A model generated the notes under the pieces. It saw nothing but the letters and a program-made list of their open reading frames with translations, was not told where the DNA came from and did no database searches. Shown here piece after piece: positions 1 through 64,000 of a stretch of 64,000 nt of DNA; positions within the stretch are counted from its first letter, which is position 1, and each line of letters begins with the position of its first letter. This DNA is from Actinorugispora endophytica. GTDB lineage: Bacteria > Actinomycetota > Actinomycetes > Streptosporangiales > Streptosporangiaceae. The stretch covers positions 1 to 64,000 of the forward strand of contig NZ_SNYN01000022.1 in assembly GCF_004363075.1 (NCBI RefSeq), written 5' to 3'. Both the position numbers and the translations under genes were made by a program.

Positions 1-2
1 CA

Positions 3-49
3 GAAGGGCGTCAAGGTCAGTTTTCACACACCGATCCTCGACGCCCTTC
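3..49. repeat. Inverted repeat at the window edge
   Basis: Arms at 3-16 and 36-49 match over 14 bases with one mismatch around a 19-base loop. No gene covers it. It may be a terminator or operator for a gene lying to the left of the window. Confidence 0.4.
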
Positions 50-118
50 GCCATGGGCGCAGGCGTTTCAGGGATTTCCCATCAACGATCTAGGGAAGAT
101 CCGTCGCGGGGGTGATCC

Positions 119-142
119 GGCGGGCCGGACGGCCGGCCCGCC
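119..142. terminator. GC hairpin ending the three-gene operon
   Basis: A perfect 10-bp stem (119-128 with 133-142) with loop ACGG lies just beyond the stop of the PPOX gene on the minus strand. There is no strong U tract, as is usual in actinobacteria. Confidence 0.6.
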
Positions 143-149
143 GGCGGCC

Positions 150-728
150 TCAGCCGCTGTTCGCCGTCATCGGCAGGCCCTCCAGTCCCGGGAGGCCGTC
201 GACGCTCTCGGTGTTCTTGGCCTTCCAGTACTCCTCGAAGTAGGCGGGCTCGCGGCGCTCGAGGTAGCGGTCGAGGAGGTCGCGGTCGGAGCGCAGGTCC
301 ATCAGGGGCACCGAGAAGCCGCACGAGTCCGAGACGCGGTCCACGTCCACCACGATGACGGAGCGCTGGCCGCTGGTCCGCTCCTTGGGGAAACGCGCGC
401 GCAGACCGGCGAACTCCGGGTCCCCCGAGACGACGACGCGGCCCCGGCCGTGCAGCCGGACGATCTTGGGGGGCCCGTCGAAGGCGCAGAACATCACCAC
501 GATCCGGCCGTTCTCGCGCAGGTGCGCGATCGTCTCCACCCCCGACCCCGTGTAGTCCAGGTAGGCGACCCGGTGGGGGCCGAGCACGGCGAACGTCCCC
601 GCCATGCCCTTGGGGGAGACGTTCACGTGCCCCTCCCCGTCCAGCGGCGCGGTCCCCACGAAGTAGACGGGCTGGGCCAGGAGGAACGCGGCCAGCCGGT
701 CGTCGATCGATTCGTACAGCTTTCCCAT
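150..728 (-). CDS. Pyridoxamine 5'-phosphate oxidase family protein
   Basis: The 192-residue product has the split-barrel PPOX fold over about residues 10-130, with the family's NVSPKG stretch near residue 36 and a YLDYTGSGVET segment near 56-66 that in relatives lines the flavin or F420 pocket. Substrate cannot be assigned; relatives bind FMN, F420 or haem. It is the last gene of an operon: the upstream oxidoreductase ends 22 bases before its ATG, with a GAGAGG ribosome site. A hairpin follows its stop. The tail after residue 140 is long for a minimal PPOX domain but typical of this subgroup. Confidence 0.85.
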   Translation of the reverse strand: MGKLYESIDDRLAAFLLAQPVYFVGTAPLDGEGHVNVSPKGMAGTFAVLGPHRVAYLDYTGSGVETIAHLRENGRIVVMFCAFDGPPKIVRLHGRGRVVVSGDPEFAGLRARFPKERTSGQRSVIVVDVDRVSDSCGFSVPLMDLRSDRDLLDRYLERREPAYFEEYWKAKNTESVDGLPGLEGLPMTANSG

Positions 729-750
729 GGTGTGGGCCTCTCGGTCGCGG

Positions 751-1890
751 TTACAAGGGGTCGTGAGCGGTCTCGGTGAAGCGGTCGGGGCGGAACGGCT
801 CCAGGTCCAGGCCCGGGTCCTCGCCCATGGCCAGGCGGGCGGCCACCGCTCCCTGGTACGGGCCCAGGGTCAGGCCCTCGGAGCCCAGCCCGGTGGCCAC
901 GACCAGGCCGGGCAGGGAGTCGACGACGCCCAGCAGCTGCGCGCCGTCGACTCCCTCCGGGCGCAGGCCCACGCGGGCCTCGACGACGCCCGCCGCGGCC
1001 AGGCCGGGGGCGGTGGCCAGGGCGTCGGTGAGAAGCCGGTGCGCGGCGCCCGCCGTCGTGCGCGCCTCGAAGCCCGCCCCGGGTTCGCGGGTAGAGCCCG
1101 CGACGATCCGGTCGGGGGCGAACGCCAGCAGGTAGTGCTCCCGCTCCCCCGCCCGCACGACCGGCCACGCCGACGTGTCCGAACGGGGAAGCCGCAGGTG
1201 CAGGAGCTGGCCGCGCACCGGACGCACGCCCAGCCGCACGCCCAGCGGTTCCAGAAGTCCCGGCGACCAGGCCCCGGCCGCCACGACGACGGCGTCGGCG
1301 GACAGCTCGTCGCCGCCCACGCGCACGCCCGTCACCCGGGTCCCGTCGGTGACGAGTCCGGCGTCCCCCGCGCGGCGGCGCAGCGCCCGCTCCTCCGCGG
1401 CGCCGACCAGCGCGGCCCGGGTCAGGCGCCCGTCGACCCGGGCCGTCCCCGGGACCGCCACCCCCGCGTACTCCGCCCGCAGCACCGGCATCCGCCGGGC
1501 GGGCTCGCCCGGGGGCAGGAAGGCGACCTCGCCCATCCCCTCGTGCCCGGGGAGCGCGGCCATGGCGGCCATCGCCTCGGCCTCGGCGCGCAGCGCGGCC
1601 GCGTCGGCTCCGACCGAGACCCCGCCGACGACCGCGTACCCGGTGGGCCCGCAGTCGTCGTCGGCCAGGTCGGCCATCAGCCGCGGGTAGTGGGCGGCCG
1701 CCGCGCGCCGGAACGCGGCCTCGGCGGCGGAGGAGCCGGGGAACGGCCACGGGAACACCACCCCGGCCCCCGCCGGGGTGGCCGCTCCGGGGTCGAAGCG
1801 GTCCACGAGCGTGGTGGACACCCCGCGCCGGGTCAGGTGGTAGGCCGCGCTGGCCCCGACGACGCCCCCGCCGATCACGATCACACGCAC
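751..1890 (-). CDS. FAD-dependent DAO-type oxidoreductase
   Basis: This 379-residue flavoprotein has the N-terminal dinucleotide motif GGGVVGASAAYHL at residues 7-19 followed by an acidic end of the second strand (LVDR). The rest fits the D-amino acid oxidase/glycine oxidase/sarcosine oxidase family, including the C-terminal ATGLGSEGLTLGPY stretch that contacts FAD. It probably oxidises an amine or amino acid, but the substrate is not readable. The GTG start follows GAGAGG at good spacing. It lies 12 bases after the metallophosphoesterase gene, so the two are almost certainly co-transcribed. Confidence 0.85.
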   Translation of the reverse strand: MRVIVIGGGVVGASAAYHLTRRGVSTTLVDRFDPGAATPAGAGVVFPWPFPGSSAAEAAFRRAAAAHYPRLMADLADDDCGPTGYAVVGGVSVGADAAALRAEAEAMAAMAALPGHEGMGEVAFLPPGEPARRMPVLRAEYAGVAVPGTARVDGRLTRAALVGAAEERALRRRAGDAGLVTDGTRVTGVRVGGDELSADAVVVAAGAWSPGLLEPLGVRLGVRPVRGQLLHLRLPRSDTSAWPVVRAGEREHYLLAFAPDRIVAGSTREPGAGFEARTTAGAAHRLLTDALATAPGLAAAGVVEARVGLRPEGVDGAQLLGVVDSLPGLVVATGLGSEGLTLGPYQGAVAARLAMGEDPGLDLEPFRPDRFTETAHDPL

Positions 1891-1902
1891 GGCGTCAGCC
1901 TC

Positions 1903-2649
1903 TCATGCCGGGTTCGGCGCGGTCAGGAACCGGAAGTGGCTCGTGAGGCGGCGGTCGTCGTGCAGGAGGTGGAACGCCAGCCCCGGAGGAGCGTCGGTGT
2001 CGGACGGCTCCCACGGCAGCCGCGACGTGGAGACCACGCCCGGGGCTCCGAGCAGCGGGCGTCCCGCGAAGGTGGTGGCCATGGCGGTGTGCGCGTGGCC
2101 GACGAGGACCGCGACGACGTCGGGGAAGTCTGCCAGGACCTCGGCGAGCGGTCCGCTGTCGCGCAGCCGCAGCTCGTCGACGGGCGGGTTTCCCACGGTC
2201 GCCGGCGGATGGTGCAGCGCGAGCAGGACCGGGGTCCCGGCGGGCGAGGCGGAGAGCCGGTCTCTGAGCCATTCGAGGTCTCGCGGGCCCAGCGAGCCCT
2301 CGTCCCGGCCGGGGATGGTGGAGTCCATCAGCAGGAACAGCGCGCCCGCGACGTGGTGCGCCTGGTGGACGGGGGCGTCGCCCGAACCGCCGAGCAGGCC
2401 CGCGCGCAGCGCGGCGCGGTCGTCGTGGTTGCCGGGGCAGAACAGCACGGGCGCCTTCTGGCCCGCCAGCAGCTCGGCGGCCAGGGCGTAGTCCCGGGGG
2501 CGGCCCGAGTCGGCCACGTCGCCGGTCACCAGGACGGCGTCGGCCGGACGGGACAGTCCGCGCAGGTGGTCCGCCACGCGCTCGGTCCGGCTCCGGCTGC
2601 GCTCCTCTCCGTCGATGTGCAGATCACTCAGGTGAGCGACGACGATCAC
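1903..2649 (-). CDS. Calcineurin-like metallophosphoesterase (CpdA-like)
   Basis: The set of dinuclear metal motifs is complete: D9-x-H11 in HLSDLH, GD at 43-44, GNHD at 73-76, LHHPP in the middle and GHAHT near the end. The order and spacing fit the 3',5'-cyclic nucleotide phosphodiesterase/Icc group, so hydrolysis of a phosphodiester is likely; cAMP as substrate is only a family inference. The frame is open further upstream, but GTG at 2649 is chosen because AGGAGG sits just before it and homology begins there; this gives 248 residues. It is the first gene of the operon running leftwards to the PPOX gene. Confidence 0.85.
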   Translation of the reverse strand: MIVVAHLSDLHIDGEERSRSRTERVADHLRGLSRPADAVLVTGDVADSGRPRDYALAAELLAGQKAPVLFCPGNHDDRAALRAGLLGGSGDAPVHQAHHVAGALFLLMDSTIPGRDEGSLGPRDLEWLRDRLSASPAGTPVLLALHHPPATVGNPPVDELRLRDSGPLAEVLADFPDVVAVLVGHAHTAMATTFAGRPLLGAPGVVSTSRLPWEPSDTDAPPGLAFHLLHDDRRLTSHFRFLTAPNPA

Positions 2650-2791
2650 GGGGCCTCCTGGGCTCGGAGCGGACACGGGCTTCCACGGGCCCCGGTAATG
2701 GTTCAACGGGAACCCGATGCCAGTCAACCGGATAAGGGGGCCCCGGCCGTCACGCCGACCGGCGTACCGCTTCTCCCCTCCTCCCGGTTTG

Positions 2792-2816
2792 AACAAGTTG
2801 TGCCATTCGACTTGTT
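2792..2816. promoter_or_regulatory. Candidate operator (7-bp arms)
   Basis: AACAAGT at 2792-2798 and ACTTGTT at 2810-2816 form a perfect inverted repeat with 11 bases between arms, in an AT-rich stretch between the divergent metallophosphoesterase and HTH-protein genes. It could bind the adjacent HTH protein. Confidence 0.35.
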
Positions 2817-2849
2817 GCCAAGTAATGATTCACAACATATGGTTCCCTC

Positions 2850-3278
2850 ATGTCTGAAGAACACAACCCGTTCGCCCAGCCCGATCCCGAGCAGACCCGG
2901 CAGGCGCGCGAGTACACCGCGCTGTTCCGGCTCACCGAGCGACACTCCACCGGCGCGGCCCGCGAGCTGTGGAACCAGCGGCAGATGCCGATGGAGCCGT
3001 TCGACGCCGTGCGCAGGGTCGCCGACCTCGCGGCGGGCACCGCGCAGCCCGAACCGGGGGAACCGCCCCTGGACTCCGACGACCTCACCGCCGCCCTCAC
3101 CCTGACCCCCCGGGCCCGGGCCGAGTTCGACGCCCTCGAGGCCGGGCTGCTCCAGATGGCCCGGGGACGGGGCATGACCTGGCAGGAGATCGCCTTCGGC
3201 CTGGGACTGGGCACCGCGCAGGCCGCGCGTCAGCGGCACGAGCGGCTCAGCGGCCGCACCGACGCCGACCGTTCCTGA
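2850..3278 (+). CDS. Small HTH DNA-binding protein
   Basis: The 142-residue protein has an N-terminal helical part and a C-terminal helix-turn-helix near residues 105-130 (GMTWQEIAFGLGL...QAARQRHERL) resembling sigma factor region 4. It has no sigma region 2, so it is probably a transcription factor, not a sigma factor. There is no clear ribosome site before the ATG, which may mean leaderless translation. It is divergent from the metallophosphoesterase operon and shares an AT-rich spacer holding an inverted repeat. Confidence 0.7.
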   Translation: MSEEHNPFAQPDPEQTRQAREYTALFRLTERHSTGAARELWNQRQMPMEPFDAVRRVADLAAGTAQPEPGEPPLDSDDLTAALTLTPRARAEFDALEAGLLQMARGRGMTWQEIAFGLGLGTAQAARQRHERLSGRTDADRS

Positions 3279-3441
3279 CAGCGCCCCCGGATAGGTTTGC
3301 CGGGCGCGGCCCGTGGCCGGGCGGCGCCCGCGCGGCCCTCCCCGGCTCCCGGCGGCGTCCGTCTGGGAGAACCGATGCTGGGGAGTTCCATGCCATACGA
3401 AGAGGCCACGCGTCCGGTCCGGCGTGCGGGGAGGGAGCCGC

Positions 3442-4062
3442 GTGGCTGAGCGGAAACACGGCCGTCCGGCCCCCGAGACCCGCACGAGCGTCCGGTCCGG
3501 GGAGTGGGACGGCCGGGACCTGGAGGGCGAGACCCACGACGGCGTCCTCTTCGTCGACGTGGACATGACCGAGATGACGAACCGGGGGTCGGTCTTCTCC
3601 GACTGCACCTTTCGGGGGGTCCGGTTCAACGCCTCCACGCACACCAACGCCGCGTTCCTGAACTGCACCTTCGTCCGCTGCTCGTTCTTCGACGCCGCCT
3701 TCACCGGCTGCAAGCTCCTGGGCAGCATGTTCGACGGCGGGACCTTCGGGATCACGCGGGTCGAGGGAGGGGACTGGTCGTTCGTCGGGCTCCCGGGCGC
3801 CGACCTGCGCGGCTGCTCCTTCGAGAACGTGCGGATGCGCGAGGCCGACCTCACCGGCGCGCGGCTGGAGGGGGCCACGCTGCACCGGGTGGACCTGTCC
3901 GGCGCCTGGCTGCACAGCTCCAGACTCTCCAAGGCCGACCTGCGCGGAAGCGACCTGTCGGCCCTGGACCCGTCCACCGTGGAGCTCAAGGGCGCGGTGA
4001 TCGACGCCTACCAGGCCGTCGTGCTCGCGGGCGGGCTGGGCCTGGAGGTCCGCGCGGACTGA
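3442..4062 (+). CDS. Pentapeptide repeat protein
   Basis: From the GTG at 3442 (ribosome site GGGAGG) the product has 206 residues. From about residue 30 onward it consists of pentapeptide repeats with central F or L and small residues around it: CTFRGVRF, CTFVRCSF, ADLRGCSF, ADLTGARL, VDLSGAWL, ADLRGSDL. Such repeats fold as a right-handed beta helix. The family includes the McbG/Qnr gyrase-protecting proteins, but nothing here shows that activity. The frame is open further upstream without homology, so the longer start is rejected. It converges on the RibD-like gene across a hairpin. Confidence 0.8.
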   Translation: MAERKHGRPAPETRTSVRSGEWDGRDLEGETHDGVLFVDVDMTEMTNRGSVFSDCTFRGVRFNASTHTNAAFLNCTFVRCSFFDAAFTGCKLLGSMFDGGTFGITRVEGGDWSFVGLPGADLRGCSFENVRMREADLTGARLEGATLHRVDLSGAWLHSSRLSKADLRGSDLSALDPSTVELKGAVIDAYQAVVLAGGLGLEVRAD

Positions 4063-4078
4063 TCCGCCGTGCCAGGCC

Positions 4079-4112
4079 GCGGGTCCGCCCCCGAGTGCCG
4101 GGGCGGACCCGC
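4079..4112. terminator. Bidirectional hairpin between convergent genes
   Basis: A perfect 13-bp stem (4079-4091 with 4100-4112) and 8-base loop fill the 53-bp gap between the pentapeptide gene and the RibD-like gene. Confidence 0.75.
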
Positions 4113-4115
4113 CGG

Positions 4116-4685
4116 TCAGGCCCGGGCGTAGGTCGTGACCACCGTCCCGTTGTCGAAGGCGCGGGTGTCGACGGGGTCGAAGCGCGTGGGGGCGAACTCC
4201 CCGGCGAAGAGCGGGACGCCCGCGCCGACGGCCACGGGGTAGCGCTTGACGATCAGCTCGTCGATCTCGGGCAGCAGCGAGCCCGCCAGCCCCCCGCCGC
4301 CGCACAGCCAGATGTCCAGGCCCTCCTCCCGCTTGAGGCGGCGCACCAGGGCCAGCGGGTCACCGGAGACCAGCTCCACCTCGGGGTCGGCCGTCGAGGC
4401 GAGGGTGGACGAGACGACGTACTGGCGCAGGTGCCGGTAAGGGCTGGCGGTGCCGGTGGCCAGGCCCGCCTCGTAGGTGCCGCGCCCCATCAGGACGGTG
4501 TCGAAGCGCTGGTTGGCGGTGTCCAGGCCGATCGCGGCGCGCACGGCGGTGGGAACGGTCTCGGGGTAGCGGGTGGTGAGGTCCTCCGCCATCTCGGGGT
4601 CCACGGGGAAGAAGTCGGCGGTCCCGTCCGGCGCGGCGATGAAGCCGTCGATGGTCGAGGCGATGTAGTAGCCGAGCTTGCGCAC
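4116..4685 (-). CDS. Dihydrofolate reductase family (RibD C-terminal) protein
   Basis: The 189-residue product has the RibD_C/DHFR-like fold: YYIASTIDGFIAAPDG at the start, LMGRGTYE near residue 70, LWLCGGG-type motif (IWLCGGGGLAGSLLPEIDEL) near 130 and LFAGEFAPT near the end. It probably reduces a substrate with NADPH, but these stand-alone proteins rarely have a known substrate. GTG at 4685 is chosen because homology begins there and a purine-rich site precedes it. It is divergent from a TetR gene at 4812, the usual partner. A broken relative lies at 31556. Confidence 0.85.
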   Translation of the reverse strand: MRKLGYYIASTIDGFIAAPDGTADFFPVDPEMAEDLTTRYPETVPTAVRAAIGLDTANQRFDTVLMGRGTYEAGLATGTASPYRHLRQYVVSSTLASTADPEVELVSGDPLALVRRLKREEGLDIWLCGGGGLAGSLLPEIDELIVKRYPVAVGAGVPLFAGEFAPTRFDPVDTRAFDNGTVVTTYARA

Positions 4686-4811
4686 GCGGGTCTCTTCTCT
4701 CTCGGGTCTTTCCGGGGTGTTCGGGCAACCGGGACCGAACACCCTCCCAACAAGGACGAATGTAGTACTTTAAACGTAGTAGTTGCAATGTCCATTTCCT
4801 GAGGAGGACCG

Positions 4812-5393
4812 ATGGTCCGCAATCCGCAGCGGCGCGCGGCGCTCGCCGACGCCGCGATCGAGGTGCTGGCGCGCGAGGGCGCGCGAGGGCTGACCTTCCG
4901 CGCGGTCGACGCCGAGGCGGGAGTCCCCGCGGGCACCGCGTCCAACTACTTCGCCGACCGCGACGCCCTGTTCGTCCAGGTGGGCGACCGCGTCTACGAG
5001 CGGCTGCAACCCGATTCCGCCGCCGTCGCCGAGACCCTGAAGGGGGCTCGCGACCGCGAGCGGGTCACCGAGTTGATGTACGAGCTGACGGACCGGGTCA
5101 GCGCCTACCGGTCGGGCTTCCTGGCCCTGGTGGAACTGCGCCTGGAGTCCACCCGCCGCCCCGGGCTTCGCACCGTGCTCACCCGCGCGATCAGCGCCGA
5201 CGTCGACGCCAACGTCACCGCGCACCGGGCGTCGGGACTGCCGGGCGACGACACCGCCGTGGTGCTGCTCTACCTCGCCCTGAACTGGCTGATCATGGAG
5301 CGGCTCACCCTGCCCGACGTCTTCCCCGAACCGCGGATCCACGACCTGGTCGCCGAGCTGGTCGAACGCGTCCTGCCGCCGGACGCGCCCTGA
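4812..5393 (+). CDS. TetR/AcrR family regulator
   Basis: This 193-residue protein has an N-terminal HTH at about residues 8-55 (LTFRAVDAEAGVPAGTASNYFADRDALF) and an all-helical ligand domain. A strong GAGGAGG site precedes the ATG. It is transcribed away from the RibD-like gene. The 126-base spacer holds an AT-rich TAC-TTTAAA-CGTA core near 4763-4775, the likeliest operator. It probably represses its own gene and the neighbour. Confidence 0.85.
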   Translation: MVRNPQRRAALADAAIEVLAREGARGLTFRAVDAEAGVPAGTASNYFADRDALFVQVGDRVYERLQPDSAAVAETLKGARDRERVTELMYELTDRVSAYRSGFLALVELRLESTRRPGLRTVLTRAISADVDANVTAHRASGLPGDDTAVVLLYLALNWLIMERLTLPDVFPEPRIHDLVAELVERVLPPDAP

Positions 5394-5479
5394 GGCGCGT
5401 CCTCACCGGTTCCCGCCGGGAAAGCGGGAAGGGTAGAGAATCACAGCCACAGCGGCGCAGGCGAGAAGAGGAAACGAGC

Positions 5480-7636
5480 ATGGCGGTCCCAGGCGAAAAC
5501 GGCCACGCCCCCCGGACGCAACCCCCGGTGGACCCGGAACTGGCCAGGAAGGTGCTGGACGGACTCGACGTCGGGGTGTACGTGACCGACGACGGGGAGC
5601 GGATCGTCGCGGTCAACCCCCGGGCCGAGGAGCTGCTCGCGCGGCCCGCGGCCGACCTCATCGGCAGGGACGCCCACGACCTGCTGCACCGGGGGGAGGG
5701 GGGACGGAGCCTGCCGCGCGCGCAGTGCCAGCTGATGAGGGCGTTCCTCGGCGGCCGGGCCGCGCAGGGCGGCAACAAGTGGTTCACGCGCGGCGACGGC
5801 ACCCTCCTGCCCGTGCTCTGGCTCACCACACCGTACGAGATCACCGAGGGCACCACCGGGTCCGCGGTGCTCTTCCACGAGAACTTCCGGCAGGCGGCCG
5901 ACGAGTCCGACCCCGGCGACCACGTGAACGCGCTGTCGGACCTGGCCGACCGCCTGTCCCTGGTGTCGGAGGTCACCACGGTGCTCACCTCCACCCTGGA
6001 GGTGGACGAGGCGCTGCGTCGACTGGTGTGGCTGGTCACCCCCCGCCTGGCCGACTGGGCCGTCGTGGACCTGCTGACCGAGGACGACGAGCTGCAGCGC
6101 GTCGCCGTGGTCCAGTACCGCGACGGCGTCCACGTGAGCATGGCGGAGTTCGAGGGGCCGATGCCGCCGGTGACGGAGACCTCGGAGAAACCGCTTTCGC
6201 GAGCACTGCGCGGGGCGTCCCCGAGACTGCTGGGCCCCGAGGACTACGAAGGGCCCGCCGACTCGGGCATCATGGTCGTGCAGCGCGAGCTGTTCCGGGT
6301 CAGCGGGATCCACTCGGCGGCCATCGCGCCGCTGCGGACCCTGGGCGGGACGGTTCTGGGGGCCCTGACCCTGGGCCGCGCCGGCCAGACCGAGAAGTTC
6401 GCCACCACCGAGCTCGCGCTGGTCGACGACATCGCCCGCAGGGCCGCGCTCGCGGTGGACAACGCGCAGCTGCACGAGCGGCAGCGCCGGGTCGCCGAGA
6501 CCATGCAGCGCCACTTGCTCCCGCAGCTGCCCGAAGCCCCCGGACTGGATATGGCGGCGCGCTACCAGGCCGCGCCCCACGCCTCGCACGTCGGAGGGGA
6601 CTGGTACGACGCCTTCCAGCTCACCAGCGACACGTTCGCCCTGGTGATCGGCGACGTGGTGGGCCACGACCTGCAGGCCGCGGCCCGCATGTCCCAGATC
6701 CGCAACATGCTGCGCGCGTTCGCCTGGGACCGCCTGGAGCCGCCCAGCGTCATCGTCGGCAGGCTCGACCGGGCCATGGTGAACATCAGCGAGGTGCCCA
6801 TGGCCACCATGGTGTTCGCCCGCGTGGAGAAGACCCCGGTCGGGCCGTGGCAGCTGCACTGGACCAACGCCGGGCACCCGCCACCGCTCCTGGTGGACCA
6901 CGAGGGGCTGACCACCTTCCTGGAGGCCGGGCACAGCGTCCTGCTGGGCACCGAGACCGACCTCATCCGGCCCGACGCGATCGCCGCGCTGCCGCCGCTG
7001 TCCACCCTGGTCCTCTACACCGACGGACTGGTCGAGACCCCCGCCCAGTCCCTGGACGAGGGGCTGGCCAGGCTGGAGCGGCACGCCTCCGCACTGGCCC
7101 GACGCCCCCTGGACGACTTCTGCGACGAACTCCTGCGCCGTGCCCGCCCCGACGACAACAAGGACGACATCGCCCTGATCGCCCTGCGGATCCTCCACCC
7201 CGACACCGCGCCTCACCCCCCCGGGCCGGCTCCGGGCCCGGATGGTGCACCACCGGTAGGCGTCGGTGAGGGCAACGGGCGCGTCCTGGGCTGCCGGTCC
7301 CCGCCCCAAGTACCCGTACGCCGACCACCCCGCGCCGGAGGCTCTACAGGACACGACCCGAGGACTCCGCGCGGCCGGCGGGAGGATCACCCGGGTTTGC
7401 GTCCCAGGCCCACCAGGAGCATGGCGTTCTCGCTGTCGGTTCCCCCGGTGGTGTCGGCGTGCCATTCGAGAGGGGGGACCAGGCCGGGGGCGAGGAGGTC
7501 GAGGCCGTCGAAGAACCGAAGGATCTCCTCGCGGGTGCGCAGCACGTACGGGGCCGAGGCGCCCTTGATCACCGCGGTGAGCCGTTCCAGGTCCGCCACG
7601 CCGGGGGGCGGGATCACGTGTGACACCGCGAGGTAG
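5480..7636 (+). CDS. PAS-GAF-SpoIIE (PP2C) phosphatase with long C-terminal tail
   Basis: Residues 12-130 form a PAS domain, about 165-330 a GAF domain, and 345-572 a SpoIIE-type PP2C phosphatase with its metal motifs GGDWYD, IGDVVGHD, TNAGHPPPLL, LYTDGLVE and NKDDIAL. Such proteins dephosphorylate anti-anti-sigma factors and so release a sigma factor in response to a signal sensed by PAS/GAF. The fold should end near base 7198, where a GC hairpin (7221-7241) follows. The frame nevertheless stays open for about 146 more Pro/Arg-rich residues and overlaps the convergent methyltransferase by 250 bases. That tail is probably not functional; stop loss or a sequence error is possible. Confidence 0.8.
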   Translation: MAVPGENGHAPRTQPPVDPELARKVLDGLDVGVYVTDDGERIVAVNPRAEELLARPAADLIGRDAHDLLHRGEGGRSLPRAQCQLMRAFLGGRAAQGGNKWFTRGDGTLLPVLWLTTPYEITEGTTGSAVLFHENFRQAADESDPGDHVNALSDLADRLSLVSEVTTVLTSTLEVDEALRRLVWLVTPRLADWAVVDLLTEDDELQRVAVVQYRDGVHVSMAEFEGPMPPVTETSEKPLSRALRGASPRLLGPEDYEGPADSGIMVVQRELFRVSGIHSAAIAPLRTLGGTVLGALTLGRAGQTEKFATTELALVDDIARRAALAVDNAQLHERQRRVAETMQRHLLPQLPEAPGLDMAARYQAAPHASHVGGDWYDAFQLTSDTFALVIGDVVGHDLQAAARMSQIRNMLRAFAWDRLEPPSVIVGRLDRAMVNISEVPMATMVFARVEKTPVGPWQLHWTNAGHPPPLLVDHEGLTTFLEAGHSVLLGTETDLIRPDAIAALPPLSTLVLYTDGLVETPAQSLDEGLARLERHASALARRPLDDFCDELLRRARPDDNKDDIALIALRILHPDTAPHPPGPAPGPDGAPPVGVGEGNGRVLGCRSPPQVPVRRPPRAGGSTGHDPRTPRGRREDHPGLRPRPTRSMAFSLSVPPVVSACHSRGGTRPGARRSRPSKNRRISSRVRSTYGAEAPLITAVSRSRSATPGGGITCDTAR
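7221..7241. terminator. Hairpin just after the phosphatase domain
   Basis: A 7-bp perfect stem (7221-7227 with 7235-7241) and 7-base loop lie 23 bases beyond the end of recognisable phosphatase sequence, although still inside the open frame. It suggests that the transcript, and originally the gene, ended here. Confidence 0.4.
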
Positions 7637-8193
7637 CCGCCCGGGGGAAGCGCGTCCCGCAGCCGGGCCACGATCCGGTCGGGGCCCTCCTCGTCGGTGA
7701 CGAAGTGCAGGACCGCCGCGAGCAGGACGGCCACGGGCTCGTCGAAGTCGATGAGCGCGCGGGTGTCGGGGTGGTCGATGATGTCCTCGGGTCTGCGCAG
7801 GTCGGCCTGGATGAACGCCACCCTGTCGTCGCCGGCCAGCAGCGCGTCGCCGTGGGCGGACACGATCGGGTCGTAGTCGGCGTAGACGACCCGCGCGTCC
7901 GGCGCGACCGCGTGCGCCACCTCGTGCACGTTCTCCTGGGTCGGCAGACCGGTCCCGATGTCGATGAACTGGCGGACGCCCTTCTCCCGGGCGAGGAACC
8001 GCACCGCCCGGACGAGGAACTCCCGGTTCTGCCGCACGTCCGCGAGCGCGGACGGCACCATGGCGAAGAACTTGTCGGCGAACGCCCGGTCGACGGCGAA
8101 GTTGTCCTTGCCGCCCAGCGCGTAGTCGTAGGCCCGGGCCACGTTCGGCTTGTCCATGTCGACGCCGGGCGGAACCGGGTTCTCCTGTGTCAT
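7387..8193 (-). CDS. SAM-dependent methyltransferase, DUF574 family
   Basis: The 268-residue product carries the signature of the actinobacterial DUF574 (PF04672) group: DKPNVARAYDYALGGKDNF near residues 13-31, FIDIGTGLPT as SAM motif I near 75-84, and VYADYDPIV near 106. The fold is a class I methyltransferase; the substrate is unknown for the family. ATG at 8193 with GGAAGCGG upstream is chosen over an open extension to 8280, since the family begins here. The 3' end overlaps the extended reading frame of the SpoIIE gene in antisense. Confidence 0.85.
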   Translation of the reverse strand: MTQENPVPPGVDMDKPNVARAYDYALGGKDNFAVDRAFADKFFAMVPSALADVRQNREFLVRAVRFLAREKGVRQFIDIGTGLPTQENVHEVAHAVAPDARVVYADYDPIVSAHGDALLAGDDRVAFIQADLRRPEDIIDHPDTRALIDFDEPVAVLLAAVLHFVTDEEGPDRIVARLRDALPPGGYLAVSHVIPPPGVADLERLTAVIKGASAPYVLRTREEILRFFDGLDLLAPGLVPPLEWHADTTGGTDSENAMLLVGLGRKPG

Positions 8194-8296
8194 CCGCTTC
8201 CTCTCCGTACACCCCAGCGGCCCACCGGGCAATGAGCGTAACAACCCCGCATCGCCGTGGTGACAGGCGTTCCGGTCCACGGGAGGCGGTCCGGCG

Positions 8297-8328
8297 GGGT
8301 GGGCCCGCAGCCTCTGTCGGGCCCACCC
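8297..8328. terminator. Hairpin after the acyltransferase gene
   Basis: A perfect 11-bp stem (8297-8307 with 8318-8328) with a 10-base loop lies 22 bases past the stop of the minus-strand acyltransferase. Confidence 0.7.
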
Positions 8329-8349
8329 GTCACCCTCGGTCCGGGGCGG

Positions 8350-9507
8350 TCAGAGGATCCGCCTGACGCCGGGGACGCTTCGCACGAGGGCGGCCAGCGC
8401 CCAGCACAGCGGGACGGCCAGGGCGGCGACGATCGCGAACTTGACGACCGCCGGGGCCTCCAGCCAGGCGAAGGAGTGGCCCAGGGCGACCAGCACCAGC
8501 GGGTGCAGGACGTAGACGGCATAGGCGTTGCCCGACAGGAGGCGGCCCAGCCGGCCCTGGCGGTCGAAGCGCTCGCGGAACAGCACGAGCAACGCCAGGA
8601 TGACGCCGACGGCGAAGGCGGCCCCCCACAGGGAGGACACCAGGGACTGCCAGGTCCCGCCCCCCGTCATGGCCTCGTCACCCAGGACACCCAGGAGCGG
8701 CAGGAACGCCAGGGCCCCGACGGCGGCCACCGCGAACCCGGCCCAGCCCGCGGAGCGGGGCAGCGACTGGAACCAGCCGCGCCGGAAGCCCAGGATCCCG
8801 ACGGCGAACAGGGCCACGTACTGCGGCAGGTAGCTGGGACTGGGCAGGCCGACGAGCGGCCAGTAGCTGCCGGGGAGGACGACGATGTTCCACAGGTAGG
8901 TGGCCGCGGCCAGGGCCAGGGTGAACCCGATGACGGCGAGCGGTCCCGGAGCCCGGCCGGGGGCCGGAGCGGGAGCGGCGGGGGAAGCGGGGGCGCCGCG
9001 GCGGTCCGCGAAGCGCCGCCACAGCACGTACACCGCGCTGAACACCAGCAGCACCTCGACGAACCACATCGGCCCCGGGTCCCAGGTGACCAGGTAGAAC
9101 ATCCAGTACGGCAGGTCGTCGGCCATCGCGGTGTAGCTGCCGAAGGTCAGCGCGGGCCGTAGCACCACCAGGAACAGGACCAGCGGGACGCCGAGCCGCA
9201 GCAGCCGGTCGGTGAGGAACCGCCGCCCGCCCTTGCGGTCGTGGGCCCCGGGCACGAAGCAGCCGGAGATGAGGAAGAAGAAGCCCATGAAGAACGCCTG
9301 GTTGAAGACGACCAGGAGGTCCAGCAGCCCGCCCGAAGGGTCCTGGGCGGGCTCGGTGTAGAACCAGACGGGGATGTTGCCGTAGGTCACGGCCACGTGG
9401 TGCAGGATCACCAGGACGGTGAGCACCACGCGGAGGTTGTCGTAGAAGAGGATCCGCTCACGCGGTGCCTCCTTCCGCTGGGTCGGGGGGCGGGTCGTGT
9501 CTGTCAC
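8350..9507 (-). CDS. Acyltransferase 3 family membrane protein
   Basis: The 385-residue protein has about ten hydrophobic segments and the family 3 acyltransferase start RILFYDNLRVVLTVLVILHHVAVTYG, where the His-His of LHHV is the conserved catalytic region. Relatives move acyl groups to sugars, peptidoglycan or antibiotics, or are uncharacterised. It starts at GTG 9507 behind AGGAG. The upstream TetR gene runs 50 bases into it, so the two form a translationally linked operon under the palindrome at 10153. Confidence 0.85.
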   Translation of the reverse strand: MTDTTRPPTQRKEAPRERILFYDNLRVVLTVLVILHHVAVTYGNIPVWFYTEPAQDPSGGLLDLLVVFNQAFFMGFFFLISGCFVPGAHDRKGGRRFLTDRLLRLGVPLVLFLVVLRPALTFGSYTAMADDLPYWMFYLVTWDPGPMWFVEVLLVFSAVYVLWRRFADRRGAPASPAAPAPAPGRAPGPLAVIGFTLALAAATYLWNIVVLPGSYWPLVGLPSPSYLPQYVALFAVGILGFRRGWFQSLPRSAGWAGFAVAAVGALAFLPLLGVLGDEAMTGGGTWQSLVSSLWGAAFAVGVILALLVLFRERFDRQGRLGRLLSGNAYAVYVLHPLVLVALGHSFAWLEAPAVVKFAIVAALAVPLCWALAALVRSVPGVRRIL

Positions 9508-10165
9508 GGGAACTCCTGTGGGGGGTGGGGGCGTCCCGGGGCGCTTCGGCCCGGATGGCCCGTACGAAGAGGTCGGACACCTGCTCGGCGTGCGCGGTCA
9601 GGTCCCATTCGGGGTTCAGGGCCCAGTAGCCGAACATGGCGTCCAGTGCGGACTGGTAGCTGATCGCCATGACCCGGGTGTCGAAGTCGCGCAGTTCGCC
9701 CGACTCCTGACCGCGCCGGAAGGCGTCCTCCAGCGGCTGGTAGAGCGGCTCGTTGGTGTGCATTCCGTAGTGGGGCTCGCCGTCGGCGCCGCGCAGGTTG
9801 AGGAAGATCTCGCCGAGCGCCCGGAGACTGCTGCGGTGGCCGCGCATGTACTCGGCGACCCGCGTGGTGTTGACGCGGACCATCTCGGTGACGCTCTCCA
9901 CCCCGTGGAGGCCTCCGGCGACGTTCTCGCCGATGTCGGTGTAGACCGCGATGACGATCTGCTCCATCAGTTCCTCCTTTCCTGCGAAGTGGTAGGAGAT
10001 GACGCCTTTGCTGATCCCGGCGCGCCGGGCGATCCGCGCCAGGGAGGCCCGCGCGAACCCCACCTCGGCGATGGTCTCGACGGCGGCGTCCATGATCTGG
10101 GCCCTGCGCGCCGTCTCGATGAACGACCGCTCTTTCTGGCTGACTGGCTGATTTTCTGACCGCAT
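9458..10165 (-). CDS. TetR/AcrR family regulator
   Basis: The 235-residue product has an HTH at about residues 28-72 (AEVGFARASLARIARRAGISKGVISYHFAGKEELM) and a helical ligand domain; the last 35 residues are charged and disordered. It is the first gene of an operon with the acyltransferase, overlapping it by 50 bases. A perfect 11-bp inverted repeat overlaps its start codon, so it very likely represses its own operon. Confidence 0.85.
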   Translation of the reverse strand: MRSENQPVSQKERSFIETARRAQIMDAAVETIAEVGFARASLARIARRAGISKGVISYHFAGKEELMEQIVIAVYTDIGENVAGGLHGVESVTEMVRVNTTRVAEYMRGHRSSLRALGEIFLNLRGADGEPHYGMHTNEPLYQPLEDAFRRGQESGELRDFDTRVMAISYQSALDAMFGYWALNPEWDLTAHAEQVSDLFVRAIRAEAPRDAPTPHRSSRDRHDPPPDPAEGGTA

Positions 10166-10195
10166 GGCCAGAATTTAACACATACGGTCAGAAAA
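10153..10195. promoter_or_regulatory. TetR operator overlapping the start codon
   Basis: TTTTCTGACCG at 10153-10163 and CGGTCAGAAAA at 10185-10195 are perfect 11-bp arms 21 bases apart. The left arm reaches the first codon of the TetR gene, the right arm lies in its promoter. Confidence 0.6.
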
Positions 10196-10245
10196 CCACG
10201 GGGGACGTCCCCGAGCCGCCCCTGAGAAGCCCCGGAGAACGAGGT

Positions 10246-10283
10246 GGGGGCCGGACCGGGGGAAACCCCCGTGTCCGGCCCCC
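10246..10283. terminator. Strong hairpin after the YiaA-type gene
   Basis: GGGGGCCGGAC and GTCCGGCCCCC arms enclose an inner CGGGGG/CCCCCG stem, giving a long hairpin just beyond the stop at 10317 on the minus strand and before the TetR promoter. Confidence 0.75.
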
Positions 10284-10316
10284 GGAAAGCGCCGCGTCGG
10301 CCCGCCCCGCGGCGGG

Positions 10317-10577
10317 TCAGCCGCCCCACTGGCGGCGGAGGGCGGCCTCCTCCTGCCGGTCGCGCACGCACTTGGCGAGGGTGAAGGACGAGGTGATCAC
10401 GAACAGTGTCCCCATCGCCAGGAAGGCCCGCGTCCACGGGTCGACGGGCAGGTAGGCCACCCCGATCCCGAGCCCCGCGAAGGAGGCCCCGAAGGCGACG
10501 GCCGACTGGAGGAAGTAGGCGTTGGTGGTCCTGGACGACGGAGGGGGTGGTGGCATCGGGTGGTTCATGTCCACCAT
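10317..10577 (-). CDS. YiaA/YiaB two-helix membrane protein
   Basis: The product is about 86 residues and has two transmembrane helices (AYFLQSAVAFGASFAGLGIGV and AFLAMGTLFVITSSFTL) followed by AKCVRDR, the F-x-L-x-K-x-x-R-D ending of the YiaA/YiaB domain (PF05360). The function of the family is unknown. The start is uncertain: ATGs at 10577 and 10568 are both possible and neither has a strong ribosome site. It stands alone between a terminator and the XRE-cupin gene. Confidence 0.7.
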   Translation of the reverse strand: MVDMNHPMPPPPPSSRTTNAYFLQSAVAFGASFAGLGIGVAYLPVDPWTRAFLAMGTLFVITSSFTLAKCVRDRQEEAALRRQWGG

Positions 10578-10696
10578 CGTCACCCGGTCGGGGCCCTTCC
10601 TCCTGAGCACGCGCGCCCGACCGCCCGCGACCGGCCGGCTCAGGGTGTCTGAGTACCCGCGCGCTCCTCCTCGCGCGTCGGCGCGGAAACCCCCGG

Positions 10697-11272
10697 TCAC
10701 CTCGTGCGGGCGCGCAGATGGGCGCGCTCGCCCTGCTGGCCGAACAGGACGAGCAGCTCGACGGGTTCGGCGCCGGCGCTGCCCAGCCAGTGCGGCACGT
10801 GGGTGTCGAACTCCGCGGCCTCACCGGGCTTCAGGACCAGGTCCTGGTCTCCCAGGACCAGCCGGAGCCTGCCGTTGAGGACGTAGACCCACTCGTACCC
10901 CTCGTGGGTCTGCGGCTCGGGGCCGTCCTCCCCGCCCCCCGCCGGGATCACCAGTTTGTAGGCCTGCGTGCCGCCGGCCCTGCGGGACAGCGGCACGAAC
11001 GTCATGCCGTAGCGGTGCACCGGGCGGAAGTGCACGCGGGGGTCCCCGGTGCGCGGGGCCCCGACCAGTTCGTCGAGCGGGACGCCGTACACCCGCGCCA
11101 GCGGCAGCAGCAGCTCCAGGTTGGGCCGCCGACCGCCGCTCTCCAGTCGCGACAGGGTGCTCTCCGAGATCCCGGTCCTCTCCGCCAGGTCGGACAGCGT
11201 GATCCCCCGTGTGCGGCGGAGCCCCCGCAGGCGGGGGCCCACCGCGGCCAGCACGTCGCTCAGTTCGTCCAT
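10697..11272 (-). CDS. XRE-family regulator with cupin domain
   Basis: This 191-residue protein joins an XRE HTH (residues about 10-65, LSDLAERTGISESTLSRLESG) to a C-terminal cupin_2 barrel (about 100-185, with HEGYEWVYVLNG and PGEAAEFDTHVPHW). Relatives control catabolic or efflux genes and sense a small molecule in the cupin. ATG at 11272 is chosen: homology begins there, and a palindrome lies 12 bases upstream, which a longer protein would swallow. The alternative start at an ATG about 42 codons upstream has a GGGGACGG site and cannot be excluded. Confidence 0.8.
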   Translation of the reverse strand: MDELSDVLAAVGPRLRGLRRTRGITLSDLAERTGISESTLSRLESGGRRPNLELLLPLARVYGVPLDELVGAPRTGDPRVHFRPVHRYGMTFVPLSRRAGGTQAYKLVIPAGGGEDGPEPQTHEGYEWVYVLNGRLRLVLGDQDLVLKPGEAAEFDTHVPHWLGSAGAEPVELLVLFGQQGERAHLRARTR

Positions 11273-11283
11273 ACCCACGACAT

Positions 11284-11296
11284 TGCCGAAACGGCA
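11284..11296. promoter_or_regulatory. Candidate XRE operator
   Basis: TGCCGAAACGGCA is a perfect 5-bp inverted repeat around AAA, 12 bases upstream of the XRE-cupin start. The position suits autoregulation. Confidence 0.4.
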
Positions 11297-11466
11297 TGGG
11301 AGATCGCAAGCCGTCGTCGCCGTGGTCCCTCCGGTCTCGATCCCGACCGTGTCGGGGGCGACAGTGACGGTCCGCGTGTTTTCCATCCGTCCCCTGTCCC
11401 GAAGGCGGACCGGCGCTCGCGATCGGCGCGGAAAGGCGGCCGGACCGAAAACCCCGGGGCCGGACC

Positions 11467-12171
11467 TCAGAGCCCCGGCCTGCGCCAGACCATCGCCGCG
11501 GACACCGGGTGCCCCCGGTACCCCTCCCACTTGGGCTTCACCTCGAGCCAGCGCTCGTCGACGACGCCCTCGCGCATCTCCGCCAGCGTCCAGCCCGCCC
11601 CGATCCCGGCCGTGACGTGCTCGCTGATCAGGTGGACGTGCGTGGTGATGGCGATCGACTCACCCGAACCGGAGGTGAAGTGCGTGGGCATCCCGCTGGC
11701 CATGATGAAGTGCGGGTGGAACACCACCAGCACGAACAGCGCACCGGGCGCCGCCAGGCGCCACGCCTCCCCGTACAGCGGCCGGAGGTCGGCCAGGTGC
11801 TCGTCGACCAGGCTGGAGGCCACCAGGTCGTAGCCGCCCCCGTCGAGCCCGGTCGCGGCCACGTCGGCCTCGACCAGGAGGTCGTGCGCGCCCCGGGACC
11901 GGGCGACGGCCAGCATCTCGGGGGTGAGGTCGACACCGTCGACCGAGGCCACCCCCTTGCCGCGTAGCCACGCGCCGGTCCGGCCCGTGCCGCAGCCCAG
12001 GTCCGCGGCACGGCGCACGGAACCCCAGGAGGGCACGGCGAGCTCCTCCAGGAGGGCGAGGTCCATCACGTCCTCGACCGTCCGCTCGTAGGTGGTGACC
12101 CACTGCCCGTACCCGGTCCGCACGTCCACCATCGGATAGCCGCGCGTGTCGAAATCCGCGAATCGCACCAT
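11467..12171 (-). CDS. Class I SAM-dependent methyltransferase
   Basis: The 234-residue product has SAM motif I AADLGCGTGRTGAWL near residues 53-67, VDGVDLTPEMLAVAR as motif II near 76-90, and a DLVASSLVDEHL stretch as motif IV. It is of the Methyltransf_11/25 type; the substrate is unknown. ATG at 12171 is chosen because homology starts there although the frame is open to 12399. It is divergent from the aldo/keto reductase with only 73 bases between starts, so they share a promoter region. Confidence 0.85.
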   Translation of the reverse strand: MVRFADFDTRGYPMVDVRTGYGQWVTTYERTVEDVMDLALLEELAVPSWGSVRRAADLGCGTGRTGAWLRGKGVASVDGVDLTPEMLAVARSRGAHDLLVEADVAATGLDGGGYDLVASSLVDEHLADLRPLYGEAWRLAAPGALFVLVVFHPHFIMASGMPTHFTSGSGESIAITTHVHLISEHVTAGIGAGWTLAEMREGVVDERWLEVKPKWEGYRGHPVSAAMVWRRPGL

Positions 12172-12244
12172 GCGTCCCAGTATCGGAGGATCGTCAACCG
12201 CTTTTTCGCCGAACCGGTTAAGCGACCCCGTAGGATCGACCTTC

Positions 12245-13222
12245 ATGGAGACACGTGAACTCGGCAGGACCAGCAGGAACGTCGGCGTCGTGGGATTCGG
12301 CGCCTGGCAGATCGGCGCCTCCTGGGGCGAGGTGAGCGAGGACGCCGCGCTGGACGCGCTGCGCGCGGCGGTGGACGGCGGGGTCACGTTCGTCGACACC
12401 GCCGACGTCTACGGCGACGGCCGCAGCGAGCGCCTGGTGGGGCGGCTGCTCAAGGAGCGGACCGGCCTGACCGTGGCCACGAAGATGGGCCGGAGGGTCG
12501 AGCAGACCCCGGAGGCGTACAACCCCGGCAACTTCCGCGCCTGGAACGACCGCTCCCGCGCCAACCTCGGCGTGGACACGATCGACCTGGTGCAGCTGCA
12601 CTGCCCGCCCACGCCCGTCTACTCCGCCGACGCCGTCTTCGACGACCTGGACGCCATGGTCGAGGAGGGCCGGATCGCCGCCTACGGGGTGAGCGTGGAG
12701 ACCTGCGCCGAGGCCCTCGCCGCGATCGCGCGCCCGAACGTGGCCACCGTGCAGATCATCCTCAACGCCTTCCGGCACAAGCCCCTGGACGAGGTGCTGC
12801 CCGCCGCTCGCGCGGCCGGTGTCGGGATCATCGCGCGGGTGCCGCTGGCCAGCGGACTGCTGTCGGGCAGGTTCTCGGCGAGCACCGAGTTCGCCGCCGA
12901 CGACCACCGCAACTTCAACCGCAAGGGCGAGTCCTTCGACGTGGGCGAGACCTTCTCGGGCGTGGACTACGAGACGGGCCTGGCGGCGGTGGAGCGCGTC
13001 CGCGAACTGGTCCCCGAGGGCATGACCATGGCGCAGTTCGCGCTGCGCTGGATCCTCGACCAGCAGGGTGTGAGCGTGGTCATCCCCGGCGCCCGCAACG
13101 CCGAGCAGGCCAGCGGCAACGCCGCAGCGGCGGCCGCGGCCCCGCTGCCGGCGGAGGCCCACGCCGCGGTCCGCGCGGTCTACGACGACCTGATCCGCCC
13201 CCAGGTGCACCACCGCTGGTGA
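12245..13222 (+). CDS. Aldo/keto reductase
   Basis: The 325-residue TIM-barrel protein shows the catalytic tetrad of the family: Asp and Tyr in DTADVYGDGRSE, Lys in ATKMGR and His in LVQLHCP. Late NADPH-binding residues appear in VVIPGARNAEQ. It should reduce a carbonyl with NADPH. The ATG at 12245 has GTAGGA upstream. It ends head to head with an aminotransferase gene across a hairpin. Confidence 0.9.
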   Translation: METRELGRTSRNVGVVGFGAWQIGASWGEVSEDAALDALRAAVDGGVTFVDTADVYGDGRSERLVGRLLKERTGLTVATKMGRRVEQTPEAYNPGNFRAWNDRSRANLGVDTIDLVQLHCPPTPVYSADAVFDDLDAMVEEGRIAAYGVSVETCAEALAAIARPNVATVQIILNAFRHKPLDEVLPAARAAGVGIIARVPLASGLLSGRFSASTEFAADDHRNFNRKGESFDVGETFSGVDYETGLAAVERVRELVPEGMTMAQFALRWILDQQGVSVVIPGARNAEQASGNAAAAAAAPLPAEAHAAVRAVYDDLIRPQVHHRW

Positions 13223-13242
13223 CCGGCGGCCCCGTTCACGAC

Positions 13243-13282
13243 GCCGGCGAGGTGCCCGTGCCCGCTTCGGGCCCTCGCCGGC
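13243..13282. terminator. Hairpin between convergent genes
   Basis: GCCGGCGAGG (13243-13252) pairs perfectly with CCTCGCCGGC (13273-13282); the 20-base loop is long. It lies between the convergent reductase and aminotransferase genes. Confidence 0.5.
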
Positions 13283-13367
13283 GCCCCGTCCGGGCCTTTC
13301 CGAACCGCTTCCCGGGCGCGTCCGCGAGTGCGCGACCGCCGGGAAGGCAACGGGACCGCCCCGGCTC

Positions 13368-14183
13368 CTACGGTGAGGTGAGCGGTTCGGCCCGGTAGGC
13401 CCGGTGCAGCGCCTCCAGGAAGGCCGGCGCCTCGGGCAGGGCCACGGAGCCGATCCGGCGCACCGCCACACCCGGGGTCCACGAGTTCATGACCACGCCC
13501 CCGGCCATCCCCGGCAGGTCGGCGAGGGTGACCTCCTGGTCGCGCTGGGGGACGCCGAGGCGGTCCAGCTGCCGGCGGAGGATGCCCATGGTGGTCCCGC
13601 CCAGGACCTCGGCCACGGGCCACACCACCGCGGCGCCGTCCCAGAAGGCCAGGTTCCAGATCGTCCCCTCGCTGAGCCGCCCCCGCCGGTCGACGAAGGC
13701 GGCGTCGTCGAAGCCCAGTGCGGCGGCCCGGCGGAGGAAGTACGTCTTGGCCACCTCGCCGACGTGCTTCACGGCGGGGAGGGTTCGTTCGTACTCGACC
13801 GCCGCCAGCGCCAACGGGCCTTCGGGGCCGGATGAGGCCGGCCCGGTGCGGACCAGCACCTCGGGCACCGCATCAGGCCCGGCCACGGTGAACTCGCCCG
13901 CCGGCGAGTACACCGTGGCCGTCAGCGAGAGGTCGGCCGGACCGCCTTCCAGCGCCGCTCGCAGGAAGGACCGGATCCGGTCCTCCGGCAGGGCTCGGCC
14001 GAACAGCTCCACCGAGGCGGACCGCAGCCGCTCCAGATGCAGGTCGAGCCCTCGCGCCCGGCCCCCGCGCACCTGCATGGCGGTGAAGTGGGCGTAGCCC
14101 GCGAAGGCGAGCGGCGCCAGTTCCCCTGCGGTCGCCGCCCGACCGTCGCGTTGGACGACGACTCCGCTTTCGACGGCAGGCAT
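13368..14183 (-). CDS. Class IV aminotransferase family protein
   Basis: The 271-residue product belongs to the fold-type IV PLP family (branched-chain aminotransferase, D-amino acid aminotransferase, aminodeoxychorismate lyase). The PLP lysine is probably Lys139 in AVKHVGE, and the SEGTIWNLAFW and GGTTMGILRR stretches match the phosphate-binding regions. Which of the three reactions it performs cannot be told. The ATG at 14183 follows a GGGGGAG site. It is divergent from a MarR gene, with a 30-bp palindrome between them. Confidence 0.8.
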   Translation of the reverse strand: MPAVESGVVVQRDGRAATAGELAPLAFAGYAHFTAMQVRGGRARGLDLHLERLRSASVELFGRALPEDRIRSFLRAALEGGPADLSLTATVYSPAGEFTVAGPDAVPEVLVRTGPASSGPEGPLALAAVEYERTLPAVKHVGEVAKTYFLRRAAALGFDDAAFVDRRGRLSEGTIWNLAFWDGAAVVWPVAEVLGGTTMGILRRQLDRLGVPQRDQEVTLADLPGMAGGVVMNSWTPGVAVRRIGSVALPEAPAFLEALHRAYRAEPLTSP

Positions 14184-14237
14184 GTGCTCCCCCAGTAGAC
14201 TCGTATGGAGCGCGCGAAACCTTCGGCGCCCGAAATA

Positions 14238-14267
14238 GTTGCGTGTGCATCATTTTGCATGAGCAAC
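14238..14267. promoter_or_regulatory. Candidate MarR operator
   Basis: GTTGC-N3-TGCA at 14238 is mirrored by TGCA-N3-GCAAC ending at 14267, an imperfect 30-bp palindrome in an AT-rich gap between the aminotransferase and MarR starts. Confidence 0.5.
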
Positions 14268-14303
14268 AATGTCCTACGCAATCAATTTTCGCAAGGAGGT
14301 GTG

Positions 14304-14777
14304 GTGCCCGTGGAGATCGACGACAGTGCCGCCGAAGCCCGCGCGCAGGGGTGGCGCACCCTGGCCGCGCTGCACGCGCGGATCGAGGACGCCCTCGAAC
14401 GGGCGCTGCAGCGCGAGCACCGCCTGTCGGTGAGCGAGTACAGCGTGCTCGACGTGCTGGCCCGGCAGGACGGCTTCCACCTGCGAATGAACCAGCTGTC
14501 CGGGGCCGTGGTACTGAGCCGGTCGGCCACCACCCGCCTGGTGGCCCGGCTCGAGGAGCGGGGACTGCTGCAGCGGTACCTGTGTCCCGACGACCGCCGG
14601 GGCGTCTACACCGAGGTCACCGCAGACGGCCGGGCCGCGCTGGAACGGGCGCGGCCGACCCACGACGAGTCCCTGGCCGCCGCTCTGCGCCGGGCGGAGG
14701 AGCTACCGGAACTGGCTCCCCTGGTCACCACCCTCGCCGTCCTCCCCCGGGCCGAGGGCGAAGGCTCCGCCGAATGA
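14304..14777 (+). CDS. MarR family regulator
   Basis: About 157 residues with a winged helix: LSVSEYSVLDVLAR, then the recognition helix region LSGAVVLSRSATTRLVARLEERGLL and the wing DDRRGVYTEVTADG. The frame is open from 14205, but AAGGAGGT at 14293-14300 fixes a downstream start; GTG at 14304 or 14310 are both in frame. It lies divergent from the aminotransferase over a palindrome and probably represses both genes. Confidence 0.8.
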   Translation: MPVEIDDSAAEARAQGWRTLAALHARIEDALERALQREHRLSVSEYSVLDVLARQDGFHLRMNQLSGAVVLSRSATTRLVARLEERGLLQRYLCPDDRRGVYTEVTADGRAALERARPTHDESLAAALRRAEELPELAPLVTTLAVLPRAEGEGSAE

Positions 14778-14808
14778 CCCTGCGCTCAGCGGCCCGGCCC
14801 CCCGCCCC

Positions 14809-15276
14809 TCACCGGACCAGGGGCGCGGCGCGGGACACGAACGCCTCGATGGCCTCCCTGGCCTCGGTGTCCCGTCCGTCGTGGTCCGCGGAGTCCTGCG
14901 CGTTCGACACCTCCCACGTGCACCGGTAGGCCCGCTCGGCGGCGAGGACCACGTCCCGGTCGTCGGTGAGCAGTTCGACCCGGTAGAGCGCCTGCCGCGC
15001 CGCCGTGCGGAGCCGGTGCGCCTCGTCCCGCGCCGCGACGAACGCCTTCCCGTCGGGGTCCTCCAGCCTGAGGTACCAGCGGGCCGCCTGGCCGCGGCGG
15101 TACTCCTCCGTCGCCGCCGCGAACGCGCTGTACGTGGCGATGCGCTCCTGCCGGAGCGCCTCGGACCGCGTGAACAGCTCGCCGCGCCTGGCCGAGAGGC
15201 GCTGGAATGTGAGGGTGACGACAGACCCCAGCAGCGTTCCCGAAACCGCCACGACACTCGTCCAGATAGCTTCCAC
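14809..15276 (-). CDS. Hypothetical membrane-anchored protein
   Basis: The 155-residue product begins with one transmembrane helix (about residues 5-25, VVAVSGTLLGSVVTLTF) and continues as a charged, mostly helical cytoplasmic part. Similar small one-helix proteins are common and uncharacterised in actinobacteria. It is convergent with the MarR gene and lies 52 bases after the MFS gene on the same strand, so it may be co-transcribed with it. Confidence 0.6.
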   Translation of the reverse strand: MEAIWTSVVAVSGTLLGSVVTLTFQRLSARRGELFTRSEALRQERIATYSAFAAATEEYRRGQAARWYLRLEDPDGKAFVAARDEAHRLRTAARQALYRVELLTDDRDVVLAAERAYRCTWEVSNAQDSADHDGRDTEAREAIEAFVSRAAPLVR

Positions 15277-15327
15277 GGCACCAGTCCACCACAGAAAGGA
15301 ACCGGCGTGTCGGCCGCATCCGGCCGA

Positions 15328-16491
15328 TCAGCCCGCCCCCTCCACCCCGGGCTCCTCCAGGGTGCGCAGGAGGAGCCAGCCGAGCGCGGGCAGCGCGACC
15401 AGCGGCGCGAGGGCGACCTGCAGGGAGGCGGCGTCGGCCGCGGCGCCGATGAGCGGGACGGCCAATCCGCCGACGCTGACGGTCAGGCCCAGGGTGACGC
15501 CGCCCGCGGTCCCCACGCGCCGGGGCAGGTAGTCCTGGCCGAGGGTGACGTGCAGGGAGAAGGGCACGTACAGCCCGGCCGAGGCGAGGGCGACGAACAC
15601 GTAGAGCAGCGGGCCCGGGACGAGGACCACCCCGGCCACGGCCAGGACGGTCAGGGCGTAGGACCACTGGACGACCCGGATCCGGCCGTGGCGGTCGGCG
15701 AGCCCGCCCCCGGCCACCGTGCCCGCCGCGCCCCCGAGGTAGAGCACGAACAGCGCGACCGTGCCGGCGACGTCGCCTCCGCCGGTGCGCTCGCGCACGT
15801 ACAGCGCGACGAACGCGCTGAGACCCACGAAGACGATCGAGCGGCACACGACGGCCCCCGTCAGCTTCGCGAAGGACGCCCAGTCGTCCCGTCCTCCGGC
15901 CTCCCGGGCCGGGGCGGCCGCCGTCGGCGCGGCGGGCGCCCCGACACCCCGGAGCGCGGCCGCGCACAGCGCCGCGCCGGCGAGGGCGGGGACGACCAAC
16001 AGAGGGGAGGCGCGCAGGCCGCCCGTGGCGACGACGGCGGAGACCATCAGGGGCGCGGCGGCGAAGCCCAGGTTGCCGCCGAGGGAGAACCAGCCCATCG
16101 CGCTGTGGCTGCCCCGACTGGCGCGGCGCGCCACACGCGCGGCCTCCGGATGGTAGGCGGCGACGCCGATCCCCGACACCGCCACGGCCGCCAGGGTGAG
16201 GGAGTAGGAGCCGCCGACCCCGACGAGCGCGACCCCGACGCCGCCCACCAGCGTGCTCACCGGCAGCAGCCACGGCATCGGCCACCGGTCGGCGAGGGCC
16301 CCGAACAGCGGCTGCACGACCGAGGACAGCAGGGAGGCGGCGAGGACGACACCGGAGGCGGCGGCGTAGGTGTAGGCGCGCTCGGAGACGAGGAACGGCA
16401 CCAGGGCGGCCACCGATCCCTGGTAGACGTCCACGCAGGCGTGCCCCAGGGACAGCGCCGTGATGGACCGGGTACGGGGGGTCTGTTTCAT
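15328..16491 (-). CDS. MFS transporter, fosmidomycin-resistance-like
   Basis: The 387-residue protein has about 12 transmembrane segments. Its start, SLGHACVDVYQGSVAALVPF, and the FGALADRWP loop are hallmarks of the Fsr (fosmidomycin resistance) branch of the major facilitator superfamily, drug:proton antiporters. The actual substrate is unknown. ATG at 16491 fits the GGGGAGG site 5 bases upstream. It is divergent from the AraC gene at 16551, which probably controls it. Confidence 0.85.
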   Translation of the reverse strand: MKQTPRTRSITALSLGHACVDVYQGSVAALVPFLVSERAYTYAAASGVVLAASLLSSVVQPLFGALADRWPMPWLLPVSTLVGGVGVALVGVGGSYSLTLAAVAVSGIGVAAYHPEAARVARRASRGSHSAMGWFSLGGNLGFAAAPLMVSAVVATGGLRASPLLVVPALAGAALCAAALRGVGAPAAPTAAAPAREAGGRDDWASFAKLTGAVVCRSIVFVGLSAFVALYVRERTGGGDVAGTVALFVLYLGGAAGTVAGGGLADRHGRIRVVQWSYALTVLAVAGVVLVPGPLLYVFVALASAGLYVPFSLHVTLGQDYLPRRVGTAGGVTLGLTVSVGGLAVPLIGAAADAASLQVALAPLVALPALGWLLLRTLEEPGVEGAG

Positions 16492-16550
16492 CAGCACCTC
16501 CCCATCGTCGCCACGGGCGGCCGGGCGCGCTTCCGATAAAGTGCCAACAT

Positions 16551-17297
16551 ATGCCGGAAATCCGCCACACCCCCGAAGCCCCCACCCGGATCCGGGTGCT
16601 GGCCCCCGGGGAGAGCATCGACGCGCACCGCCACGACGACCACCAGATCATCTACGCGGGCTCCGGGGTCCTGGCCGTCACCACCGACGCGGGCACCTGG
16701 TTCGCCCCGGGGACCCGCGCCATCTGGGTCCCCGCCGGGTGCGTCCACGCGCACCGCGCCCACGGCCACCTCGCCCTGCACCTGCTGGGCCTGCCCCCCG
16801 ACACCAACCCGCTCGGCCTGGACGAGCCCACCGTCCTGGCGGTCGGCCCCCTGCTGCGCGAACTGATCCTGGCCTCCACCCGCGCCCCCCACGACGACAC
16901 CCCCGAGCGGCTGCGCCTGCGCGCGGTCCTCCTGGACCAGCTGCGCGCCTCGCCGCAGGAGCCCGTCCGGCTTCCGACCCCCGCCGACCCCCGCCTGGCG
17001 GCCGTCTGCGCGATCCTGCACCGCGACCCCGCTGACCCGCGCCCCCTGTCCGTCCTGGCCGCCGAGGCGGGGGCCGGTGAGCGCACCGCCAGTCGCCTCT
17101 TCCGCCGGGAGCTGGGCATGACCTTCCCCCAGTGGCGCACCCAGCTGCGGCTCTACCACGCCCTGCGCATGCTGGCCGACGACGTGCCGGTGACCACGGT
17201 CGCCCACCGCTGCGGGTGGTCGTCCACCAGCGCCTTCATCGACGTCTTCCGCCGCGCCTTCGGCCACACCCCCGGCGCCCACAACCGCAGCCCCTGA
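16551..17297 (+). CDS. AraC family regulator
   Basis: The 248-residue protein has an N-terminal cupin (HRHDDHQIIYAGSGVL, WFAPGTRAIWVPAG) and a C-terminal double HTH (about 150-245; LSVLAAEAGAGERTASRLFRRE and TTVAHRCGWSSTSAFIDVFRRAFG). Only 59 bases separate its start from the MFS gene, and it is the likely controller of that pump. There is no obvious ribosome site, so it may be leaderless. Confidence 0.85.
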   Translation: MPEIRHTPEAPTRIRVLAPGESIDAHRHDDHQIIYAGSGVLAVTTDAGTWFAPGTRAIWVPAGCVHAHRAHGHLALHLLGLPPDTNPLGLDEPTVLAVGPLLRELILASTRAPHDDTPERLRLRAVLLDQLRASPQEPVRLPTPADPRLAAVCAILHRDPADPRPLSVLAAEAGAGERTASRLFRRELGMTFPQWRTQLRLYHALRMLADDVPVTTVAHRCGWSSTSAFIDVFRRAFGHTPGAHNRSP

Positions 17298-17335
17298 CCG
17301 GCCCGACCCGCCGTCCCCTGCCGACCTCTGCCTCT

Positions 17336-17401
17336 CCGGTGATCTCGACCTTTTCGGGGTCTCGGACGCGGTTGAGGCCCCGGAAAGGTCAAGATCACCG
17401 G
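17336..17401. repeat. Dispersed palindrome, family I copy A
   Basis: Arms 17336-17361 and 17376-17401 (26 bp, three mismatches) around a 14-base loop. The arm sequence (GGTGATCTCGACCTTTTCGG) recurs at 19232, 36248 and 62473. It lies downstream of the AraC gene and upstream of the first YciI gene, so it can terminate the former. Confidence 0.8.
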
Positions 17402-17594
17402 GAGGAACGGACACCACGGACATCGGGGAGGGGCCCACCCCCGGCCCCGGCCGCGCGGTGGGAGGATCCTGTCCGACTCACCGCGAAGAAAGATCCGGAG
17501 AAGAGCGCCGCCGGATGTCGAGGCCCCGCCCCCGGCTCCGACCAAGGGGTGACAGAGCGCCGACGGGGCGCGCGGAACCGGAGGGACACCCGAA

Positions 17595-17957
17595 ATGAAG
17601 TACCTGCTGATGGTCTACGGCAACCAGGAGAAGTGGGACTCCTTCCCCGCGGAGGAGTGGCCCCAGGCCGTCGCCGCCCAGGAGGCGTTCAACGCCAGGT
17701 ACCGCGAGACCGGTGAACTGCTGAGCGCCTACGGCCTGTCCGACGCCGCCTCCACGACGCTGGTGCGGCGCGAGGACGGCGCCCCGGCGGTCACCGACGG
17801 ACCGTACCTGGAGACCAAGGAGTACATGGCCAGCTTCTACCTCCTGGACTGCGAGAGCGAGGAGCGCGCGCAGCAGATCGCGGCGGACATGCCCTTCGCC
17901 GACAGGAACCCGGTCGAGGTCTGGCCGGTCCTGCACGAGTCCGCGACGGATCTGTGA
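17595..17957 (+). CDS. YciI/DGPF family protein (ECF42 partner)
   Basis: The 120-residue product is a YCII-related ferredoxin-like-fold protein starting MKYLLMVYGN, with VTDGPYLETKEYMASFYLLD as the DGPF core. In actinobacteria such genes accompany ECF42 sigma factors. GGAGGG precedes the ATG. Its stop overlaps the sigma start as GTGA, indicating translational coupling. A second copy of the same two-gene module is at 42818-44379. Confidence 0.85.
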   Translation: MKYLLMVYGNQEKWDSFPAEEWPQAVAAQEAFNARYRETGELLSAYGLSDAASTTLVRREDGAPAVTDGPYLETKEYMASFYLLDCESEERAQQIAADMPFADRNPVEVWPVLHESATDL

Positions 17958-19243
17958 GCACGGACCCGACCGCGGACCGCGGCGTCGAGGACCTGCTGCG
18001 CGCGCTGGCACCGCAGGTCCTCGGCACGCTCGTGCGCCGGTACGGCGCCTTCGACACGTGCGAGGACGCCGTCCAGGAGGCGCTGCTCGCCGCCGCCCTC
18101 CAATGGCCGCACGAGGGCGTCCCCGACAACCCCCGGGGCTGGCTGGCCACCGTCGCCGCCCGCAGACTGGTGGACCAGGTGCGCGGCGAGCAGGCGCGCC
18201 GCAACCGCGAGGAGCGCGTCGCCCTGGCCACCCCGCAGTCGGAGCTGCTCGCCCGGCCCGCGGACACGGCCCCCGACGCGGACCGCGACGACTCCCTCAC
18301 CCTGCTCTTCCTGTGCTGCCACCCGGCCCTGTCCGCGCCGAGCCGCGTCGCGCTGACCCTGCGCGCGGTCGGCGGCCTGACCACCGCGCAGATCGCCGCG
18401 GCCTTCCTCGTCCCCGAGCCGACCATGGCCCAGCGCATCAGCCGCGCGAAGCAGGCCGTCAGGGCGTCGGGCGCGTCGTTTCGCATGCCGGAGGAGTCCG
18501 ACCGGGCCGAGCGGCTCGCGGCGGTGCTGCGCGTGCTGTACCTCGTCTTCAACGAGGGGTACACCGCCACGGGCGGCGCCGACCTGACCGCGCCCGGGCT
18601 GTCGGGCGAGGCGATCCGGCTCACCCGGACGCTGCACCGCCTGCTGCCCGACGACGGCGAGGTCGCCGGGCTGCTGGCGCTGATGCTGCTCACCGAGGCG
18701 CGCCGCCCCGCGCGCACCGGCCCCGACGGCGCGCTGGTGCCGCTGCCCGAGCAGGACCGCGGCCGGTGGGACCGGCGGCTCGTCGACGAGGGAACCGCTT
18801 TGCTGGAGCGGATCCTGCCCCGGGGGCCGGTCGGCCCGTACCAGCTGCAGGCCGCCATCACCGCCGTCCACGACGAGGCCGAGCACGTCGGGGACACGGA
18901 CTGGCCGCAGATCCTCGCGCTGTACGACCTCCTGGAGCGGGTCGCGCCGAACCCGGTGGTCACCCTCAACCGCGCGGTCGCCGTCGCCATGGTGCACGGC
19001 CCGACCGCCGGGCTGGACCTGCTCGCCGCGCTGGAGTCGGACAAGCGGATGGCGCGCCACCACCGCCTGCTCGCGACCCGCGCCCACTTCCTGGAGATGC
19101 TCGGCGACCGCACCGCCGCGGCGGCCGCCTACCGCGACGCGGCCCGGCGCACCGCCAGCGCCCCCGAGCGGCGCCACCTCGCCTCCCGGGCAGCCCGCCT
19201 GTCCAGCCCCGATGGACTCGATCCAGGCCGCTCCTTCCGTTGA
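17954..19243 (+). CDS. ECF sigma factor, ECF42-type with C-terminal TPR-like domain
   Basis: The 429-residue protein has sigma region 2 at about residues 12-80 (YGAFDTCEDAVQEALLAA, NPRGWLATVAARRLVDQ), region 4 at about 120-175 (LTTAQIAAAFLVPEPTMAQRISRAK), and a 250-residue helical repeat C-terminal domain with the VLYLVFNEGY motif. This is the layout of group ECF42, which has no anti-sigma factor and is thought to be controlled by its own C-terminal domain and the DGPF/YciI partner. Start GTG overlaps the YciI stop by four bases. The stop lies inside a perfect 35-bp palindrome. Confidence 0.9.
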   Translation: MSTDPTADRGVEDLLRALAPQVLGTLVRRYGAFDTCEDAVQEALLAAALQWPHEGVPDNPRGWLATVAARRLVDQVRGEQARRNREERVALATPQSELLARPADTAPDADRDDSLTLLFLCCHPALSAPSRVALTLRAVGGLTTAQIAAAFLVPEPTMAQRISRAKQAVRASGASFRMPEESDRAERLAAVLRVLYLVFNEGYTATGGADLTAPGLSGEAIRLTRTLHRLLPDDGEVAGLLALMLLTEARRPARTGPDGALVPLPEQDRGRWDRRLVDEGTALLERILPRGPVGPYQLQAAITAVHDEAEHVGDTDWPQILALYDLLERVAPNPVVTLNRAVAVAMVHGPTAGLDLLAALESDKRMARHHRLLATRAHFLEMLGDRTAAAAAYRDAARRTASAPERRHLASRAARLSSPDGLDPGRSFR

Positions 19244-19307
19244 TCGTGGCCTTTCCGGGGTCTCAGAAGTGGCTGAGACCCCGGAAAGGCCACGATCAAC
19301 GGAAGGA
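19232..19307. repeat. Dispersed palindrome, family I copy B (perfect 35-bp arms)
   Basis: Arms 19232-19266 and 19273-19307 match perfectly over 35 bases around a 6-base loop (AAGTGG). It contains the stop codon of the sigma gene and ends 25 bases before the dhaM stop, so it can serve as a bidirectional terminator. Its arm core is shared with copies at 17336, 36248 and 62473. Confidence 0.9.
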
Positions 19308-19331
19308 ACCTCCGCACTCCCGGTCCCGGCA

Positions 19332-19724
19332 CTAGAGTTTCCGGAAACCCCGCGCCTCCTCGGCGGCCGCCACCACGGCTACCAGGTCGGCGCCGGTGTT
19401 CGCGGTGACCGTGGCGGCGACCGCACCCTCGACGAAGGGGGCGTCCACCAGCACCGCCCGGGGATCCGCCCCGTCCTCCAGGACCATCCGCGCGGTCAGC
19501 ACCGCGCTGCCCAGGTCGGCCAGGACCACGACCCCGGCACCCGAGTCGGCCTCGTCCACGGCCCGGACGACCTTCTCGTACGAGGTACCGACACCGCCGT
19601 CGTCGGTCCCGCCCGCCGCGCGGACGCCGACCCTCCCCGACCCGAGCGCGCCGATCAGTTCGGCCACCCCCTCGGCGAGAAGGGAACTGTGGGAGACGAG
19701 GACGATCCCGACCGTGGCTGCCAT
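19332..19724 (-). CDS. dhaM: Dihydroxyacetone kinase phosphotransfer subunit DhaM
   Basis: The 130-residue product is the EIIA-mannose-like domain of DhaM: GIVLVSHSSLLAEGV with phospho-accepting His12, VVVLADLGSAVLTARM and VLVDAPFVEGAV. It passes phosphate from the PTS protein HPr to ADP bound on DhaL. It is only the first domain; the HPr- and EI-like extensions of the E. coli protein are absent, as in most Gram-positives. Unusually it lies divergent from dhaK, with 122 bases between starts. Confidence 0.9.
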   Translation of the reverse strand: MAATVGIVLVSHSSLLAEGVAELIGALGSGRVGVRAAGGTDDGGVGTSYEKVVRAVDEADSGAGVVVLADLGSAVLTARMVLEDGADPRAVLVDAPFVEGAVAATVTANTGADLVAVVAAAEEARGFRKL

Positions 19725-19846
19725 ACCCGCACCCTACCCACCGTCCGGGGAGATCCCCGGCGGAGGCTTTTCCCGTCGGCTCGGCGGGTAGACCCAAGCC
19801 GATCCGCGGGCGCCCGCCGCGGCGACACCGCCAGGAGGCCCTGACG

Positions 19847-20845
19847 ATGAAGAAGTTCCTGAACAGCCCCGACACGGTCATCGACGACGCCCTCGCCGGG
19901 ATCGCCGCCGCCCACCCGGGTCTGGCGGTGGACACGCGGCAGCGGATCATCACGCGCGCGCGGCCCACCCGCCCCGGCAGGGTCGCGCTCGTCTCCGGCG
20001 GGGGCTCGGGGCACGAGCCCCTGCACGGCGGCTTCGTCGGCACCGGGATGCTGGACGCCGCCTGCCCCGGGGAGGTCTTCACCTCGCCCGTCCCGGACCA
20101 GGTCCTGGCCGCCGCCACCGCCGTGGACAGCGGCGCCGGAGTGGTCCTCGTCGTGAAGAACTACACCGGCGACGTCATGAACTTCGAGATGGCCGCCGAA
20201 CTCGCCGAGGAGGAGGGGGTGCGGACCGCCACGGTCCTGGTCGACGACGACGTGGCGGTGCGCGACTCCACCTTCACGGCGGGGCGGCGCGGCACCGGCG
20301 CGACCCTGTTCGTGGAGAAGATCGCCGGGGCCCTCGCCGAGCAGGGCGGCGACCTCCAGGCGGTCGCCGACATCGGCAGGCGCGTCAACGCGGCCTCGCG
20401 CTCCTTCGCCGTCGCGCTCACCGCGTGCACCACTCCCGCCTCGGGGCGGCCCGGGTTCGACCTGGCGGACGACGAGATCGAGGTGGGCATCGGCATCCAC
20501 GGCGAACCCGGACGCAGCCGGGAGAAGCTGCTCCCCGCCCGCGACCTCGCGGACCTGACCGTGCGGACCGTCCTGGAGGACCTCCCGTTGTCGTCGGAGG
20601 ACCCGGCGATCGTCATGCTCAACGGAATGGGGGGCACCCCCCTGCTCGAGCTCTACCTGCTCTTCGGCGAGGTCGCGGCGCGGTTGTCGGAGCGGGGTGT
20701 CACGATCGCCCGCAGCCTGGTCGGAAACTACGTCACCAGCCTGGACATGGCGGGGGCCTCCCTCACCGTGTGCCGCGCCGACGACCGGATGCTCGAACTG
20801 TGGGACGCCCCCGTCAGCACCCCGGCACTGCGCTGGGGTCTCTGA
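19847..20845 (+). CDS. dhaK: Dihydroxyacetone kinase subunit DhaK
   Basis: The 332-residue protein binds dihydroxyacetone. SGGGSGHEPLHGGFVG forms the substrate site, and His218 in GIHGEPG is the residue that bonds covalently to the substrate carbonyl. KNYTGDVMNF is the third conserved stretch. AGGAGG precedes the ATG. dhaL follows after 17 bases. The pathway converts dihydroxyacetone to its phosphate, with phosphate arriving through dhaM and dhaL. Confidence 0.93.
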   Translation: MKKFLNSPDTVIDDALAGIAAAHPGLAVDTRQRIITRARPTRPGRVALVSGGGSGHEPLHGGFVGTGMLDAACPGEVFTSPVPDQVLAAATAVDSGAGVVLVVKNYTGDVMNFEMAAELAEEEGVRTATVLVDDDVAVRDSTFTAGRRGTGATLFVEKIAGALAEQGGDLQAVADIGRRVNAASRSFAVALTACTTPASGRPGFDLADDEIEVGIGIHGEPGRSREKLLPARDLADLTVRTVLEDLPLSSEDPAIVMLNGMGGTPLLELYLLFGEVAARLSERGVTIARSLVGNYVTSLDMAGASLTVCRADDRMLELWDAPVSTPALRWGL

Positions 20846-20862
20846 CCCGGACCGGAGAGGGA

Positions 20863-21519
20863 GTGAGCACGAGTATGGACAGCGTGACCATCGACCTGGC
20901 CCGCGCCTGGATGCGGGCCGCCGCCGAGAGCATGGACGAGCACGCCGAGGAGCTGACCCGGCTCGACGCGGCCATCGGCGACGGCGACCACGGGAGCAAC
21001 ATGCGGCGCGGCTTCTCCGCCGTGGCCGGCAAGCTCGCCGACACCGACTTCCCCAGCGTGGGCAGCGTGCTGACACTGAGCGGCCGCACCCTCATCTCCA
21101 CGGTCGGAGGAGCCTCGGGACCGCTGTACGGGACGGTCCTGCGCTCGGCGGGCAAGCGGCTCACCGGTTCCACGGCCTCCCCCGGCGAACTCCTCGACGC
21201 CCTGCGCGACGGGATGGAGGCGGTGCGCGGACTCGGCGGCGCCCAGGTCCGCGACAAGACGATGGTCGACGCGCTCGCCCCCGCGCTGGCCGCGTACTCG
21301 GCGGCGCTGGAGGACGGGGCGGACCTGGGTGCGGCGGTCGGGGCCGCCGCGCGCGCCGCCGGGGAGGGCGCGCAGGCCACCGTTCCGATGACCGCGCGCA
21401 AGGGCCGCGCCTCCTACCTGGGAGAGCGCAGCCGGGGCCACCAGGATCCGGGCGCGGCCTCCACCGCCCTGCTGTTCGCGGCCCTGGCCTCGGTGGTCGG
21501 GGCTCCCGACGTACGCTGA
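20863..21519 (+). CDS. dhaL: Dihydroxyacetone kinase ADP-binding subunit DhaL
   Basis: The 218-residue product is the ADP-holding subunit, with the metal-binding aspartates in AAIGDGDHGSNM and the TVGGASGPLYG and ARKGRASYLGERSRGHQDPGA-type stretches (positions about 85 and 190). GTG at 20863 has GGAG five bases upstream; an in-frame ATG follows at 20875. It is the second gene of the dhaKL operon. Confidence 0.92.
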   Translation: MSTSMDSVTIDLARAWMRAAAESMDEHAEELTRLDAAIGDGDHGSNMRRGFSAVAGKLADTDFPSVGSVLTLSGRTLISTVGGASGPLYGTVLRSAGKRLTGSTASPGELLDALRDGMEAVRGLGGAQVRDKTMVDALAPALAAYSAALEDGADLGAAVGAAARAAGEGAQATVPMTARKGRASYLGERSRGHQDPGAASTALLFAALASVVGAPDVR

Positions 21520-21693
21520 GGCGCCCTCCCCTCGGCCGACCCGCCGCCGAAAGACCGTTGACCGGCGAGGACACGGACGACAACGCGCTCAGGGACGTCC
21601 TCCCCCGCGCCCGCCGCGAAAGCAGGCGGACCGGCCGGCGGCAGCCGTGGCCGGGCGGGGACCCTGAGGGGCGCGGCGCCGCCCGCACCCGGG

Positions 21694-22365
21694 TCAGCGG
21701 TCGACGAGTGTCCCGACGGCGTCCAGGACCAGGTCGAGGCCGGGCTCGAACTGGTCCCCGAAGGCGTAGCCCTCCTGCGTCAGGTAGTCGGTGGCGAACG
21801 CGGTCAGGTGCGGGTACCGCCCCGCGTCGAACCCGGCCATGACCGACTTCGCCACGTCGGCGCCGCCGGGGTCCTCGAACGGCAACGACGCCTCCTGGAG
21901 CACGAAGCCGTAGACGTAGGCGTCGATGGTCGCGTAGGCGCGCGCGGTCATCGGCGGGGAGAACCCGCTGTTCGCCAGCGTGCCGACCACCGCGTCGTGG
22001 TGGCGCAGCGTCGCCGGGCCCGGCGAGGTCCGCGTCCCCGCCAGCGCCAGCGCCCACGGGTGACGGGCCAGCACGGTCCGCGCCGAGACGGCGTGCCGTC
22101 GTATCTCCGACCGCCAGGGCTCCCGCGTCCGCGGCAGCTCGATCTCGCCGAACACCAGGTCGAGCATGCCGTCCAGCAGGTCCTCCTTGTCGCGCACGTG
22201 GTGGTACAGCGACATCGGCTTCACGCCCAGGGCGAGCGCCAGCGACCGCATCGTCAGCGCGCCGAGGCCGTCGGCGTCGGCGAGTTCCATCGCGGCGGCC
22301 AGGACCCGGTCGCGGTTGAGGACCCCCGGCTTCCTGGGGGGGCGGGTCTTGTCGGAGTCGGACAC
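21694..22365 (-). CDS. TetR family regulator
   Basis: The 223-residue protein has an HTH at about residues 18-62 (LTMRSLALALGVKPMSLYHHVRDKEDLL) and a TetR_C-type ligand domain of the TetR/TetR_C1 group, like regulators of efflux pumps. The GTG start has AAGGAGG upstream. A perfect 11-bp palindrome lies between it and the divergent DUF4386 gene. Confidence 0.88.
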   Translation of the reverse strand: MSDSDKTRPPRKPGVLNRDRVLAAAMELADADGLGALTMRSLALALGVKPMSLYHHVRDKEDLLDGMLDLVFGEIELPRTREPWRSEIRRHAVSARTVLARHPWALALAGTRTSPGPATLRHHDAVVGTLANSGFSPPMTARAYATIDAYVYGFVLQEASLPFEDPGGADVAKSVMAGFDAGRYPHLTAFATDYLTQEGYAFGDQFEPGLDLVLDAVGTLVDR

Positions 22366-22411
22366 GTGGACCTCCTTCGGCGGCGTTGACGGCCTCGGGT
22401 TCCTACCGTAC

Positions 22412-22437
22412 CGTACTTAGTAAGTGTACTAAGTACG
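22412..22437. promoter_or_regulatory. TetR operator
   Basis: CGTACTTAGTA at 22412-22422 and TACTAAGTACG at 22427-22437 are perfect arms with four bases between, in the 85-base gap between the TetR and DUF4386 genes. Confidence 0.75.
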
Positions 22438-22450
22438 ACAGGAGTACGAC

Positions 22451-23017
22451 ATGTCCCACCGCGCCGCCGGCCGACTAACCGGCGCCCTCTTCCTTGCGGC
22501 GTTCGTCTTCTACGGGGGCGGCAGCGCTCTGGCCGACCGGCCCGTCGGGATCGGTCTGATGCTCCTGAACTCGGTCGCGGTGGCGGCGATCGGAGGGCTG
22601 GCCTTCCGGGCCCTGCGCGAGCCCGCCCCGCGGACCGCCCGGTTGTACCTGGCCGTCCGGGCCGCGGAGGCCGTCCTGCTCGCCCTCGGCGTGGCGCTGC
22701 TGGGATCGGGGGCGGCCGCGGCCAACGACATCGCCTACGCGACCGCCATGTTCGTCCTCGGAGCGGGCAGCGTCCCGTTCTGCCTCGCGTTGGGGAGGCA
22801 CCGCTGGGTGCCCGGCTGGTTCGCCTGGTGGGGCGCGGCCGGATACGCCCTGCTCGGGTTGGGCGCGGTGGTGGAGTTCGCCCTTCCCGGCGCGGGCATC
22901 GCACTCGCCGCGCCGGGCGGGCTCTTCGAGGTCGCCTTCGGCCTGTTCCTGCTCGGCCGCGGGTTTCCCGCTCCGGCCGTCCACCGCGCACCCGGCCCGC
23001 TCACGAGTTCGGCCTGA
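22451..23017 (+). CDS. DUF4386 family membrane protein
   Basis: The 188-residue protein has about six transmembrane segments and the DUF4386 features RWVPGWFAWWGAAGYALLG and PGGLFEVAFGLFLL. The function of the family is unknown. AGGAG stands before the ATG at 22451. The palindrome just upstream and the divergent TetR gene indicate inducible expression. Confidence 0.8.
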   Translation: MSHRAAGRLTGALFLAAFVFYGGGSALADRPVGIGLMLLNSVAVAAIGGLAFRALREPAPRTARLYLAVRAAEAVLLALGVALLGSGAAAANDIAYATAMFVLGAGSVPFCLALGRHRWVPGWFAWWGAAGYALLGLGAVVEFALPGAGIALAAPGGLFEVAFGLFLLGRGFPAPAVHRAPGPLTSSA

Positions 23018-23273
23018 GCCCTCCGGCTGGGCCTTCCGGAGGCCGGTCCGCCCGGACGGACCCAGGCGGCGAGGCGGATCCACCGCTGATGCGCCCGCCG
23101 GCTCGTTCCCCGGGCCGCGCGCCCGTGACCGCGCGGTCGCCGGGGTTCCACGACAAGACCGCCACCCCGATCGTCCCGGACGCGGGTGGCCGCTGGAGCC
23201 GCTGCGCCTCTGACGACGACTCCCCGTGGTGATCCGGCGAAGCCCGGCCCCGACCGGCGGCCGGAGAGGTCCG
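23018..23273. other. Intergenic, no gene seen
   Basis: The 256 bases between the convergent DUF4386 and FtsX genes are GC-rich. I find no coding signature, terminator of note or repeat here. Confidence 0.5.
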
Positions 23274-25046
23274 TCAGACGGGGCCGGTGTCGAGGGCGCG
23301 TCCGGCGGGGCTGCGGGAGTGGACCCACGCGGGCAGGGCGGTCAGCGCCGCGACCGCCGCCAGGACGGCGAGCGCGGCGGCGACCAGCCACGATCCCGGG
23401 GGCGTGACCGCGTTCCCGGGGTTGAAGAACCAGTACAGGACGATCCCGACAAAGGATCCCGCCAGCAGCCCGGGCACGGCGGGCAGGAGCTGCGCGGCGC
23501 AGAGCGCCGCGACGACCTGGCCGGGTGTGGCGCCGAGGACGCGGGTGACGGCCAGGACCCGGCGGGCCCGCACCGCGCAGCTCCAGCCGAGGAACACGGT
23601 GTTGAGCGCGCACAGCATCACCGTCACAAGGGTGACACCGAGCAGCACCTGGCCGGTGCGGGCGTCCACCGCCTCCAGGGCGGGAGCGGTCGCCACGGTG
23701 GCGAGGGCGGTGCGGAAGGAGAGCAGCGCGGTGACCATGACGCTGGTCGCGGCCACGGAGACGGCGGTCAGGACGGCGTGGCCGGGGCGGCGGGCGAGCA
23801 GCCGGACCCCGATCAGGAGCGAGGTGGGCAGGTACGCCGTCACGGCGGTCAGCCACGGGCGGCGCGTGAGCAGGCGGGCCGGCTCGGCCAAGGCGTGGAC
23901 GGTGCTGGTGCGGGCGGCGCGCAGGGCGGGGCCGAGCGTACCGGCCATGGCGACCAGGACGGCGACGAGGACCGCGGCGGCGACGACGCCGGCGGACGGT
24001 GGACCGGCGGTGTCGAGCAGCCCGGCACTGGGATCGACCAGTCCGGGTGCGACCAGGGCCCCGACGGCCAGTCCGAGCGCGGCGGCCAGGGCGGTCAGCA
24101 GCAGGTGCTGCGCCAGCAGTACGACGGCGACGGTGCCGGGACCGGCGCCGACGGCCTTGAGCAGCCCGGCGCGCCGGTTGTCTCGGGAGGCGCGTACGGC
24201 GGCGAGCGCGGCGAGGGTGACGATCGCGGCCGCGGCGAGCAGCCAGCCGCCGACGACCAGGGCGGGCCGGGAACCCCTGATCATGTTCGTGTTCATCCGG
24301 AGAACGGTCTGCCAGTCGCGGGTGTTGACCCAGGCGTCGCCCCTGAGGCCGGGGGTGAACACCGTGTCGCGCCATTGGATGACCGCGTCGGGGGAGGTCA
24401 GCTTCAGGTGGACCAGGTGGACACCGGAGGCGTCGCCCGCCGCCGCGCGGGCGTCGGCGGTGGTGAACCAGATCCTGCCGCCCCTGTCGGTGGTCCCCGG
24501 GCCCTGGGCCCAGTCGCTCCACGGATACACCGGGGTGGCCGCGCTGACCGCGATCCCGACGACCGGGTAACCGCGCCCGCTGACGGTGACGCGGTCGCCG
24601 ACGCCCACGCCGAGCGCCTGCGCGAAGCCGCGCTCCACCACCGCGCCGCCCGGACGCACCCAGGTCCCCGAGGTCACCAGCGGCCGGTCCACGGCCGACG
24701 GCGCGCTCTCGCGCCCCTCGACCGAGGAGCGCGCGGTTCGGCCGTTGGCCTGGACGACAGTGGAGAACGCGAAGACGGGATCGGCCCGCGCGGCCACCCC
24801 GGGCATATCCGCGATGCGTTCGACCAGGTCGGACGAGTCCGCGGCCGTCGTGATGGCGGTGAGGTCGGGACCGGCGGTGGCCTCGTGGGTCCTCGCGTAC
24901 CCGGCGGCCACGGCGTTGTCGGCCGCCAGCCCGAGGGACAGGCAGGCGGTGGCGACGGTGACGGCGAGCAGGAACACGACGGCGTCGCCGGGACGGCGAC
25001 GCGTGTCGCGCAGGACCAGACGCCACACCAGCAGCAGGTGCCCCAT
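23274..25046 (-). CDS. FtsX-like ABC transporter permease
   Basis: The 590-residue protein has an N-terminal membrane helix, a large periplasmic-type domain of about 200 residues and at least six further helices; the C-terminal half carries an FtsX domain (VTLVTVMLCALNTVFLGW..., ARRVLAVTRVLGATPGQVVAALC). With the adjacent ATPase it forms a MacB/LolCDE-type mechanotransmission transporter rather than a classical importer. It begins two bases after the ATPase stop, so the genes are one operon under the PadR regulator. Confidence 0.85.
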   Translation of the reverse strand: MGHLLLVWRLVLRDTRRRPGDAVVFLLAVTVATACLSLGLAADNAVAAGYARTHEATAGPDLTAITTAADSSDLVERIADMPGVAARADPVFAFSTVVQANGRTARSSVEGRESAPSAVDRPLVTSGTWVRPGGAVVERGFAQALGVGVGDRVTVSGRGYPVVGIAVSAATPVYPWSDWAQGPGTTDRGGRIWFTTADARAAAGDASGVHLVHLKLTSPDAVIQWRDTVFTPGLRGDAWVNTRDWQTVLRMNTNMIRGSRPALVVGGWLLAAAAIVTLAALAAVRASRDNRRAGLLKAVGAGPGTVAVVLLAQHLLLTALAAALGLAVGALVAPGLVDPSAGLLDTAGPPSAGVVAAAVLVAVLVAMAGTLGPALRAARTSTVHALAEPARLLTRRPWLTAVTAYLPTSLLIGVRLLARRPGHAVLTAVSVAATSVMVTALLSFRTALATVATAPALEAVDARTGQVLLGVTLVTVMLCALNTVFLGWSCAVRARRVLAVTRVLGATPGQVVAALCAAQLLPAVPGLLAGSFVGIVLYWFFNPGNAVTPPGSWLVAAALAVLAAVAALTALPAWVHSRSPAGRALDTGPV

Positions 25047-25048
25047 GG

Positions 25049-25879
25049 TCAGTCCTCCCAGCCCAGCAGCGTGCCGAGCCCCGTGCCGCCGTCGCCGCCC
25101 AGACGGATGTCGTCGGCCAGCGCCCCGTCGCGCAGGGAGACGACGCGGTCCGCCGTGGCGGCGACGCGCTCGTCATGGGTGACCACGACCAGGGTCTGGC
25201 CGGCGGCGCGCAGCTCGTCGAAGAGGCGGAGGACGTCGTGGGTCGCGGCGCTGTCGAGGTTTCCGGTGGGCTCGTCGGCGAGGACCACCAGCGGTTCGTT
25301 GACCAGGGCGCGGGCGATGGCGACCCGCTGCCGCTGCCCGCCGGACAGCTTCGAGGGCAGGTGCCGGGCCCGGTCGGCGACCCCGACCCGGTCGAGGAGC
25401 CCGGCGGCACGGCGGCGGGCGGTGCGCGGCGAGGCTCCGGCGAGCAGCGCGGGCAGCTCGACGTTCTCCGCCGCCGTCAGCTCGTCCATCAGGTGGAAGG
25501 ACTGGAAGACGAAGCCGACGGCGCGGCGCCTCAGCCTGGCCAGCGCCCGTTCGCCGAGGTGGTCGACGCGCCGCCCGCCGAGCCACACCTCGCCCTCGGT
25601 GGGCCGGTCCAGACCGCCGAAGAGCTGCAGCAGCGTCGACTTTCCGCAGCCGCTGGGCCCGGTCACGGCGAACGTCTGCCCGGCGGGAACGTCGAGGTCG
25701 ACCCCGTCGACGGCCCGCACCAGGTTCTCGCCCCGCCCGTACGTCCGCGACAGGCCGACCGCCCGCAGCGCCGTCCCGGCCGCCTCACCGGGGTGGCGAT
25801 CGGCCGGTCCCGCGTCGGGGCCGTCCTTCGCACCCCTTCGCTGCGACCGGCCCCTGACCCGCAGACCGTCTCTGCTCAT
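25049..25879 (-). CDS. ABC transporter ATP-binding protein (LolD/MacB-like)
   Basis: The 276-residue ATPase shows Walker A GPSGCGKST, a Q-loop FVFQSFHLMDELTAAENV, the signature LSGGQRQRVAIARAL, Walker B VLADEPTGNLDS and the H-loop VVVTHD. The Q-loop and NVELP wording is typical of the LolD/MacB group that partners FtsX permeases. GGAGGAGA precedes the ATG at 25879, which overlaps the PadR stop by four bases (ATGA), showing translational coupling. The first 40 residues are a charged, non-conserved extension. Confidence 0.9.
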   Translation of the reverse strand: MSRDGLRVRGRSQRRGAKDGPDAGPADRHPGEAAGTALRAVGLSRTYGRGENLVRAVDGVDLDVPAGQTFAVTGPSGCGKSTLLQLFGGLDRPTEGEVWLGGRRVDHLGERALARLRRRAVGFVFQSFHLMDELTAAENVELPALLAGASPRTARRRAAGLLDRVGVADRARHLPSKLSGGQRQRVAIARALVNEPLVVLADEPTGNLDSAATHDVLRLFDELRAAGQTLVVVTHDERVAATADRVVSLRDGALADDIRLGGDGGTGLGTLLGWED

Positions 25880-26418
25880 CCGTCTCCTCCGCCTTTCCCA
25901 CGCGGAGCGCGGGCGGCCCAGGTCCGCTCGCACGCCTCCAGCCAGCGCAGATCGGCCTGCAACCGGAGGGCGACGCCCTCCAGGAGCAGACCGGCCTCCG
26001 AGTTCGCGTCGTGAGCGAGGGCGGCTCGCTGGGCTTCGGCGAGGTTGCGGATCAGCTCCCGCCGCCGCGCGGCCACGAGCGCGAGCGGATCGGCCAGCCC
26101 CGACTCGGCGGCGGCCACCAGCTTCAGGTGGAACTCCGTCACGTCGGCTCTGGGCCCGGTGGTTTCGGCCAGCCACGCGGCCACGCGCTCCTGCCCGGAC
26201 GCGGTCAGCGCGTACACCTTGCGCCGCGGGCCGCGCACCGGCGCGTCCTCACGCTCCTGAACGACCAGGCCCGCCTTTTCGAGCCGGGTGAGCGTCACGT
26301 AGACCTGCCCGGCGTTCAGCGTCTCCCCCAACGGTCCGAGCGCCGCCGCCAACCGCCTGCGCAGGTCGTACCCGTGCGACGGCTCCTTGGCCAGCAGCGC
26401 CAGTACCACGTCCTGCAC
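25876..26418 (-). CDS. PadR family regulator
   Basis: The 180-residue protein starts VQDVVLALLAKEPSHGYDLRR-, the standard start of PadR winged-helix repressors, then has GQVYVTLTRLEKAGLV as the recognition region and a C-terminal dimerisation helix pair. GTG at 26418 is chosen because of the GAGGAGG site and homology. It leads the padR-ABC-FtsX operon; a palindrome lies 28 bases upstream of the start. PadR-controlled ABC pairs often answer antimicrobial peptides or drugs. Confidence 0.88.
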   Translation of the reverse strand: MQDVVLALLAKEPSHGYDLRRRLAAALGPLGETLNAGQVYVTLTRLEKAGLVVQEREDAPVRGPRRKVYALTASGQERVAAWLAETTGPRADVTEFHLKLVAAAESGLADPLALVAARRRELIRNLAEAQRAALAHDANSEAGLLLEGVALRLQADLRWLEACERTWAARAPRGKGGGDG

Positions 26419-26445
26419 GGGCCATCCTCCTCTGCGACACTTCAA

Positions 26446-26462
26446 TAGATAGCGGTTATCTA
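26446..26462. promoter_or_regulatory. Candidate PadR operator
   Basis: TAGATA-GCGGT-TATCTA is a perfect 6-bp inverted repeat in the promoter of the PadR operon, 28 bases upstream of its GTG, in a locally AT-rich stretch. Confidence 0.6.
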
Positions 26463-26541
26463 AAAGGGCGTCAAGCCGGCCCCCTCCGCGGCCGGGGCGG
26501 AGAACTGGCGGTCCGGGGAGGCCGTCTGTTAGCTTGGCGGT

Positions 26542-26565
26542 ATGCAGTACCTGTACTTCCTCTGA
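26542..26565 (+). CDS. Seven-codon leader peptide upstream of ABC-F gene
   Basis: ATG at 26542 opens the short frame MQYLYFL followed by TGA at 26563. It lies 133 bases before the ABC-F start. Short leader ORFs rich in aromatic or aliphatic codons upstream of ribosome-protection ABC-F or erm genes are a known way to sense a drug-stalled ribosome. The ribosome site before it is weak. Translation is inferred, not shown. Confidence 0.5.
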
Positions 26566-26675
26566 GGACGACGCCCCCGGCCGCCGTTTCCGCCCCTGCA
26601 CCGGGCCCGGCCGGACGTCCCCCGCGTCGTTCTTCGCTCCCGCGGGCCGCCGCGCCTCTTCCGCGCCGCCGCCCG

Positions 26676-26690
26676 CAGGGTTTCGCCCTG
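26676..26690 (+). promoter_or_regulatory. Small hairpin next to the ABC-F ribosome site
   Basis: CAGGG (26676-26680) pairs with CCCTG (26686-26690) around TTTCG. The stem directly abuts the GGAGG site of the ABC-F gene, so it could mask or expose it depending on leader translation. The surrounding 26575-26670 is very GC-rich and can form other stems. Confidence 0.4.
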
Positions 26691-26698
26691 GAGGAAAA

Positions 26699-28354
26699 GT
26701 GCCCGCCATCACTGCTTCGCGCGCGCGTGCGCGCGTCCATCTCAGCACCGCCGACCTGCGCCTGTCCCGCGGCGGCCGACCGGTTCTGACCGGTGTCGAC
26801 CTGACCGTCTCCCCCGGCCAACGGCTGGGGGTGGTGGGAGAGAACGGGCGCGGGAAGACCACACTGCTCCAGGCCCTCGCCGGGACACTGAGACCCGACT
26901 CCGGCACGGTGCGCCGGGTCGGCACGATCGGGGTCGCCGGCCAGGAGGTCCCGATCGACGCCGACCGCACGGTCGGCGACCTGATCGACGTGGAACTCTC
27001 CCGGGTGCGCACGGCACTCCACGCGTTCGAGACGGCGACCCTCGCCCTCACCGACGGACACCCCGGCGCCGAACAGGACTACGCCGACGCGCTCGCCGAC
27101 GCGGAGGCCGTCGACGCCTGGGACGCCCACCGCCGCGTCGACGTCTCGCTCGCCGCCCTCGGCGCGGTGAGCGACCGCACCCGGACGCTGGCCGGCCTCT
27201 CCGTCGGACAGCGCTACCGCGTCCGGTTGGCCTGCCTGCTGGGCGCCGGACACGACCTGCTCCTGCTGGACGAGCCGACCAACCACCTCGACGCGGCCGG
27301 ACTGGAGCACCTGACCGCCCGGCTCCGCGAGTACCCGGGCGGGGTCGTGCTCGTCAGCCACGACCGCGCGCTGCTGGCCGACGTCGCCACCTCGGTGATC
27401 GACCTCGACCCCACCCGCGACGGCCGCCCCCGGACCTACGGCGGCGGCTACCCCGGCTACCGGGAGGGGCGCCGCGCCGAGCGGGAACGCTGGGAGACCG
27501 AGTACCGGGACCAGCAGGAGGAGCGGCGACGACTCGAACAGAACCTCTCCACCGCGCGGAACCGGCTGTCCACCGGATGGCGTCCCGACAAGGGGACCGG
27601 CAAGCACACCCGCGCGACCCGCGCGCCGGCCCTGGTGCGGGCGGTCCACCGACGCCAGGAGGAACTCCGGGCGCACGCCCTCGACGTCCCCGAACCGCCG
27701 TTGCGGTTCCAACCACCGACGCTCGGAGCGCGGCCGGAGACCACACTCCTGCGGGCCGAAGAGGTGACGGTGGACGGCAGGCTCACGACGCCGTGCTCGG
27801 CGCTCCTCGAGACCGGCGGCCGCCTGGTGGTGACCGGCCCCAACGGCTCCGGCAAGTCGACGCTGCTCTCCGTGCTCTCGGGAGAACTGACCCCCCACTC
27901 GGGGACGGTGCTGCGCGAGCCGGGCGCGCGGGTGGGGCTGCTCGGACAGGAGTCCCCGGCGCCGTCCCGGCGGACCGCCCACGAGGTCTACGAAACCGCC
28001 GTGAACCGCCTCGTCGTCTCCGGCGAGCTGCGCGAGGACGACCGGGTCGAGCTCGCGCAGCTCGGCCTGCTCCCCTCCGACACGGTCCACCGGCCGGTGG
28101 CCGAGCTGTCGGTCGGCCAGCAGCGACGACTCGACCTGGCGGTCCTGCTGGCCGCGCGACCGCACGTCCTGCTGCTCGACGAGCCGACCAACCACCTTTC
28201 GATGGCCCTGGTCGAGGACCTGTCCCGGGCGCTGGCCGCGACGGACGCCGCCGTCGTGGTGGCCACCCACGACCGACAGCTGCTCCGCGACACCGCGGCC
28301 TGGCCGCGGCTGCGGATCCGACCCACGACCCCGACGAAACCGGATCGGCCGTAA
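26699..28354 (+). CDS. ABC-F ATPase, antibiotic-resistance type
   Basis: The 551-residue cytosolic protein has two ABC domains and no membrane segment. Domain 1: Walker [10 protein letters not shown], signature [12 protein letters not shown], Walker [13 protein letters not shown]. An arginine- and glutamate-rich linker with a tip follows at about residues 260-330. Domain 2: [33 protein letters not shown]. This is the layout of ABC-F proteins that enter the ribosomal E site and displace drugs bound at the peptidyl transferase centre. GTG at 26699 with GGAGG fits; an open frame upstream has no homology. The seven-codon leader ORF supports a resistance role. Confidence 0.85.
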
Positions 28355-28355
28355 T

Positions 28356-28749
28356 AGGGTGAGCGCGGCCTCGAACTGGGGACGGACCCGGATACGGGTG
28401 CTGATCTTCTCCGAGAAGATCCTGTCGCGCGGGATGCCGTGCGCGCTGAGCGCGTCCAGCTGCGACTGCAGTTCCTGGGTGAGGTGACTGCAACGGGCGT
28501 ACCCGATGCGGATGCCCGCGCCTGGGGCGTCCGTCTCGGGCACGGCCGGCGGCGGGATACCAGGCCGCCAGGGCTGTCCGGGGCCACGGTCGGCACCCGC
28601 AGGGCCGCCTTCTTGAATCGGCCGGTGCGGTAGATCCCGGCGATCACGCCCGAGTGCGAGCGGCAGGGCGAGCCTGGCTGGACGCCGCAGCGCGGGCAGT
28701 CGTGGCGCTCGACGTCGTCGCTCTCGATGGTGCCCTGAGGGGCCGTCAC
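28356..28749 (-). pseudogene. Serine recombinase, N-terminal half, frameshifted
   Basis: Read leftwards from GTG 28749 one frame gives a Zn-ribbon with CPRCGVQPGSPCRSHSG and YRTGRFKKAALRVPT. After a frameshift near 28600 a second frame continues ADRGPGQPWRPG and the resolvase start IRIGYARCSHLTQELQSQLD, including the active Ser of ARCS, then KISTRIRVRPQFEAAL. Homology stops at about 28356, directly after the ABC-F stop. It is thus frameshifted and lacks the rest of the catalytic domain. Matching middle and C-terminal sequence appears at 33060-33341. Confidence 0.75.
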
Positions 28750-28908
28750 GCCCGAAGTCCTCCCACAAACCATTCCCGGAACCGGGCCTGTCACTACTTG
28801 AGTGAGAACGAGTTCCGAGAACCGATCTGGCGTCCGGACCGTCTCCAGCGGCCGTTTCCGATCTTGCTCCCGGAAAGGGTCGTTTTCGAGAAGGGGGGGT
28901 CTTGGACG

Positions 28909-29490
28909 TCACGCGTTCGACGGTGCTGGGCGCATGCCTCCGAGCAGGGTGTCAAGGTAGCGGTGGGCGGTTTCGGTCTTGTCGGCGGGGGTGCCGCCGT
29001 GGACGTTCACGGCATGGGCGATGCCGCACATGAGCGGGACCAGGTCGTGGGCGGCGAGGTCTGGGCGGACGGCTCCGGCGTCACGGGCCCGGTCGAGGAG
29101 CTCGGTGCCGACCGACGCGAGTGACTCTTTGAGTTCCGTGGTTCGTGGCAGGGCGTCCACGGCGGCGGCGGCGACCGGGGGCAGAGCGGCATCGGTGAGC
29201 TGTGCTTCGAGGACGCGGGACAGGAAGCCCTCCAGCGCCCGCCAGGGGTCGGCGTCGGCCAGGGCCTGCTTGCCATGGCCGACGAGGTCTTCGAGGCAGG
29301 GGGCGGCGACGGTCTCCAGTAGTGCCTCGGGGGTGGGGAAGTGCCGGTAGACGGTGGCGACCCCGAGGCCGGCCCGGTGTGCGACATCGTTGAGCTGCAG
29401 GGGGGTGCCCTGGTCGACCAGGGTACGGGCGATCGCGGCGATCCGTTCCCAGTTGCGGGCGGCGTCCTTGCGCAGCGGTGCGGTCGTCAT
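28909..29490 (-). CDS. TetR family regulator
   Basis: The 193-residue protein has an intact HTH at about residues 27-70 (LNDVAHRAGLGVATVYRHFPTPEALLE) and a helical C-terminal domain of the SbtR-like type. It lies on the minus strand downstream of a broken hydrolase and the SDR gene at 30157, its probable original operon or target. Palindromes at 31091 and 31128 ahead of the SDR may be its sites. Confidence 0.85.
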   Translation of the reverse strand: MTTAPLRKDAARNWERIAAIARTLVDQGTPLQLNDVAHRAGLGVATVYRHFPTPEALLETVAAPCLEDLVGHGKQALADADPWRALEGFLSRVLEAQLTDAALPPVAAAAVDALPRTTELKESLASVGTELLDRARDAGAVRPDLAAHDLVPLMCGIAHAVNVHGGTPADKTETAHRYLDTLLGGMRPAPSNA

Positions 29491-29607
29491 GGGAAGTGTC
29501 CAGGTTGCTCGTCTTGGTTCGCGGGCCGGTCAGATGATCATATGCGGGCGTTTCCGGGCGGGCGGTGGCTTCGGGTGGCGGGCTGCCTGGCCCTCCCACC
29601 ACCCAGG

Positions 29608-30074
29608 TCAGCGAGCGTCGTTCTGCTTGGCGAGGAAGTCGGTGATGGTCTCCAGCCACTGGTTCGGCTGCTCCAGGAACGGCAGGTGCCCGGTGATCAG
29701 CTCGGCGGTCTGCGCGCCGGGGACGGCGGCGGCCGGTTCGGAGTCTCCGACGCGGGGGTGATTCGCGCACGGGTGCTTCGGGTGGGTCTTTCGGCTTCAC
29801 GCCCGCGAACCGCGAGGTTACGGCGGGCGGCGACGGCGGGTGCGGGTCGGGACCGCGCCCATGGTGTCCGTTGTGTGGGGGTTTCGTTGGCGGTCATGGG
29901 ATTTCTGCCCGTTTCGGGGCCGGGAAGGGCGGAAAGCCCGTGATCATTCCGGGGGGCGGGACCGTCCATGATCGGCCCGAAGCCGGCCGCGATGCCGCCG
30001 CCTGCGCCATGGGCGAGGGGGAGGCCGGAGCCGTGCACGGTCCGGGCGTAGAGGGTCGGGTCTGCGGTGGTCAT
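29608..30074 (-). pseudogene. Alpha/beta hydrolase with the middle missing
   Basis: The start at 30074 reads MTTADPTLYARTVHG and LAHGAGGGIAAGFGPI, the normal N-terminus with oxyanion loop. Homology breaks off at about 29956, exactly where palindrome E begins. The C-terminus reappears near 29730 as TAELITGHLPFLEQPNQW and ends at the stop at 29608. The catalytic core with nucleophile and acid is absent. The gene is dead. Confidence 0.7.
29895..29942. repeat. Dispersed palindrome, family II copy E
   Basis: CATGGGATTTCTGCCC (29895-29910) and GGGCGGAAAGCCCGTG (29927-29942) pair with three mismatches. The same sequence, inverted, lies at 45675-45722. It sits exactly at the break of the hydrolase pseudogene. 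Confidence 0.7.
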
Positions 30075-30156
30075 GATGGTGTCCTCATGCGGAAGGGATG
30101 AATGGGCGGCGGCGGTGGGGCGGCGCTGGTCGTGTGGCCGGCGTCGAGCCCTGGGC

Positions 30157-31068
30157 TCATCCGAGGTGCTCTGTGTTCGCTGGGGTGGCCACGGGTGCGT
30201 GGGCCTGGCTGAGCCGACGCACGGCGTCGGCGATGCGGGGGTCGGTCGCGGCGCGGAACGGGGCGACGGGATCAGCCGAGGGGCCGATGACGAGGCCGGT
30301 CCGGCCGGTCAGCGCGGGGTCGGTGGCGGCGGTGATTGAGGGCCGGGCGGCCACGGACGCGGAGCCGGAGGTGGAGCGTTCGAACCGGCGGCGCACCAGC
30401 GGCCACAACAGCCGCAACGGCGGGGAGACGATCTTCGGGTCGGTCAGGGTGCCGTTGGTCATGTCGGTCGCGGCGCCGCCGGGGTCGGCGGCGAAGATCG
30501 ACACGCCCGTTCCCCGCAGCCGCTTCGCCAGGTCGAGCGTGTAGGCGAGGTTGGCCAGCTTGGCACGCCCGTACCAGTGGAAGCCGTAGTAGCCGCCCGG
30601 CGGCTCGACGTCGTCGAACACCCGCCTGGCGGTGCCGACCGCGGCCGAGGTCACGTTCACGACCCGGCTGGGGGCCCCGGCCGTGAGCGTGGGCAGCAGC
30701 AGCTCGGTCAGCAGGTACGGCGATAGGTGATTGACCACGAACGACGCTTCGACGCCGTCGATGTGCTGCCGCCGGGCGAACATCGCCCCCACGTTGTTGA
30801 CCAGCACCGTCAGCGGTTCCCCCGACGCCGCGTGCTCGGCGGCGAGCATGGCGGCCAGCGCGCGGACCTGGTCGAGCGAAGCCAGGTCGGCAGAAAGGAA
30901 CCGGCCGGAGTGCGCGGGTTGCTCCGCGTTGATCCGCTCGACCGCCCTGGCGCCCCGGTCGGCGTCGCGACCGATCACGGTGACGGCGAATCCCGCGGCG
31001 GCCAGCCCCAGTGCCGTCTCCAGGCCGATGCCGCCTGTGCCGGCCGTGACCACGGCTGTCTTCGTCAT
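30157..31068 (-). CDS. Short-chain dehydrogenase/reductase
   Basis: The 303-residue protein has the NAD(P) motif TAGTGGIG (residues 9-16), NNVGAMF as the NNAG equivalent and the catalytic YGRAK. It fits the retinol dehydrogenase-like classical SDRs; GTGGIG in place of GxxxGIG is retained in form. GAGGAG precedes ATG at 31068. Two GGAT-N5-ATCC palindromes lie upstream. Confidence 0.88.
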   Translation of the reverse strand: MTKTAVVTAGTGGIGLETALGLAAAGFAVTVIGRDADRGARAVERINAEQPAHSGRFLSADLASLDQVRALAAMLAAEHAASGEPLTVLVNNVGAMFARRQHIDGVEASFVVNHLSPYLLTELLLPTLTAGAPSRVVNVTSAAVGTARRVFDDVEPPGGYYGFHWYGRAKLANLAYTLDLAKRLRGTGVSIFAADPGGAATDMTNGTLTDPKIVSPPLRLLWPLVRRRFERSTSGSASVAARPSITAATDPALTGRTGLVIGPSADPVAPFRAATDPRIADAVRRLSQAHAPVATPANTEHLG

Positions 31069-31090
31069 GAGCTCCTCCACCCAAACAATT

Positions 31091-31103
31091 GGATAAGTTA
31101 TCC
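31091..31103. promoter_or_regulatory. SDR operator 1
   Basis: GGATAAGTTATCC is a perfect palindrome 23 bases upstream of the SDR start. Confidence 0.5.
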
Positions 31104-31127
31104 GCTTGAGTAGGACGATAGCATAAA

Positions 31128-31142
31128 CGGATGACCTATCCG
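31128..31142. promoter_or_regulatory. SDR operator 2
   Basis: CGGATGACCTATCCG has the same GGAT-N5-ATCC core as the palindrome at 31091, 37 bases further upstream, suggesting a pair of sites for one dimeric regulator. Confidence 0.45.
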
Positions 31143-31249
31143 ATTGCGGGATTCGATCGGCCCCGAGTATCGATCGTGAAGCGCCTCTGCTTCGACAGAA
31201 GCCTCGGGGAACATCGGTACAGCGGTGGACGCTAAGCCGGTGATCTTGT

Positions 31250-31534
31250 TCAGGCCGGAGCTCCGAGGCCGGTGACGCGGTTCTCGTACTCGCGACGGGC
31301 CTTGCGCTGGGCAGGGACAACCTGGTCGCCGTCGAGCGGTTGGCAGCGGGCGAGGAGCTGGCGGTGGACCGCTGGCACGGCTGTGATGCGCCGGGTGTAG
31401 CCCCGGCCGCACCGTACGGTCATCCCATGGTCGAGCGCGGCCCGCTCGGCGGGCTCCAGCTCGGTGGTGCGAAGGAAGTCGGCGACCTTGCCCGGCATGT
31501 CGAGGGTGGCCGGCAGCTCCGGGGCCGGGGCGTC
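31250..31534 (-). pseudogene. Orphan C-terminal-like fragment
   Basis: A minus-strand frame reads ATLDMPGKVADFLRTTELE, AERAALDHGMTVRCGRGYTRR and AQRKARREYENRV before a stop at 31250. The pattern looks like real coding sequence, with a conserved Arg/Tyr-rich end, but it is opened by a stop and lacks a start with a ribosome site. I do not recognise the family. It lies among other gene fragments and is probably a remnant. Confidence 0.35.
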
Positions 31535-31555
31535 TTACGGAGGCGTGTGCGTCGC

Positions 31556-31790
31556 CTGACCGGCGCGTCGTCTCCGGCGATCCGCTCGCCGAGGTCCGCG
31601 AGCTCAAGCAGGAGGAGGGAAAGGGGATCTACCTGGCGGGCGGCGCGAAGCCGGCGGGCGCGCTGCTGCCCGAGATCGACGAACTGGTCGTCAAGCTCTC
31701 CCCGGTCATCGCCGGGTTCTCCCCTGCCCATTTCGAACTGGTGGACACCGTCCCCTTCGACAGCGGGGCCGTCGTCCCCGCCTGCCGCCG
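31556..31790 (+). pseudogene. RibD/DHFR-family fragment
   Basis: The plus-strand frame reads VVSGDPLAEVRELKQEEGKG, IYLAGGAKPAGALLPEIDEL and ELVDTVPFDSGAVV, the C-terminal half of a RibD-like reductase similar to that at 4116. The N-terminal half and the LFxG segment before the last strand are missing, and the frame runs on into unrelated sequence. Confidence 0.65.
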
Positions 31791-31913
31791 CAAGCAACCC
31801 GGAGGACACGGGGAACCGCGGCGCGGTTCACCGCGACTCCACGCTCGGCAATGTCGACCTGACGCTGGTTCCACGCGAGCATCCCGGCCCACCGCTTCAC
31901 ACGTGAGGCTGTC

Positions 31914-32480
31914 GGCATGTCACCGCGTTCCCGGAAAACCCTCTGACCTGCGGTTCAACGAATCTGACCGAACAACCATCCGGCTAAATGTCCGTTTTGT
32001 GAATTTTTTTGGCCCAGTTTCCCAAAAACAAGGCTCCCCAGACGCACGCAGGCGCCACATCGGGATCGTTCGAGTGTGAGGACATGGCTCGACTTCTCGC
32101 CTCCTTCCACGTCGATCTCAGCGCCCTGACGAGAAAAACCGTCCATCCAGCCGCTTTCCACCGGACAGTGGGCCGAGGGGCGTCGGGGACGATGGGCATG
32201 CGAGGCGAGGCCCTCGGCGTGTCACCACGCTTCCGGAGAGCCCTCTGACCTGTGGTTCAACGAATCCAACCGGATGGCCACTTGGCCAAATGACCGTTTT
32301 GTGAAGTTTTTTGGGCGGTCCTCCTGAAAACAGGGCCCCTCAGGCGAACGGAGGAGCCCTATTGAACCCCTCCGAATGTCAGGGCATGGCTCGGCTTTCC
32401 ACTCCGCGCTGCGGCGACTTCAGGGCCTTTTCGGGAAAAGACCGCCCCGCCAGCTGCTTCTCATCGCGTCGAACCCCACC
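31914..32480. repeat. Diverged tandem repeat, period about 302 bp
   Basis: Unit 1 (about 31914-32215) and unit 2 (about 32216-32480) align colinearly: GGCATGTCACC/GGCGTGTCACC, GGTTCAACGAATC in both, TCCGTTTTGTGAA/ACCGTTTTGTGAA, and ATGGCTCGACTT/ATGGCTCGGCTT, always 302 bases apart. Each unit holds a run of T residues just before a TTG codon that opens a short frame (32009-32248; 32311-32511). The peptides are related (KAPQ..AGA..S.EC..MARL) but diverged. No known gene fits. Confidence 0.7.
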
Positions 32481-32553
32481 CGACGGGTGTGAAACCCGCC
32501 CGCAAACGTAACCGGCCCCCCTCCTGGCTCTCTCGTCGCACCTCCTTTGCTCA

Positions 32554-32580
32554 CCTCCGATAAGGTTCACTTATCGGAGG
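32554..32580. promoter_or_regulatory. Perfect hairpin at the edge of an AT-rich patch
   Basis: CCTCCGATAAG (32554-32564) and CTTATCGGAGG (32570-32580) pair perfectly around GTTCA. It is followed by about 100 bases of unusually AT-rich DNA (32600-32700) with repeated AACGTAA/AACGCAACG units. Operator, attachment site or origin-like iterons are all possible. Confidence 0.4.
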
Positions 32581-32599
32581 GGTGAAAACCGGCATCTCT

Positions 32600-32716
32600 G
32601 GAGGTGATTTCGTTCGTGAAAACGAGATTTCGTTGAGCTTTAACGTAACAAACGCAACGTAATTAACGGCACAAGAACAGTGGCGCCACGGGGGCAACAC
32701 GACCGGGCCCGCTCCT
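32600..32716. other. AT-rich, gene-free patch with short repeats
   Basis: This stretch contains TTCGTTCGTGAAAACGAG, TTTCGTTGAG and two AACGTAA units and is far poorer in G+C than anything else in the window. No frame is convincing. Confidence 0.5.
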
Positions 32717-33056
32717 CACAAATCCGGGGCCGTTAACGAGCGGCGAACCAGGTGACAAGCAACCCGCCAGTAGCTGTGGAGCTGGTCGAGACCGGGCGCC
32801 CCGGCCAGACCCTGCGGGGCGCGGTAGATCCGACAAGAGGGCGAGGGCATTGTGCCGGGCTCGGCGAACGGGTCACGGCCGTCGGTCAGGATCGTCGGGG
32901 ACCCGGCGAAGGCCGACCGCTCAGCCTCGGCCTGGTCGGCGACCACCCGGGTGGTGAAGCCGGTGGTGTCCAGCCCGAGGTCGTCCAGGGCCTGCCTCAC
33001 TCCTCGGCGAACTGCCGGTGAGGGCAGTCCGGCACGACCAGGACCTCGATCTCCGT
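32716..33056 (-). pseudogene. DF-family (seleno)protein/thioredoxin-like, broken
   Basis: From 33056 the frame reads TEIEVLVVPDCPHRQFAEE and then stops. A shifted frame resumes VRQALDDLGL, TTGFTTRVVADQAEAERSAF and GSPTILTDGRDPFAEPG, the usual body of the small DF-family proteins. The codon where relatives have ATG is ACG, and about four bases appear lost at the frameshift near 33000. The normal C-terminus is replaced from about 32780. Confidence 0.65.
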
Positions 33057-33059
33057 GTC

Positions 33060-33341
33060 TCCAGGATCGCGAACGCCCGCGCCGTACGGGCCGAAGGGCC
33101 GGCCGCCGTGCTTGCGGGCCGCGGTGTCGAGCCCCCAAGGTCGCCTCGCGGATGTTCTCCCGCTCCCCCGCCATCGCGGCGAAGAACGCGAACAGTAACT
33201 TGCCGGGCCCGGTGGGGTCGTAGACGCCGGACAGGGGCCCGGCGGGCATCTCCAGGACCAGGCCCCGTGGGCGGCGGTGTGGGCAATCGGCTCGGAGGCC
33301 GGCGGATTCCGCACAGGTGCGGGCCTTCGGATCTGCGTGTT
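33060..33341 (-). pseudogene. Serine recombinase, C-terminal part, frameshifted
   Basis: Minus-strand frames give RNPPASEPIAHTAAHG, then LVLEMPAGPLSGVYDPTGPG, LLFAFFAAMAGERENIREAT and, after another shift, GLDTAARKHGGRP. This is the later part of a resolvase catalytic domain (the DPTG...FFAAMAxxERENIRE hallmark). Two frameshifts and the missing N-terminus show it is dead. It begins right after the esterase stop and matches the missing part of the fragment at 28356. Confidence 0.75.
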
Positions 33342-33342
33342 G

Positions 33343-34338
33343 CTAAACGGTCGCCGTTTCCGGGGCCTTCGCGAAGTTGCGGACGAGGTAGTCGTTCAAC
33401 GTGTGGTGGAAGCTCGTCGCAAGGTGGGACCGCGGGGCGAACAGGTCGAACGCGTGGTAGGCGCCGGGGTAGAGGTGCAGCTCCACGGGGACGCCCTGGG
33501 CGCGCAGGCGCGCCGCGTAGTCGAGGTTCTCGTCGCGGAAGAGGTCCAGTTCACCGACACCGATGAAAGTCGGAGGCAGGCCGGTGAGGTCGGTCGCCCG
33601 GGAGGCCGCGCAGTAGGACGTAACTCCGTCGGTGCCGACGCGGTCGCCGAGGATCGACTTCCAGGCAAGGACGTTGGTCGCGCGGTCCCAGATGCCGATG
33701 TCGGTGATCTCGTGGCTCGAGTCAGTCGTGTTGCGGTCGTCGAGCATCGGGTACATCAGCAGCTGGAACAGCGGGGGCGCCGCTCCGGTGTCGCGGATCA
33801 GAAGGGCGGTGGCGGCGGCGATGCCCCCGCCTCCGCTCTGGCCGGCCAGACCGACCCGGGCGGGGTCGAGACCAAAATCGGCGGCGTTGTCGCTGATCCA
33901 CCGGTAGGCGGTGTATCCGTCCTCGGCGGCCCCGGGCGCGGGGGTTTCCGGGGCCAGCCGGTAGTCGACACTGACAATGGCGCAGCCGAGTGCCGCGCAC
34001 AGCGGCTTGAGCCAGGGTGCGTCCTGGGCGGCGAAGCCGAGCACCTGCCCACCGCCGTGGAACCACACGATGACCGGCAGCGGTCCGGGCGCGTTCCGGG
34101 GACGCAGCAGGAGGATCGGGACGTCGGGGCCTTCGGCGCGCGGCACCTGGATCTCGTGGGCGGTGACCGTGGGCTCGTCGGGGATGGTGGCGGCGATGGA
34201 TTCGGCCATGGCGCGGACGCCGGCCCGTGTTCCCTCCAGGTCGTTGAGGTCGAACACCCCCGTATGCGTCATCGGCATGGCCTTCAGGGCCTCGGCGAGT
34301 TCGGGGTCCATCCGCTCGTGTGCGTCTTTCGTGTTCAT
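33343..34338 (-). CDS. Alpha/beta hydrolase, HSL-type esterase
   Basis: The 331-residue protein has the oxyanion motif HGGG at 94-97, the nucleophile Ser168 in GQSGGGG, the acid in ELDLF and the base in YHAFD. It belongs to the hormone-sensitive lipase/GDXG family that cleaves short-chain esters. It lies on the same strand as the SDR at 34474 but behind that gene's strong terminator, so it probably has its own promoter. Confidence 0.88.
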   Translation of the reverse strand: MNTKDAHERMDPELAEALKAMPMTHTGVFDLNDLEGTRAGVRAMAESIAATIPDEPTVTAHEIQVPRAEGPDVPILLLRPRNAPGPLPVIVWFHGGGQVLGFAAQDAPWLKPLCAALGCAIVSVDYRLAPETPAPGAAEDGYTAYRWISDNAADFGLDPARVGLAGQSGGGGIAAATALLIRDTGAAPPLFQLLMYPMLDDRNTTDSSHEITDIGIWDRATNVLAWKSILGDRVGTDGVTSYCAASRATDLTGLPPTFIGVGELDLFRDENLDYAARLRAQGVPVELHLYPGAYHAFDLFAPRSHLATSFHHTLNDYLVRNFAKAPETATV

Positions 34339-34413
34339 GTTGTTGTCTCCGCTGGCTGCGATGTGGCGCGGGGTGCGCGGCAGCCGGTCTTCGTGGGCGG
34401 GGGGGCGTGTGGA

Positions 34414-34454
34414 CCGGTTCCGCCGCGCCGCCGGGTGCGGCGCGGCGGAACCGG
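34414..34454. terminator. Perfect 18-bp terminator hairpin
   Basis: Arms 34414-34431 and 34437-34454 match perfectly over 18 bases around CGGGT. It lies 20 bases past the stop of the SDR on the minus strand. Confidence 0.8.
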
Positions 34455-34473
34455 GGAGCTTGAGGGGCTTGGC

Positions 34474-35397
34474 TCAGTGTGTGGTGGTCGCCGGGGCGTC
34501 GAAGTAGTGGCCCTGGGCGAGGTCGTCGATGAGGCCGAGATGGAGGGGCTTCCAGCCGAGGAGGTCGCGGGTCAGCGTGCTCGAGGACGGGTTGTCGGCC
34601 TGGGCGTGGGCGCTGAGGAAGCCGAAGTGGTCGTCGGCCTGCGTCGGCGGGATGCTGACGACGGGAAGGTCCAGCCCGCGGCCGATGGCCTCGGCGATCT
34701 GACGGAAGGTGATCCCCTCGTCGTCGACGGCGTGCAGCCGTGACCCCGCCGGCGCGGATTCCAGTGCCAGACGGTACAGGCGTGCCGCGTCGAGCGTGTG
34801 CACGGCGGGCCAGCGATGGGCCCCGTCGCCGACGTAGGCGGAGGCGCCCTTCGACCGGGCGATGGAGACGAAGGTCGGGATGAAGCCGTTGTGGTCGAGT
34901 GTGCTGTGCACGGTCGGGGTGAGCCGGACGACGGATGAGCGGATGCCGCGCTCCGCGAGTGCGACCACCGCGTTCTCGGCGTCGATCCGCGGGCCGGCGT
35001 CGAACGCGTCGGCTTCGGTGAGGGTGTCTTTGAGGCCGGCGAAGGCGAACAGCGCGGTTCCCGACGTGGCCACCAGGGGCTTGTCGGTGCCGGCCAGAGC
35101 GTCCCCGAGCGCCTCGATGGCGCGCAGGTCCGCCGCGACCGCGCCCTCGAAGTCGCCGGCGAACATGGCGTCGTGCTTGAAGGCCAGGTGGATGACGCCG
35201 TCGGCCGCGGCGGCGGCCGCGGCGATGCCGTCGAGATTGTCCAGGTCGCCTCGGTACACCTGGGCACCGGCAGCCGCCAACGCGGCGGCGGACTTGTCCG
35301 AGCGGGCCAGGCCGACGACCTGGTGTCCCGCTTCGAGGAGTTCGGGGACGACGGCGGAGCCGACGTGTCCGGAGGCTCCGGTGACGAATACGCGCAT
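34474..35397 (-). CDS. NAD(P)-dependent extended SDR (NAD-dependent epimerase-like)
   Basis: The 307-residue protein starts MRVFVTGASGHVGSAVV with the GxxGxxG motif of extended or atypical SDRs and a GLARSDKSA stretch that suggests NADPH. The Tyr-x-x-x-Lys pair is not evident, as in NmrA-like and atypical members, so it may be a reductase of altered mechanism or a sensor. The ATG at 35397 follows a cluster of palindromes; an open frame further upstream merely translates those operators and is rejected. Confidence 0.85.
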   Translation of the reverse strand: MRVFVTGASGHVGSAVVPELLEAGHQVVGLARSDKSAAALAAAGAQVYRGDLDNLDGIAAAAAAADGVIHLAFKHDAMFAGDFEGAVAADLRAIEALGDALAGTDKPLVATSGTALFAFAGLKDTLTEADAFDAGPRIDAENAVVALAERGIRSSVVRLTPTVHSTLDHNGFIPTFVSIARSKGASAYVGDGAHRWPAVHTLDAARLYRLALESAPAGSRLHAVDDEGITFRQIAEAIGRGLDLPVVSIPPTQADDHFGFLSAHAQADNPSSSTLTRDLLGWKPLHLGLIDDLAQGHYFDAPATTTH

Positions 35398-35434
35398 GGT
35401 GCGCCTTCCTGCTACGGGCTCCCACCGGGGCGCC

Positions 35435-35508
35435 GTGATGTCAGTTGATGACATCACCGTAACACCGACGTCAGTCACTGACATCACTCTTACGTCAGTG
35501 ACTGACGT
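35435..35508. promoter_or_regulatory. Three tandem operators
   Basis: GTGATGTCA-GTTGA-TGACATCAC (35435-35457) is perfect over 9 bp; GTCAG-TCA-CTGAC (35470-35482) and ACGTCAGT-G-ACTGACGT (35492-35508) share its TGTCA/CGTCA half sites. A fourth partial site lies at 35516-35531. They occupy the gap between the divergent SDR and TetR genes. Confidence 0.75.
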
Positions 35509-35551
35509 CACGGTAATGTCAGGCTCTGTCATCGGCAGTTAGGATCGGAGC

Positions 35552-36172
35552 ATGAGCCGATGGAAACCCGACGCACGAGGCCGCCTGGAGAAGGCGGCGC
35601 TGGAGCTCTACAACCACCAGGGCTTCGACGCCACCACCGTCGCGGAGATCGCCACCCGCGCCGGGCTCACCGAACGGACCTTCTACCGGCACTTCACCGA
35701 CAAACGGGAAGTCCTCTTCCCGGCCGCCAACCCCCTCGCCGACACCCTCGCGAACGCCACGGCCACCGCCCCCGCCTCGCTCCCGCCGCTCGCGGTGATC
35801 ACCCACGCCCTGACCGAAGCCGCCCCCGTCCTCGAAGAACGCGCGGACCTGGCACGGCAACGCCAGGCCGTCATCGCCGCCAACCCCGAACTCCAGGAAC
35901 GCGAACTGGCCAAACTCGCCGCACTCGCCTCCATGCTCGCCCGCACGCTGCGCGAACGCGGCCTGGAGGCCACCACCGCCGCACTCGCCGCCGAAATCGG
36001 GATCGCCACCTTCAAGGTCGCCTTCGAACGCTGGATCAACGACCCCGACCGACACCCCCTCGCTCAGCGCATCCGGGAAACCCTGGACACCGCCGGGCAC
36101 CTCACCGCGCCCGCCGAACACGTCGCCGCGACCGACGACGTGAGCTTCACAGGCCATGAGGGAGTGACGTGA
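35552..36172 (+). CDS. TetR family regulator
   Basis: The 206-residue protein has an HTH at about residues 10-55 (TTVAEIATRAGLTERTFYRHFTDKREVLF) and a helical ligand domain. It starts 155 bases from the divergent SDR with three tandem palindromes between, which it almost certainly binds. It ends before the family I palindrome at 36248. Confidence 0.88.
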   Translation: MSRWKPDARGRLEKAALELYNHQGFDATTVAEIATRAGLTERTFYRHFTDKREVLFPAANPLADTLANATATAPASLPPLAVITHALTEAAPVLEERADLARQRQAVIAANPELQERELAKLAALASMLARTLRERGLEATTAALAAEIGIATFKVAFERWINDPDRHPLAQRIRETLDTAGHLTAPAEHVAATDDVSFTGHEGVT

Positions 36173-36247
36173 ACGTGGCAGGTGCCACGGTTAAGGAGCC
36201 CCGGGCTGTCCGTCTCGTCGTCCCTGCGCGGGTCGCCACCCGCTGTC

Positions 36248-36317
36248 CCCCGGTGATCTTGACCTTTTCGGGGCCTCGGAAGCAGTTGAGGCCCCGAAAA
36301 GGTCAAGATCACCGGGG
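36248..36317. repeat. Dispersed palindrome, family I copy C (perfect 30-bp arms)
   Basis: Arms 36248-36277 and 36288-36317 match perfectly over 30 bases around a 10-base loop. It lies between the convergent TetR and ArsR genes and probably terminates both. The arm core GGTGATCTTGACCTTTTCGG is nearly that of copy A. Confidence 0.9.
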
Positions 36318-36333
36318 AGCCCCCGCCCCGAGG

Positions 36334-37059
36334 TCACGATGCGCCGTCACGCGGGCCGACCAGCGTGCCCGGCGGGATCGCGAGCAGGTCTTCGAACGCC
36401 TCGACCCCCGCCGGGGTCACCGTGACCGCGCGTGTCTCCCCCACCCGGGCGATCCACCCGGCGGAGAAGGCGTGACCGCAGAGCGCCGCCCCCACCGCGC
36501 CCGCCAGGTGGGGGCGCCGCTCGGTCCAGTCCAGGCAGGCGCGGACGACGGGCCTGCGAGAACCGGGGGCGACGGCAAGTCCCAGCTCCCCGACCCAGGC
36601 CGCGCCCCGGGGGGTGAGGGCCAGTCCCCGACCGGAGTCCAGCAGGCCGCGGTCACTCATGGCGTCGGTGATGGCCACCCCCACCGTTCCGGCCAGGTGG
36701 TCGTAGCAGGTGCGGGCATGGGCGAGGCGCCGCCGGCGCGATGTCGCCTTGAGGGAGCGTTCCGGTTCGACCGGTCGCGCGTCGAGCGCGACCAGCCCCT
36801 CGATGAGCTCGGCGACGTCCGGGGCGGCCAGACGCACGTAACGGTGGCGCCCCTGCCGTTCCTGCACCAGCAGTCCTCTGCCCACCAGCGCGTTGAGGTG
36901 CTCGGTCGCCGTCGACGCGGCGACACCCGCGTGGCGGGCGAGTTCACCCGCGGTCCAGGCGCGTCCGTCCAGCATCGCCAGGCAGAACCGGGCCCGTGTC
37001 GGATCGGCCAGGAGCCCGGCCATCGTCGCCAGAGCCGGAACACCCTGATCAGAGTCCAT
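36334..37059 (-). CDS. ArsR family regulator with C-terminal extension
   Basis: About 241 residues. The N-terminal third is an ArsR/SmtB winged helix (LLADPTRARFCLAMLDGRAWTAGEL, AGVAASTATEHLNALVGRGLL). The rest has a conserved helical domain (CYDHLAGTVGVAI, GHAFSAGWIARVGETRAV) found in larger ArsR relatives of unknown ligand; no metal-binding cysteine motif is evident. ATG 37059 and GTG 37074 are both possible starts. It is divergent from the flavin-reductase-like gene over a palindrome. Confidence 0.82.
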   Translation of the reverse strand: MDSDQGVPALATMAGLLADPTRARFCLAMLDGRAWTAGELARHAGVAASTATEHLNALVGRGLLVQERQGRHRYVRLAAPDVAELIEGLVALDARPVEPERSLKATSRRRRLAHARTCYDHLAGTVGVAITDAMSDRGLLDSGRGLALTPRGAAWVGELGLAVAPGSRRPVVRACLDWTERRPHLAGAVGAALCGHAFSAGWIARVGETRAVTVTPAGVEAFEDLLAIPPGTLVGPRDGAS

Positions 37060-37082
37060 GAACCCTATTGTCACCCGGAACG

Positions 37083-37100
37083 CTTCGGCGAGCGCCGAAG
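37083..37100. promoter_or_regulatory. Candidate ArsR operator
   Basis: CTTCGGCG-AG-CGCCGAAG is a perfect 8-bp inverted repeat between the divergent ArsR gene and the gene at 37126. Confidence 0.55.
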
Positions 37101-37125
37101 TGTCGGGCTTCTAAGGTCGTCGTCC

Positions 37126-37815
37126 ATGACCAGCGACAACCCGCGTGAACAGTCCGCCCCGCCCCTGAACCACCGCAGGATCGAACCCCGGATCCTCTAC
37201 TTCGGCACCCCCGTGGTGCTGGTCTCCACCCTCAACGAGGACGGCACGCCCAACCTCGCCCCGATCTCCTCGGCCTGGGCCCTGGGCTTCCTGCTCGTGA
37301 TGGGGCTCGGAGCCACCGGGCAGACGGCGCGCAACCTCGCCGCGCGCCCCGAACTGGTGGTCAACCTGCCCGCGGCCGACCAATGGCGGCAGGTCGAGCG
37401 GCTGGCGCCGTTGACCGGGCGCCACCCGGTCCCCGAAGGCAAACCGCCGGGCTGCCGCTTCGAAGCCGACAAGTTCGGCGCGGCGGGTCTGTCCCCGCAG
37501 CCCTCCGAGCTGGTCGGTCCGCCGCGGGTCGCCGAGTGCCCTCTGCAACTGGAGGCCCGCGCCTCGCAGGTGCGGTTCGACGACTCCGATGTCTACGCCG
37601 TCGTCGAAGCCGACGTGCTGCGGGTCCACGCCGAGGAGAGCCTGGTGGTGCCCGGAACCCAGCACATCGATCCGGCCCGTTGGAACCCGCTGGTCTACAG
37701 CTTCCGTCACTACTTCGGCCTGGGGCCCCAGCGCGGTCACTCCTACCGCTCCGAGACCCCGGACCGCCCGGACCCGGCCTCCGCGACGAGCACGGGGCCC
37801 GGCTTGGAACGGTGA
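37126..37815 (+). CDS. Flavin reductase-like (FMN split-barrel) protein
   Basis: The 229-residue protein has the flavoredoxin/flavin-reductase-like split barrel: PVVLVSTLNEDGTPNLAPIS, GATGQTARNLAARPELVVNLP, ending QHIDPARWNPLVYSFRHYFGL. It likely binds FMN; partner unknown. The ATG at 37126 lies 67 bases from the divergent ArsR gene, the probable regulator, with a palindrome between. Confidence 0.83.
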   Translation: MTSDNPREQSAPPLNHRRIEPRILYFGTPVVLVSTLNEDGTPNLAPISSAWALGFLLVMGLGATGQTARNLAARPELVVNLPAADQWRQVERLAPLTGRHPVPEGKPPGCRFEADKFGAAGLSPQPSELVGPPRVAECPLQLEARASQVRFDDSDVYAVVEADVLRVHAEESLVVPGTQHIDPARWNPLVYSFRHYFGLGPQRGHSYRSETPDRPDPASATSTGPGLER

Positions 37816-38062
37816 GTCCCACCGATTCCCCGTCGTTGGCGAAAGCTCCGAAACACTTGCCACCACGTCCCCGTGAGATGTCCTCCGGCTTTTTGTACCG
37901 GAACCCGGGCAGTCCACCGGATGCGCCGGAACACGGTCCGAACCCGAGGCCGGAAGATATCCTTCAGTGGGCGAAGCCGCGATCGAACGGACTTTCAGTC
38001 GCGAAGGCGCAGCCGACAGGCTACCGGTCACTGGTTCTGCGAGGACATGGGAGGCCGACCCA
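37816..38062. other. Intergenic, no gene seen
   Basis: Between the flavin-reductase-like gene and the STAND NTPase. The frame of the latter is open for 32 codons here but without homology or a ribosome site. Confidence 0.5.
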
Positions 38063-40237
38063 GTGGGAGATGTCCGGCCCGGTGAAGGGGACTCGGTTCG
38101 AAACACCGTAGAAGATGTCTACGGGACGGTGATCCAGGCGCATACGGCGAACCTGAACCTGGACCTCGGAAAAAGGGGATCCGGAGTCACCCCCCGGCAG
38201 CTCCCGCGCCCGCCGGCGGTTTTCGTCGGCCGGGAGAGAGAGCTTCTTGGCCTCGACGAGGCCGCTGCAGAGACCGGTGGTTCTCCGATCCTCCTGGTCT
38301 ACGGCGCGGCGGGAGTCGGGAAGACTTCCCTTTCCGTGTTCTGGTCGCACCGGGCCAAGGACCTCTTCCCCGACGGGCAGCTCTACGTCAACCTTCGAGG
38401 GTTCTCCCCGGGGGGCCGCCCTGCCTCGCAAGCCGAAGTGGTGTCCCTTTTCCTTGACGCGTTCTGCGTTCCCGTCGAGAGCGCGCCGACCGGTCTGGAA
38501 GCCCGGACCGCGCTGTACCGGAGTCTGACCTCGCAGAAACGGCTTCTCGTGGTGCTGGACAACGCGCGGGACTCGGCCCAGGTCCGCGAGCTCCTCCCCG
38601 GAGGGGAGGACTGCTTCGTCATCGTGACGAGCAGGAACAACCTGGAAGGGCTCGTCGCCCTGAACGGGGCACGCCCGATTCCCCTCGGGCTTATGAACCG
38701 GGGGGAAGCCGAGGACCTGGTGACCGGATTCGTCGGTCCCGAAAGGGTCGAAAGCGATCCGCAGGCGGTCTCGACGATCATCGACCACTGCGCGGGTCTT
38801 CCCATCGCCCTTTCCGTCGCCTCGGCCCGGATATCACAGAACGCCGAAATCCCCTTGGGAGAGTTCGCGAGCGAGGTCTTGGAGGAGAGCAGGCTGGATT
38901 TCCTCGAGATGGATGATCCGCACGGGAACCTCCGGCCCGTTTTCTCCTGGTCCTACAAAGCACTCTCAGAAGAGGCCGCGTCCCTGTTCCGCCTTCTCGG
39001 CCTTCCTCCGGGCCCCGATATCGACATTCAAGCGGCGGCGTCCCTCGCCGGAATACCTCCGAAATCTTCCCGCAGGCTGCTCGCCGAACTGGCCGCTCTG
39101 CATCTCGTCGAGAAGAGGAGCCTCCATCGGTATTCGCTCCACGACCTCCTGAAAGAGTACGCCGTAGAGGCATTCCTCGACGAGGAGAGCGGGACTCCCC
39201 CGGATCAGGCGATGTCCCGCTACCTTGACCACCTTCTGCATTCGGCCTACCACGCGCAAAGGGCCTCCAGTCCACACTGGGACCCGATCATCCTTCCCGC
39301 TCGGTCCCCTGAGATCGCCCACCCCTCTTTTCCCTCTTTGGAGAAAGCCGTGAAGTGGCTTTCCGTGGAACGCCTGAACCTGGTCTCGTCCGCGCGGTAC
39401 GCGGCCGAGAGGGGATTGGATTTCTACGCGTGCAAGATACCGTGGACACTGGCCCACTACCTCTACACCGGAGGGCACTGGCACGAATGGAAAGAGACCC
39501 AGGACATATCGCTTGCCGCAGCGAAGAGACTGGGGGACAGGGACGCCCAGGCCCGCGCCTACCGCATAATCGGCCACTACTACAACAGGGTGAAATCCCC
39601 GGACCTCGCGCTCTCCTCACTCGAGAAGTCCAGGGACGCCTGGCGGAAACTCGGGGACTCCCGCGGCGAGGGGCAGACGCTTCTCGCCATGAGCTGGACC
39701 TACGGAGAGGCCGGACGGTACCCCGAAGCCCTTGAACACGCCCGGCTCGCGCTGGACCGTTTTCGTACGATCGGCGCGGAGAACTGGACGGCGAGAGCCC
39801 TCAACCAGCTGGGAGCGGTGAGCATCCACCTCGGCAGGCACTCCGAAGCGCTCGACCACGCCATCGAGTCGCTGCGCCTCCACGAAGAGCAGGGGGACTT
39901 GGACGGAGTGGCCCACAGCCTTTACACGGCGGGCGTCTCGCATTGGAGGACTGGGAGCCATCAAGAAGCCACCGACCTGCTCGCAAGAGCGGCGGAGGTC
40001 TTTCACGACATAGGAGACGGGTACCACGAAGCGGATTCGCTGATGGTCCTGGGTGACGTTTTCCGCGACGCCGGGGACCCCGGTAGATCATGTGCCCACT
40101 GGCGGCGGTCCCTGGACCTCCTCGAACGAATACAGGGGTTCAGCCCCGAACCGGTCTCCCGGCGTCTGCGTGAATTCTGCGACCCCGGAGCGGGCACCGG
40201 TTCGGGCGAGTACGGCTCCACAGCGGGGGCCAGGTGA
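38063..40237 (+). CDS. STAND NTPase: NB-ARC domain plus TPR repeats
   Basis: The 724-residue product begins with an NTVEDVYGTVIQAHTANL motif resembling the N-x-G-x-V-x-QA leader found at the start of many actinobacterial NB-ARC proteins. Then RPPAVFVGRERELLGLDEA leads into the NTPase with Walker A VYGAAGVGKTS (residues 79-89), Walker B RLLVVLDNA and the VTSRNNL sensor; a winged helix follows and about eight TPR units fill residues 440-715. It lacks the SARP DNA-binding domain of AfsR. GTG at 38063 has GGGAGG eight bases upstream. Codon use seems less GC-biased than its neighbours. Role: signalling or defence; unproven. Confidence 0.82.
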   Translation: MGDVRPGEGDSVRNTVEDVYGTVIQAHTANLNLDLGKRGSGVTPRQLPRPPAVFVGRERELLGLDEAAAETGGSPILLVYGAAGVGKTSLSVFWSHRAKDLFPDGQLYVNLRGFSPGGRPASQAEVVSLFLDAFCVPVESAPTGLEARTALYRSLTSQKRLLVVLDNARDSAQVRELLPGGEDCFVIVTSRNNLEGLVALNGARPIPLGLMNRGEAEDLVTGFVGPERVESDPQAVSTIIDHCAGLPIALSVASARISQNAEIPLGEFASEVLEESRLDFLEMDDPHGNLRPVFSWSYKALSEEAASLFRLLGLPPGPDIDIQAAASLAGIPPKSSRRLLAELAALHLVEKRSLHRYSLHDLLKEYAVEAFLDEESGTPPDQAMSRYLDHLLHSAYHAQRASSPHWDPIILPARSPEIAHPSFPSLEKAVKWLSVERLNLVSSARYAAERGLDFYACKIPWTLAHYLYTGGHWHEWKETQDISLAAAKRLGDRDAQARAYRIIGHYYNRVKSPDLALSSLEKSRDAWRKLGDSRGEGQTLLAMSWTYGEAGRYPEALEHARLALDRFRTIGAENWTARALNQLGAVSIHLGRHSEALDHAIESLRLHEEQGDLDGVAHSLYTAGVSHWRTGSHQEATDLLARAAEVFHDIGDGYHEADSLMVLGDVFRDAGDPGRSCAHWRRSLDLLERIQGFSPEPVSRRLREFCDPGAGTGSGEYGSTAGAR

Positions 40238-40261
40238 GCACCGGGTCCCGTCGCCTTCCCC

Positions 40262-40283
40262 CCGCCCCGGGAGAGCGGGGCGG
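40262..40283. terminator. Hairpin between convergent genes
   Basis: CCGCCCCG (40262-40269) pairs with CGGGGCGG (40276-40283) around GGAGAG, between the STAND gene and the membrane protein gene. Confidence 0.55.
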
Positions 40284-40335
40284 CCGGCGCGGCCGGATTC
40301 CTCCTCCCGTGACAGGTCCGGGCAGGCTCCCGGTG

Positions 40336-40854
40336 TCACGGACCCGGTACCGGGGCGCGGCGGCCGGCCCCCGGCCGGGACGACCGGGCGTAGGACCGGA
40401 TCGTCGCCGTCAGCAGCCCGACCACGGCGATCCCGAGGACGCCGTGGTACCACTGCCAGCCGATCCCGATCCCGACGAACCCGTCCACGACCATGAACGC
40501 CGCACCGGCACCGACGGCGGCCAGCATGCCGGCGAGCGCGAGCAGCACCAGCGGGCGCGGGACCCGGCGTCCCGCGGCGGTCACGGTCACCAGGACGAGT
40601 GCCGCGGCCAGCAGTCCGGTCGGCACTCCGAACCACTGCACCACCTCCACGTCCATCCCCATGCGGGCGTAGCGCTCGTACTCGCTCGCGGGGACCACGG
40701 GCCCGCCCGGAAACCCGAGCCTGCCCCGCGCCGCGAAGAGGCCCTTGCCCACGGCGTAGCCGAGGAACAGCACCGCCATCGCGTACGCGGGCCAGCGCAC
40801 CTGTCGTCCGGAACCCCCGAGTCCTGTGCGCCGTTCCGGTTTCCCATTGGTCAT
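40336..40854 (-). CDS. Four-helix membrane protein of unknown function
   Basis: The 172-residue product has transmembrane segments near residues 22-42 (WPAYAMAVLFLGYAVGKGLF), 80-100, 108-130 and 137-155. A short soluble loop with ASEYERYARMGMDVEVVQW lies between helices 1 and 2. No family recognised with confidence. It is divergent from the GNAT gene at 41030. Confidence 0.6.
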   Translation of the reverse strand: MTNGKPERRTGLGGSGRQVRWPAYAMAVLFLGYAVGKGLFAARGRLGFPGGPVVPASEYERYARMGMDVEVVQWFGVPTGLLAAALVLVTVTAAGRRVPRPLVLLALAGMLAAVGAGAAFMVVDGFVGIGIGWQWYHGVLGIAVVGLLTATIRSYARSSRPGAGRRAPVPGP

Positions 40855-41026
40855 GGAAGCGAGTCTCGCCCCCCGGCGCCGCCGCCACATCCCGCGCGCG
40901 GGTGAGGCCGATCCCTCCCCGGAGGGAGGCGTCGTCCCCGGTCCGAAGAGTGTCTGCGGCGCGGCGGTCCCCAGGACTCTCCGGGGGAACGGGCCGGAGG
41001 AGGGCTGGCGTTCCGGCGGCGCACCG

Positions 41027-41052
41027 TTGATGATGACCACTGTGATCATCAA
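41027..41052. promoter_or_regulatory. Inverted repeat over the GNAT start codon
   Basis: TTGATGAT (41027-41034) and ATCATCAA (41045-41052) are perfect arms 10 bases apart enclosing the ATG pair. In RNA the stem would cover the start. Confidence 0.35.
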
Positions 41053-41530
41053 AGACGCCACCCCCGAGCACTGGCCCGCGATCTGGCCGTTCCTGCGCGA
41101 CATCGTCGCCGCCGGAGAGACCTACACCTGGGACCGCGACGTCACCCAGGAGCAGGCCCGCGCCATGTGGCTCCTGCCGCCGCCCGGCCGAACCGTCGTC
41201 GCGCTCGACGACGACGGCACCGTCCTGGGCTCCGCCAAGATGTACCCCAACCACATGGGCCCCGCCTCGCACATCGCGAGCGCGAGCTTCATGGTCGACC
41301 CCGCTCACGCGGGGCGCGGCGTGGGGCGGGCCCTGGGCGAGCACGTCCTGGACCGGGCGCGCGCCGACGGCTACCGGGCGATGCAGTTCAACGCCGTGGT
41401 GGAGACCAACACCCGCGCGGTCGGGCTGTGGAGGTCGCTGGGCTTCGAGGTGCTGGCAACCCTGCCCGAGGCGTTCCGCCACCCCTCGAAGGGATACGTC
41501 GGCCTGCACATCATGTACCGCGGGCTCTGA
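41030..41530 (+). CDS. GNAT family N-acetyltransferase
   Basis: The 166-residue protein shows motif A VDPAHAGRGVGRALGEHVLDRA, which binds the pyrophosphate of acetyl-CoA, and motif B NAVVETNTRAVGLWRSLGFEVL. The start TVIIKDATPEHWPAIWPF is typical of a toxin- or amino-acid-modifying GNAT, but the substrate is unknown. ATGs at 41030 and 41033 are both possible. An upstream extension of the frame lacks homology. Confidence 0.87.
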   Translation: MMTTVIIKDATPEHWPAIWPFLRDIVAAGETYTWDRDVTQEQARAMWLLPPPGRTVVALDDDGTVLGSAKMYPNHMGPASHIASASFMVDPAHAGRGVGRALGEHVLDRARADGYRAMQFNAVVETNTRAVGLWRSLGFEVLATLPEAFRHPSKGYVGLHIMYRGL

Positions 41531-41553
41531 CGGCGGTCGGGCCGCGCAGGGGG

Positions 41554-41584
41554 ACGGTCCCCGCCCGTCGCGGGCGGGGACCGT
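41554..41584. terminator. Bidirectional hairpin
   Basis: A perfect 14-bp stem (41554-41567 with 41571-41584) and three-base loop lie between the convergent GNAT and Rid-family genes. Confidence 0.8.
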
Positions 41585-41628
41585 TCGTCACCAGGGGGTC
41601 GAAGGGCGGTCGCCGCGCCGCCCCGCGT

Positions 41629-42039
41629 TCAGTCGATGACCGCGGTGGCCTCGACCTCGACCATGAGGTCGGGCTCGGCCAGGGCCGCGACGCCGATCCC
41701 GGTGAGCGGCGGGACCGCCGGGGTGACGCCCATCTTCGCGGCGGCCCGGGCGATCCCCTCCATGATCAGGGGCATCTTGTCGGGGGTCCAGTCGACGATG
41801 TAGGCGGTCAGCTTCGCCACGTCGTCGAAGGAGGCGCCGACCGCGGCCAGGGCGGTGCCGAGGTTGAGGTAGCACTGCTCGACCTGGGCGGCGATGTCGC
41901 CTTCGCCGACCTTGCCGCCGTCGGCGTCGCGGGCGACCTGGCCGGCGACGAACACCAGCTTCGATCCGGTGGCGACCGACACCTGCCGGTAGATGTCGAC
42001 CTTCGGCAGTCCTTCGGGGTTCACCAGGGTGATGGCCAT
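41629..42039 (-). CDS. Rid-family (RidA-like) protein lacking the catalytic Arg
   Basis: The 136-residue protein has the YjgF/YER057c/UK114 trimeric fold: LVFVAGQVARDADGG, QVEQCYLNLGTALAAVGAS, and DLMVEVEATAVID. True RidA imine deaminases need the Arg in the P-x-R stretch; here the corresponding segment is PPLTGIGVAAL with no Arg. It therefore probably belongs to one of the Rid1-7 groups without deaminase activity. It is divergent from a TetR gene with a palindrome between. Confidence 0.83.
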   Translation of the reverse strand: MAITLVNPEGLPKVDIYRQVSVATGSKLVFVAGQVARDADGGKVGEGDIAAQVEQCYLNLGTALAAVGASFDDVAKLTAYIVDWTPDKMPLIMEGIARAAAKMGVTPAVPPLTGIGVAALAEPDLMVEVEATAVID

Positions 42040-42086
42040 GTCGGCTCCTTGTCGTGAGAGTCCTGAGGGCTCGGGACACCAATAAT

Positions 42087-42104
42087 ATAGCAGTGCAATG
42101 CTAT
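42087..42104. promoter_or_regulatory. Candidate TetR operator
   Basis: ATAGCA-GTGCAA-TGCTAT is an inverted repeat with 6-bp arms in an AT-rich gap between the Rid-family and TetR starts. Confidence 0.6.
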
Positions 42105-42117
42105 GTATTCTGGTGCC

Positions 42118-42741
42118 ATGGCAAGGACGAAGGACCCCGCGGTTCGCACCCTGCTCATCGAGCGGGCCGCGCACATGCTCCGCACCCGCGAACCCGTCAC
42201 CCTGCGCTCGCTGGTGGCCGGGACCGGCGTGTCGACGATGGCCGTCTACACCCACTTCGGCGGCATGGACGGAATGTGGAAGGCCCTGCGCCAGGAGGGC
42301 TTCACCCGCCTGGAGTCCAGGTTCGCGGCGGTGGCGACGTCCCAGGACCCGGTGCGGGACCTGACCGCCCTGGTCTCCGCCTACCTCGGCAACGCCCTGG
42401 ACCACCCCGACCTGTACCGGGTCATGTTCGACGCGAGCTTCGACCTCGAAGACCTCAAGGCCGCGGACGCGACCCTGGAGCACCTGGTCCAGGCCGTCGA
42501 ACGGGGCAGGGGCGCCGGACGCTTCCGCTCCGACACCGTCCCGCTGGAACTGGCCGTCCAGAGCTGGGCCGTCGCCCACGGGCTGGTCTCCCTGGTCGCC
42601 AACGGCCCCCTGCCACGCCAGACCCTCGACCACGGCGTCCCCATGCTGACCTCGCTGTTCGTCGGCGCGGGAGACGATCCGGCCGGGTGCCGCCTGTCGG
42701 TCGGGAACGGCTGGCGGCAGCCCCGGCCGTCCGGCGGATAG
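42118..42741 (+). CDS. TetR family regulator
   Basis: The 207-residue protein has an HTH at about residues 25-65 (VTLRSLVAGTGVSTMAVYTHFGGMDGMW) and a TetR_C_33-like helical domain. It begins 79 bases from the divergent Rid-family gene. The last 20 residues are non-conserved. Confidence 0.86.
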   Translation: MARTKDPAVRTLLIERAAHMLRTREPVTLRSLVAGTGVSTMAVYTHFGGMDGMWKALRQEGFTRLESRFAAVATSQDPVRDLTALVSAYLGNALDHPDLYRVMFDASFDLEDLKAADATLEHLVQAVERGRGAGRFRSDTVPLELAVQSWAVAHGLVSLVANGPLPRQTLDHGVPMLTSLFVGAGDDPAGCRLSVGNGWRQPRPSGG

Positions 42742-42817
42742 CCCCTACCGGGCTTCCCGGAGGCCGCGCGGACCCGGATCGGCCCTGTGCCGAGGGGACC
42801 CCGGGCGCGACCCGCCG

Positions 42818-43975
42818 TCAGCGACACCGGCGGGTGTTGAGCCGGGCGGCCTGACGCGTCAGGTGGTCGCGTTCGGCGAGGTCGGGTGCCTTGCGGGCCG
42901 CCTCGGCGTACAGCCGTGCCGCCGTCGCCGGGTCGCCGTCGCGCTCGTGGAGGTACGCCGCCACCGCGGTGTGGCGGGGCAGTGAGGCGTCCAGCTCCGC
43001 GAGCGCCGCCAGGCCGGCGCGCGGTCCGTCGGCCTCGCCGACGGCGACCGCGCGGTTGAGCCGGACGACCGGGTTGTCGGTCAGGCGCGCGAGCTCGTCG
43101 TACCACTCGACGATCTGCGCCCAGTCGGTCTCCCCGGCGGTGGGCGCGTCGGCGTGGAGTGCCGCGATGGCGGCCTGGGCCTGGAACTCGCCCAGCCGGT
43201 CGCGGGCGAGGGCCGCCCGCAGGATTTCGACGCCCCCGGCGATCGACGCGGTGTCCCACCGGCCGCGGTCCTGCTCGGCGAGCGGCACCAGGCTGCCGTC
43301 GGGCGCGGTCCGGGCGGCGCGCCGGGCGTGGTGAAGCAGCATGAGGGCGAGCAGCCCCGCCGCCTCGGGGTGGTCGACGGCGGCCGCGAGCTGCCGGGTG
43401 AGCCGGATGGCCTCGGCGGCGAGGTCGACGTCGCCGGAGTAGCCCTCGTTGAAGACCAGGTAGAGGACGCGCAGCACGGTGGCGACGTCGCCGGGCCGGT
43501 CGAACCGCACACCGGAGACGGTGCGCTTGGCCCGGCTGATGCGCTGCGCCATGGTCGCCTCGGGCACCAGGTAGGCCCGGGCGATCTGGCGGGTGGTCAG
43601 CCCGCCGACGGCGCGCAGGGTGAGCGCGACCGCGGACGACGGCGTCAGTGACGGGTGGGCGCACAGGAAGTAGAGCCGGAGCGTGTCGTCCACCGCGGAC
43701 GCGGGCCCGGGCGCCGGCTCCTCGTCGACGAGGTCCTCACGCCGGCGGCGGGCGGAGTCCGCCCGGGTCGCGTCGAGGAACCGGTGCCAGGCCACGGTGA
43801 TCAGCCATCCCTTGGGGTCTCGCGGCGGGTCGGCCGGCCAGACGCGGACCGCCTCGACCAGCGCGTCCTGCACGGCGTCCTCGGCCGCCGCGAAGTCGGC
43901 CCCACGGCGGACGAGAATCCCGAGCACGCTCGGCGTGAGACTCCGGAGGAGGACCTCGTTCACCTCGGAGGTCAC
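42818..43975 (-). CDS. ECF sigma factor, ECF42-type with C-terminal TPR-like domain (second copy)
   Basis: The 385-residue protein repeats the layout of the gene at 17954: sigma region 2 (DFAAAEDAVQDALVEAV, DPKGWLITVAWHRFLDA), region 4 (LTTRQIARAYLVPEATMAQRISRAKRT) and a helical-repeat C-terminus with VLYLVFNEGY and GRWDTASIAGG. GTG at 43975 overlaps the YciI stop by four bases, the same GTGA coupling as in the first module. The two sigma factors are clearly different in sequence, so this is not a recent duplication. Confidence 0.9.
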   Translation of the reverse strand: MTSEVNEVLLRSLTPSVLGILVRRGADFAAAEDAVQDALVEAVRVWPADPPRDPKGWLITVAWHRFLDATRADSARRRREDLVDEEPAPGPASAVDDTLRLYFLCAHPSLTPSSAVALTLRAVGGLTTRQIARAYLVPEATMAQRISRAKRTVSGVRFDRPGDVATVLRVLYLVFNEGYSGDVDLAAEAIRLTRQLAAAVDHPEAAGLLALMLLHHARRAARTAPDGSLVPLAEQDRGRWDTASIAGGVEILRAALARDRLGEFQAQAAIAALHADAPTAGETDWAQIVEWYDELARLTDNPVVRLNRAVAVGEADGPRAGLAALAELDASLPRHTAVAAYLHERDGDPATAARLYAEAARKAPDLAERDHLTRQAARLNTRRCR

Positions 43976-44379
43976 TCCGTGATGGTGTGCGACGCGGTCA
44001 GGAACGGGCGCACCTCCAGCCACTCGTGGATCGGCTTCCCGCCCGCCCCGGGCGCGGCCGACAACTCCCCGGCCAGCTCGACGGCGCGCTCGTAGCCGTC
44101 GACGTCGATCACCATCCAACCGGCGATGAGGTCCTTGGTCTCGGCGAACGGTCCGTCGGTGACCGGCGGGCGCCCCTCGCCGTCGTAGCGGACGAACGTC
44201 CCCTCGGGGGCGAGCGCCTGCCCGTCGACGAACTCGCCGGTCTCCTCCAGCCGGGCCGCGAAGTCGCGCATGTACCGCATGTGGGCCGAGATCTCCTCCG
44301 GCGTCCACCGGTCCATGGGCACGTCGTTGACCGGAGCCGGGGCGCCGCGGTAGTGCTTGAGCAGCAGGTACTTGGCCAT
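43972..44379 (-). CDS. YciI/DGPF family protein (second ECF42 partner)
   Basis: The 135-residue product starts MAKYLLLKHYRG and has the core VTDGPFAETKDLIAGWMVID with the DGPF motif exact (the copy at 17595 has DGPY). It immediately precedes the sigma gene and is translationally coupled to it. Its ATG lies behind AGGAGAG. Confidence 0.88.
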   Translation of the reverse strand: MAKYLLLKHYRGAPAPVNDVPMDRWTPEEISAHMRYMRDFAARLEETGEFVDGQALAPEGTFVRYDGEGRPPVTDGPFAETKDLIAGWMVIDVDGYERAVELAGELSAAPGAGGKPIHEWLEVRPFLTASHTITE

Positions 44380-44522
44380 CGTGTCTCTCCTCGGTACTGG
44401 TGCGACCCATTCTGGCCGCGTTCGTTGCGGGGACGAAGCCGGCCACGGGTTCTCGACATCGCCGCCCGGATTTTTTTCGGCTCCCGTGGACGAGGCCCGC
44501 CGGGGGACGCGGACGGGGCGAA

Positions 44523-44541
44523 GGCCCGCGCGGGGCGGGCC
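44523..44541. terminator. Short hairpin after the MerR gene
   Basis: GGCCCGC (44523-44529) pairs with GCGGGCC (44535-44541), just past the stop at 44544 on the minus strand. Confidence 0.45.
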
Positions 44542-44543
44542 CC

Positions 44544-45551
44544 TCAGACGCCGTCGGCCGGGGCGCGCATGGCCTCGGCGATCCAGGCGTAGGGCAGCGT
44601 TTCCTCCTCGGGCGCGGTCCCGTTGACCACCGCCACCAGGGACAGGTACCGGCCGTGGGTGTCGTCGTAGACGGGGTCCTCGGAGGCGGCGTCCTCCTCG
44701 GCGATCTGGCGCTCGATCTCGGGGATCCGCCGGTAGCCTTCGGCCATGCGGTCGCGGAGCTCGGGGGTGAGCGGGGTGTCGGACAGCGCGGCGGCCGCCT
44801 CCATGAAGCGGGTGACGGCTTTCTGCACCCGGGGGGACCGGGGGGACTCACCGGCGCGGTGCGCGGCCAGGACCTCCTCGATGAGCGCGGCCCCGTTCCC
44901 GTATATGAAGTCCTGGGACGGCGCGCTCGCGATGCTCCTGCCCATATCCGTGGAGTAGGTGCCGTGCAGGTAGGTGCGGACCGCGTCGCGAAACGCCGGG
45001 TCCCGCACCAGGTCGGCCAGTTCGATCCACGCCTCCAGTTGGGCGGCCGTGGGGTCGGCGGGCAGGACCGGCCGCACCGCGCGCAGCCGGTCGACGAAAC
45101 CGTCGGGGACGTCGAGTCCCTCGCCGACGTCGTTCCAGAAGTCGTCGATGGTCTGCTCGCGTTCCTCGTCGGTCATCGAGACGAGCTTGTGCATCAGGTC
45201 GGCCTGCGCGGTCGTGCCGCCCTGCCTGATCAGGGTCCGCAGCACCGCCCTCCTGGCCCGCAGGGTGCGCTCCTGGCGCTCGACGATCTCCAGGTGGGTG
45301 GTGAGCAGGTCGTGCAGGGTCGTGCCGCCTTCGAGCAGGCGGCGGATCTCGTCCAGGTCGGTGTCCAGTTCGCGCAGGGTGCGGACGAGTTCCAAGCGGG
45401 CGATGGTGTCGACGTCGTACAGGCGGTGGCCCGCCCCGGACAGGTGTGCGGGCTCGACGATTCCGGCGTCGGCGTAGAAGCGGACGGCGCTGACGCTCAG
45501 GCCGCTGCGGCGCGCGGCGTCTCCGATGGGGTACAGCTCTCGGTTGTCCAT
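44544..45551 (-). CDS. MerR family regulator with long C-terminal domain
   Basis: The 335-residue protein has an N-terminal MerR winged helix (YPIGDAARRSGLSVSAVRFYADAGIV, GHRLYDVDTIARL) followed by a coiled dimerisation helix and a 200-residue helical domain of unknown ligand (MTDEEREQTIDDFW, PADPTAAQLEAWIELADL). MerR proteins untwist promoters with overlong spacers; CTCAAG-CGA-CTTGAG lies 17 bases upstream of its start. The gene seems to be autoregulated and stands alone. Confidence 0.85.
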   Translation of the reverse strand: MDNRELYPIGDAARRSGLSVSAVRFYADAGIVEPAHLSGAGHRLYDVDTIARLELVRTLRELDTDLDEIRRLLEGGTTLHDLLTTHLEIVERQERTLRARRAVLRTLIRQGGTTAQADLMHKLVSMTDEEREQTIDDFWNDVGEGLDVPDGFVDRLRAVRPVLPADPTAAQLEAWIELADLVRDPAFRDAVRTYLHGTYSTDMGRSIASAPSQDFIYGNGAALIEEVLAAHRAGESPRSPRVQKAVTRFMEAAAALSDTPLTPELRDRMAEGYRRIPEIERQIAEEDAASEDPVYDDTHGRYLSLVAVVNGTAPEEETLPYAWIAEAMRAPADGV

Positions 45552-45567
45552 GGGGCCACTGTGGTGC

Positions 45568-45582
45568 CTCAAGCGACTTGAG
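45568..45582. promoter_or_regulatory. MerR operator
   Basis: CTCAAG-CGA-CTTGAG is a perfect inverted repeat just upstream of the MerR start, the classical position for this family. Confidence 0.65.
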
Positions 45583-45674
45583 ACGCAAGCCCCGGAACGC
45601 CGGGGTCGCCCATTAGGAGGGAGTCTGCGGGGCGGGGTGGTTCGGGCACCGGTCCCGCCCTCGCTCGGAATGAT

Positions 45675-45722
45675 CATGGGCTTTCCGCCCTTCCAGGCCC
45701 CGAAACGGGCAGAAAGCCCAAG
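45675..45722. repeat. Dispersed palindrome, family II copy F
   Basis: CATGGGCTTTCCGCCC (45675-45690) and GGGCAGAAAGCCCAAG (45707-45722) pair with two mismatches. The reverse complement closely matches copy E at 29895. It lies in a divergent promoter region, so it is not simply a terminator. Confidence 0.7.
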
Positions 45723-45838
45723 ACCGGCAACAGCAGGCCGCGCATGACCGCCGACTCCCCCTGCCTGCGGCCCCGGCGGTGCCCGGGCTTGGGGCGTGGC
45801 GCGGAAACGCTCCTGCCCGTGCCGCCGGACCACGCGTC

Positions 45839-45850
45839 TGCACTAGTGCA
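45839..45850. promoter_or_regulatory. 12-bp palindrome before the carotenoid oxygenase
   Basis: TGCACTAGTGCA is self-complementary and lies 60 bases upstream of the start at 45911. It is a plausible site for the downstream GntR-TetR regulator. Confidence 0.4.
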
Positions 45851-45910
45851 CGGTACGGCTTTTTCCTCGTTGGGGCAGGGGTGAGGCGCTGCCCTGCGTA
45901 CGTTGTCCAC

Positions 45911-47170
45911 ATGAGATACCTCGAAGGGCCTTTCGCGCCTGTCACCGAAGAGGTCACCGCCTACGACCTCCCCGTCACCGGGCGGATCCCGGCCGAGTTG
46001 AACGGCCGCTACCTGCGCAACGGGCCCAACCCGCTGGGCGTGGAAGACCCCGCCGTCCACATCTGGGGCATGGGCCGGGGCATGGTGCACGGAGTCCGGC
46101 TGCGCGACGGCCGGGCCGAGTGGTACCGCAACCGCTTCGTGCGCGCACCGGGCTTCGCGCCCATGGTGCACGTGATCGAGCACGCCCGGCGCACCTTCGC
46201 CCTGGCCGAGGGCGGCCTGCCGCCCTCCGAGCTGGACCAGGACCTGAACACCGTGGGCGTGTGCGAACTGGGAGGGACCGCGGAGGGGCTCACGGCGGGG
46301 GCGCACTCCAAGCACGACCCGCTCACCGGCGAACTGCACTCGCTGTCGTACATGCCGGGCCGCGACTTCGTGCAGCACATCGTGACCGACGCCGGGGGAA
46401 GCGTCGTGCGGGCCGCCTCCGTCCCCATGGCGCGGACGCCGTTCATGCACGACTTCGCGCTCACCGAGAACCACGTGGTGCTGTGGGACACTCCGCTGGG
46501 CTTCGACGGGTTCGAGTGCCGGTGGCTGCCGGGGCACCCCACGCGGGTGGGCGTCATGCCGCGGGCCGGTGGAGAGGTGCGCTGGCTGGACATCGACCCG
46601 GTCCATGTCAGCCACACGCTCAACGCCTACGACGACGGCGACTCGGTCGTGGTCGACCTGGTCACGGCCGAGGGCCCGTTCGACCCCGCCGACCCCGGGG
46701 CGATCCGGCCCGTGCTGGACCGCTGGACGATCGCGCCGGACAAGGTCCACCAGCGGCGCCTCGACGACCGGCCGCAGGACTTCCCGCGTGTGAACGACGC
46801 GCGCGCCACCCGCCCGCACCGCTACGGCTACTCGGCCGCGACGGCCCTGTACGGGCTCCCGTTCACGCCCGAGGGCACACCGGCGGACGACGCCTTCACC
46901 AACGCCCTGGTCAAGCACGACCTGGAACGGGGGACGGCCGAGGTGCACAGGTTCGGCGAGGACGAGGCGGTAGGGGAAGCCGTGTTCGCCGCCGCGGGAC
47001 GGGGAGAGGACGACGGGTACCTGCTCACGTACGCGCACAACCCCCTCCGAAACGCCAGCGACCTGGTGATCCTCGCGGCCCAGGACTTCACCGGCGAGCC
47101 CGTGGCGCGCGTCCACCTCCCGGTCAGGGTGCCGCTCGGCCTGCACGGCAACTGGCTTCCCGACCGCTGA
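45911..47170 (+). CDS. Carotenoid oxygenase (RPE65 family)
   Basis: The 419-residue protein is of the carotenoid cleavage dioxygenase fold. The four iron-binding histidines can be placed at His135 (SKHDP), His180 (FMHDF), His235 (VSHTLNAY) and His412 (LHGNW). It would cleave a carotenoid or stilbene double bond with O2. No carotenoid biosynthesis genes are visible in the window. A regulator gene follows after 19 bases on the same strand, probably in one operon. Confidence 0.9.
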   Translation: MRYLEGPFAPVTEEVTAYDLPVTGRIPAELNGRYLRNGPNPLGVEDPAVHIWGMGRGMVHGVRLRDGRAEWYRNRFVRAPGFAPMVHVIEHARRTFALAEGGLPPSELDQDLNTVGVCELGGTAEGLTAGAHSKHDPLTGELHSLSYMPGRDFVQHIVTDAGGSVVRAASVPMARTPFMHDFALTENHVVLWDTPLGFDGFECRWLPGHPTRVGVMPRAGGEVRWLDIDPVHVSHTLNAYDDGDSVVVDLVTAEGPFDPADPGAIRPVLDRWTIAPDKVHQRRLDDRPQDFPRVNDARATRPHRYGYSAATALYGLPFTPEGTPADDAFTNALVKHDLERGTAEVHRFGEDEAVGEAVFAAAGRGEDDGYLLTYAHNPLRNASDLVILAAQDFTGEPVARVHLPVRVPLGLHGNWLPDR

Positions 47171-47189
47171 GGCGTGGCAGCATGGCGTC

Positions 47190-48071
47190 GTGAACGACCC
47201 GCAACCGCCGTACCTCCGGATCGTCGCCGACATCGAGCGGCGCATCGCCGACGGGGAGCTGCGGCCCGGTGATCCCGTCCCCACCACCCGGGTGGTCATG
47301 CGCGAATGGGGCGTCGCCATGGCGACGGCCACCAAAGCACTGGCCGCGCTCAAGCAGGCGGGCGCCATCGAGTCCACGCCCCGGGTCGGCGCCGTGGTCG
47401 CCCGCCGGAGGCTGCCCCCGCGTTCGGCCGGGGGGCTCGAACGCGACCGCGTCGTTCGCGCGGCCATGAAGCTCGCAGACGCCGACGGCCTGGCCGCGCT
47501 GTCCATGCGGGCGGTCGCGGCCGAGCTCGGCGTCGCCACCATGGCCCTCTACCGGCACCTCGACGCCAAGGCCGAGCTCACCCAGCTGATCGCCGACGCC
47601 GCGTTCGCCGAGATCGACTACCCGGAGCCGCCGCCGGGATGGCGTTCCCACCTGCGGGTGGCCGCCCGGCTGCAGTGGGCGGCCTACCAGCGCCATCCCT
47701 GGCTGCCGCGGCTCGTGTCCATCACCCGGCCGGCCACGCTGCCGGGGCTGCTGGAGTACGGGCATTGGAGCCTGGGCGCGCTCGACGGCCTCGACCTGGA
47801 CCCGGGCACCCGGCTGCACGTCTACGCCACGATGGTCAACTACGTGCGGGGAACGGCGATGAACATCGAGAGCGAGGCCGGCGCCGAACTGGACACGGGG
47901 ATGACCAGCAAGCAGTGGAGCAGGGCCCGGCTCCCCGCCGAGGGGCCGCTGATCGCCCAGATCACGGAGCCGGGCACGGAACTCGACCTGGAGTCGCTGT
48001 TCGCCTTCGGCCTCGAACGCCTGCTGGACGGCCTGACCACCGTGGTCACCCCCCGGCGGAGCCGCCGGTGA
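47190..48071 (+). CDS. GntR-TetR fusion regulator
   Basis: The 293-residue protein joins two DNA-binding domains: a GntR winged helix at about residues 8-70 (YLRIVADIERRIADGELRPGDPVPTTR, MREWGVAMATATKALAALKQAG) and a TetR HTH at about 85-130 (LSMRAVAAELGVATMALYRHLDAKAEL) with a TetR_C1 ligand domain. Such fusions exist in actinobacteria. The start codon is GTG. It follows the carotenoid oxygenase and probably controls it. Confidence 0.87.
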   Translation: MNDPQPPYLRIVADIERRIADGELRPGDPVPTTRVVMREWGVAMATATKALAALKQAGAIESTPRVGAVVARRRLPPRSAGGLERDRVVRAAMKLADADGLAALSMRAVAAELGVATMALYRHLDAKAELTQLIADAAFAEIDYPEPPPGWRSHLRVAARLQWAAYQRHPWLPRLVSITRPATLPGLLEYGHWSLGALDGLDLDPGTRLHVYATMVNYVRGTAMNIESEAGAELDTGMTSKQWSRARLPAEGPLIAQITEPGTELDLESLFAFGLERLLDGLTTVVTPRRSRR

Positions 48072-48094
48072 CGGCGCCCTCCCCCGGGGGCGTC

Positions 48095-48142
48095 CCGGCC
48101 CGCTGGCTCCGCGGGCCGGCTCGATCAGGGGGTCGAGCCGGC
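48095..48142. terminator. Overlapping hairpins between convergent genes
   Basis: Two alternative perfect stems overlap: 48095-48103 with 48111-48119 (9 bp) and 48115-48124 with 48133-48142 (10 bp). They lie between the GntR-TetR gene and the SDR. Confidence 0.65.
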
Positions 48143-48205
48143 CGGTCTCGTCCCCCGCGCTGCCACACCCGCCCTCAGTGAGGCGACAGGCCTTTGTGCA
48201 GCGAC

Positions 48206-49105
48206 TCACCGGTTGCTCGTCCTGTCGCGGGGCGTTGGGGAGTTCCCCACGCCGAGCTGTCCATCGCCCCTTTCCGGCTTGTCCTGTCCGCCCTCCGAAG
48301 GAGACCGACGGTCGGGGGCGAAGACGCGCGCCATCATCAGGGCGTTCCGGCGTCGGCTCATGAACCGGCTCGTGAACACGCCGAGCTTGTTGAGGTTCCC
48401 GTCGATGACGGTCGGGCCGGGGCTGCGGCGCTCGAGGTGGCGCAGCGTGGTGGTGACGACGTCCTCGGGCGTGCGCAGCCTCCCGGCGGTCAGTACTTCG
48501 GCGTCCGGCCCCATCCCGGTGGTGAAGTCGGTGGCGGTGGCGCCGGGCGAGACGGCGAACACGGTAAGGCCGGTGCCGCGCAGCTCCGTCCACAGTGATT
48601 CGGTGAAGCTGAGCACGAATGCCTTGGTGGCGCTGTAGACGGCCATCCGGGGGGACGGAAGGTAGGCGGAAACGCTGGCGAGGTTGATGACGAAGCCGTT
48701 GCCGGCGTTCACCATCTGGGGCAGGAACGCCGCGGTCAGCTGCACCGGCGCCATCGCGTGGACGGCGATCTCGGCGGTGAGCCGTCCGGGATCCGCGCCG
48801 GGGAACAGGGCGAACGAGCCGAACCCGGCACTGTTGATCAGGCTCGTGACCTGGATGCCCCGATCGGCGACCGCCTGGTGGAGTTCGTGTGCGGCGGCCG
48901 GGTGAGAGAGATCGGCCGGGATCGCCTCGATACGGGCGTCCGTGGTGCGGCGCAGCTCGTCCGCCATCGATGCCAGCCGCTCGGCGCGCCGGGCGACGAT
49001 CACGAGGTTCGAACCGCGTGCGGCCAGGGCTTTGGCGAAGGCGGCTCCGATCCCGGAGCTGGCCCCGGTGAGCAGAACGGTCTGTGCGCGGTAGTCAACG
49101 GTCAT
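48206..49105 (-). CDS. Short-chain dehydrogenase/reductase
   Basis: The 299-residue classical SDR has LTGASSGIGAAFA for the cofactor, SLINSAGFGSF as the NNAG equivalent, Ser in NLASVSAY and the catalytic YSATK. The C-terminal 40 residues are charged and non-conserved. A LysR box lies exactly 58 bases upstream of its ATG, matching the hydrolase at 50211. The LysR gene between the two is the obvious controller. Confidence 0.88.
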   Translation of the reverse strand: MTVDYRAQTVLLTGASSGIGAAFAKALAARGSNLVIVARRAERLASMADELRRTTDARIEAIPADLSHPAAAHELHQAVADRGIQVTSLINSAGFGSFALFPGADPGRLTAEIAVHAMAPVQLTAAFLPQMVNAGNGFVINLASVSAYLPSPRMAVYSATKAFVLSFTESLWTELRGTGLTVFAVSPGATATDFTTGMGPDAEVLTAGRLRTPEDVVTTTLRHLERRSPGPTVIDGNLNKLGVFTSRFMSRRRNALMMARVFAPDRRSPSEGGQDKPERGDGQLGVGNSPTPRDRTSNR

Positions 49106-49162
49106 GGGACCAGTCAACGGGTTTGCCGGCGGCCCCGTCCAAGACCTGTTTCGCAACCCCTC

Positions 49163-49177
49163 ATGCAGGAGCTGCAT
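49163..49177. promoter_or_regulatory. LysR box before the SDR
   Basis: ATGCA-GGAGC-TGCAT is a perfect T-N11-A palindrome. From here to the SDR start the promoter sequence repeats that of the hydrolase at 50211 (28 of 31 bases next to the box identical). Confidence 0.7.
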
Positions 49178-49222
49178 GACGGACGGGACCGATGGGGCCT
49201 ATGAGGCCGGCGGGGCCGGTGG

Positions 49223-50119
49223 TCAGGCGTGGCGGACGAGGAGCCGCTTCGCGGACTCGACGAACTCCGCGACGAGGGGGCTGGTGTCCGCGGACCGGGT
49301 GGCGACGACGACCTGACAGGGCTCGACCTCGTCGACTGGAACGGCGACGAGGCCGGGGCGGAGGGTGTGGCGCAGGTCGCCGGCCGGGACGACGGCGATG
49401 GCATTCCCCTCGGCGATGGCCTCGAGCTTGTCGTCGTAGGTGTCGGCAAGGGTGGGGCCGAGCGGGGCGGGACCGTTGTCCGGTCGGGGTTCGAGCCGCC
49501 AGAAGGCGGTCCAGTCGGCACCCGCGCCGGTGCAGCCGACGAGTGGTTCCGCAGAGATGTCAGCGGCGGTGACCGACTCCTTGCCTGCGAGGCGGTGGGA
49601 CGCGGGCACGAGCAGGACCCGGGGCTCGGCGTAGAGGACCGCCAGGTCGAGGCCGTCGGCCGGGATCGGCAGCGGTGTGCGGATGACCAGGGCGTCGACC
49701 TGCCGGTCGGGCAGGGCGCCGGCCTCCCGCGAGCCGAGGTGGCGGGTGCGGACGTGGGCGTCGGGATGCCGGTGGCGCAGGTCGCGTACGGCGGGCGTGA
49801 CGATCAGGTCGTCGGCGTACCCGATGGTGACAGTGCGCGCCGGCGCGGCGGCGCGTGCGGTGAGCACCGCCTGCTGGGCGCCGTGCACCAGCTGCTGGGC
49901 CTGGGGAAGGAACGCCGCGCCGGCGGCGGTGAGCCGGCTGCCCTGGGTGGTGCGCTCCAGCAGGCGTACGCCCAGGGCGTTCTCCAGCCGCTGGATCTGA
50001 CGGCTCAGGGAGGGCTGGGCGACCCGCAGCTCCTCGGCGGCACGAGCGAAGTTCAACCGCTCGGCGACGACCGCGAAGTACCGGACCAGCCGCAGATCCA
50101 GATCGGGAAGCGCGCTCAT
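49223..50119 (-). CDS. LysR family regulator
   Basis: The 298-residue protein has the LysR HTH at residues 8-66 (YFAVVAERLNFARAAEELRVAQPSLSRQIQRLENALG) and a type-2 periplasmic-binding-like effector domain (TVTIGYADDLIV...). It sits between the SDR and the hydrolase, with the same box ahead of both, and divergent from the hydrolase in the classical arrangement. Confidence 0.9.
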   Translation of the reverse strand: MSALPDLDLRLVRYFAVVAERLNFARAAEELRVAQPSLSRQIQRLENALGVRLLERTTQGSRLTAAGAAFLPQAQQLVHGAQQAVLTARAAAPARTVTIGYADDLIVTPAVRDLRHRHPDAHVRTRHLGSREAGALPDRQVDALVIRTPLPIPADGLDLAVLYAEPRVLLVPASHRLAGKESVTAADISAEPLVGCTGAGADWTAFWRLEPRPDNGPAPLGPTLADTYDDKLEAIAEGNAIAVVPAGDLRHTLRPGLVAVPVDEVEPCQVVVATRSADTSPLVAEFVESAKRLLVRHA

Positions 50120-50138
50120 GCCGCACAGCCTACCCGTT

Positions 50139-50153
50139 ATGCGATTAGTGCAT
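50139..50153. promoter_or_regulatory. LysR box before the hydrolase
   Basis: ATGCG-ATTAG-TGCAT, a near-perfect T-N11-A palindrome, lies 20 bases from the LysR start and 58 bases from the hydrolase ATG. Confidence 0.7.
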
Positions 50154-50210
50154 GACGGGGTGCGAAACGGGTCTTGGACGGCCCGCTCCGGCCTCTGCTG
50201 TCATTCACCT

Positions 50211-50963
50211 ATGACCACTGTCTTCGTCAACGGCGTCCCCGTGACCTCCGCGGTGTGGACGCCGCTGATCAACGAGTTGTCCGAGTCCCAGCAGCAGGAG
50301 GCGGTCCTGCTCTCACCTCCGGGCTTCGGTGCGCCGCTTCCCCCGGACTTCGGGGCCACGTTCGTCGACTACCGGGACTGGCTCATCGACGAGTTGTCCC
50401 GATTCGAGGCGCCCGTCGACCTCGTCGGCCACGACTTCGGCGGAGGGTACGTCTTGGAGGTGGCGATGACCCGCCCCGACCTGCTCCGCAGCTGGGTCAG
50501 CGACACCATCGGCGGTTACGAGCCGGACTTCGCCTGGCACGAGATCGCGAAGCTATGGCAGACGCCGGGCGACGGGGAGCGCCACGTCGAGGAGCTCTTC
50601 TCGGGCGGCGTCGAGGAGCGGGCAGCGCGCATGGTCGACTGGGGCGTTCCCGAGCCGACAGCCTACGAGGTGGCGCTCGGCCAGGGCCCGCAGATGGGCA
50701 AGGCCATTCTCGCTCTGTACCGGTCCGTGCCCCAGGCGGTGCTGACCGAACGCGGCCTCGGCCTGCCCGCGGCCGCTGTCAGACCGGGTTTGGTTCCCGT
50801 CGCCACCGAGGACCACACGGCCGGCAGCGTCGCCCTCCGCCACCGCGCCGCCCGGCGTGCCGGCGCTCGCGCCGTCGACCTCGACGGGCTCGGTCACTGG
50901 TGGATGCTTCACGACCCGGCGCGGACAGCCCGCATGCTGTCAGATTTCTGGAACAGCCTGTAG
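50211..50963 (+). CDS. Alpha/beta hydrolase (Asp-nucleophile type)
   Basis: The 250-residue protein has the nucleophile elbow GHDFGGG with Asp75, the type of epoxide hydrolases and haloalkane dehalogenases. The catalytic His is in LGHWWMLHDP near the end. The core domain is short and the cap is small. The substrate is not known. It shares its promoter sequence with the SDR at 48206 and is likely co-induced with it by the LysR protein. Confidence 0.83.
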   Translation: MTTVFVNGVPVTSAVWTPLINELSESQQQEAVLLSPPGFGAPLPPDFGATFVDYRDWLIDELSRFEAPVDLVGHDFGGGYVLEVAMTRPDLLRSWVSDTIGGYEPDFAWHEIAKLWQTPGDGERHVEELFSGGVEERAARMVDWGVPEPTAYEVALGQGPQMGKAILALYRSVPQAVLTERGLGLPAAAVRPGLVPVATEDHTAGSVALRHRAARRAGARAVDLDGLGHWWMLHDPARTARMLSDFWNSL

Positions 50964-51774
50964 CAGACCACGGCGCTCGCCACCCTCGCGGCGCTGGTCA
51001 CCAGACAAGCACCGCGAGGGCCGCCCCGCCGGTGTCCCGCGGACGCGAAGGGCGGCCCCCCACACTCAGCCGATCCGCGCCCATACTCCGCGGCGACCAG
51101 CGGATGCTGCTCTCGCCTCGTCGCCCGGCTGCTCGATGCGGCCGCGCGGCAGGCCCGACTGGCAAACCTGCCGCACTCCGTCTTCCTCGGCCGGTCGCGT
51201 ACCGAGATCCGACAGCCCGGCCCACCCCTTGAAGAGGGGAACAGCCGCGTCCGTCTGCGACTTCGGCGGGGATGACACCACAGGGCCCGTTGTGGTTACC
51301 CACCGGTTACTTTGTGGCTCCCCGCAGCTTCGAGAGGACCGGGCCCACACCCACCCGGGCCTGAAGGCCGAGAACCACATCCAGCTCCTGGAGCAGGCGC
51401 CGCGCGTCGACGCCGCCGTGGAAGCCGTGCCCGAGACCGGCCCGGCCGTCATCCAGGCCTCCCTCGAACCGCGCGCCTCCGACCTCCACGAGAGCCCCAC
51501 TGTCCGCGAGCGCCGCTGTTTGACGTGCGAAACCACTTACCCGTGCCCGACCGAACGTGAACTGGGGATGGGAGAGCAGCCCTGACCGCCCCGCCCCCCT
51601 TGGAGGCGTCGATGTCCCGATCATGGTGTGGCTCGCCCTCGCCCCGACCAGCCCGCCTACCCACGGTGTTCGGCGTGCCGCCACGTGGCCGACCCGCACG
51701 GGCCCGCCCTCGTCCCCCAATCCTCCTCAGCCCCTAGGCCGGAGGACGGGGGCCGAGAAGGATCACCACAGGGT
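50964..51774. other. 811 bases without a recognisable gene
   Basis: A plus-strand frame to 51585 contains a suggestive stretch (LKAENHIQLLEQAPRVDAAV, then RRCLTCETTYPCPTER with a Cys pair) that may be the end of a lost gene. No start, ribosome site or family can be named. The rest looks non-coding. Confidence 0.4.
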
Positions 51775-52659
51775 TTAGCGGTAGGCGCTGAAGAAGTCCG
51801 CCAGGCAAGCGACGACCGCTTCAGGGGCCTCTTCGGCCATATGGTGACCCGAGTCGATGCTCTGGCCGCGCACCTCGCGGGTCCAGGGTTTCCAGATCTC
51901 CACCGGGTCGCCGTACAGGTCTTCGAGGTCGTCTCGCAGCGACCACAGGATCAGAGCCGGGCACCGCAGCCGTCGGCCGGCGCGTCGGTCGGCTTCCTCA
52001 TGGCTGCGGTCGACGGTGAGGCCGGCTCGGTAGTCCTCCAGCATGGCCCGCACCACGGCGGGGTTCCGGGTGGCCGCGCGCCACTCGTCGTAGTTCTCCT
52101 GGCCCATGGACTGCGGGTCACCGCGGTACCAGCTGTCGGGGTCGGCGTTGATGACGCGCTCGGGGGTCTCGGGCTGGGCGAAGAAGAACCAGTGCCACCA
52201 GCGGGTCGCGAAACCAGGGGTGATGCGGGCGAGGTGTTCACTGATCGGCACGCCGTCCATGAGTGCCGCGTGCGAGACCGCGCCGGGGTGGTCCAGGGCG
52301 AGCCGGAAGGCGACGTAGCTCCCGCGGTCGTGACCGGCCAGAGCGAACCGGTCGTGTCCCAGGGCTCGCATCACCTTCACCAGGTCTTCGGCGACCGCGC
52401 GCTTGGAGTACTCGGTGTGGTCCCCTGAGGGCGCGGGTCCGCGCGAGCGACCGTATCCCCGCAGGTCCGGGCAGATGACCTTGAAACCGCGTGCGACGAG
52501 TGCAGGGGCGACGCGATGCCAGGTCGCGGAGGTCCTGGGGTGGCCGTGCAGCAGCAGCACGGGAGGGCCTTCACCGCCATGGCGGACGAAGATGGAGGCG
52601 TCGCCCACCGGGATCTGCTCGGCGGTGAAGTCCTTGAACACCCGCCGAGTATCTCTCAT
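51775..52659 (-). CDS. Alpha/beta hydrolase, fluoroacetate/haloacetate dehalogenase-like
   Basis: The 294-residue protein is closely like the haloacetate dehalogenases (FAcD/DehH1): nucleophile Asp111 with Arg112 in AGHDRGSY, the W-H-W motif RWWHWFF for the halide pocket, EDYRAGLTVD, and the catalytic His in SGHHMAEEAPE. FAcD has a second Arg three residues after the first, giving a carboxylate clamp; here that position is Tyr115. Activity on fluoroacetate is therefore doubtful; another acid or an epoxide is possible. The ATG at 52659 lacks a clear ribosome site. Confidence 0.8.
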   Translation of the reverse strand: MRDTRRVFKDFTAEQIPVGDASIFVRHGGEGPPVLLLHGHPRTSATWHRVAPALVARGFKVICPDLRGYGRSRGPAPSGDHTEYSKRAVAEDLVKVMRALGHDRFALAGHDRGSYVAFRLALDHPGAVSHAALMDGVPISEHLARITPGFATRWWHWFFFAQPETPERVINADPDSWYRGDPQSMGQENYDEWRAATRNPAVVRAMLEDYRAGLTVDRSHEEADRRAGRRLRCPALILWSLRDDLEDLYGDPVEIWKPWTREVRGQSIDSGHHMAEEAPEAVVACLADFFSAYR

Positions 52660-52776
52660 AAACGACCGGTTGTGGGAGTTCTGCGAGACGTTCGCCGCGT
52701 GCCCCGATTCCCGCAGGTGAGCATTTGCGGAAGTCCTCCCGAAACCGATGTGTCGTGCGAGGGGTTCTGAGAGGCC

Positions 52777-52978
52777 GCGGTCACGGATCTGACCCCCGAT
52801 CAGGCCGCGCGAGCGGTCGAAGGCCACGACTGCCCCAACGGTGAAGCACCCGCCGGCACCCCGTGCCGCACCCGGGGCGGCACGACGGCCGCGAAGTATC
52901 ACACCCCCATGGTTCGTCCTGGTTCCCGCGCTGCGCGAGGAACTGGACGTCGCCGTCCCCGCAGACCGCGCGCCGGCC
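52777..52978 (+). pseudogene. Zn-ribbon domain fragment of a serine recombinase-type gene
   Basis: One frame reads VTDLTPDQAARAVEGHDCPN, GTPCRTRGGTTAAKYHTP; a shifted frame continues RFVLVPALREELDVAVPADR. This is the same Zn-ribbon module that opens the broken recombinase at 28749 (C-P-x-C...P-G-x-P-C-R). The resolvase domain is absent and there is a frameshift, so it is a remnant. Confidence 0.6.
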
Positions 52979-53030
52979 CCGGTCGCGCGCGACCGGGGCC
53001 GGCTCGGGGCGGCCCCGGACCAGCGACCGG

Positions 53031-53150
53031 TTCCACATCTCGGCGCGGCCCGCCGAGGCCGGCGACCGGGCCGTGCCCGGTCACCGGGAGGGCGACCTGG
53101 TGGTGGGCCGAAACGGCCAGAGCGCGCTCGTAGCCCGTCCCCTCCCGGAG
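53031..53150 (+). mobile_element. IS30-family transposase fragment
   Basis: The frame reads ISARPAEAGDRAVPGHREGD and LVVGRNGQSALVARPLPE, matching the RPAEAxDRxVPGHWEGDLIxG stretch of IS30 transposases just at the start of the DDE domain. Only about 40 residues remain; the catalytic triad is gone. It lies at the 3' side of the carboxylase gene. Confidence 0.65.
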
Positions 53151-53160
53151 CGGTACCCGG

Positions 53161-53193
53161 GCGGGCCGACGCGCACCGGTCGCGTCGGCCCGC
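53161..53193. terminator. Hairpin after the carboxylase gene
   Basis: A perfect 13-bp stem (53161-53173 with 53181-53193) and 7-base loop lie 27 bases past the stop at 53220 on the minus strand. Confidence 0.75.
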
Positions 53194-53219
53194 CCGGCCG
53201 GAAGTGCCCCGGGGCGGGG

Positions 53220-56200
53220 TCAGCGCAGGCGGGACTCGATGGCCTCGATGATCCGGGGACGCAGCTCCGCCGCGCGGATGACGGCGTCGACGGAGCCGAC
53301 CTCGACCGCGCGCCGGATGTCGTGCACCCGGTCGAACTCCGCGGCCACCTCGCCGAGCTTCTCCGAGCGGACCGACGAGCGCAGCTCGTCGAGCTCCGCG
53401 GTCAACGAGGCGCGGCCGGCGCCGGAGGCGGCCGCGACGCGGGCCTCCAGGTCCCGCACGCGCGGGTCGGCCGCCGTTCGGGCGTTGACCTCACCGGAGA
53501 ACACCACCGCCGCGGCGGGCGCGCCGCCGAGCACCGAGGCGAACGAGCCCTCCAGCGCGAGCACGGTCATGTTCGGGTTCAGCGCCTTCGAGAACACCAC
53601 GAACGCGCCGCCGTGGTACCGCGAGACCACGCAGAACACGATGGGGCCGCGGAAGTTCACGATCGCGCGGCCGATCTCGGCCCCGTACTCCAGCTGCAGA
53701 CTCCGCATCGACTCCGGCGAGCCGTCGAAACCCGACAGGTTCGCCAGCACCACCAGCGGCCGGTTGCCGCTGGCCGCGTTGATCGCCCGCGCGGCCTTCT
53801 TCGACGACCGAGGGAACAGCGTTCCCGCGGTGTAGGTGTCCGGGCCGTCGGTAGGCGGGAAGCCGCGCCGCTGCACCGACCGCGACTCGACGCCGAGCAG
53901 GCACACCGGCATACCGCCCAGGTGCGCGTCCTGTACCACCGCGGTCTCCGCGTCGGCCATGCCCGCCCAGCGCTCCAGCACCGGGTGGTCCTGGTCGGAC
54001 AGCGCCCGCATCACGGTCCGGATGTCGAACGGCTTCTTGCGGTCGGGGTTGGCCTCGGCGGAGAAGATCTCGCCCACGGTGGTGAAGTCGCTGCCCGCCA
54101 CGGCGTGCGGGAAGTCGGAGACGTCGCGGTCGACGGGGTCGGTGGTCTCCGCCCGCCGCGGCGCCTCCTCCCCCGGCGCGACGTAGGAGTGGGCGTAGTG
54201 CGCCATCAGCACGTCCCGCGCGGCGGTCAGGTTCGGCGCCCAGTACTGCGCCTGCCCGTTGGGGCCCATCACCCGGTCGTAGCCGCCGATGCCGAAGTTG
54301 TCCTCGGCCGACACCCCGCCGGAGAAGTCGAGCGACTGCTTGCCGGTGAGCACCATCGCCGAGTCCGGCGTCATCACCAGGACGCCCTTGGTGTGCATGA
54401 GCATCGTCGCCTCGGCGTTCCAGTACGGCTGCGCGCCGACGTTGATGCCCGCGACCACGACGTTGATCTCGCCGCCGTCCTGGGTGAACTCGACGATCCG
54501 CTTGAGCGCCGCGGCCACCCAGTCCATGTTCTCGGTGCCCGACTCCATGGAGATCCGGGCCCCCGAGGACAGCGCGTACCACTCCACCGGCACCCGCATC
54601 CGCTCGGCCAGGTCCAGCGCCGCGATCACGCGGCGGCACTCCGGCTCCGACAGCGCGCCCAGCGACCTGGTCGGGTCGCCGAGCAGCACCACCCTGGTGA
54701 CGCCCTGCGGATGGCGCGGGGTCGGCGTGGTCACCACGCCCGCGACGATCGCCGCGGTGTTGTTCCCCTTCGGCCGGTCGACCGGCACCAGCGCGTGGCC
54801 GCCGTCGAGGTCATGCTCGACGAAGTCGCCGAGCAGGCCGGTCAGCTCGTACGGGTACACCGTGTTGCGGCTGCTCGCGCGCAGCACCTTCAGGCGGTAG
54901 TCGTCGATGGGCTCGATCGGCTCGTCCGACGGCTCGCCGACGGTCAGCTCGGCGCCGCCGGCAGCGCCGAAGGAGACGCGCACGGCGATCTTGGCCAGCT
55001 CGCCGGTCTCCCGGTCGCGCTGGCGCGCGATGAACAGGATCTCCTCCAGCCCGGCGCCCACGGTCGTGGGCCGCACGCGCCCGGCGATCATCTCCAGCTC
55101 CGCGCGGGTGATGTCGATCGGAGGCCAGACGTAGACCACGATCCGGTTGGTGTTGAAGCGCTTCGTGGACGGCCGCCGCGCCTGCGCGCGGCGGATCGAG
55201 TCGAGGCAGGCGGCGACCGTGTCCTCGGCCGTGGGCAGCGAGACCAGCCTGCCGTCGTGCTCGCGCAGCTCGGTCAGGTCGCGCACCTGCGCGAACGCGA
55301 CGAGGCGGTCGTCCGACGGGTTCTCCCGCGCCACGCACTGGAAGAGGTAGACCTCCTCGTCCGAGGACGGCAGCCGGGTGAGGTCGAACCTGTTCAGCCG
55401 CTCCAGCTGCATCCGCTGCGCGATGTACGGGTGCAGGCCGCGGATCAGCCGCTCCTCGGCCATCCCGGCGGCCGACGGGCGGAATGTGAAGTGGTGGTGC
55501 ATCACCGCGCCGCCGCTGCCCGCGACGGTGGTGGTGACCCTGCGGACCTGGTCCGGCAGCGGGTGCGCGCTGACGGCCTCGTGCAGCGCGGCCGCCATCG
55601 CGTCGGAGTCCTCCGGCTGGTTCTCCCAGGCGAGGTAGATGTCGGCGTCGACGGGGTCCCCGCCGTCCGCCAGCTCCGCGAGCCCGCGCAGCGCGCCGCC
55701 CAGCGCCTCGAAGCCCACCGCGGAGGAGACCACGCGCGACCCCGCGCGCTCGGCGACCACGAACGCGCAGCCCGCGACCTCGCCGGTGCGGACGCCGGTG
55801 AGCTCCTTGTTGCCGTAGTACCGCCGGGTCAGCACCTCCAGCATGACCGAGTTGTCCAGGTCGTGGCGGACGATCCGCCGGCCGAGCAGCCGCACCAGCG
55901 GCTCGGTGCTGCGCACCATCTCGGCGACGCGCTCGGCACGATCGGGCGCGTCCGGGTTCGCGTCCAGGTGGCGCAGGTGCCTGCGGACGTCGGCGTAGAC
56001 GCGGGCGCGGTTGCGGCGCAGCAGCGGCTGGCCGAACCAGGCGAACACCACGCCGCGCGCGAGGTCGGCGACCACGGGGAAGCGGACCTGCGTCGCGGCC
56101 ACCAGCCGCTCCAGCGCGAGCCCGGCGGGCTCGCGCAGCGTCTCGTCCGGCGGCGGCTCCTGCAACCACGCGCGCAGCAGCGCCGTGACGACCGTGACGT

Positions 56201-58679
56201 CGGCGGACACGCGCTGCTGGGCGAGGAAGATCCGGAACACCGCGGCTTCGAGCTCGGGGGAACGCTCCAGCCCGGTGACCCCGTAGTGCCCGAGCGCCTT
56301 GGCGAGCTTGGCCTGGAACGCCTCCGGCAGCCCGGCCCGCTCGACGTCCAGGCTCTGCAGGTAGGTGTGGAAGTACTCGCGGGCGCTGTGCACGTGGTTG
56401 TCGCCGCCGTCGTCCTCGCCCGTCGGCCGGTTGCGGCTCAGCTCGGCGAGGTCGGCGAACACGTCGAGGAGTCCGATCTCCTCGGCCAGCGGCCGGTGGC
56501 CGCCCTCGGCGGCCTCCCGGCGCGCGGCGAGGTAGCCGTCGAGCACCCGGCGCTCGTCGTGCGGGTCGACGTCGAAGCCCAGCAGCAGGCTGCGCAGGTC
56601 CTCCCGGCCGCGGGTGGCGTTCTCCAGCGCCGGGGCCGTCCCGGGCTCGACGGGCAGGTCCAGCTCGACGGCCCCGGCGGCCGAGGTGTCCTCGGCTTCG
56701 GTGTCGGCGAGCGGCTCCAGCCGCAGCAGCGGCGCGCCGGTCTCCACCTGGCTGCCCACGGACACGGCGCGTTCCTTCAACCGCGCCTTGAACGGGGCCC
56801 GCAGCACCGTCTCCATCTTCATGCTCTCCAGCACCAGCACCGGCGCGCCCGCCTCGACCTCGGCGCCGACCTCCAGCGGCGTGGCGACGACCAGCGCGGG
56901 CGCGGGCGAGCGGACGACACCGCCCTCGTCGCGGCTGACCCGGTGCGTCACGCCGTCCACCTCGACCAGGTGGACCGGCCCGTGCGTGTCGGTGAGCAGG
57001 CGGTACCGGGCGCCGTTGACGACGATCCGCCCGGTGTGCCGGTCGAAGCGGTCGAGTTCGACGTCGGCGGTGCGGACCTCCTCGCCCGCCTCGACACCGA
57101 CGCGGAACCGGTGCGCGCCGACCCGCGCGACGCGCACGCGGTAGCCGGCGCCGCGCAGCTTGAGCTCCAGCGGCCTGCCGCTCTCGTGCTGCACCTGCGG
57201 TCGGCCGCCGAACGCCGTCGACAGCAGGCGCTGCCGCTCGGCGCGCTCCTCCTCCTCGTACGCCTCGATGGCGGCGGCCGCCAGCGCGACGGCGGAGTGC
57301 CGGTGCGAGACGAGCCCGCCCTCGCCGCGGACGCGGTCGATCCAACCGGTGTCCGCGCTGGCGTCGACCACCTCGGGCCGGTCGAGCAGGTCGAGCACGA
57401 AGCTCTTGTTGGTCGCGCCGCCCTCGATGATCACGGTGGTCTGCGCCATCGCCCGGCGCAGCCTGCCGAGCGCCTCCTCGCGGTCGCGGCCGTAGGCGAT
57501 GATCTTCGCGATCATCGAGTCGAAGTCGGCGGGGATGGTGTCGCCCTCGCTGACGCCGGTGTCCACGCGGATGCCCGGCCCGGCGGGCAGGTCCAGCCGC
57601 GCGACGCGGCCCGGGGAGGGCGCGAAGTCGCGGTCGGGGTCCTCGGCGTTCAGCCGGGCCTCCACGGCGTGCCCGTGCTCCGCCGGCGGCCCGCCTTCGA
57701 GCCTGCCGCCGGACGCCACGTGCAGCTGCGCCTTGACCAGGTCGAACCCGGTGGTGGACTCGGTGATCGGGTGCTCGACCTGCAGGCGGGTGTTGACCTC
57801 CAGGAATGCGAACAGCTTGTCGTCGGGGCGGTAGAGGAACTCGACGGTCGCCGCCCCCCGGTAGCCGACCGCGACGGCCAGCCGCTCGGCCGACGCCTTG
57901 AGCTCGGCCGTCTGCACGGGGCTGAGCACCGGCGACGCCGACTCCTCGATGACCTTCTGGTTGCGCCGCTGCACCGAGCAGTCGCGGACGCCGAGCGCCC
58001 ACGCGGTGCCCTGGCCGTCGGCGATCACCTGGACCTCGACGTGGCGGGCGCCGGTGACCAGCGCCTCCAGGAACACGACGCCGCTGCCGAACGCCCGCGC
58101 GGCCTCCTGGCTGGTGCGCTCGTAGGCGTCGGCGAGCTCGGCCTCGTCGGTGACCACGCGGATGCCGCGCCCGCCGCCGCCCGCCGTCGCCTTCAGCATC
58201 AGCGGGTAGCCGATCTCGGCCGCCGCCGCCAGGGCGGCGTCCAGGGTCTCGACCGCGCCGCGGCTCCACGGCGCGACCGGCACGCCGACTTCCTCGGCGA
58301 TCAGCTTCGCGCCGATCTTGTCGCCGAGCTTGCGCATGGCGTCCGCGCTCGGCCCGACGAAGGCGACCCCGACCTCCTCGCACAACTCCGCGAACGCGGG
58401 GTCCTCCGCGACGAAACCCCAGCCGACCCACGCGGCGTCGGCCCCGGTCTCCACCAGCGCGCGCTCCAGCACCTTCAGGTCGAGGTACGGGCGCGCGGAC
58501 GCGGGACCGAGGTCGTAGGACAGGTCCGCCTCGCGGACGAAGGCGGCCGTGCGGTCGACGTCGGTGTACAGGGCGACGGTCTCGATCCGTGCCCCCGTCT
58601 CCGCGGCGATGTCCCGTACGGCGTGGATGAGCCGCATGGCGGCCTCACCGCGGTTGACGATGGCGATACGACTGAACAC
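53220..58679 (-). CDS. Single-chain biotin-dependent acyl-CoA carboxylase (BC-BCCP-CT)
   Basis: The product has about 1,819 residues. Residues 1-450 are biotin carboxylase (IAIVNRGEAAMRLI, ATP-grasp KATAGGGGRGIR, EVNTRLQVEHPITE). A biotin carrier follows with ESMKMET, the biotinylated residue being Lys621. A 550-residue central region precedes the carboxyltransferase: N half around 1370-1450 (ISMESGTENMDWVAAAL, GVVTTPTPRHPQG), C half around 1560-1760 (LVVLANLSGFDGSPESM). The layout recalls eukaryotic-type ACC more than the split AccA/PccB enzymes of actinobacteria. It should carboxylate acetyl-CoA or a longer acyl-CoA. GTG start behind AGAAGGG. IS30 debris lies beside it. Confidence 0.88.
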   Translation of the reverse strand: MFSRIAIVNRGEAAMRLIHAVRDIAAETGARIETVALYTDVDRTAAFVREADLSYDLGPASARPYLDLKVLERALVETGADAAWVGWGFVAEDPAFAELCEEVGVAFVGPSADAMRKLGDKIGAKLIAEEVGVPVAPWSRGAVETLDAALAAAAEIGYPLMLKATAGGGGRGIRVVTDEAELADAYERTSQEAARAFGSGVVFLEALVTGARHVEVQVIADGQGTAWALGVRDCSVQRRNQKVIEESASPVLSPVQTAELKASAERLAVAVGYRGAATVEFLYRPDDKLFAFLEVNTRLQVEHPITESTTGFDLVKAQLHVASGGRLEGGPPAEHGHAVEARLNAEDPDRDFAPSPGRVARLDLPAGPGIRVDTGVSEGDTIPADFDSMIAKIIAYGRDREEALGRLRRAMAQTTVIIEGGATNKSFVLDLLDRPEVVDASADTGWIDRVRGEGGLVSHRHSAVALAAAAIEAYEEEERAERQRLLSTAFGGRPQVQHESGRPLELKLRGAGYRVRVARVGAHRFRVGVEAGEEVRTADVELDRFDRHTGRIVVNGARYRLLTDTHGPVHLVEVDGVTHRVSRDEGGVVRSPAPALVVATPLEVGAEVEAGAPVLVLESMKMETVLRAPFKARLKERAVSVGSQVETGAPLLRLEPLADTEAEDTSAAGAVELDLPVEPGTAPALENATRGREDLRSLLLGFDVDPHDERRVLDGYLAARREAAEGGHRPLAEEIGLLDVFADLAELSRNRPTGEDDGGDNHVHSAREYFHTYLQSLDVERAGLPEAFQAKLAKALGHYGVTGLERSPELEAAVFRIFLAQQRVSADVTVVTALLRAWLQEPPPDETLREPAGLALERLVAATQVRFPVVADLARGVVFAWFGQPLLRRNRARVYADVRRHLRHLDANPDAPDRAERVAEMVRSTEPLVRLLGRRIVRHDLDNSVMLEVLTRRYYGNKELTGVRTGEVAGCAFVVAERAGSRVVSSAVGFEALGGALRGLAELADGGDPVDADIYLAWENQPEDSDAMAAALHEAVSAHPLPDQVRRVTTTVAGSGGAVMHHHFTFRPSAAGMAEERLIRGLHPYIAQRMQLERLNRFDLTRLPSSDEEVYLFQCVARENPSDDRLVAFAQVRDLTELREHDGRLVSLPTAEDTVAACLDSIRRAQARRPSTKRFNTNRIVVYVWPPIDITRAELEMIAGRVRPTTVGAGLEEILFIARQRDRETGELAKIAVRVSFGAAGGAELTVGEPSDEPIEPIDDYRLKVLRASSRNTVYPYELTGLLGDFVEHDLDGGHALVPVDRPKGNNTAAIVAGVVTTPTPRHPQGVTRVVLLGDPTRSLGALSEPECRRVIAALDLAERMRVPVEWYALSSGARISMESGTENMDWVAAALKRIVEFTQDGGEINVVVAGINVGAQPYWNAEATMLMHTKGVLVMTPDSAMVLTGKQSLDFSGGVSAEDNFGIGGYDRVMGPNGQAQYWAPNLTAARDVLMAHYAHSYVAPGEEAPRRAETTDPVDRDVSDFPHAVAGSDFTTVGEIFSAEANPDRKKPFDIRTVMRALSDQDHPVLERWAGMADAETAVVQDAHLGGMPVCLLGVESRSVQRRGFPPTDGPDTYTAGTLFPRSSKKAARAINAASGNRPLVVLANLSGFDGSPESMRSLQLEYGAEIGRAIVNFRGPIVFCVVSRYHGGAFVVFSKALNPNMTVLALEGSFASVLGGAPAAAVVFSGEVNARTAADPRVRDLEARVAAASGAGRASLTAELDELRSSVRSEKLGEVAAEFDRVHDIRRAVEVGSVDAVIRAAELRPRIIEAIESRLR

Positions 58680-59033
58680 CCGATCGAGCCCTTCTGTAGA
58701 CCAACGATGTGCGTGCTGCGCGGCACGACGGCACACGGCAGTGTTCCACCTTTCCGTCTCGCGGCCGTCGGCGCCATGTCGCAGACCGCGAACGTTGCGC
58801 GGCTCGGTTTGTGGGAAACGTCCAAAAACCGTCGGCCGGCCGCGCCCGGACCGCCGGAGCGGAACCGCGGCCCGACGGGTCCCCACGACGGAGGGTGACC
58901 GGCGTACGCCTGCTTCAGGCGGGCCTTTCGGCCGTGTGCCGCGTAGACCGCGAGGTCACAGCGGCCGGCGCGGCGAGGGCGGGTCGGGGCCGCGCCGCGC
59001 TGTCCGTTCCGTGAGGGTCCCGTTGATGTTCGT
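58680..59033. other. Intergenic, no gene seen
   Basis: The region upstream of the carboxylase start contains small hairpins (e.g. CCTGCTTCAGG near 58910) but no coding signature. The carboxylase promoter must lie here. Confidence 0.5.
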
Positions 59034-59077
59034 GACGCCGGCGTTCCACAATGCCCGTTTTGTGGAACGCCGGCGTC
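59034..59077. terminator. Perfect 18-bp hairpin after the DUF418 gene
   Basis: Arms 59034-59051 and 59060-59077 match perfectly over 18 bases around an 8-base loop, 58 bases past the stop of the DUF418 gene. Confidence 0.8.
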
Positions 59078-59134
59078 GAGATCATCGGCGGACCCCTCGT
59101 CCGGACGCCGAAACACCCCCGCGCCCAAGGCCCC

Positions 59135-60394
59135 CTACCGGGTCCCTGCGGCGCGGACCGGGCGGGGCCGGCGGTAGCTCAGCCCGCGCAGCAGGGTCTC
59201 CGCCGGGCCGCGCACCCCCGCACGGTCCATCAGGAGCGCCGCCGCCACGGTGGCCGCCCAGGTGGCGAGGGCGACGAGCGCCGCCGACCAGCTCGACAGG
59301 TGCGCGCCCAGGCCCAGCCCCCAGGCCGCCAGGAACGGGGCGAAGACCAGCGACTGGGCGAGGTAGCCGCTGAGGGAACGGCGGCCGAGGGCGACCAGTC
59401 CCCGGACGGGGAGGCTGTCGCGGGCGCCCCGGGTGGTGATCCGGTGCGCGACGAGCCCGAAGAGCGCGGCGTAGCCCACCCCGGTGAAGATCCCGGTGAA
59501 GAAGTGCGCCGTGGAGAGCACCGTCTCGTAGCCGGTGTCGACGGCGCCCACGTGCTGGAGGGCGAGCACCGCTCCGGCGGCCCACCCGACGGGGATGCCC
59601 ACGGCGGCGACCCGGCGCAGCAGCGGCAGGTGGCGCGACGGTTCGTCCAGGACCCGGTGGCGTGCCGCGAGGAGGCCCATCAGGAAGGCCGTCGGCAGGG
59701 CGAGGGTGAACAGACCGGAGAACAGACCGAAGAACCAGGTGGGGAGGCGGATCACGGCGGAGAGCAGGTAGCCGGTCTCGGCGATGCTGAGCCTCTGCAG
59801 GTCGGCGGCCACGAACCCGGCCGGGGGCGCCACGAGGGCGGAGACCATCGTGAGGACGGTGATCAGGGCGCCCATGACCAGCAGGACGACCACCCAGACC
59901 TTGAGGGTGCGATCGCTCCGGCCGAAGAACAGCGGCGTCATGACGAGGCCGATGAGGCCGTAGGTCCCCAGGATGTCGCCCTGCCACAGCAGGAGGGCGT
60001 GCACCGCGCCGAAGACGAGCATCCACAGGTGCCGCCGGCGCAGGAGTCCACGGACCTGCTGCGGGCTCGTGCCGCGCGACCTCTGCCGGGCGTACGTCTG
60101 CCCGATGCCGTAGGCGAAGAGGAAGCCGAACATGGTGTGCGTCCGGGCGTCCACGACGACCAGGGTCAGGGCCTGGGCGATCCTGTCCGCGACGTTCCCG
60201 TCGGCGGGGTGCAGCAGGGCCGTGCCCGCGGGGGCGTCGTAGACGAACCACGGCACATGGGCCAGGGCGATGAGCAGCAGCATCATGCCGCGGGCGAGGT
60301 CCGGTGCCAGGGCGCGTTCCGCGACCGGGGTCGAACGCGCCGGGGTTCCGGTGTCGGATGTGGAGGGCGGGCCTTCGGTATGGTCGGTCGTCAT
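59135..60394 (-). CDS. DUF418 family membrane protein
   Basis: The 419-residue protein has about eight or nine transmembrane segments. RALAPDLARGMMLLLIALAHV near the N-terminus and GRRSLSGYLAQSLVFAPFL near the C-terminus identify the DUF418 (YeiB-like) family, of unknown function and possibly acyltransferase-related. ATG 60394 with GGAG is preferred; the frame is open to 60442, where a palindrome begins. Confidence 0.82.
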   Translation of the reverse strand: MTTDHTEGPPSTSDTGTPARSTPVAERALAPDLARGMMLLLIALAHVPWFVYDAPAGTALLHPADGNVADRIAQALTLVVVDARTHTMFGFLFAYGIGQTYARQRSRGTSPQQVRGLLRRRHLWMLVFGAVHALLLWQGDILGTYGLIGLVMTPLFFGRSDRTLKVWVVVLLVMGALITVLTMVSALVAPPAGFVAADLQRLSIAETGYLLSAVIRLPTWFFGLFSGLFTLALPTAFLMGLLAARHRVLDEPSRHLPLLRRVAAVGIPVGWAAGAVLALQHVGAVDTGYETVLSTAHFFTGIFTGVGYAALFGLVAHRITTRGARDSLPVRGLVALGRRSLSGYLAQSLVFAPFLAAWGLGLGAHLSSWSAALVALATWAATVAAALLMDRAGVRGPAETLLRGLSYRRPRPVRAAGTR

Positions 60395-60437
60395 GGTGAC
60401 GGGCTCCAGGTTGCCTGTGTCGGAGGTCGAAGTGGCC

Positions 60438-60456
60438 GACACCGGTCACCGGTGTC
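60438..60456. promoter_or_regulatory. Palindrome before the DUF418 gene
   Basis: GACACCGGT-C-ACCGGTGTC is perfect over 9 bp and lies 44 bases upstream of the preferred start. It may be an operator for the adjacent response regulator or another protein. Confidence 0.4.
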
Positions 60457-60710
60457 GAGGACACGACGCCACCGTCGCCCACCGGCGCCGTCCCCGGCAG
60501 TGGGGCCGCGTCACCGTTCTCCCGTGACGTTTCCGAGGGCGAACCCATGACGCGGTGTCACTGGTGGACGCGGCGGAGCGGAAGCAGACTGGGGGCGCGC
60601 GCCCGGCGCCCGACCACGCGGGGCGTCCCCGCGCGGACGCGCCGCCCGCCCGTGTCCGGGACGGAGGTCTGCGCGTGGTGGCCGTGGACACGAGCCTGGA
60701 GGGGGCCCGC

Positions 60711-61853
60711 ATGACGTCCGAGCAGACCGAGGCGACACAGGGCCGGCTGCGCAGACTCCACCTCGACATCGTCTCCGGCTCGATCTCCGCCGTCGGGGCG
60801 CTGCTGGTGGCGATCGACGCCGATTCCTGGTGGGAAGCGCTCCTCATGGGCGCGAGCCTGTCCGCGACCCTGGTGGCCGTCAGCCGGTGGACCGTGGGCC
60901 GCCTCCCCCGCGCCGCGCTCCCCGCGCTGGTCGTCACCGCGGCCGTGTGGCTCTTCGGAGTGCTGGGCGCGCACAGCACGGCGGCGTCCTACGGCTTCGC
61001 CATCGTGGTCACCATCGTCGTCTTCGAGCTGCCGCGCCACCGGCGGGCGGTGATCGCGGGAACCGCCGCCGCCGCCGTCGCCGTGATCGCGGCGAAACTG
61101 GCGGTGGCGCGCGAGGACGCGGTCGACATCCTGGTCCAGTACGTCCTCGTCTCCCCGTGCGTCGCCGCGGGAGGGGTCGTCCTCGCCACCCTGGGCCACG
61201 CGGTCCACGGCCTCATCGGGGAGCTGGAGGAGGCGCGGGAACGCGAGGCGGAACTGGCCGTCGCCCGGGAGCGCGTGCGTTTCGCCGGCGACCTGCACGA
61301 CATCCAGGGCCACACGCTGCACGTGGTGAAGTTGAAGACCGCGCTGGCCCGGAGACTGGTGCGCGTCGACGCCGGGCGGGCCGAGGAGGAGCTCGAGGAG
61401 ATCCACACCCTGGTCGGCGACACCATCACCCGGACCAGGGAGCTCGCCTACGCGCAACGGCGGCTCAACCTGTCCGCGGAGCTGGAGAACGCCAAGAACC
61501 TCTTCGAGGCCGCGGGCATCCGCGTGCGCGTCGACCGCGAGGCCGATGCCGACGCGCACGCGGGCGAGCTGCTCGGCCAGGTCCTGCGGGAGACGACGAC
61601 CAACATCCTGCGCCACGCCCAGGCCGGGCAGGTGCGGATCACCCTCTCGCGGAGGGGCATCACCATCGTCAACGACGGCGTGCGGGAGGCCCCGCTTCCG
61701 GAGCTCAGGGGGCTCGCCGCCCTCCGCGAACGGGTGGCGGGCAGCGGCGGCGAGCTGACGGTGGAACAGAGGGACGGGCGGTTCCTGACGGCCGCGGCGT
61801 TTTCGCGCCCTTCCCCGGAACAGCCCCCCACGACGAGGAAGGACGACCGTTGA
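60711..61853 (+). CDS. Sensor histidine kinase, DesK/NarX-type
   Basis: The 380-residue protein has five or six transmembrane helices (residues about 20-165), then a HisKA_3 domain with the phospho-acceptor His196 in GDLHDIQGH, and an HATPase with ETTTNILRHAQAG (N box). It begins at ATG 60711 with GGAGGGGG upstream; an open frame before it lacks homology. It overlaps the response regulator by four bases, so the pair is translationally coupled. It is divergent from the DUF418 gene, a possible target. Confidence 0.9.
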   Translation: MTSEQTEATQGRLRRLHLDIVSGSISAVGALLVAIDADSWWEALLMGASLSATLVAVSRWTVGRLPRAALPALVVTAAVWLFGVLGAHSTAASYGFAIVVTIVVFELPRHRRAVIAGTAAAAVAVIAAKLAVAREDAVDILVQYVLVSPCVAAGGVVLATLGHAVHGLIGELEEAREREAELAVARERVRFAGDLHDIQGHTLHVVKLKTALARRLVRVDAGRAEEELEEIHTLVGDTITRTRELAYAQRRLNLSAELENAKNLFEAAGIRVRVDREADADAHAGELLGQVLRETTTNILRHAQAGQVRITLSRRGITIVNDGVREAPLPELRGLAALRERVAGSGGELTVEQRDGRFLTAAAFSRPSPEQPPTTRKDDR

Positions 61854-62452
61854 CCACCGTGGTGCTCGCCGACGACGAGGCCCTGCTGCGCAAGGCGCTG
61901 GCCGCCCTGCTCCCGCTCGAGGGCGAGGTCACCGTGCTCGCCGAGGCCGAGGACGGCGCGGCGGCGGTGCGGGCCACGCTGCGCCACCGGCCCGACGTGC
62001 TCGTCATCGACCTGGAGATGCCCGGTGTGGACGGGCTCGGCGCCGTCGCGCAGATCCGCCGCGAGCTGCCGGAGCAGGTGGTCCTCATGCTGACCCGCCA
62101 CGCCAGGCCCGGCGTGCTGCGCAAGGCCCTGAAGCTCGGGGTCCGGGGCTTCGTCAGCAAGTCCGCGGAACCGGCGCACATCGCCTGGGTCCTCACCGTC
62201 CTGCACGAGGGCAGGCGGTGGATCGACCCGGACGTCTCCGCGCTCGCCGTCATCGACGACTGCCCGCTCACCGACCGCGAGGCCGACGTGCTGCGGGCGA
62301 CCGGCGAGGGGTACTCGGCCGCCGACATCGCCGCCCGGCTCCACCTGGCGGAAGGCACGGTGCGCAACTACCTCTCCAACGCGATGCGCAAGACCCAGAG
62401 CCGGACCCGGCACGAGGCGGCGCGGTACGCGCGGGAACACGACTGGCTGTAG
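61850..62452 (+). CDS. NarL/FixJ family response regulator
   Basis: The 200-residue protein has a receiver domain with phosphorylated Asp54 in VIDLEMPG, conserved Lys in FVSKSAEP, and a LuxR HTH at about 135-195 (LTDREADVLRATGEGYSAADIAARLHLAEGTVRNYLS). The start is TTG overlapping the kinase stop (TTGA) with GAGGAAGGA upstream. DesR-like regulators of this type act as dimers on membrane-related genes; the neighbouring DUF418 gene is a candidate. Confidence 0.9.
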   Translation: MTTVVLADDEALLRKALAALLPLEGEVTVLAEAEDGAAAVRATLRHRPDVLVIDLEMPGVDGLGAVAQIRRELPEQVVLMLTRHARPGVLRKALKLGVRGFVSKSAEPAHIAWVLTVLHEGRRWIDPDVSALAVIDDCPLTDREADVLRATGEGYSAADIAARLHLAEGTVRNYLSNAMRKTQSRTRHEAARYAREHDWL

Positions 62453-62472
62453 GCCGCGCCCCCTCCCGCCGG

Positions 62473-62524
62473 TCGTGGCCTTTCCGGGGTTTCGACCGCC
62501 TCCGGGACCCCGGAGAGGTCACGA
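62473..62524. repeat. Dispersed palindrome, family I copy D (degenerate)
   Basis: TCGTGGCCTTTCCGGGG (62473) and its partner CCCCGGAGAGGTCACGA (to 62524) form 21-bp arms with four mismatches. The left arm matches copy B. It contains the stop codon of the FAD monooxygenase and lies between convergent genes. Confidence 0.7.
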
Positions 62525-64000
62525 GGGGACACCGAACCAGTCGCGGAGCGCTCCGCGCAGCGCGGGCACGGCGGTTGCGGCGGGTTCGCCGACGGCCGCC
62601 GCCCAGGCGACGTGGGCGTCCGGGCGGATCAGGAGGGCGTCGGCCGGCCGGTGGCCGGTTCCGGCGGTGTGGACGTCGACGCGGGGCCGCCAGCCCCGGG
62701 CGGCCTCGCGAAGGTCCGGGCGGTCGGCGAGGACCAGGAGGACCGGCCGCGCGGTGCGCATGAGTTCCGCGACGCTGCTCGCGCCCCGGCCGGCGCGCAG
62801 GGCGAGGTCGGGTGCGAACGCGCCGGTCAAGGCGTGGTGGTCGGCGCCGGGCAGCGGGTAGCGGATGTCGGCGCCGGCGACGAGCGCCCCGATGCGGCGC
62901 AGCGGCTGCTCGTCGGCGAACAGCTCCAGGAAGACCTCCCGAAGCGCTTGGGCGGCGGGGTCGTCCCCGCGCCTCAGCGCCACCTGGGCCTGGGTGTGCA
63001 GCAGCGTACGCGCGCCGGCGAAGTGGCGTTCGCGGTGGTAGGTGTCCAGCAGGCCGGCCGGCGCCCAGCCGTGGACGGCGGCGGCCAGCTTCCAGGCGAG
63101 GTTGACGGTGTCGAGCAGGCCGGCGTTGAGCGCCACGCCCGTGGCGGGGAACAGGTGCGCCGCGTCCCCGGCCAGCAGGATCCGCCCGTCGCGGTACCGT
63201 TCGGCCTGCCGGGCCTGGAAGGAGAAGCGCGACAGCCGGATCGGCTCCCCCAGGGGAAGGTCCGCGCCGAGCACGCGGCGGACGCTGTCTCCGAGCTCGG
63301 CCAGGGTCATCGGCGCGTCGTCGGGTTCGGCGGGACCGTCTTCGGTGGTGGAGACGAGCAGCACCTCGGAGGTGAGCCACCCGAGCCCGAAGACACCGCG
63401 ACCGGTCCGGGTGAAGCGGCCCGCGCGGACCCTGCCCAGCCCGGGGACGTCGAGGTCGCCGTCGCCCAGCCGGGTCACCGAGTCGGGCACGGTGACCTGG
63501 CCGAGCCGGTTGACCTCCGGATAGGTGGTGCCGGGGAACGGGATGCCGGCCGCGTCGCGGACCCGGCCGCGCGCGCCGTCGCAGCCCACGAGGTACCGGG
63601 CGGTCACCCGGTACGGCCCGTCCGGGCCGCGCACGTCCACGGTCACCGCGGCGTCGTCCTGACCGGCCCCGACCACCTCGTGTCCGCGGCGTATGTCGGC
63701 GCCGAGTTCCCGGGCGCGCTCGTCGAGCAGGCGTTCGAGCCGCGGCTGCGGGAGCGTCAGCCCCCGCAGCGGGGGGTCCTCCAGGTGGGAGAGGTCGAAG
63801 TGCACGCCGCCGAACGGGAACCGGGAGGCCGGGTGGCCGGGGCCGGCAGCGGCCGCTTCGAACCGGTCCAGCAGACCTCGGTAGCGCAGCAGCCGCAGGA
63901 TCTGCCCGCCGAGGCCGTTGGCCTTGGGGATGTCCCCGGGCCGCGGCCGCCGTTCCAGTACCAGCGGCCGCACCCCGGCCAGGCGCAGTTCACCGGCCAG
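62519..64000 (-). CDS. FAD-dependent aromatic monooxygenase (partial, cut by the window)
   Basis: At least 494 residues of a PheA/TfdB/RdmE-type flavoprotein hydroxylase: the N-terminal GxGxxG lies beyond the window, but RPLVLERR (end of the second strand), YLVGCDGARGRVRDAAG (DG motif), RILLAGDAAHLFPATG (GD motif) and the C-terminal thioredoxin-like domain are present. The reading frame is intact to base 64000. Such enzymes hydroxylate polyketide or phenolic rings, and some inactivate rifamycins. The stop lies inside palindrome D. Confidence 0.88.
   Translation of the reverse strand: MAGELRLAGVRPLVLERRPRPGDIPKANGLGGQILRLLRYRGLLDRFEAAAAGPGHPASRFPFGGVHFDLSHLEDPPLRGLTLPQPRLERLLDERARELGADIRRGHEVVGAGQDDAAVTVDVRGPDGPYRVTARYLVGCDGARGRVRDAAGIPFPGTTYPEVNRLGQVTVPDSVTRLGDGDLDVPGLGRVRAGRFTRTGRGVFGLGWLTSEVLLVSTTEDGPAEPDDAPMTLAELGDSVRRVLGADLPLGEPIRLSRFSFQARQAERYRDGRILLAGDAAHLFPATGVALNAGLLDTVNLAWKLAAAVHGWAPAGLLDTYHRERHFAGARTLLHTQAQVALRRGDDPAAQALREVFLELFADEQPLRRIGALVAGADIRYPLPGADHHALTGAFAPDLALRAGRGASSVAELMRTARPVLLVLADRPDLREAARGWRPRVDVHTAGTGHRPADALLIRPDAHVAWAAAVGEPAATAVPALRGALRDWFGVPS

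Follow-up and report, generated by a model that had tools for sequence, protein, structure and literature searches.

The window, by which we mean the whole stretch of 64,000 nucleotides analyzed, carries a gene encoding an ABC-F ribosome-protection protein preceded by a short leader open reading frame (uORF). The features of the locus, including the predicted RNA elements, are the following:

26418 downward, divergent from the ABC-F gene: PadR regulator gene, followed by a MacB/FtsX-type exporter pair
26506..26511, plus strand: putative -35 element TGGCGG, matching the TKGMNN of actinobacterial WblC-type promoters, spacer of 18
26530..26535, plus strand: putative -10 element TAGCTT (TANNNT), 6 nt ahead of the uORF ATG
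26542..26565, plus strand: uORF MQYLYFL-stop (ATG CAG TAC CTG TAC TTC CTC TGA), conserved in relatives
26557..26564, plus strand: putative anti-Shine-Dalgarno UUCCUCUG in uORF codons 6, 7 and stop, predicted to pair with UGGAGGAA at 26689-26696
26564-26574 with 26624-26634, plus strand: predicted helix P1, GAGGACGACGC/GCGUCGUUCUU, enclosing a GC-rich hairpin
26676..26690, plus strand: CAGGG-UUUCG-CCCUG hairpin (CAGGG 26676-26680, CCCTG 26686-26690), abutting the Shine-Dalgarno (SD)
26690..26695, plus strand: SD GGAGGA of the ABC-F gene, predicted to be sequestered by the uORF
26699..28354, plus strand: ABC-F ribosome-protection protein of 551 aa, GTG start, two ABC domains

The protein shows the features expected of ARE ABC-F proteins, namely two PF00005 domains, an inter-domain linker (a sub-threshold match to ABC_tran_Xtn) and no transmembrane domain. 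The nearest curated profile is that of the macrolide self-resistance proteins TlrC/CarA/OleB/SrmB (NCBIfam NF000171), with a score of 337 bits against a cut-off of 800. Since this score is far under the cut-off of at least 800 bits that defines the ARE4 subfamily, the window protein is not assigned to it, and its drug spectrum is only a guess. A start farther upstream, in a frame open back to 26534, was considered and rejected: only 35 of the 116 relatives have this frame open, and both the SD and the start codon are conserved. Directly downstream of the gene, at 28360-28500 on the minus strand, lies a frame resembling the N-terminal part of a serine resolvase (LTQELQSQLDALSAHGIPRDRIFSEK), apparently the remnant of a broken mobile element; a Pfam search of the frame neighboring it gave no match. 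The interval that separates the PadR gene from the putative uORF promoter contains an inverted repeat, TAGATAgcggtTATCTA, at 26443-26462, a candidate PadR operator.

The first-pass annotation placed the MQYLYFL ORF 133 bases ahead of the ABC-F gene, and its coordinates agree with ours: the uORF spans 26542-26565 and its stop lies 133 nt from the GTG at 26699. The arrangement TANNNT-N6/7-[AG]TG-5..8 codons-stop occurs a single time in the 64 kb on both strands, at MQYLYFL; in random DNA of this kind, 0.6% of 330-nt stretches contain it. No match was obtained when the window was searched against Rfam at the gathering thresholds.

The search of the genus returned the window genome alone. Among 299 genomes of the same family, an orthologue was found at E<=1e-130 in 73, and the upstream regions of 70 loci were read; the automated search detected the uORF arrangement in 69 of these and in 78 of the 80 loci of a second, named set, so that the conservation in orthologous loci on which the first-pass annotation had staked its reading was observed in both. 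The second set was drawn from 84,980 species and includes Nonomuraea, Streptosporangium, Actinocorallia, Prauserella, Pseudonocardia, Nocardiopsis, Nocardia, Rhodococcus, Streptomyces, Kribbella, Geodermatophilus and other genera. The three exceptions carry, when inspected by eye, uORFs of the two classes described below (MQYYFFL, MFHHFFL, and MARGIWSQKVRSAR), which brings the short uORF to all 150 homologous loci inspected. Because the two sets share some genomes, these 150 loci do not amount to 150 independent species, and the 116 distinct leaders from the automated search, on which the statistics are based, are the safer figure. Since every one of the approximately 150 loci carries such a uORF, the actinobacterial uORF-ABC-F switches predicted here form, at the level of sequence, a real family. 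The family is apparently undescribed so far: a literature search, whose scope took in few of the subscription journals, found neither MQYLYFL nor VHLYFL nor leaderless actinobacterial ABC-F uORFs. At one locus (L061), three copies of a repeat (GGCGCTT..ACTCCCGACTTCGTCGGGAAG) interrupt the leader, and the uORF lies about 370 nt ahead of the gene.

The distance from the -10 element to the uORF start is 6 nt in 65 and 7 nt in 51 of the 116 distinct leaders, a regularity that is partly due to construction, since the search demanded TANNNT at 5-8 nt from the uORF start, yet spacings of 5 and 8 were never chosen. Because the uORFs are almost always placed exactly at TANNNT-N6/7-[AG]TG, we predict that the uORF ATG (26542) is the 5' end of the mRNA, which would make the uORF leaderless, a probable feature overlooked in the first-pass annotation. 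WblC promoters have been reported to start transcription 7-8 nt after the -10 element. In the window, the WblC box GAAAWY expected 3 bp upstream of the -35 element shows 2 of 6 matches, and the promoter does not qualify as one of the WblC/WhiB7 regulon; the AT-rich WblC box that was looked for there is absent, although many relatives have it. WblC/WhiB7-type promoters scoring at least 8/10 were found in 43% of the relatives, as compared with 0.5% of shuffles. Double control by WblC and the uORF may be a trait of the family, and is not claimed for the window, which is without a WblC-type promoter. A consensus promoter scan of the window found nothing, since the actinobacterial -35 element differs from the consensus TTGACA.

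The uORF peptides fall into two classes. Those of class I mostly have 6-8 residues and end in hydrophobic-aromatic-Leu-stop or close to it, the consensus end being [L/V/Y/H..]-[Y/F/L]-[F/Y]-L-stop (VHLYFL, MQYLYFL, VQYLFFL, VPRLFFL, VHLPLYL, MHFQLYL, VIQALIFN and MFILLFH, for example). In codons 2-4 of class I, rare AT-richer codons (CAT, CAA, TTG, CCT) occur far more often than in the ABC-F genes, which perhaps keeps the predicted leaderless 5' end unstructured. The class II peptides are longer, and most of them contain Arg/Lys-X-Arg/Lys (MARGIWSQKVRSAR, VFTASLRLRPRA, VLTASMRLRFRA, MYSGIASMRLRTGR). In the ABC-F protein tree, class II forms a single clade (support 1.0) nested within class I, which suggests a single exchange of the type of sensor within one ABC-F gene family.

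The class I peptides resemble MsrDL (MYLIFM-stop), the leader of msrD in the streptococcal mefA-msrD system, which stalls the ribosome at its own stop codon in the presence of erythromycin (Fostier et al., 2023, PMC10314930). In both cases a hydrophobic leader of 6-7 residues with Leu-x-Phe-x-stop precedes an ABC-F gene: YLYFL-stop and VHLYFL-stop show the Leu-hydrophobic-Phe-hydrophobic pattern before the stop found in MYLIFM-stop, and VHLYFL has the same length as MsrDL (6 residues) and shares Leu3 and Phe5 with it. MQYLYFL may therefore be regarded as a candidate MsrDL-like macrolide sensor. The class II leaders recall the +X+ leaders MefAL and ErmDL (MTASMRLR, MTHSMRLRFPTLNQ), since they carry TASMRLR, SLRLR, KVR or RLR, and VLTASMRLRFRA contains TASMRLR, which is identical to part of the MefAL peptide MTASMRLR; they differ in being leaderless by prediction, and they occur on orthologues of the window gene rather than in the window. 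The MsrDL-like conserved C-terminal end together with the +X+ peptides of class II points to macrolides as the inducer rather than the lincosamides, pleuromutilins and streptogramins that had been proposed in the first-pass annotation. Lincosamides, pleuromutilins and streptogramin A, which act at the peptidyl transferase center (PTC), stall ribosomes on short uORFs at the start codon; the conserved part of the present peptides is proximal to the stop, as in MsrDL, and a sister clade has peptides of the +X+ type of macrolide arrest.

The minimum-energy fold of 26542-26720 (z -2.4) pairs the end of the uORF with the SD region, as does the RNAalifold consensus of class I leader groups; helix P1 is based on the minimum-energy fold and on the RNAalifold consensus of 22 leaders. 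The first-pass annotation had drawn attention to the CAGGG/CCCTG stem that abuts the SD. This stem is present in the sequence and in the fold, and a similar small stem, the sequence of which is not conserved, occurs at this position in some relatives, but it was rejected as the lock: only its last base overlaps the SD, the rest of which lies outside the stem, and the fold pairs the SD with the uORF. In the 87 class I leaders, the mean probability of SD-uORF pairing is 0.86. When the uORF and 9 nt beyond it, which a ribosome halted at the stop codon should cover, were masked in these leaders, the unpaired fraction of the SD rose from 0.08 to 0.28 (p ~1e-14), whereas masking an equal mid-leader stretch left it at 0.08. 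In the RNA model, the SD is paired and is freed when the uORF is occupied, as would be expected of a translational attenuator. The window SD itself is predicted to pair with the uORF with a probability of 0.96, and masking has only a small effect on it (unpaired 0.03 free and 0.13 with the uORF masked) because it refolds locally in the model.

An SD is naturally complementary to Phe-Leu codons, and the anti-SD may be in part a by-product of encoding Phe-Leu; four controls of the pairing were therefore run. The cognate uORF/SD duplex has an energy of -15.3 kcal/mol, as against -13.3 for swapped loci (sd 0.29), and synonymous recoding lowers the uORF-SD pairing in 72 of the 87 leaders. The final Leu codon is CTC in 76/87 leaders, as compared with 29/90 among the internal Leu codons of the same uORFs, and the pairing amounts to 0.80 in register and to at most 0.59 when slid by 1-4. 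In a covariation count over 85 leaders, in which relatedness inflates the counts, several variable pairs beat most shuffles, and one pair is C-G in 58 leaders and G-C in 9. In L030, L031, and L092, a change from CTC to CTG is matched by one from GAGG to CAGG; several other leaders ending in CTG (L045, L100) are without the compensating SD base. The uORF-SD link is weaker in the class II leaders (paired fraction about 0.51).

Taken together, these data suggest, with a probability that we put at about 0.72, that a leaderless-uORF attenuator, most likely a translational one, makes the ABC-F protein inducible by macrolide-type antibiotics. We infer the transcription start, the stalling, the identity of the drug and the induction as follows. 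With the predicted mRNA start at the ATG at 26542, the ribosome could begin on the leaderless start codon of the uORF. Without the drug, MQYLYFL would be finished and released and the ribosome would depart; UUCCUCUG would then pair with UGGAGGAA, closing the branched leader and hiding the ABC-F start site. With the drug, the nascent chain, with its Y-F-L end at the PTC, would prevent release at the uORF stop codon, and the stalled ribosome would cover all 24 nt of the uORF and about 9 nt beyond. The anti-SD would lie within this ribosome, so that the SD would be freed and the ABC-F protein made, and this product would then clear the drug from the ribosomes. Of the antibiotic attenuation put forward in the first-pass annotation, what stands is that the short leader ORF likely controls the ABC-F gene via ribosome stalling; the class of drug and the lock are not supported.

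Ribosome-mediated attenuation may alternatively act on transcription: as in msrD, vmlR and lmrC, the leader would form a terminator whose folding is prevented by a ribosome stalled on the uORF. Most of the ARE ABC-F leaders studied, including the actinobacterial lmrC, use this mechanism, the present leader is strongly structured (z -2.4), and actinobacterial terminators may be without a U tract. This mechanism is nevertheless less favored, and in our opinion unlikely, because no terminator-like site was found in the window leader and at least 6 T in any 8 nt between the uORF and the SD were found in only 5 of the 116 leaders; the covarying helix, in addition, links the uORF with the SD itself. 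Attenuation here probably acts on translation. As regards the inducer, it is rather improbable that a PTC drug (a lincosamide, a pleuromutilin or streptogramin A) stalls the ribosome at or near the uORF start: such drugs induce the known actinobacterial ARE5 leaders (MLV, MVGDDDISG), and on a uORF of 7 codons a stall at any early codon would mask the anti-SD as well, but stalling at the start codon does not need the conservation that is concentrated at the stop-proximal residues, the nested clade has +X+ macrolide peptides instead, and the same genome has a separate ABC-F paralogue whose uORF, of 2 codons, is of the PLSA kind.

The peptide might also be irrelevant, the uORF serving as a translated anti-SD that senses any slowdown of translation. 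The constraint that pairing places on codons 6-7 and the wide variation of the peptide upstream of its last three residues are consistent with this idea, which the behavior of codons 2-4, varying synonymously while the residues keep one chemical class, and the switch of the class II leaders to a specific known arrest motif make quite improbable. The remaining alternative, that the short ORF is an untranslated chance sequence and that the gene is under promoter control only, by WblC or by the divergent PadR, draws on the PadR gene and on the WblC-type promoters of the relatives mentioned above; with a uORF in all 150 loci, beyond chance, and no WblC box in the window itself, it is hardly tenable. 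Attenuation of the biosynthetic kind by the supply of Tyr or Phe was dropped, as the target gene is not biosynthetic and the composition of the peptide varies (Pro, His, Gln, Arg).

In the classical translational attenuators of ermC and cat, a stall in the leader frees a sequestered SD. The masking predicted here is direct, since the anti-SD would be formed by the uORF's own stop-proximal codons, and comes nearest to the cat type. The window uORF is predicted to stall the ribosome at its stop codon as MsrDL does. MsrDL, however, has its own SD, works best with a UAA stop and is followed by a Rho-independent terminator (PMC10314930), while the window uORF is predicted to be leaderless, has the stop UGA (as do 74 of the 87 class I leaders), and is predicted to lock by uORF-SD pairing, no terminator having been found in the window; the window ABC-F is also only distantly related to msrD. 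The switch would work like MsrDL combined with a classical SD-masking attenuator, yet it is not classified as a member of the MsrDL group because the stop codon, the absence of a terminator and the leaderless start differ and the stall itself is predicted. The ARE5 attenuators lmrC, tiaA and are5sc of Streptomyces likewise control actinobacterial ABC-F genes by ribosome-mediated attenuation (PMC8546547, PMC12421871). Those of are5sc and tiaA have ribosome binding sites ahead of their uORFs (MLV and MVGDDDISG, respectively), and the ARE5 attenuators are induced by lincosamides, streptogramin A and pleuromutilins through a terminator/antiterminator (PMC8546547, PMC12421871), unlike the leaderless uORF, macrolide induction and SD pairing predicted here. 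Short uORFs also precede the ABC-F genes of CplR (MR[I/M]) and VmlR2 (MK[L/Q]), the SD of CplR being hidden in its own leader; these uORFs have 3 codons and serve for PLSA drugs (PMC10201436). They resemble not the window leader but that of a paralogue, L002.

This paralogous ABC-F gene (45% identical; G000:C12:124763-126352, L002/L162) lies in the same genome and is preceded by a 2-codon uORF, GTG AAG TAA (VK*), predicted to be leaderless. Its orthologues L163-L173 have the uORFs VRH*, VRN*, VRY*, and VRK*, most of them behind textbook WblC boxes. Because the paralogue's uORF resembles the MR[I/M] of CplR and the MK[L/Q] of VmlR2, this genome seems to contain two ABC-F switches for drugs of different classes. 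A third ABC-F gene (32% identical; G000:C28, L003) has TAGGGT-N7-GTG CGC GCT CCG GAC TGA 122 nt before the start of the match, where VRAPD* is a possible leaderless uORF.

Related copies of the window gene were also found on plasmids in Microbacterium, Gordonia, Janibacter and Glutamicibacter, so the gene travels on plasmids too. At three plasmid loci, in Microbacterium paraoxydans (L183), Janibacter melonis (L184) and Glutamicibacter protophormiae (L185), the orthologues are ~57-62% identical and are followed, in apparent operons, by a Tet(V)/Mef-like MFS transporter, an arrangement on plasmids like that of mefA-msrD. A VHLYFL or MHLYFL uORF, predicted to be leaderless, is found in each of the three.

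The chances seem even that actinobacteria possess a large family of leaderless uORFs which sense antibiotics and block their own termination, in which the same codons provide both the arrest peptide and the anti-SD, and in which one lineage has exchanged the stop-stalling sensor for a +X+ macrolide sensor while keeping the ABC-F gene. In 2023, MsrDL was stated to be the only antibiotic-dependent leader described that blocks its own termination (PMC10314930). If the family is as proposed, macrolide sensors that block termination, so far represented by MsrDL alone, would be available in dozens of natural variants, so that the sequence rules of drug-dependent release failure would become directly testable. 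A leaderless start, an arrest peptide and an anti-SD within the same 24 nt would make a very compact switch, and the two classes of peptide would provide a case of natural exchange of two types of sensor on one resistance gene.
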